20,782 bases of DNA, taken from IMG/VR virus record IMGVR_UViG_3300010299_003042, positions 1 through 20,782 of that record, one strand, 5' to 3'. The DNA is from a virus. The notes under the pieces were generated by a model that saw only the letters and a program-made list of their open reading frames with translations, was not told the origin of the DNA and made no database searches. This document shows positions 1 to 20,782 of this stretch, piece after piece. Each line of letters opens with the position of its first letter. Positions within the stretch are counted from its first letter, which is position 1. A program made the position numbers and the translations under genes.

Positions 1-2
1 AA

Positions 3-125
3 GGTGAGTATCGTGATCGCCAAGTAGAACTTGCTAAGTTAATCCATAAAGAAGCACATAAAAAGTACTGGGACGAGTATAAAGATACACTTAGAGTAGA
101 CATTGGTAAGTTAGATGAGGAATAA
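3..125 (+). CDS. C-terminal end of an unknown protein (5' partial)
   Basis: An open frame enters from the left edge and ends at TAA 123-125, two bases before the next ATG. About 40 residues are visible, rich in Lys, Glu and Asp, including HKEAHKKYWDEYKDTL, and look helical and soluble. No motif identifies the family. The close spacing suggests co-transcription with the protease that follows. The start lies outside the window. Confidence 0.6.
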   Translation, partial: GEYRDRQVELAKLIHKEAHKKYWDEYKDTLRVDIGKLDEE

Positions 126-127
126 TT

Positions 128-1330
128 ATGTTTAATATTAAAAAAGTTTTTATTGCAGGTAGCATTGTACTACTTAATCTATTGTCTATGCCTGCACAGA
201 GTGTTGCGGCTGCAACATGGACAGGACCAGTTAGTCAGAATGCATTTGTTGATTTATATAAAAATGTAATCGACTCTGTTGTACAAATTGTTGTAATAGC
301 AGAAAATAGCAATGTTAAAGAAGTAATAGAGACTTTACCAAATGATTCGCCCTTTGGTAAACTATTTGAAGAAGAGGGCGAGCAAGTTGTGCCTAAAATG
401 TATGGCGCTGGTTCTGGCTTTGTTGTAACAGAAGATGGTATAGTTTATACTAATCATCATGTTATTTCTGAGAAAGAAGCAGATATGCGAGTAACAGAAA
501 TACATATTATTTGGGAAGATGGTAAAACTAGGCAAGCAGAACTAGTAGCAAGCGACGAAGTTTCTGATTTTGCTATATTACAAATTATTCGAGACGATGA
601 TAGCCCAGAAGAAAAGTTTAGTTATGTTACAATTGGAGATAGTGGCGAGGTATTGCCAGGTCAGTTCGTAGCGGCAATTGGCAGTCCTCTAGATCAAAAT
701 TTTAGTATTACTGCTGGTATTGTTAGTGCTATTAATAGGCAATCTGGGAAGGGTCGTTGGGTAACATATATTCAAACAGATACAGTTATTAATAAAGGAA
801 ACAGCGGCGGCCCTATGTTTAATCTCAACGGCGAAGTTATCGGGATGAACACATTGATAGTTAGTCCGTCGGGTTATTTTATAGGTATTGGCTATGCTGT
901 GCCTTCTAATATTTTTAAAAAGGTTGCAGAAACACTACTAGAAAAAGGCAAAGTTATGCGTCCGTGGATGGGTGCATCTTTATCTAAGCCATCTGATGAA
1001 CTTAGAGACACACTTAATATATCAAAAGAAAAACCAGCAGTTGTAATTATGTCTATTGCACCAAATAGTCCAAGTGATCAATCAGGTTTGCAACAGTATG
1101 ACGTTATAATGTCGGTTGGTTTTACGCCCAAATGTGACGGAGTAACATTGGCTTGTACATCCCAAAATGTTGAGATGACCCTTGAGGAGTTTATTGATTT
1201 TATTTCCGAAAGCGATGTTGGAGACAGAATAGATTTAGACATACGTCGTATAATTGACAAGGAAGCCAAAACATATGAAGATCTAAAAGTGATCCTTATT
1301 TTAGGTAATGTACCACCTAAAGTAGAATAG
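128..1330 (+). CDS. HtrA/DegP-like trypsin-fold serine protease (S1C) with one PDZ domain
   Basis: This is a 400-residue exported serine protease. Residues 1-28 form a signal peptide (Lys-rich start, hydrophobic stretch, AQSVAAA cleavage region). The trypsin-like domain spans about 35-275 and keeps the full triad: His111 in TNHHVIS, Asp147 in VSDFAIL and Ser226 in GNSGGPM. A PDZ-like domain follows from about 280 to 395 (APNSPSDQSGLQQYDVIMSV). Cellular HtrA proteases degrade or refold damaged envelope proteins in the periplasm. A phage copy might process envelope or virion proteins, which is inference. The length fits a single-PDZ member such as DegS rather than two-PDZ DegP. The glutaredoxin gene follows after 15 bases. 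No clear Shine-Dalgarno precedes the ATG, and translation is probably coupled to the upstream gene, whose stop lies two bases before it. Confidence 0.9.
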   Translation: MFNIKKVFIAGSIVLLNLLSMPAQSVAAATWTGPVSQNAFVDLYKNVIDSVVQIVVIAENSNVKEVIETLPNDSPFGKLFEEEGEQVVPKMYGAGSGFVVTEDGIVYTNHHVISEKEADMRVTEIHIIWEDGKTRQAELVASDEVSDFAILQIIRDDDSPEEKFSYVTIGDSGEVLPGQFVAAIGSPLDQNFSITAGIVSAINRQSGKGRWVTYIQTDTVINKGNSGGPMFNLNGEVIGMNTLIVSPSGYFIGIGYAVPSNIFKKVAETLLEKGKVMRPWMGASLSKPSDELRDTLNISKEKPAVVIMSIAPNSPSDQSGLQQYDVIMSVGFTPKCDGVTLACTSQNVEMTLEEFIDFISESDVGDRIDLDIRRIIDKEAKTYEDLKVILILGNVPPKVE

Positions 1331-1332
1331 TT

Positions 1333-1340
1333 TATAAATA
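1333..1340 (+). promoter_or_regulatory. T4-type late promoter box TATAAATA
   Basis: An exact TATAAATA lies between the protease stop and the glutaredoxin ATG. Only five bases separate box and ATG, so a T4-like start site would fall on or beside the A of the ATG and the mRNA would be leaderless. No Shine-Dalgarno is present, which agrees. The function is inferred from the T4 late consensus read by gp55-type sigma factors. Confidence 0.7.
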
Positions 1341-1345
1341 TAAAC

Positions 1346-1579
1346 ATGAAAGTAGAAATTTATAGCAAGGATGCTTGTGGGTATTGCAGTGCCGCTAAAA
1401 CTTTATTCGAGTCAAAAGGCATACAATACCAAGAACATCGTATTGGGTACAACGGTGTCACAAGAGAAACATTATTAGAAAAGGTTCCAACTGCAAGAAC
1501 AGTACCCCAGATTTTTATAAACGACGAGTTGATTGGCGGTTACACAGAACTTTCAAATTGGTTTAAAACATACGCTTAG
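1346..1579 (+). CDS. Glutaredoxin
   Basis: This 77-residue protein has the size of a classic glutaredoxin. The redox motif C11-G-Y-C14 follows a short beta strand (MKVEIYSKDA), the cis-proline motif T52-V53-P54 precedes QIFIND, and the glutathione-binding GG-Y motif is at 64-66. Glutaredoxins use glutathione to reduce disulfides and supply electrons to ribonucleotide reductase. T4-type phages often encode one for dNTP synthesis. It has no signal peptide and should act in the cytoplasm. Its exact late promoter box five bases upstream suggests late expression, which is odd for a purely dNTP-supply role. A redox job during assembly is an alternative. Confidence 0.93.
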   Translation: MKVEIYSKDACGYCSAAKTLFESKGIQYQEHRIGYNGVTRETLLEKVPTARTVPQIFINDELIGGYTELSNWFKTYA

Positions 1580-1615
1580 AATATCATATTAATCCTCTTT
1601 TTAAGGTAATATTTG

Positions 1616-1623
1616 GATAAATA
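1616..1623 (+). promoter_or_regulatory. Probable T4-type late promoter box GATAAATA
   Basis: GATAAATA matches the late consensus at seven of eight positions and lies 20 bases before the ATG at 1644. Unlike the leaderless sites in this window, it leaves room for a leader carrying the purine-rich ribosome site AGAAGGGGAA. Confidence 0.55.
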
Positions 1624-1643
1624 TACTATAGAAGGGGAATTAA

Positions 1644-1931
1644 ATGAGTCGACCAAAACCGGAAGTTCTGTTATCGCACACCGATCAGAACACTTACAAA
1701 AAAGAAGAAGTACTCAGGGCAGAAGCCGTCTGGGCAGTCTTCTATGACGGGCAACCGATTAACCTTAGAAATTCTAACTCGTTAGTTGATTACCCTGGAC
1801 CTAAATATCGAAAAGTTTCTTTCAGCAACCCCGGACATGCACACAACCTTGCAGAAAAACTAAACGAAAAGTTTCACACTGATAAATTTCAAGTTTATCA
1901 ATTAACAGATGGCGAAATTATCACAGAATAA
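1644..1931 (+). CDS. Unknown 95-residue protein
   Basis: I do not recognise the family. The protein is soluble, has no signal peptide or cysteines, and looks like one small alpha/beta domain. Its middle reads AVWAVFYDGQPINLR, and the C-terminal half (GHAHNLAEKLNEKFHTDKFQVYQL) suggests helix then strand. A good ribosome site (AGAAGGGGAA) lies 6-10 bases before ATG, so the start is secure. The next gene begins inside its last eight codons, pointing to translational coupling. Confidence 0.75.
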   Translation: MSRPKPEVLLSHTDQNTYKKEEVLRAEAVWAVFYDGQPINLRNSNSLVDYPGPKYRKVSFSNPGHAHNLAEKLNEKFHTDKFQVYQLTDGEIITE

Positions 1932-2385
1932 TATTCACACATTCATTGCAGATAAGTTCATCGATGACCAACATTTAGTATTAGAAGTACGTCGCGATGA
2001 ACTTACGCATGATGTTATATTTGCTTTACTGTTTGACAATCTGCGTTATAAAGATGGTAAACCATTTGGTTTACGATTAACAAGAGATGGTTTCAAGTGG
2101 ATGAAAAAGCAATATGAAGTTTATGAAATTTCATTAAACAAACAAAGACTATTAGGTAAAGATATACTATATTTGGACAAATACTTAGAATATCCTTACT
2201 ATATCAATGAAGCACCAAAGTCTAGAATGTGGGGGGCAGTACCGAACGCAATACCAAAGAAAAATGCTAGATTATTGCTTTTTGCAGGTAGCGACACATT
2301 AGAGTTAAAGTTATTAGAAGGAAATATTGATCGTTGGGTGGAAAATAGAAAAGCGGGTGAAGAACTAAATATTAGTAAATGCTAA
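1909..2385 (+). CDS. Unknown 158-residue protein
   Basis: The family is not recognised. The gene overlaps the end of its predecessor by 23 bases and has no clear ribosome site of its own, so it is probably translated by coupling. The product is soluble and rich in Lys, Leu and Tyr, with mixed strand and helix (TFIADKFIDDQHLVLEVRRDEL, then DGFKWMKKQYEVYEISLNKQ). The only cysteine is the last residue. A weak hairpin follows the stop. Confidence 0.75.
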   Translation: MAKLSQNNIHTFIADKFIDDQHLVLEVRRDELTHDVIFALLFDNLRYKDGKPFGLRLTRDGFKWMKKQYEVYEISLNKQRLLGKDILYLDKYLEYPYYINEAPKSRMWGAVPNAIPKKNARLLLFAGSDTLELKLLEGNIDRWVENRKAGEELNISKC

Positions 2386-2402
2386 TATAGATATAAAAAA
2401 CC

Positions 2403-2422
2403 CACTATATTTCTAGTGTTTT
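2403..2422 (+). terminator. Weak hairpin terminator
   Basis: CACTA (2403-2407) and TAGTG (2414-2418) can pair across a six-base loop, followed by TTTT. The stem is only 5 bp, but it lies just after a gene stop and before the next promoter, where a terminator is expected. Confidence 0.4.
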
Positions 2423-2441
2423 AAGTTGATATTTGTTAAGA

Positions 2442-2480
2442 TTGACAAAACAAGATTATATACTAAAATATGTATATAAA
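2442..2480 (+). promoter_or_regulatory. Sigma70-like promoter with a second -10-like box
   Basis: TTGACA at 2442-2447 is followed after 16 bases by TAAAAT at 2464-2469. A second -10-like hexamer, TATAAA, starts 11 bases further on at 2475. The 16-base stretch 2464-2479 is repeated exactly in the promoter before the VWA gene. It probably drives the SprT-like gene as an early or middle promoter using host sigma factor. Confidence 0.75.
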
Positions 2481-2500
2481 TTAAGAAATACGGATATAAT

Positions 2501-2950
2501 TTGACCACACAATTAGAACGAATATTAGAAGCACCACTTCCTTCTGATATAGATTGTCTCAATATGCCGTATAGACCTACAAAAAAAGAAATCAACTCCA
2601 CGTTTGACGCAATTAATAACAGTATTTTTGGCGGAATATTGTCAAAACCTAAAATATCGTTATCTCGTTTACGCAATAATACCTGGGGTTGTTGTGACGG
2701 TTCTTGGGAAAATCGAGATGGTAATATGTGGCCATACACCAAGAAAATTACCTTATATTCAATGTATCCCAGCGTTCACGTATTTGCGGCTACATTAGGA
2801 CACGAAATGATTCATCATTGGCAATGGACTGTTCATTCGGTAGAACGCATTGCTCAAGGTAAAAAACCTTTAATGAGCCACGGGCCTACTTTTTATCAAT
2901 GGCGCGGAGTTTTTGAGCAAAAAGGGCTCTGGTTAGCACGTATTTATTAA
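2501..2950 (+). CDS. SprT-like zinc metalloprotease
   Basis: This 149-residue protein has the zinc signature H101-E102-M-I-H105 (LGHEMIHHW) and a likely third ligand, His127 in SHGPTFYQWRG, arranged as in the SprT/Spartan family. SprT-like proteases cleave proteins, often DNA-bound ones, and related genes occur in many T4-type marine phages. The chosen start is TTG at 2501, about 25 bases after the predicted transcription start. No strong Shine-Dalgarno is visible. The first in-frame ATG is codon 22 and would still leave the catalytic domain intact. A CC pair at 64-65 might be structural. Cytoplasmic location is inferred from the absence of a signal peptide. Confidence 0.82.
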   Translation: MTTQLERILEAPLPSDIDCLNMPYRPTKKEINSTFDAINNSIFGGILSKPKISLSRLRNNTWGCCDGSWENRDGNMWPYTKKITLYSMYPSVHVFAATLGHEMIHHWQWTVHSVERIAQGKKPLMSHGPTFYQWRGVFEQKGLWLARIY

Positions 2951-2952
2951 GG

Positions 2953-2991
2953 TTGACAAATGCTCAATACCTTATATAATAGTAATATAAT
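2953..2991 (+). promoter_or_regulatory. Sigma70-like promoter with tandem -10 boxes
   Basis: TTGACA at 2953-2958, a 16-base spacer and a perfect TATAAT at 2975-2980 sit just after the SprT-like stop. A second TATAAT lies at 2986-2991, 11 bases from the first. It drives the AAA+ ATPase gene, with a leader of about 40 bases. Confidence 0.8.
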
Positions 2992-3027
2992 AAATTAATT
3001 CACTCTTACTCAAACGAGGCAAATAAC

Positions 3028-4143
3028 GTGGCAAACGACACAACTTCCGATGTTCGTGCAGTAAGAATCCGTGACGCTCGTATCGAAATACTTCGCGCAA
3101 TGCGTAGAAAGCGTCCAGCATTTGTATGGGGCGGTCCTGGCATTGGTAAGTCAGAATTGGTCCAACAAATTAGTGATTCTCTTGATGGGTATATGATCGA
3201 TCTCCGATTGGCACTTATGGAGCCAACTGATCTGCGCGGTATGCCTTACTATAACAAGGATGCCAACAACATGAGTTGGGCGGCTCCTATTGATTTACCC
3301 TCACAAGAACTGGCTAGCCAGTATCCTGTTGTGGTTCTCTTTTTGGACGAACTTAATAGTGCTCCGCCCAGCGTACAGGCGGCGGCTTACCAACTGATTC
3401 TCAATCGTAGAATTGGTACTTACACTTTGCCTGATAACGTCGTTATTGTAGCGGCAGGTAACCGCGAAACGGACAAGGGCGTAACTTACAAAATGCCTAA
3501 GCCGTTGGCAAACCGCTTCCTTCATATTAACTTGGAAGTAAACTTTGACGACTGGATGAACTGGGCAACTTCTAACCGGATCCATTCAGACGTAGTGGGC
3601 TACCTGGCTTTTGCTAAAGCAGATCTGTATAATTTTGATCCGCGTAGTCCCGACCAGGCGTTTGCTACTCCTCGGACGTGGTCGTTTGTTAGCGAACTTC
3701 TCGAAGACACCGACGAGGATGAGGTGCTCTCTGATAGTCAGATGACCGACTTAATTGCTGGTACTGTAGGTGAGGGCATGGCTGTAAAGTTTATGAATCA
3801 CCGAGGTTACGCCTCACAATTGCCTAATCCTTCAGATGTATTAGCAGGTAAGGTAAAGGATCTCAAGGTGCAAGAAGTTTCAGCACAATACACGCTGACG
3901 GTGAATTTATGCTACGAACTAGCCGAAGCGCACAAGGACATGAAACAGTCTAAGAAGTTGGACGATTGGCATAAAATGGCTGATCACTTCTTTTCGTTCA
4001 TGATGGAGAACTTCCAAACTGAAATGGTAGTTTTGGGTGCTAAGATTGCTCTTAGTAACTACAACCTCCCGTTTGATACAAAGAAGTTGAAAACCTTCAA
4101 AGAGTTCTATAATCGCTACGGTCAGTTGATTATTGATGCGTAA
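3028..4143 (+). CDS. MoxR-type AAA+ ATPase
   Basis: This 371-residue ATPase shows Walker A GGPGIGKS (35-42), Walker B VVLFLDEL with Asp107 and Glu108, sensor-1 AAGN (142-145) and a likely arginine finger Arg163 in KPLANRF. These fit the MoxR/RavA branch of AAA+ proteins. MoxR ATPases act as chaperone-like machines with a VWA-domain partner to load metal or remodel target complexes. The next gene encodes exactly such a partner, so the two probably form one complex in the cytoplasm. The start is GTG at 3028, with GAGG about nine bases upstream. The gene has its own promoter. Its base composition is visibly richer in G and C than the right half of the window. Confidence 0.88.
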   Translation: MANDTTSDVRAVRIRDARIEILRAMRRKRPAFVWGGPGIGKSELVQQISDSLDGYMIDLRLALMEPTDLRGMPYYNKDANNMSWAAPIDLPSQELASQYPVVVLFLDELNSAPPSVQAAAYQLILNRRIGTYTLPDNVVIVAAGNRETDKGVTYKMPKPLANRFLHINLEVNFDDWMNWATSNRIHSDVVGYLAFAKADLYNFDPRSPDQAFATPRTWSFVSELLEDTDEDEVLSDSQMTDLIAGTVGEGMAVKFMNHRGYASQLPNPSDVLAGKVKDLKVQEVSAQYTLTVNLCYELAEAHKDMKQSKKLDDWHKMADHFFSFMMENFQTEMVVLGAKIALSNYNLPFDTKKLKTFKEFYNRYGQLIIDA

Positions 4144-4176
4144 AAACCGCTAAAATCGTGCTTAAAATCGTTAAGG

Positions 4177-4215
4177 TTGACAATATTACGATCTACTGTA
4201 AAATATGTATATAAT
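4177..4215 (+). promoter_or_regulatory. Sigma70-like promoter with tandem -10 boxes
   Basis: TTGACA at 4177-4182 and TAAAAT at 4199-4204 (16-base spacer) are followed by a second TATAAT at 4210-4215, which overlaps the preferred ATG (4214). The stretch 4199-4214 is identical to that in the 2442 promoter. The predicted transcript would begin only a few bases before that ATG. Confidence 0.75.
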
Positions 4216-5491
4216 GAAAGATTACGATATAGCGAATTGCCCTCAGCGTAAGCGACTGGTGTCCAGCCGGGTACGACTACTTATTAACAAACCCTGGTTT
4301 GGTAATATGGTTACTCGTATGAAATTGGTGGATGCCACAGATGCTGGCTGGTGTCATACAGCGGCGACAGATGCACGGCATTTATTTTACAACCGCGATT
4401 TTGTTGCTAGATTAAGAGACGGCGAAGTGGACTTCTTGTTTGGTCACGAACTGCTACATTGCGTTTTTGATCACATAGGTCGACGCAAAGATCGCGACGC
4501 CAAGGTGTGGAATATTGCCAACGACTTTGTTGTTAACAATATTCTTGTTGAAGAGCAGGTCGGCGAACTCATTACTACGATTAAGATTTGTCACGATTAC
4601 AAATACCGAGACATGTCTTCCGAAGAAGTATATGAGGATCTCATGGCTAACGCTACAAAGATCGACATGTCGCAACTCTTAGATCAGCATTTAGATCTCG
4701 ACGGTGGCGAAAGTACTGATGACGATGCTGGTGCAGGTGCTAATCAAAAGAGCAAAGACAGCAAAGACAGCAAAGAAGACGAGCAAGGTCCGCCTGCTTA
4801 TACTGAAGAAGAAAAGAAGAAGTTAAAGGACGAGTTTAAGAACGCAATGATCCAAGCCGCACAGGCAGCCGGAGCAGGCAATGTTCCAAAGAGTGTAAAG
4901 CGGCTGATTAAGGAACTTACAAGTCCTACAATTGATTGGCGAGAACTGCTTAATATGCAGATCCAAAGTATTGTCAGAGAAGACTATACATTTATGAAAC
5001 AGTCTCGTCGTAGTTGGCACTCGGACGCTATACTGCCCGGTATGAATACTGCTGAAACAATCGATGTTGTAGTGGCGTTAGATGCAAGTGGTAGTATTAG
5101 TAATGAAATGTTGCGAGATATGCTTTCCGAAGTAAAAGGTTGCATGTCGCAATACGATGACTTTACAGTAACGGTGTTCTCATTTGATACCGAGGTGTAT
5201 AACTGCGAAAAGTTTGATCCGTGGAACATCGATGATATTGATACATATGAAATTAAAGGCGGTGGTGGTACTGACTTTGAGATATGTTTCAACTACATGA
5301 AAGAAAACGAGATTGAACCAAAGAAGTTTATTATGTTTACAGACGGATATCCGTGGAACTCTTGGGGTGATCCTGATTACTGCGATACAATATTTGTTAT
5401 CCACAGTTATCATAACAAAGAATTTGAAGCGCCTTTTGGACTTACGGCTCATTACGAGCCGCACAGTGAAGGTATAAGGAAGGCGGCTTGA
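4214..5491 (+). CDS. VWA domain protein with N-terminal HExxH metallopeptidase-like domain
   Basis: Counting from ATG 4214 (425 residues), the N-terminal domain has the zinc motif H78-E-L-L-H82 (GHELLHCVFDH), with a possible third ligand Asp in WNIANDFV. A charged, low-complexity linker spans about 160-205 (repeats of SKD). The C-terminal VWA domain has the MIDAS motif DASGS at 290-294, a Thr in GGGGTD near 353 and Asp377 in FTDGYPW. This layout resembles the DUF2201-type putative metallopeptidase plus VWA-like family, known partners of MoxR ATPases. It likely works with the ATPase upstream; the substrate is unknown. An ATG at 4205 in the same frame would lie at or before the transcription start, so 4214 is preferred. 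Confidence 0.85.
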   Translation: MKDYDIANCPQRKRLVSSRVRLLINKPWFGNMVTRMKLVDATDAGWCHTAATDARHLFYNRDFVARLRDGEVDFLFGHELLHCVFDHIGRRKDRDAKVWNIANDFVVNNILVEEQVGELITTIKICHDYKYRDMSSEEVYEDLMANATKIDMSQLLDQHLDLDGGESTDDDAGAGANQKSKDSKDSKEDEQGPPAYTEEEKKKLKDEFKNAMIQAAQAAGAGNVPKSVKRLIKELTSPTIDWRELLNMQIQSIVREDYTFMKQSRRSWHSDAILPGMNTAETIDVVVALDASGSISNEMLRDMLSEVKGCMSQYDDFTVTVFSFDTEVYNCEKFDPWNIDDIDTYEIKGGGGTDFEICFNYMKENEIEPKKFIMFTDGYPWNSWGDPDYCDTIFVIHSYHNKEFEAPFGLTAHYEPHSEGIRKAA

Positions 5492-5562
5492 TACAGGTTT
5501 CGCATACTGCGAAAAGGGAAGTCGGACCCAATCCGGCAAATTTGAAAAAGGTAAATTGTAAA

Positions 5563-5817
5563 ATGACTAAAACTGATAAAGTACTTGAAGCACTCGTGGA
5601 CGGACAGGAACTTACTGCGGCGCAGATCTCATCTCGCTGGGGTGTTGGTAACCCGGGTTCACTTATCCAGAGCCTTCGCTTCCGAGGATACTCTGTATAC
5701 CTCAATACGCACACCGACTCTAAGGGTCGCGTGACTCGCAAGTACCGTCTAGGCACGCCTAGCAAGGCAGTTATTGCAGCCGGCTATCGCGCTCTTGCCA
5801 GCGGTATGGTTGCCTAA
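5563..5817 (+). CDS. Small winged-helix DNA-binding protein
   Basis: This 84-residue protein has a compact helix-turn-helix: KVLEALVDGQELTAAQISSR (6-25) gives the first helices, VGNPGSLIQSLRF (28-40) the recognition helix, and the following strands around YSVYLNTH and RKYRLG the wing. It is basic and has no other domain. It could regulate phage transcription or bind DNA structurally. The frame is open back to a TTG at 5488 that overlaps the VWA stop, but the ATG at 5563 follows a GAAAAAGG ribosome site and begins the conserved-looking part, so it is preferred. A GC-rich hairpin follows the stop. Confidence 0.72.
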   Translation: MTKTDKVLEALVDGQELTAAQISSRWGVGNPGSLIQSLRFRGYSVYLNTHTDSKGRVTRKYRLGTPSKAVIAAGYRALASGMVA

Positions 5818-5837
5818 TAGCAACAATTAAAAATGTT

Positions 5838-5865
5838 GGGGGGTGCAATGCCCCCCGGCACTTTT
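5838..5865 (+). terminator. GC-rich hairpin terminator
   Basis: GGGGGG (5838-5843) pairs with CCCCCC (5851-5856) over a seven-base loop, followed by GGCAC and TTTT. An alternative GTGC/GCAC pairing is possible. It lies just after the winged-helix gene. As no clear promoter is seen before the next gene, partial read-through is likely. Confidence 0.6.
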
Positions 5866-5894
5866 AAATTTATTACTCCCAAAGGTACAAAAAG

Positions 5895-6389
5895 ATGGTA
5901 AAACTAAAGAAAACTGAAAGACTTTTATTTGCAATCCTACTTATTGCGGTTGCAATTATGGCATCTGGTTGCGCTGGTACATACACAAAACAGGATACCG
6001 GAACTGCTATCGGTGCCGCTACAGGTGGTGCTCTTGCTTATGGCCTTGGACAAAACTCAAGCAATAAAGAAATTTGGACCGTTCTTGGTATTGGTCTAGG
6101 CGCGTTGATTGGTAATAATATCGGTCAGCAACTTGACGAACGAGATCGTTTGCTTGCTGGGCAAACAATGCAACGGACTCTCGAAATTGCCCCAGATCGT
6201 CACGTAGGCGGATGGCAGAATCCTAATACAGGTAACTCCGGCACCGTTGTCCCTACTGCTACACATATTAGTTCAAATGGCACGCCGTGTCGAGAGTTTA
6301 CTACTACATTTAATGTCGGTGGGACTCAACAGCAAGGATACGGAACTGCATGTCGCCAAGCAGACGGCAGTTGGCGAATTATTCAATAG
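5895..6389 (+). CDS. Glycine-zipper lipoprotein of the rickettsial 17-kDa surface antigen family
   Basis: The 164-residue product has a lipoprotein signal with lipobox A23-S-G-C26, so it should be lipidated at Cys26 and inserted in the envelope. A glycine-zipper two-helix segment follows (about 36-80: GTAIGAATGGALAYG and LGIGLGALIGNNIGQQ). The soluble tail carries DERDRLLAGQTMQRTLE, PCREF and YGTACRQADGSWRI, with Cys132 and Cys153 as a possible disulfide. These are hallmarks of the 17-kDa outer membrane antigen of Rickettsia and other alphaproteobacteria. A phage copy is probably host-derived and may alter the host surface, for example to exclude competing phages. A ribosome site AAAGG precedes ATG, and a strong terminator follows. 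Confidence 0.85.
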   Translation: MVKLKKTERLLFAILLIAVAIMASGCAGTYTKQDTGTAIGAATGGALAYGLGQNSSNKEIWTVLGIGLGALIGNNIGQQLDERDRLLAGQTMQRTLEIAPDRHVGGWQNPNTGNSGTVVPTATHISSNGTPCREFTTTFNVGGTQQQGYGTACRQADGSWRIIQ

Positions 6390-6412
6390 CATACGTTACA
6401 TTGGGAGAAACT

Positions 6413-6437
6413 AGAGCGCCTTTGGCGCTCTTTTTTT
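6413..6437 (+). terminator. Rho-independent terminator
   Basis: AGAGCGCC (6413-6420) and GGCGCTCT (6424-6431) form an 8-bp stem with loop TTT, followed by a run of seven T. It ends the lipoprotein transcript, and its T-run overlaps the stop of the convergent gene. Confidence 0.92.
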
Positions 6438-6957
6438 ATCCTTGTATTTCTGATTTTAGATATTCAGAAATCTTTGCCTCACACGATCCTGCTTCTTCTA
6501 AAATTGTCACTAGAAAAACCGCTAAAGATTTATAGCCTTCGTCGGTATGCGAACTGTTGAACACGTTCACTCCGGCTTCTGCAATAAACTCAAAGTGTGT
6601 CACTGCTTCGTTATTAATTGCAGGAACATCTGCTTTAATATTTTCTAAATTTTCTAACGCTTTTGTTTCCATCTGTGTTAATAGGTCATACTTATCTCTT
6701 AGTACTTCTCGTATGGTACCAATTTTATTAAGCGCATTACTTTCTGGCTCGAGTGTAGAAAGTACAGCGTCTGTTACATTGATTAGTTTGCTAATATTGT
6801 ATATGGATGCTTGACAACGATTTATCTCTTGTAAAATAAGAGTATTACGTACTTCTTCTGATGTAATTGGTTGCTGTGGTTCTTCTATTTCAGCAAATCC
6901 ATTATTGGTGCCAAATATAAATACTAACAGAAGTAAAAACCCAATATATTTTTTCAT
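6436..6957 (-). CDS. Exported unknown protein, 173 residues
   Basis: The N terminus MKKYIGFLLLLVFIFGTNNG is a clear signal peptide, probably cut after GFA (residue 22), so the mature protein is periplasmic or surface-exposed. The rest is acidic and helical, with long amphipathic stretches (about 40-140) and two cysteines, one near residue 48 and one near 158, that could form a disulfide. I do not recognise the family. It is the only leftward gene in the left half of the window, convergent with the lipoprotein gene and sharing its terminator. AAAGGAT lies before the ATG. Both exported proteins may act together in the envelope, which is inference. Confidence 0.75.
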   Translation of the reverse strand: MKKYIGFLLLLVFIFGTNNGFAEIEEPQQPITSEEVRNTLILQEINRCQASIYNISKLINVTDAVLSTLEPESNALNKIGTIREVLRDKYDLLTQMETKALENLENIKADVPAINNEAVTHFEFIAEAGVNVFNSSHTDEGYKSLAVFLVTILEEAGSCEAKISEYLKSEIQG

Positions 6958-6975
6958 GGTGTTATCCTTTCTAGG

Positions 6976-7018
6976 TTGACAACTTTATAAAATATACTGT
7001 ATAATATACTAATATAAT
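6976..7018 (+). promoter_or_regulatory. Sigma70-like promoter with tandem -10 boxes
   Basis: TTGACA at 6976-6981 is followed after 18 bases by TATAAT at 7000-7005 preceded by TG, and by a second TATAAT at 7013-7018. AGGTTGACAA around the -35 matches the 2953 and 4177 promoters. It drives the three-gene run starting at 7067. Confidence 0.75.
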
Positions 7019-7066
7019 GTTGTATAAAATATTTAGTATAAAGATTTATTTAAGGAGATTCACATA

Positions 7067-7342
7067 ATGACAAAAGATAAAGAACAAGTTGAAGAAACTC
7101 AAGCCGCAGAAGCGCCAGCACAAGAGGCTGCTCCTCAAGAACCAGTTAATATTACTATTGCTGACATGCAGGCTTTGGTTAACTTGATCGATGTGGCTAG
7201 TTCAAGAGGTGCGTTCAGAGGCCCAGAACTTACAGCAGTTGGCACATTGTATACTAAACTTGCAACATTCTTACAACAAGTAGTAGGCGCGGCACAGGCT
7301 CAGCAAGAAGCCGAAAAGCCAGAGGAAGCCGACGCAAGTTAA
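7067..7342 (+). CDS. Unknown acidic 91-residue protein
   Basis: Both ends are disordered and rich in Glu, Ala and Gln (about 1-26 and 76-91). The core ITIADMQALVNLIDVASSRG (29-48) and the following TAVGTLYTKLATFLQQ look like two or three amphipathic helices. No cysteine or known motif is present. An excellent ribosome site (TAAGGAG) precedes ATG. It is the first gene of a run of three, followed by AAGGAG and the next ATG. Its function is unknown; the composition suggests a small helical oligomer or adaptor. Confidence 0.8.
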   Translation: MTKDKEQVEETQAAEAPAQEAAPQEPVNITIADMQALVNLIDVASSRGAFRGPELTAVGTLYTKLATFLQQVVGAAQAQQEAEKPEEADAS

Positions 7343-7355
7343 GGAGAATTAACAA

Positions 7356-7997
7356 ATGGCAATGAGAAAACATATGGGTAGATTAGTTTCTACCGGTAAG
7401 AAAGTAGCAGTAGTTTTTCGTTATATCTACGACGAAAATGGTAATGTTAGCGATTCATCAAATGCATTAGTAGTAGATACAGATGCCCTACCAAACATGT
7501 GGATGGATGCATTTATGGCGGCAGTTGATAGTACAGAAGGTCAGGATACTATCAATTTTTATGAAGTAGCAATGAGAAAAACACTACCGGATGGTAGGTT
7601 TATTCTTCCTGCACTTATGCAAGAAGGTCGCATGCGTAAAGTTCGAACCAATGATGTTATGATGGAGCCGGATAATCAAGTAAGAATTCTATTAAGCGAC
7701 TTAAATGAGCAACTAGATAGAATTGCACAAGGATTGGGCGAAGCAGAAGGGACACTAACAACGCAATCTGCAACAGAAATCGTTAATCAACGAGAACAAG
7801 CAGGGGCAGGCGACATTGGCGAAAATGCTAACGAATCTAGAGCATATCAATTAAGAACTCAAGCAAATATGCTAAGAGCAGATGCTGACAGGCTAGAAGC
7901 AGAAGCAGAACAGTTGCATCCTTTAGCAGAAAAACCAAGACGCGGCCGTCCACCTAAACAAGCACAGGTAGAAGAAACGGCTGATGTCGCGGGATGA
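7356..7997 (+). CDS. Unknown 213-residue protein with AT-hook-like tail
   Basis: The N-terminal half (about 1-110) is a mixed alpha/beta domain (MGRLVSTGKKVAVVFRYIYD at 7-26) that I do not recognise. A helical, Ala/Glu-rich segment follows (about 112-192), with a likely coiled coil in AYQLRTQANMLRADADRLEA. The tail has PRRGRPPK near 194-201, close to the AT-hook core RGRP that binds the minor groove of AT-rich DNA. DNA binding is therefore plausible but rests on this motif alone. AAGGAG lies before ATG, and the next gene overlaps its end by 14 bases. Confidence 0.78.
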   Translation: MAMRKHMGRLVSTGKKVAVVFRYIYDENGNVSDSSNALVVDTDALPNMWMDAFMAAVDSTEGQDTINFYEVAMRKTLPDGRFILPALMQEGRMRKVRTNDVMMEPDNQVRILLSDLNEQLDRIAQGLGEAEGTLTTQSATEIVNQREQAGAGDIGENANESRAYQLRTQANMLRADADRLEAEAEQLHPLAEKPRRGRPPKQAQVEETADVAG

Positions 7998-8286
7998 TAA
8001 ACACGACTTTGGTAAATTTTTAGCAGAAATAGTTGCTAAACAAGTACCAGTTAACTTTGTTTCAAGTGTTACTGTTATTTTCAAAAACGGTAAACGTTCA
8101 AGGTTAACTAAAGATGATTTAATGCATCCTTTACCATTACAAGGTGGTTTAACTTGGGAAAAGGTTGAGGAAGGATTTGAAGGGGTTGAAAACGTTGAGA
8201 TACACATTGATCTAAATGCGCTAGGCGAACACATTATAACAGAAACAGACTCGCTTTTAGATAAACATTTTAACGAAGACGACTAA
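7984..8286 (+). CDS. Unknown 100-residue protein
   Basis: The gene starts inside the end of its predecessor, suggesting translational coupling. The small acidic product has strands VPVNFVSSVTVIFKNGKR (22-39) and VENVEIHIDLNAL, no cysteines and no signal peptide. The family is not recognised. Sharing a promoter with the two genes before it suggests a joint role. A hairpin terminator follows after about 45 bases. Confidence 0.75.
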   Translation: MSRDDKHDFGKFLAEIVAKQVPVNFVSSVTVIFKNGKRSRLTKDDLMHPLPLQGGLTWEKVEEGFEGVENVEIHIDLNALGEHIITETDSLLDKHFNEDD

Positions 8287-8330
8287 CATTGTTGCTATAA
8301 TCATTTGTTGAAGTTAATAATCTCCTAGGT

Positions 8331-8359
8331 AGTCCCCTGGTAACAGGGGACTAATTTTA
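8331..8359 (+). terminator. Hairpin terminator before the DHFR gene
   Basis: AGTCCCCTG (8331-8339) and CAGGGGACT (8344-8352) form a perfect 9-bp stem with loop GTAA, followed by AATTTTA. The T-run is short but the stem is strong. It ends two bases before the DHFR ATG, so it could also affect initiation of that gene. Confidence 0.7.
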
Positions 8360-8361
8360 CC

Positions 8362-8898
8362 ATGATTAATTTAATACTAGCAACAGACAATAAAGGCGGA
8401 ATAGGATATAAAGGTAAATTGCCATGGCCTGTTTTACAGCAGGATATGCAAAGATTTAAAGAACTTACTACAAATAATATTTGCATTATGGGTAGTAATA
8501 CGTGGCATAGTTTGCCAAACAAGCCGCTTCCTAACAGAGTCAATGTAGTTCTTTCTACACAGGATTACGAACTTTTTCCTAAAGCAAATTTAGTAGCGCC
8601 GAGCGATGCAGATGTAAGTGCTGAAAACCTTATTCCGGGTCTTTTAAAAATTTTCAAAAGAGAATGGCCTACTAAAGATATTTTTGTTATTGGCGGTAAA
8701 AACGTATACAAAGACTGGATTGCTTTTGCAGATTATATTTATCTTACACGAATACAAGAAAGTTACGACTGTGATGTATTTGTTGATTTGTCAAATTTAT
8801 TAAATAACTGTGCATTGGTTAAAGATACTGTAGTGTCTGATGATACTATAAGTTACATTATGCAAGAATATAAATGCAATAATTTGCAGGGAGAATAA
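8362..8898 (+). CDS. Dihydrofolate reductase
   Basis: This 178-residue DHFR reduces dihydrofolate to tetrahydrofolate with NADPH, regenerating the cofactor used up by thymidylate synthase two genes downstream. Visible landmarks are the N-terminal strand and Met20-like loop (INLILATDNKGGIGYKGKLPW), Trp22, the acidic active-site residue Asp28, the NADPH-binding stretch ICIMGSNTWHSLP (40-52) and FVIGGKNVY with the Gly111-Gly112 turn. It is a complete single-domain enzyme. T4-type phages commonly carry the DHFR/ThyA pair. No promoter consensus is seen directly before it, and the strong hairpin sits immediately upstream of the ATG, so its expression source is unclear. Confidence 0.93.
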   Translation: MINLILATDNKGGIGYKGKLPWPVLQQDMQRFKELTTNNICIMGSNTWHSLPNKPLPNRVNVVLSTQDYELFPKANLVAPSDADVSAENLIPGLLKIFKREWPTKDIFVIGGKNVYKDWIAFADYIYLTRIQESYDCDVFVDLSNLLNNCALVKDTVVSDDTISYIMQEYKCNNLQGE

Positions 8899-8899
8899 A

Positions 8900-9523
8900 A
8901 TGGAATTCGTTATGCCATCATTAGTGGCAAGTTGGGAATATGCTATAGTACTATTAGTCGCAGTAGCAGGTATTGCTGTGGCTGTACAACAAAAGAAGAA
9001 AAAGAAGAAAAAGAAAGCGGCGGCTCCTGCTCCTACAGCACCAGTTGTAGAAACAGAAACTAGCACAAACTTTGTACCACCGCCGTTAGACTTAAACAAT
9101 GTAAACTGGTTACATACAAATGTAGGTAATTGGGCAGAAACTGGATCGTTAGATGTTACCTTTCCTCGTCCTGGCGTTATAAGCCTCAACTCGTGGATAA
9201 TAGATACTTGGCCTGCTACAACTATTAAACATACTTCTGGAACAAAGGACATACAAGTAAATGCTAATCCGTGGGTATTTGTGTACATGAATAACCAATG
9301 GCATGCAGGAACATGGGAATGGTTTGTAGTTGGTAACCATGAAAAGAACTGTAAGAACGTTGCAGGTGACCATATTAAGCAACCTCCGTTACAGAATTGG
9401 CGCCCAAAGAAAGGTGAGACCGTTTACTTTATGGTATCGGCACTAGCAAGAAACGGCGGTGATGTAAATGTTAAAGAAAGAACTAACATTGTAAAAATTA
9501 CCTGGCCAGACTATTATACATGA
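8900..9523 (+). CDS. Membrane-anchored protein with poly-lysine stretch
   Basis: One base separates this gene from the DHFR stop, and its end overlaps the ThyA start by ATGA. The N terminus has one hydrophobic segment (about 13-29), then eight consecutive lysines (32-39) and an Ala/Pro linker to about 60. A Trp-rich beta domain follows (60-207), with NPWVFVYMNNQW and WEWFVVGNHEKN and one cysteine near 151. By the positive-inside rule the poly-lysine should hold the domain in the cytoplasm, yet the domain looks like an extracellular or carbohydrate-binding fold. Its family and topology are uncertain. Ribosome site GGGAG precedes ATG. Confidence 0.75.
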   Translation: MEFVMPSLVASWEYAIVLLVAVAGIAVAVQQKKKKKKKKAAAPAPTAPVVETETSTNFVPPPLDLNNVNWLHTNVGNWAETGSLDVTFPRPGVISLNSWIIDTWPATTIKHTSGTKDIQVNANPWVFVYMNNQWHAGTWEWFVVGNHEKNCKNVAGDHIKQPPLQNWRPKKGETVYFMVSALARNGGDVNVKERTNIVKITWPDYYT

Positions 9524-10452
9524 TTATGATTAAAGAGTATCCTAAACTTGTACCTTATACAGGGTTTCCTGATTATCCTAAATCTGATGGTACTCCTTTT
9601 CCTGTACAGGAACTACAATATATACGCCTATTGCGTCTACTTTGGGCGCAGGGTGTAGATAAAGAAAGCCGCACCGGAATCAAAACAAAAAGCACGTTTG
9701 GATTACAAATGCGTTTTGATTTAAGAGACTCGTTTCCTGTTCTCACTACAAAGAAAATAGCATTTAAATCTGTTGTAAGTGAATTGCTTTGGATGATAGA
9801 AGGTAGCGGTGACGAACGTCGTCTTGCTGAAATATTGCACGGTAGTAGAGATCCAAAGTATAAAACTATTTGGACTGCTAATGCACAAGCAGACTATTGG
9901 AGAAAACGTGCCAGAAGACCAGGCGACTTAGGTCGTATATATGGAGTACAATGGCGTAGATGGTTAAACAACAATGAAAAGATAGACCAACTTGCTACAT
10001 TAATTGAAAACATTAAAACAGATCCAGACAGCAGAAGACACATTCTTAGTGCATGGAATGTAGGCGATTTAGATTTTATGGCGTTGCCTCCTTGCCATGT
10101 AATGTCTCAGTTTTATGTTCATAACGGTGAACTTAGTTGTCAGTTATATCAACGCTCGGCAGACTTTTTTATTGGTGTTCCTTTTAATATAGCAAGTTAT
10201 AGTTTATTAACATGCATGATAGCACAAGTATGCGGTTTAAAGCCTCATGAGTTTATTTGGAGTGGCGGCGATTGTCACATATATCACGATCACGGAAAAG
10301 CAGTACAAGAACAAATACAGAGAGTCTGCGAGAATCCGCCAACACTTTGGCTAAACGAAGATATAAAAAATATTGACGATTTTAAAATGGATGATATAAA
10401 GTTAGTCAATTACAACCCACAACCCGCTATTAAAGCATCAATGGCTGTCTAA
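9520..10452 (+). CDS. thyA: Thymidylate synthase (ThyA type)
   Basis: The 310-residue enzyme methylates dUMP to dTMP with methylene-tetrahydrofolate. Signature pieces are RTGIKTKSTFG (51-61), the FDLRDSFPVLTTKK motif, the RIYGVQWRRW segment, the phosphate-binding DSRRHILSAWN (170-180), catalytic Cys192 in PPCHVMSQFYV, QRSADFFIGVPFNIASY and GGDCHIYHDH. All key residues are present. It is a little longer than bacterial ThyA, with a roughly 30-residue N-terminal extension. It overlaps the preceding gene by four bases and works with the DHFR of the same operon. Its last 15 bases overlap, tail to tail, the end of a leftward radical SAM gene, and no terminator lies between them. Confidence 0.95.
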   Translation: MIMIKEYPKLVPYTGFPDYPKSDGTPFPVQELQYIRLLRLLWAQGVDKESRTGIKTKSTFGLQMRFDLRDSFPVLTTKKIAFKSVVSELLWMIEGSGDERRLAEILHGSRDPKYKTIWTANAQADYWRKRARRPGDLGRIYGVQWRRWLNNNEKIDQLATLIENIKTDPDSRRHILSAWNVGDLDFMALPPCHVMSQFYVHNGELSCQLYQRSADFFIGVPFNIASYSLLTCMIAQVCGLKPHEFIWSGGDCHIYHDHGKAVQEQIQRVCENPPTLWLNEDIKNIDDFKMDDIKLVNYNPQPAIKASMAV

Positions 10453-11673
10453 TAAACTTTTAAACTCTGGCACTACGTCAATAAAACTTTCGCCACGTGC
10501 TTTATCTAGTTTAGTTGTAAAATCAGCAAAATTTGGTAGCAAGTGAGATAAATCTGCGGAATTCATGTAGTTACAAAGTTGATTCCAACTTTGTTTTTGC
10601 TTTTCAGTAGGGCCGTTATCCCACAGTTTTTCCATTACAAGTTCTTTACAGTTTTTATTTAATATAGGCAGACTAAGAAACTCTGGCGTGGCAACATGTG
10701 TATGATTTAACCATGCTTTATCACTAAATTTATCTTTATAATGTTTATCCATCATTTCTGCCCACCAACTAGTTATGTTAGGCACGTCGAGAATATTATA
10801 AACTGATATCGTCGGCCGTGTTCCTACTCTAACTGGCATCCAATGACTTAACTCCATTAATGTTCTTACTACCTCCTTTACTACTTTAAATTTTGTTGGG
10901 TGTCTAACATATTCAATTACAGGACCAATTCCGTCTAAACTAGTTGCAAATTCTATGTGTTTAAAGTGAGACCACAAGTCAATTAATTCTGCTTTAGGCA
11001 TAACAGTTAAGTTTGTGCTATAGTTTAGATAGACGTGTTTCGCTTGATCTAATTCTACTAGTTTATACAATATTTCTTTATACTCTGGCATAATAAAAGG
11101 TTCGCCGCCAGTCATTTTTAAATGCCTAATGTTTGGTAGTATAGGTTCAAGTTTTTTTAAATCAATTGTTCTAGGTTCTGGGTTTTCCTTAATAAACTGC
11201 GGTATGTTTTCTGGCTTCCAGTCAATATAGTCTTTAACTAATTCCCAATCTTGATACCAATTTGTACTAAAGTAAGGGCCGCACATACGACAGCGTATGT
11301 TACAGCGATTGTTAAAACTTAACTCTAACCATGTAATCTTTGGGTTATCTATATCCAAATCGTGGTGCAAGTCGCCGAGCAAATCTATATCTCTATTATA
11401 GTTTTGCCTAATACTAAGTCGTTTATTACTATCTTCTTCTTGCCAGCATTTTAAACAACCAGGGTTCCTTCTGCCTTCGAGCATGTCTTTGCGTAACGAA
11501 GTTTGAAAATCCCCGTTGAATACATCTAAAATGCTTTTTTCTCGTATATTGTTTTCTTTGGGGATTGTGCCGCTTAGAAAACGACAGCAAGGTTTTACAT
11601 TACCGTTTGGTCCTAAAAATTGATGGTTCCATCCAAGAGAACAAAACGTATCACTGGGCCATTTCATAGCCAT
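10438..11673 (-). CDS. Radical SAM enzyme with N-terminal twitch-like cluster domain (copy 1)
   Basis: The radical SAM core has C124-NIR-C128-RM-C131 for the 4Fe-4S cluster that cleaves S-adenosylmethionine, and GGEP at 189-192 for SAM binding. An N-terminal domain holds C11, C29-C30, C73 and C76, the pattern of an auxiliary iron-sulfur (twitch) domain placed before the core, as in the N-terminal-twitch radical SAM family. The C terminus ends in a VVPEFKSLL-type tail also seen in the copy at 17419. The cysteine positions match that copy almost residue for residue. The start overlaps the preceding leftward gene by 23 bases; ATG at codon 3 is possible. Substrate unknown; peptide or sugar modification is plausible. 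Confidence 0.88.
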   Translation of the reverse strand: MAMKWPSDTFCSLGWNHQFLGPNGNVKPCCRFLSGTIPKENNIREKSILDVFNGDFQTSLRKDMLEGRRNPGCLKCWQEEDSNKRLSIRQNYNRDIDLLGDLHHDLDIDNPKITWLELSFNNRCNIRCRMCGPYFSTNWYQDWELVKDYIDWKPENIPQFIKENPEPRTIDLKKLEPILPNIRHLKMTGGEPFIMPEYKEILYKLVELDQAKHVYLNYSTNLTVMPKAELIDLWSHFKHIEFATSLDGIGPVIEYVRHPTKFKVVKEVVRTLMELSHWMPVRVGTRPTISVYNILDVPNITSWWAEMMDKHYKDKFSDKAWLNHTHVATPEFLSLPILNKNCKELVMEKLWDNGPTEKQKQSWNQLCNYMNSADLSHLLPNFADFTTKLDKARGESFIDVVPEFKSLLDSH

Positions 11674-12781
11674 TTAGATAAAACCGTTGTGCGTTAGATG
11701 TTCCAATTTTGCTACTAAATTCGTAGTCTGATCCGCATGTTCTACCACACGTATGTAATTTTGCATTGTTATCTTGCATTTTGTTTTGCCAACTTTGCTC
11801 GAGCTGTTGACCGAGCCAACTATGTTCTAACACTTCTTGTATTGTATGATGTCGTAAAGAGTTAAAGTTTGTTTCATAATTGCCTAGCAGTTTTTGTAAT
11901 TGATTCGCTTGTATATTATTATCGCCAGTAAAATACATAGGTGCTCCTGTCCAGCAACACGGCCACATTCTTGCGGTGAAGTCAATATAAATTGATTTTA
12001 ATTCTTGCGATTTACAACTTATAGTCGTAGCATCTACATAACTTTCCCAATTACCATATTTTTCTATAATTGCATCAAATTTAGATACGTTTTCATTTTC
12101 TTTATCTGATATAGTATGAATTGACTCTTGTGTTTTTTTATTGTAAACATTTTCTGTATCTCGCGACATACTATTTAAAAATTCATTATTGGCTATAAAT
12201 CTACTTGTGTTTTTAAATACAATTTGTCTAAACCCTAAATCCTTTGCTAGATTATATGCTTCTTCTATTTGATGCTTGTTATGATCGAATATTAGATAAT
12301 CCCATCGGGCATTGCCTCCTGCTTCAATAAACGCTTTAACATTTTTCATAATAATTTTCCAATCGCTATTAACACGATACAAGTGGTTTGTATCTTCTAA
12401 CCCGTCAATTGAAAAATGAACAAAGTCGTGTTCTCGGTTAAATATACTAGAAAGTCCGCGCCACCAGTCTGGTTTTCTAGCACTCCCGTTAGTAAATAGC
12501 TGCATGGATTGTACTCCGGAATATCTTAACCAATACGCGCATTCTACCCATGTACTACTTGCAATGCTATCGCCATAACTACCGCACCAGTATACGTTTT
12601 TAATTTGTGGAGCAAAATCTTCAGTAAAAATATGCTGATAGTCTTTTAATGTTAGTTCAGTTAATGGTAAATCTGGGTTAACTTTGCCGTTGACTACCCG
12701 TGCACATTGTGGGCACAGTAAATTACATTTACTTGTGTGTTCCATGTGTACAGATGTAATATCGCTTTGAGTTAAATACAT
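11651..12781 (-). CDS. Radical SAM enzyme with C-terminal twitch/SPASM-like cysteines (copy 2)
   Basis: The radical SAM motif lies near the N terminus: C19-NLL-C23-PQ-C26. Where most relatives have GGEP, this protein has CGSYGD (66-71). DFVHFSIDGLEDTNHLYR (119-136) is a typical inner strand and loop. The C-terminal part carries C256, C275-C276, C345 and C349, which suggests an auxiliary iron-sulfur cluster of twitch/SPASM type. The next leftward copy (12806-13939) has the same order and near-equal spacing, so the two arose by duplication. A late promoter box lies seven bases before the ATG and no Shine-Dalgarno is present. SPASM/twitch enzymes often modify peptides, but no precursor is evident. 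Confidence 0.87.
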   Translation of the reverse strand: MYLTQSDITSVHMEHTSKCNLLCPQCARVVNGKVNPDLPLTELTLKDYQHIFTEDFAPQIKNVYWCGSYGDSIASSTWVECAYWLRYSGVQSMQLFTNGSARKPDWWRGLSSIFNREHDFVHFSIDGLEDTNHLYRVNSDWKIIMKNVKAFIEAGGNARWDYLIFDHNKHQIEEAYNLAKDLGFRQIVFKNTSRFIANNEFLNSMSRDTENVYNKKTQESIHTISDKENENVSKFDAIIEKYGNWESYVDATTISCKSQELKSIYIDFTARMWPCCWTGAPMYFTGDNNIQANQLQKLLGNYETNFNSLRHHTIQEVLEHSWLGQQLEQSWQNKMQDNNAKLHTCGRTCGSDYEFSSKIGTSNAQRFYLNGYEMAQ

Positions 12782-12788
12782 ATATAAT

Positions 12789-12796
12789 TATTTATA
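12789..12796 (-). promoter_or_regulatory. T4-type late promoter box TATAAATA
   Basis: On the leftward strand an exact TATAAATA ends seven bases before the ATG at 12781, inside the 24-base gap after the upstream gene stop. The transcript would be almost leaderless. Confidence 0.7.
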
Positions 12797-12805
12797 TGCT
12801 TTGAT

Positions 12806-13939
12806 TTAATTAAACTTGGTGCAGGTAACGGAGCAAAGTTCTAATCTGCGATTATTTTCCCAACTTTTAACTAGTTCTCGGTGAAACCATTCGTGCTGAA
12901 GTATCTCATCTAGTGTGTTATATAATATATTGTTAAAATTGCTTCCATATCTACCATGTGTTTCGCTATATAAATTACTGCTATCAGGGTGGTCCCATGG
13001 TTTATCTTTGGGATACCTCATTCCTCCTGTGTGGCAGCAAGGCCAAACTTCTCCATCGAAAGTTAACATAAGTCCTGCTTTTCTGTGCTTCCACCATGAG
13101 CAATCAATTGGTGCACTATTTTTGAATTGTTTAATGTCGTTATTGTATTTTGTTTCCATTAACTTGTCAAATTCTTTTAGTTTTTGTTCTTTAACAGTAG
13201 ATTGGTTATTTACAATGGTATTTTTGTATTTTTTTGTTTCTTCACCTAAGTTGTCGTATTTTTTTACAAAATGATTGATATAAGGTTCTGCATCACTACC
13301 ACCAGTGTCGTTGCTAACTCTGTCGTAGTTGTCTATAGTAAAGAACTTATTAAAACCCATTTTTTTAGATAGTTCTTCAACTTGGTCTTTTTGATGATAA
13401 TTGTGTTCGAATAAAATAAACTGCCAGTCTGCTACTCCGCCTGCTCCTATAAATGCTTCTACATTTTCCATTAAACGTTTCCAAACGACCTGTCTTCGAT
13501 ACAAGTCGTTTGTATCTTCTAGTCCATCTATGCCAAAGGTAACCGAACCTACTCCGTTAAGTGCAAGTGCTAACTCTTTCCACCAGGAAGGATGATTAAC
13601 TCCACCGTTTGTTGCTACTTCTATATATAGTTTACTTCTACCGATCTCTTGTCGTTTGCTATTGTCGTTTGTTTTTTTTAGCCAGTTAATACCTCTGATT
13701 AAATCTGGGTTAAGTATCGGGTCTCCAAAGTTTCCGCAGTATTCTAATCTTTCAATATAGTTTATTGTTTCTGTAAAGAACTTTTCAAAAATTTCCCAGG
13801 ACATATCCTTGATTGGCATATTTTTATTTAAATATTTTCCATTTACATTTCTCGCACAACGCAAACAAAGTGCGTTACACTTTGTAGTATAATCGAGCAT
13901 TAATGTTCTTAAAGAGGTTAGTTCTAAATACGAATACAT
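12806..13939 (-). CDS. Radical SAM enzyme with C-terminal twitch/SPASM-like cysteines (copy 3)
   Basis: The 377-residue product has C21-NAL-C25-LR-C28 and, in place of GGEP, CGNFGDP (68-74). SVTFGIDGLEDTNDLYRR (132-149) matches copy 2. C-terminal cysteines C280, C301-C302, C369 and C373 repeat the layout of copy 2 (C, about 20 residues, CC, about 67, CxxxC). A lysine-rich insert at about 225-272 is unlike copy 2 and probably forms a helix. Copies 2 and 3 are tandem leftward paralogs, each with its own late box. This one shares an overlapping, back-to-back promoter with the rightward radical SAM gene at 13953. Confidence 0.87.
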   Translation of the reverse strand: MYSYLELTSLRTLMLDYTTKCNALCLRCARNVNGKYLNKNMPIKDMSWEIFEKFFTETINYIERLEYCGNFGDPILNPDLIRGINWLKKTNDNSKRQEIGRSKLYIEVATNGGVNHPSWWKELALALNGVGSVTFGIDGLEDTNDLYRRQVVWKRLMENVEAFIGAGGVADWQFILFEHNYHQKDQVEELSKKMGFNKFFTIDNYDRVSNDTGGSDAEPYINHFVKKYDNLGEETKKYKNTIVNNQSTVKEQKLKEFDKLMETKYNNDIKQFKNSAPIDCSWWKHRKAGLMLTFDGEVWPCCHTGGMRYPKDKPWDHPDSSNLYSETHGRYGSNFNNILYNTLDEILQHEWFHRELVKSWENNRRLELCSVTCTKFN

Positions 13940-13946
13940 ATAAATA
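13939..13946 (+). promoter_or_regulatory. T4-type late promoter box (rightward half of a divergent pair)
   Basis: An exact TATAAATA ends six bases before the ATG at 13953. It overlaps the leftward box at 13945-13952, and the shared core ATAAATATTTAT (13940-13951) is a perfect palindrome. Its first base is also the first base of the leftward ATG (13939). Confidence 0.72.
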
Positions 13947-13952
13947 TTTATT
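13945..13952 (-). promoter_or_regulatory. T4-type late promoter box (leftward half of a divergent pair)
   Basis: On the leftward strand this reads AATAAATA, one base off the consensus, and ends five bases before the ATG at 13939. The two opposed genes have only 13 bases between their start codons, all of it promoter. Confidence 0.62.
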
Positions 13953-15272
13953 ATGTCTAATCTTCTTAAAAAGAATACGGTCTTTCTTGAGAAACATCCT
14001 AGTTTTTGTATACTGCCGTATATTCATCTTAGAATGCGCGTACATGAGAAAGCAGAATCCTGCAATGTAAGTTCGTTGTGTTGTAGTGCGGCAGGATGTG
14101 CTAATATTCCCAGCAATGGGTCTCTAAATGACATGCTTCAGCATACTGAGTTTAAACAAGAAAGACAAGCATTTTCTAATAATTTAATACCGGCTGCTTG
14201 TGAAAATGCTTGTAGTTTAAATTACAAAAGCATAACAAAACGAGAAATTTTTAACGACTTATATATTAATAATATTTCGTATGAGGAGGTATTTAACAAA
14301 CCAACAATAAAATTAATTGATTACAACTTTGGAAACGAATGTAACTTGTCTTGTAGAATGTGTTCCACAACATTCAGCGATCAAATTGGATTACTAGCAA
14401 ATAAAGAGACTAGTTCTATAGAAAACACCAGTGAATTAATTAAATTAGGTATTAACGATTTGCGCCCTGATGAAAGTTTGCCTGAAAATATAAAACTACT
14501 TTCATCGGGTAATTTTATAAGAAAACCGTCAACCGGCGATACCGAGTCATTAAAACAGGTTTTGCCTAATTTGCTTGAATTACAGATTTCAGGCGGTGAA
14601 CCTTTTATTAGTAGCGACGTTGAAGATATATTATGTACAGCCATTGATAATAACGATAACCAACATATTACTTTAGAAGTTACCACAAATGGTACAAAGT
14701 TTATAGAAGAAAAGTTAGATATATTCTTAAAGTTTAAAAAAATTCATTTTATTGTTAGCGTTGATGGGATTGGTTCTACTTACGATTATATTAGACATCC
14801 ATTCTCATATAACATATTAGAGAAAAGATTGAAAGACATTGTTCGTTATATTATTGATAATAATTTGCAAGAAAAGGTTAGTTTTGGCTTTGCAAGCGTA
14901 GGTATATTATATAATATTTACAGTTATGCTGAATTACACAAAAGTTTAAACATTATTTTTAAAGAGTTATACGATAGTAGCATGTTGACCCTGATCACAG
15001 GTGTATATGGGCTAGGCGATAATAATCATGCACTATCATGGGATAACATACCTAAGAATATATTAGTAGATGCATTTTCGTCGTATAGCGTTACAGAAAG
15101 CATCTGGTATCAGACCTTTAAAGATTATTTAGATAATCGTTTTTACGAGCCAACAAAAGAAGATATGCAAAAAACAAAAAAACACACGCTATTATTAGAC
15201 AAGTTGTATAATCGCTCATATGAAGACTATTTACATCGAAGCATTGTAAAATATTTAAATTCAATTGACTAA
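13953..15272 (+). CDS. Radical SAM enzyme with N-terminal twitch-like cluster domain (copy 4)
   Basis: The 439-residue protein has the radical SAM motif C130-NLS-C134-RM-C137 and GGEP at 214-217 (ELQISGGEPFI). The N-terminal domain contains C19, C43-C44, C83 and C87, plus C37 and C49, matching the auxiliary-cluster layout of copies 1 and 5 with extra cysteines. VSVDGIGSTYDYIRHP (about 265-280) is the conserved strand and loop after the core. It is the longest of the five. It begins the rightward arm of a divergent cluster and has no Shine-Dalgarno; its late box lies six bases before ATG. A small gene follows after 11 bases. Confidence 0.88.
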   Translation: MSNLLKKNTVFLEKHPSFCILPYIHLRMRVHEKAESCNVSSLCCSAAGCANIPSNGSLNDMLQHTEFKQERQAFSNNLIPAACENACSLNYKSITKREIFNDLYINNISYEEVFNKPTIKLIDYNFGNECNLSCRMCSTTFSDQIGLLANKETSSIENTSELIKLGINDLRPDESLPENIKLLSSGNFIRKPSTGDTESLKQVLPNLLELQISGGEPFISSDVEDILCTAIDNNDNQHITLEVTTNGTKFIEEKLDIFLKFKKIHFIVSVDGIGSTYDYIRHPFSYNILEKRLKDIVRYIIDNNLQEKVSFGFASVGILYNIYSYAELHKSLNIIFKELYDSSMLTLITGVYGLGDNNHALSWDNIPKNILVDAFSSYSVTESIWYQTFKDYLDNRFYEPTKEDMQKTKKHTLLLDKLYNRSYEDYLHRSIVKYLNSID

Positions 15273-15276
15273 ATAG
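15269..15276 (+). promoter_or_regulatory. Degenerate late promoter box
   Basis: CTAAATAG keeps the TAAATA core in a shifted frame and lies seven bases before the ATG at 15284, the same placement as the leaderless boxes. The match is poor, so the following gene may instead depend on transcription from the radical SAM gene. Confidence 0.3.
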
Positions 15277-15283
15277 AAATGTT

Positions 15284-15517
15284 ATGAGTACAACATTAGA
15301 CATAGTAGGATCCGGGTATCGTATTTTTAGAGTAAAGTGCCCTCTTGTTAAAAATAGTAACGGAGAACTATCTTTATCGGCGCCAGCAGAAGAATGGGCA
15401 AAACTTGGTTGGGAAGAAGGCACAGTTTTAGAAATTAGACAAGACGATAAAGATGATTTTACACAATTAACAATTCGCAAAGCACCAAAAAGCCTTAGGG
15501 ATAGTGCAGGCGTTTAA
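15284..15517 (+). CDS. Unknown 77-residue protein, possibly AbrB-like
   Basis: The sequence is strand-rich: GYRIFRVKCPLV (11-22), then LSLSAPAEEWAKLGWEEGTV and LTIRKAPKSL. The order strand, short helix with W-x3-G-W-x2-G, and two strands recalls the swapped-hairpin AbrB/SpoVT DNA-binding fold, but the match is weak. It lies between copy 4 of the radical SAM genes and a convergent gene whose stop is one base away. No Shine-Dalgarno is seen. If not AbrB-like, it is a small hypothetical that may serve as a partner or substrate of the enzyme upstream. Confidence 0.65.
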   Translation: MSTTLDIVGSGYRIFRVKCPLVKNSNGELSLSAPAEEWAKLGWEEGTVLEIRQDDKDDFTQLTIRKAPKSLRDSAGV

Positions 15518-15518
15518 C

Positions 15519-15881
15519 TTATATTTTTTTATCTGGAATAGTTAAGGATTTAACGGTTAGTATTTCGCCTTTTTTAATAGGCATATCAATACTTAAATAT
15601 AAACACCAGCAGTCATCATACTTTATACCCCAGTCGTATCCGCCGCTGAGCATTACTTGGTAAACAATACAATTAGGATTATTAGACGTAGTTAGAAATG
15701 CACCAAGTGAAGTTGTAATTAAAGAACCATTGCCATTATGCCCAGGACCGTTTCCAACACCAATGTGCGGGTGTGTCACAGATATTACGCCCACCATTCT
15801 TCTGTGTGGTATATCTTGCGCGGCACAAAGTACAAATAATCCTTTGTGTTGCTTTAAGGTTAAGTATAACGGTAACATCAT
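15519..15881 (-). CDS. Unknown 120-residue beta-rich protein
   Basis: No family is recognised. The protein alternates hydrophobic strands with a Gly/His-rich loop (HPHIGVGNGPGHNGNGS, about 37-53) and has four cysteines, two of them in DDCWCLYL. The C terminus KKGEILTVKSLTIPD looks like paired strands, so a small beta-sandwich or barrel is likely. The first two codons are both ATG. The late box on this strand ends five bases before the second ATG (15878), so a leaderless mRNA would favour that start. It shares its promoter region with the rightward SGNH gene and is convergent with the 77-residue gene. Confidence 0.68.
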   Translation of the reverse strand: MMLPLYLTLKQHKGLFVLCAAQDIPHRRMVGVISVTHPHIGVGNGPGHNGNGSLITTSLGAFLTTSNNPNCIVYQVMLSGGYDWGIKYDDCWCLYLSIDMPIKKGEILTVKSLTIPDKKI

Positions 15882-15883
15882 AA

Positions 15884-15891
15884 TATTTATA
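15884..15891 (-). promoter_or_regulatory. T4-type late promoter box (leftward half of a divergent pair)
   Basis: This is an exact TATAAATA on the leftward strand. It overlaps the rightward box at 15888-15895 by four bases and lies two bases before the first ATG (15881) and five before the second (15878). Confidence 0.7.
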
Positions 15892-15895
15892 AATA
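15888..15895 (+). promoter_or_regulatory. T4-type late promoter box (rightward half of a divergent pair)
   Basis: This is an exact TATAAATA on the rightward strand, serving the SGNH-like gene at 15923. Here 27 bases separate box and ATG, so this transcript should have a leader of about 20 bases. Confidence 0.7.
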
Positions 15896-15922
15896 CTTGT
15901 ACTGTTTTTTAATGGATATAGA

Positions 15923-16768
15923 ATGAAAATAGCGTTTGTTGGTGATAGTTTTTGTATGAATTACGATAGAGGTAGCATTGACTGGCCTGCGGTGGTTGCA
16001 GGCACTTTAGGTGCAGAAATACTTCAAACAGGATTTGGTGGACAACCATTTTACCCGTCGGTTGAATTATTTTTATCGGATAATTTTTACAAAGCAGACT
16101 ATGTTGTGATGTGCCCAACAGAACCTTATAGGATCTATAATATACACAACTTACCCATTAATGGGGTCTGGGTAGATCAGATTACGAATAAAAAAGGAGA
16201 TCATTGGGCTCATATAAAAAGTGGCTATTACGAAGAAAAGTATAATATTCCTAATAAAGTTTTAGTAAAGGAAATAACAGCAGGAGCAAAAGCATATTAT
16301 GATCACTTTATGACAAACACATATGCAAAGATGACGAATATAGCACTTATTGCGTGGCTTGACAATTTACTAAAAGAGCATAATAAAAAAGTAATCTGGC
16401 TTCCAAGTTTTTATCATTCGTTTCTATATTCTTCACTTTATTGTGATTTTGTCAACCAAGAGCCGCTAGACCCGATTCATCCAGATGTCTATTATGTACC
16501 AGTATCCGGTCCGTCGGCTAACATTCCTTTATTTGATATTTCAAAGGCCGAGTTAGAGCAACATAGTTTATTAAATTTAAACGAAGAAGAAATCAACGAT
16601 AAAGTAGCCAACGATCGACGCCACAATCATTTTAATAAAGAGAACAACGGTATAATTGCAAAGATGGTATTAGATATAATTGAAAAAGATGATTTCTCTC
16701 CAAAAGCAATACACATGGAAGAATATTTTTCTCATTTAGATTTAAGTAACATAAAGAGAGTTAGATAA
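15923..16768 (+). CDS. SGNH/GDSL-hydrolase-like protein (copy A)
   Basis: The 281-residue protein starts with MKIAFVGDSFC, the block I motif of SGNH hydrolases, giving the likely nucleophile Ser9. GFGG near 37-40 fits block II. Near the C terminus, RHNHFNKENN supplies the likely catalytic His, followed by an amphipathic helix as in this family. The usual GxND of block III is replaced by CPTEPYR (64-70), so the oxyanion Asn is missing and the activity is uncertain. SGNH enzymes remove acyl groups from sugars or lipids. A paralog lies at 19329-20120, and both share PYR, five residues, then HNLPI. It has a late promoter and no signal peptide. Confidence 0.75.
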   Translation: MKIAFVGDSFCMNYDRGSIDWPAVVAGTLGAEILQTGFGGQPFYPSVELFLSDNFYKADYVVMCPTEPYRIYNIHNLPINGVWVDQITNKKGDHWAHIKSGYYEEKYNIPNKVLVKEITAGAKAYYDHFMTNTYAKMTNIALIAWLDNLLKEHNKKVIWLPSFYHSFLYSSLYCDFVNQEPLDPIHPDVYYVPVSGPSANIPLFDISKAELEQHSLLNLNEEEINDKVANDRRHNHFNKENNGIIAKMVLDIIEKDDFSPKAIHMEEYFSHLDLSNIKRVR

Positions 16769-16791
16769 TAAAGAATAAGAAGTAAATTAGT

Positions 16792-16799
16792 GATAAATA
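16792..16799 (+). promoter_or_regulatory. T4-type late promoter box GATAAATA
   Basis: GATAAATA ends five bases before the ATG at 16805. It overlaps a possible upstream GTG start (16790), which would therefore not be in the mRNA. This supports 16805 as the true start of the lysozyme. Confidence 0.65.
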
Positions 16800-16804
16800 C
16801 ACTA

Positions 16805-17416
16805 ATGCGCGCCAGTGAATTCATTAACAATACAGAAATAGAACTCGAAGAAGGCTGGAAAGAAAAAGCAATAGGTGCTTTAGCGGCTGCTGGTATTGCC
16901 GCCGGGGGTGTTAATATGATTAACAAGCAAGATGCTCCTCAGCCCGATCTTCAAACAAAGACACAAATAACACAACCAGTTCAACAAAGCGAGTTAGGAA
17001 ATATTGCGGCGCTTAAACGCATGATTAAAAAACACGAAGGAAAGCGTTTAGAAGTTTATAATGATACAGTAGGAAAACCTACAATCGGTTATGGTCACTT
17101 AATTAAACCTGGTGAAGACTTTTCTAACGGTATTACAGACGAAGAGGCAGACAAGTTATTCAATAAAGACTTTGCTTATCATGCAGAAAAAGCAAAACTA
17201 GTAGCAGGATACAACAAAGCATCTATAAAACAAAAACACGCATTAATTGATTTAACTTTTAACATGGGCCCTGGCTGGGATAAAGGTTTTCCAGAGTTCT
17301 CAAAAGCCGCAAATGCTGGCAACTGGGAAAAGGCCGCAGATGAATTAGTTGATAGTAAATGGTACACACAAGTTGGCGATCGTGCCAAAACGATTGTTAG
17401 CATGATACGCGGTTAA
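16805..17416 (+). CDS. T4-lysozyme-type (GH24) muramidase with capsid-targeting-like N terminus
   Basis: Counting from ATG 16805 (203 residues), the GH24 domain spans about 66-203. The T4 lysozyme triad is conserved with exact spacing: Glu78 in KHEG, Asp87 in YNDT and Thr93 in PTIGYGH. It hydrolyses the glycan of peptidoglycan. The N terminus MRASEFINNTEIELEEG resembles the capsid-targeting peptides of T4 internal head proteins and contains L-E-E before Gly17, a match to the (L/I)-x-E cut site of the gp21 prohead protease. An Ala/Gly-rich hydrophobic stretch (about 22-38) follows, which could instead be a membrane anchor as in SAR endolysins. A GTG at 16790 would add five residues but overlaps the promoter. 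The next radical SAM gene starts two bases after the stop. Confidence 0.9.
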   Translation: MRASEFINNTEIELEEGWKEKAIGALAAAGIAAGGVNMINKQDAPQPDLQTKTQITQPVQQSELGNIAALKRMIKKHEGKRLEVYNDTVGKPTIGYGHLIKPGEDFSNGITDEEADKLFNKDFAYHAEKAKLVAGYNKASIKQKHALIDLTFNMGPGWDKGFPEFSKAANAGNWEKAADELVDSKWYTQVGDRAKTIVSMIRG

Positions 17417-17418
17417 AT

Positions 17419-18633
17419 ATGGCTTTACTCGATGACGAAAATATGTGTCCTGCACCCTTTACAGGACTAACCATAAATCCCCAAGGCGAAATAGTGCTAT
17501 GTTGTGCATCTGGCGCACCAATTGCTCATATGAATAATGTGCAATCACTAGAGTCTTTTTACAACAGCAGCCAAATGCAATATTATAGAAATACATTTCT
17601 CAATAATAAGCAAAATGAAGTGTTAAAAAGAGAATGTATATCTTGCACACTACGGCAAGGATACAATGTACATACCAGGAGAGATGCATTAAGAGATATA
17701 TACGCTTATAATTTTCAAAATTTAGACAACGATCTTGCAGAAACAGACAAACCTTTGCGATATTTAGAATTTACTACTTCAAATATTTGTAATCAATGCT
17801 GTGCAATGTGTGGACCAAAATTTAGTTCTAAATGGGTATCAATTGTAAGAAACGACAAAGATATTAGAAAACTTGCAACCTATAAATCGTCTAATTATGT
17901 CATGCCTGACGATCATATTGAGAAAATTATTAGTGTACTACCAACATTGGAGTATTTGGTAATCAAAGGTGGCGAACCGTTTGCTGACGAAAATAATTTT
18001 AAAATTCTATCTGCACTTAATAAAGTAAACAAGACATGCGTAGTTAAGCTAGTGTCTAATTGCTCTAATGTTCCAGACAATATGTTAGAGTTACTAAAAG
18101 AACGTGCTAAATCAAAGCCAGTTAAAATTACTGCATCAATCGACGGTATAAATGATCTTTATTACTGGATACGTTCAACTGAATTTAATAAAACCGTACA
18201 AACTCTAGAAAAAATATTTAATGTAACAAAAAAACCGATTGATATAAACATAACAGTATCATTATATAACATATACAATTTGATAGAAATATTTGAATTC
18301 TTTCACAGCAAACCATATGTTAACAGAGTACATGCCGCAGATCAGGTACAATGGCCTAGATATGCTTCCCCAAGTATGTTACCACCCGAAGAAGTAGAAC
18401 GTATTAAAAGTAATATAAGAAATTCTATTATAGGACAAACAGGTAAAAGACAAAAGTTTTACGGAATAACAACCAATTGGTGGAATGTTGATATTTTTAG
18501 ATCCTATAAGGAAATAGACGAAGGGTTATACGAGGAAAATTATCCTAGAGTAGCACCATGGATTAAAAAAATGAACGAAATAAGAGGCATGGATTTATAC
18601 AGTATAGTGCCGCAACTTAAAGAATTTTTTTAA
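17419..18633 (+). CDS. Radical SAM enzyme with N-terminal twitch-like cluster domain (copy 5)
   Basis: The 404-residue product has C124-NQC-C128-AM-C131, with an extra Cys127 inside the motif, and GGEP at 184-187. N-terminal cysteines C10, C28-C29, C73 and C76 reproduce copy 1 almost exactly. ITASIDGINDLYYWIR (about 236-251) is the conserved post-core segment, and the tail ends in SIVPQLKEFF, like copy 1. It lies two bases after the lysozyme stop with no clear ribosome site, so it is probably translated from the same late transcript. The extra cysteine might be a third neighbour of the cluster or simply neutral. The stop overlaps the end of the leftward gene at 18630. Confidence 0.88.
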   Translation: MALLDDENMCPAPFTGLTINPQGEIVLCCASGAPIAHMNNVQSLESFYNSSQMQYYRNTFLNNKQNEVLKRECISCTLRQGYNVHTRRDALRDIYAYNFQNLDNDLAETDKPLRYLEFTTSNICNQCCAMCGPKFSSKWVSIVRNDKDIRKLATYKSSNYVMPDDHIEKIISVLPTLEYLVIKGGEPFADENNFKILSALNKVNKTCVVKLVSNCSNVPDNMLELLKERAKSKPVKITASIDGINDLYYWIRSTEFNKTVQTLEKIFNVTKKPIDINITVSLYNIYNLIEIFEFFHSKPYVNRVHAADQVQWPRYASPSMLPPEEVERIKSNIRNSIIGQTGKRQKFYGITTNWWNVDIFRSYKEIDEGLYEENYPRVAPWIKKMNEIRGMDLYSIVPQLKEFF

Positions 18634-18881
18634 CCTTTGTTTAGTTTATTTTGTTCGTTTGCCCATGCAATATAATTTTCTACTTGATCTTCGGGTAAGC
18701 AAGCAAGTCTAGCCATACCTGTATCTAATGTAGTTAGCAGCCTTTTCTGAAATGCTTGATCTTTTATTTGTGCTTTGCAAGCAAACTTTGTTTCAAAAGG
18801 AATGTTTGTATTAACATTGTACCAAATTTGAGGCGCCCCGTTATTAAAAATAACAAGCATAAGAACTATAAAGAACTTCAT
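18630..18881 (-). CDS. Small exported unknown protein, 83 residues
   Basis: The N terminus MKFFIVLMLVIFNNGAP is a signal peptide or short membrane anchor. The remaining 60-odd residues are helical with two cysteines (FACKAQ and RLACLP) that could form a disulfide outside the cytoplasm. No family is recognised. GGAG lies before the ATG, and an exact late box lies 29 bases upstream. It is convergent with radical SAM copy 5. A periplasmic role in lysis or envelope change is possible but not shown. Confidence 0.7.
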   Translation of the reverse strand: MKFFIVLMLVIFNNGAPQIWYNVNTNIPFETKFACKAQIKDQAFQKRLLTTLDTGMARLACLPEDQVENYIAWANEQNKLNKG

Positions 18882-18910
18882 TTAACAATCTCCAACGAAC
18901 AATATAAAAA

Positions 18911-18918
18911 TATTTATA
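18911..18918 (-). promoter_or_regulatory. T4-type late promoter box TATAAATA
   Basis: This exact TATAAATA on the leftward strand lies in the 66-base gap between two leftward genes. It leaves a leader of about 24 bases with a GGAG ribosome site for the gene starting at 18881. Confidence 0.7.
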
Positions 18919-18947
18919 GGGAAATTGCATGGTAATAAATTGGTAGT

Positions 18948-19217
18948 TTATGGGCGTAATGTTAGATCTAACATGTTTTGACCAGTTGTTATACATTCTT
19001 CGGTTGCTCTTACAGCAACAGGAAACGCTATTTTAAATAGTAATGCGTCTTTCTCGCTTTCAAATCTGTAAGCAGTTTTTGATACTTCGTACATGCCCGG
19101 ATACTTCTGTGATTCGACAAAGTGCCTACTCCATCGATGTGGAGCATGATCTTGGCACCAACGTATTATCTTTTTTTCTGAAAAAGAATAATCATTTAAA
19201 ATAAAAATAACTGGCAT
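18948..19217 (-). CDS. Unknown 89-residue protein
   Basis: This is a soluble alpha/beta protein without recognised motif. FILNDYSFSEKKIIRWCQDH (5-24) gives a strand and helix, and YRFESEKDALLFKIAFPVAV (50-69) a second helix. It has two cysteines. It is the last gene of the leftward run, one base after the stop of the 37-residue micro-protein, so translation is probably coupled. Confidence 0.7.
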   Translation of the reverse strand: MPVIFILNDYSFSEKKIIRWCQDHAPHRWSRHFVESQKYPGMYEVSKTAYRFESEKDALLFKIAFPVAVRATEECITTGQNMLDLTLRP

Positions 19218-19218
19218 A

Positions 19219-19332
19219 TTAATCGTAAATAAATGGATCTCGTTTACGTAATTCTTCGAGTTTCTTTTTATGTTCTTTTTGTTTTTTATAGAATTTAATT
19301 CTATTTTTAATTTTGTTTATTAGTTTTTTCAT
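19219..19332 (-). CDS. Very basic 37-residue micro-protein
   Basis: The reading frame has ATG at 19332 overlapping the upstream TGA (ATGA) and TAA one base before the next ATG, so it fits tightly into the operon. It has no other long competing frame. The product is a lysine-rich helix (MKKLINKIKNRIKFYKKQ) followed by KLEELRKRDPFIYD. The helix is strongly amphipathic and basic, and the DPFIYD tail looks like a defined end motif. Roles as a DNA-binding, membrane-active or adaptor peptide are all possible. Confidence 0.65.
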   Translation of the reverse strand: MKKLINKIKNRIKFYKKQKEHKKKLEELRKRDPFIYD

Positions 19333-20120
19333 TTTGGGATTTCCATGCGTTGTCTGTCTTCATGTAAACCTGCAAAGTATTTAGTCATATCTATTTCAGT
19401 GCCTTGATAAAATTTATGTTCATTAATAATGTCTATAACAAGTTGTGCTAATGTAAAATTTATTTTTTCTCCAAAATGATTTAATCTAGCAACTGCGTCT
19501 AAATTGTGACCGGCCGGAGTAGTAGATTTATAATAACCAATAATGTCTGTAATACCATTGCATAAAAGATCATACTCAGCTAAAGAAGATAAAGAATGTG
19601 ATCCGTAACAGCCGCTTGTTATAGTTGAATTTGTTCTTTTAAGGTCAACAAAAAACCAAATACATTTTTTCTTGCGTTGACTAAGAATTCTATTCATGTC
19701 ATCAATGAGAAGTCGATGCACTACTAGATGGTATTCAAAATTTATTAAATTGTCATAATAGTTTTGAATAGAAACTTCTATCTCTTTGGCTTCTTTGATG
19801 CTACAATCTAGGAAATTTCGTATAGACTCGGCGGAATGTATAGCAGAAGATGTTATTGGCAAATTATGTTTGTTAGCAAGTCTATACGGCTTAGTAATAC
19901 ATAGTATAACATAATCAGCATTATCAATTATCTGTAGAAGGTCTTGATATGCGTTAAATAAACATCCACCTGTCATACCTCTGCATAAAATATCAGCATT
20001 AAATTGCCTAGCAATAACTTCAGGCCAACCCAAAAAATTAGGCCTATTCTTAATTTCCCACTCGTTAAAAAACCTGTTAATTCCGTTACAAAAACTATCG
20101 CCGACAAATGCTATTTTCAT
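19329..20120 (-). CDS. SGNH/GDSL-hydrolase-like protein (copy B)
   Basis: The 263-residue protein begins with the same block I as copy A (MKIAFVGDSFC, Ser9) and has GMTGG near 48-52 as block II. As in copy A, block III lacks GxND and reads CITKPYR (74-80), followed by NKHNLPI. The likely catalytic His is in ARLNHFGEKIN near the C terminus, before an amphipathic helix. Outside these motifs the two copies differ widely. The first 34 coding bases match copy A with about three mismatches, on the opposite strand. It overlaps the genes on both sides by ATGA, forming a leftward operon. Enzymatic activity is likely but the substrate is unknown. Confidence 0.75.
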   Translation of the reverse strand: MKIAFVGDSFCNGINRFFNEWEIKNRPNFLGWPEVIARQFNADILCRGMTGGCLFNAYQDLLQIIDNADYVILCITKPYRLANKHNLPITSSAIHSAESIRNFLDCSIKEAKEIEVSIQNYYDNLINFEYHLVVHRLLIDDMNRILSQRKKKCIWFFVDLKRTNSTITSGCYGSHSLSSLAEYDLLCNGITDIIGYYKSTTPAGHNLDAVARLNHFGEKINFTLAQLVIDIINEHKFYQGTEIDMTKYFAGLHEDRQRMEIPK

Positions 20121-20782
20121 TTCTTATTCTTTTTTAATTTAACAGGTCCTGTTAAGTGTGGTCTACTAAACCATAGTTTAAACCAGTCTTCGTCACCTGG
20201 TTGTAAATTTAATTCTCGCTCTTTTTTTCTTTTATACGAGCCAACTAAACTGAGATTTTCTACGGGAAATTCTGGATTAGATGTTTTAAAATCTCGTTTA
20301 CGCATAACTGTTTTTGCTACGAGATCTAATTCTTCGTTTTCTTTATCCCATAATAAAACAAATGGTACATTTACATCAGTTGCCATGTCTTTCATTACGC
20401 CTTGTGCATCAGGGCCTAAACGAGCAATAGGTTTACCCCATTTTTTATATTCTTGTTTAAAAAGTCGTGTAAGTTCTGCTGCTGTGATAGGTTTTTGATT
20501 ACGTTCGTCATTGACGCGATCTATAAAATGGCGTGTGAATTCTATATCAATTCCTACTTTGGAAAAGATTTTATCAGCATATTTTTCAATAGCGTCTAAA
20601 TCTGCTTGCTTTACATCTTCATTAACGCTTTCTTTATTTATTTTGTTTAATTCATACTCTACCATGTCGCCTTGGTCTTCAATGTATGCGTTATAGCCTA
20701 ACTGTCTAGCAAACTTTTGTACCATTCTAGTATAAAGTTTTGTTCTGCTTGGATTTGTGCCAGTGTTTCCTTTCATACCAGA
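20117..20782 (-). CDS. Conserved-looking unknown protein, 5' partial
   Basis: The frame is open to the window edge, so the ATG at 20776 may not be the real start; two further codons (Ser-Gly) precede it without a stop or ribosome site. About 220 residues are visible. The central domain is compact and looks conserved: FTRHFIDRVNDERNQKP (about 80-96), AELTRLFKQEYKKWGKP, then VPFVLLWDKENEELDLVAKT and VMRKRDF. The C terminus is very basic (VKLKKNKK). Such a helix-sheet unit may bind nucleic acid or be a small nuclease-like or toxin-like fold, but I cannot name it. It overlaps the SGNH copy B start by ATGA. Confidence 0.75.
   Translation of the reverse strand, partial: SGMKGNTGTNPSRTKLYTRMVQKFARQLGYNAYIEDQGDMVEYELNKINKESVNEDVKQADLDAIEKYADKIFSKVGIDIEFTRHFIDRVNDERNQKPITAAELTRLFKQEYKKWGKPIARLGPDAQGVMKDMATDVNVPFVLLWDKENEELDLVAKTVMRKRDFKTSNPEFPVENLSLVGSYKRKKERELNLQPGDEDWFKLWFSRPHLTGPVKLKKNKK

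Follow-up and report, generated by a model that had tools for sequence, protein, structure and literature searches.

The muramidase gene and its upstream region

The window, by which we mean the whole stretch of DNA analysed, is a 20.8-kb virus record that carries radical-SAM genes, a thymidylate synthase gene, genes for a MoxR-type ATPase and a partner, and SGNH-like genes (the MoxR and SGNH labels were assigned by eye). Five radical-SAM-looking genes, three of them tested for a Pfam/PHROG match, are clustered at positions 10438-18633; SGNH-like genes (MKIAFVGDSFC) occur in the same interval and at 19329-20120. Nine radical-SAM proteins are also encoded within one stretch of a related genome, G019. 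In the protein encoded at 8900-9523 in the window, a hydrophobic segment leads directly into about eight consecutive lysines and then Ala/Pro.

A GH24 muramidase gene occupies positions 16805-17416 of the plus strand and encodes 203 amino acids plus a stop codon. The Phage_lysozyme domain (PF00959) was matched at residues 75-195 (positions 17027-17389, plus strand; Pfam, E 3.6e-18). The best PDB match is T4 lysozyme, and in the alignment the catalytic residues of T4 lysozyme correspond to E78, D87 and T93, so the protein combines PF00959 with an intact Glu-Asp-Thr triad and is assigned to GH24. The fold predicted by AlphaFold agrees with that of T4 lysozyme; in this model the domain is confident at residues 65-203, and residues 1-64 are of low confidence and have no predicted secondary structure. 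The second-closest lysozyme by identity (L003) is untagged and forms the start of a 1088-residue phage protein, and was set aside.

The GTG at 16790 is an alternative start for this gene. At positions 16792-16799 on the plus strand, 5 nt before the ATG, lies GATAAATA, a near-match, one base off, to the T4-type late promoter TATAAATA. In G019, TATAAATA occurs 32 times and is found no more than 60 nt upstream of 20 of the 212 genes, in several cases 4-5 nt before the start codon. We favour the ATG at 16805 over the GTG because GATAAATA lies 5 nt upstream of it, at a spacing also seen for some G019 genes. The placement of late promoters 4-5 nt before some starts, in the window and in G019, suggests leaderless or near-leaderless late mRNAs.

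A 98% relative of the window, the 30.6-kb record IMGVR_UViG_2651870089_000031 (G001), is syntenic with it, and both are fragments without head genes. The two lysozyme genes differ by 23 base changes, 19 of them silent, and residues 7-172 of the proteins are identical. Of the four amino-acid changes, two affect the N-terminal tag (residues 4 and 6). The G001 protein starts MRAREIINNTEIELEEG, with Ile in place of Phe6, so Phe6 is not fixed.

The N-terminal extension and its L-x-E site

The translated frame of the window lysozyme opens MRASEFINNTEIELEEGWKEKAIGALAAAGIAAGGV and its N-terminus begins MRASEFINNTEIELEEG. Residues 1-16, MRASEFINNTEIELEE (positions 16805-16852, plus strand), form a capsid-targeting-like putative propeptide that is disordered in the model and has a pattern common to unrelated proteins of related phages. 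The sequence across the putative cut, marked here and below by an arrow, is MRASEFINNTEIELEE↓GWKEKAIGALAAAGIAAGGV. The preliminary description had likened this start to the targeting peptides of T4 internal head proteins. The likeness stands at the level of the tag class; the exact T4 peptide is absent, and the tag, MRASEFIN, is nearest to the MRATEFINE of related phages, with the early Glu replaced by Asn (INN for INE). Since the early INE site is INN, the predicted cut of the window lysozyme falls later, as it does in T4 IPI. The T4 precedents are IPIII, MKTYQEFIAE↓A, and IPI, MKTFKEFTSTTTPVSTITE↓A, which has a 19-residue propeptide with the site ITE19↓A and a mature form of 76 residues (PMC3012670). 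In T4, the first approximately 10 residues target the protein and cleavage follows L/I-x-E (PMC9026906). Capsid tags are approximately 10-20 residues long, and propeptides in SPN3US reach 111-130 residues (PMC7411985).

The putative prohead protease site, L14-E15-E16↓G17, spans positions 16844-16855 on the plus strand, with LEE at 16844-16852 and Gly17 from 16853. It is the sole L/I-x-E near the start of the protein and lies where it had been described, in agreement with the (L/I)-x-E rule. An L/I-x-E within residues 8-16 is also present in 36 of the 283 untagged proteins and is unremarkable for one protein alone, so the evidence for the site is its conservation among orthologues. Lysozyme orthologues with 57-62% identity are encoded by the distant relatives G002, G003, G005, G006 and G019-G024. 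In these, the first 16 residues are swapped for approximately 87 residues that start MRFAQIQ and end LNE↓DWKKKA or LNE↓DLKKTA. Despite the replaced upstream part, an invariant L-x-E directly precedes the conserved mature region in all orthologues (LEE↓G, LNE↓D). We looked for homologues lacking both the N-terminal motif and the site, on whose absence the earlier proposal depended; the orthologues retain L-x-E, though their N-terminus is different and longer.

The approximately 87-residue propeptide, searched for across the fetched loci, has homologues only in the lysozyme orthologues themselves, and its model is of low confidence with no usable fold. A sequence pattern combining L-x-E, W-K and the Ala/Gly stretch matched the orthologues alone, and a scan of the genome collection for relatives found none. 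On the orthologue at L086 (5668-6504), the propeptide could keep the enzyme inactive before cleavage.

It is very unlikely, in our estimate, that the lysozyme N-terminus resembles a capsid tag by accident. The departures from T4, with exact residues not retained and the canonical early site lost, would fit such a coincidence, as would the frequency of L-x-E among untagged proteins; against it stand the L-x-E that orthologues retain at this position even though their N-terminus differs, and the MRA(S/T)EFIN start that the window lysozyme has in common with a tagged protein of its relatives.

Behind the putative cut lies the Ala/Gly-rich stretch AIGALAAAGIAAGG (residues 22-35; positions 16868-16909, plus strand), which stays Ala/Gly-rich in the orthologues. 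An Ala/Gly-rich segment also precedes the GH24 domain in SAR endolysins such as R21 of phage 21 and Lyz of P1, and SAR signals are themselves weakly hydrophobic. The window segment differs from these in having an acidic tag and a conserved L-x-E ahead of it, and in its low hydropathy: the best 19-residue value is 1.1-1.44 in four orthologues. The hydrophobic stretch noted earlier is present, but its suggested role as a membrane anchor or SAR-like signal is weakly supported by this hydropathy.

Tagged proteins and the head module of related phages

An MRxxEFI-type start, which the preliminary description had proposed to seek on other proteins of this phage, was found on further proteins of the phage group. 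Unrelated proteins in the relatives open M(K/R)xx(D/E)(I/L/F)(I/L/F)xE, as in MRATEFINE↓A, MKISEIITE↓N, MKIEELLE↓T, MKICEILIE↓R, MKLAELFE↓A and MKIADILTE↓D, and further in MKVTDILSE↓T, MKIEDIIKE↓S, MKISEILVE↓A, MKIKDILLE↓N and MLIHEILEE↓N. The pattern was found at 9 of 54 gene starts versus 0 of 247 internal Met positions in G006, at 6/212 versus 1/977 in G019 and at 6/90 versus 1/316 in G002; since it was chosen post hoc from the sequences, the counts should be read as descriptive, and they rely on gene starts predicted by a simple caller. For comparison we took Melnitz, a marine T4-like phage that has been isolated, as the closest isolate; 0 of its 199 genes show the pattern. An L/I-x-E with Glu at residues 8-11 occurs in 15 of 24 tagged proteins versus 21 of 283 untagged ones (p=3.5e-10). 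When residue 6 or 7 is Leu/Ile, Glu follows two residues later in 17 of 30 proteins of a hand-compiled tagged list, against a background of 7.85% (p 7e-12).

In one family, a protein with a ParB-like match, the tag has been exchanged while the site and downstream sequence are kept: it reads MRATEFINE↓AVGIITKQNATKDAPIGSE in G005 and G006, and MKIAELTE↓AVGIITKQNATKDAPIGSE in G019. Within the window, the tagged proteins are the lysozyme and one other, whose C-terminal part is encoded at positions 20117-20782 on the minus strand and whose start lies beyond the window edge; its homologue in G001 (3173-4147) starts MKIAELFETFDK. The MKIAELFETFDK protein of the window and G001 contains a fused domain that is also present in Melnitz (61% identity) and in Sinorhizobium phages, and the G019 version stops short of that domain.

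The 201.7-kb G019 is probably near complete. It encodes a T4-type head module composed of a portal, gp67/68-like genes, an S77 prohead protease, a scaffold and a gp23 major capsid protein; apart from the protease, the names of these head genes were given by eye from position and sequence. T4 gp15, gp25, gp53 and terminase families are present as well. A prohead protease, which had been singled out as worth seeking for the window phage, is thus encoded in this relative, at 74066-74485 (E 1.5e-26), beside scaffold and capsid genes. The gp23 sequence GYLTE↓AATAG of G019 matches FLTE↓AEIGG of T4 gp23.

The lysozyme orthologue of G019 is the single GH24 match in that genome, with none among the baseplate genes, and no other peptidoglycan hydrolase was recognised by Pfam in about 170 of the 212 called genes. 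This inventory, the top PHROG match of the window lysozyme, which is to an endolysin, and an Ala/Gly-rich stretch reminiscent of SAR signals would all be expected if the lysozyme were a conventional endolysin that is produced late and depends on a holin for release, or else is a weak signal-anchor enzyme, with the N-terminal extension as a cytoplasmic tail that has no packaging role. We consider this unlikely. The class of tag to which the extension can be assigned is borne by unrelated non-lysis proteins, and the L-x-E of the extension is conserved; the G019 gene sits within a run of tagged genes with no recognised holin adjoining; and hydropathy is low for an anchor. In G009, a 256-kb relative that encodes an S77 protease together with a small number of tagged proteins, GH24 is entirely absent, which makes it plausible that phages of this group use a lysin that has escaped recognition.

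The proposed head-borne muramidase

The muramidase domain, the tag class within the phage group, the conserved L-x-E site and the prohead protease of a relative are all seen in the sequences, and the comparison strengthens the capsid-tag reading beyond what a single sequence could offer. We hypothesize that the lysozyme is probably a capsid-targeted muramidase processed by the prohead protease, that is, an internal head or ejection protein of a T4-like marine myovirus. By analogy with T4, we infer targeting, cleavage and ejection steps, and what the enzyme acts on, as follows. Late expression would be driven by the T4-type promoter, and residues 1 to approximately 10 would bind the prohead scaffold core and pull the lysozyme into the prohead. 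The S77 protease would then cleave behind L14-E15-E16, yielding a mature muramidase that begins at Gly17. Together with further tagged cargo, this enzyme would remain in the head, then exit with the DNA and act on the host wall.

The putative tag resembles those of the gp21-cut T4 proteins IPI, IPII, IPIII and Alt in being short, with a basic residue 2, acidic and hydrophobic residues 5-7 and L/I-x-E, in being common to unrelated proteins and, for the window lysozyme, in an IPI-like late-site layout. It differs from them in that the cargo is a muramidase, the motif is M(K/R)(I/L/A)x(E/D)(I/L/F)(I/L)xE rather than MKTYQEFIAE, and the class is known here from sequence alone. T4-type capsid-targeted internal proteins are known; a muramidase as their candidate cargo would be new, and searches of the available literature library for a capsid-targeted lysozyme found none. 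A head-borne muramidase could aid passage of the wall, as do the internal head lysins gp16 of T7 and gp36 of SP6, peptidoglycan hydrolases that these podoviruses carry in the head and deliver at entry (PMC5380687). Those proteins, of 107-143 kDa, assemble into an extensible tail, whereas the window lysozyme is of approximately 22 kDa, has a removable-type tag and belongs to a T4-type phage; with 203 residues and a single domain, it is not the lysin domain of a very large core protein that typifies T7 gp16.

Among T4 proteins, the endolysin gpE has the same fold and catalytic triad but no N-terminal extension, as against approximately 64 residues before the domain in the window lysozyme. T4 gp5 is also a GH24 muramidase of a T4-type virion, but it is located in the baseplate hub, whereas the window lysozyme is free-standing and has a head-type tag. 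The myovirus examples of virion lysins given in a review, T4 gp5 and phiKZ gp181, are placed in the baseplate (PMC5380687). A role as muramidase cargo is suggested by G019, which has no other GH24 and hence no T4-type lysozyme domain found in its baseplate genes. That the virion muramidase of this lineage resides in the head rather than the baseplate hub, among tagged and protease-trimmed cargo ejected with the DNA, is a proposal we make tentatively and rate at somewhat below an even chance.

Among the points against a head-cargo protein are the non-canonical tag of the window lysozyme (INN, and Ile for Phe6 in the relative) and the location of the substrate: unless exported, a muramidase that reaches the cytoplasm by ejection would find nothing there to act on. 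Dual use would reconcile a single lysozyme with a tag and a conserved site, in that uncut enzyme in the cytoplasm would bring about lysis when an infection ends, and the cleaved part would be packaged and ejected in the next one; one protein must then serve two places, and we regard this as decidedly unlikely.

If the head-cargo proposal is true, a T4-type myovirus would carry a virion lysin at a site new for such phages. A readable tag and cut rule would also allow the proteins injected by uncultured T4-like phages to be catalogued by sequence alone, and injected proteins are the first effectors to face host defences. Several tagged proteins with L/I-x-E are encoded per genome, in G006 (L068-L070), G019 (L093-L103) and G002 (L060-L063), and these likely constitute a list of injected proteins; domains among the tagged proteins include the ParB-like match, DUF6934 and unknown PHROGs.
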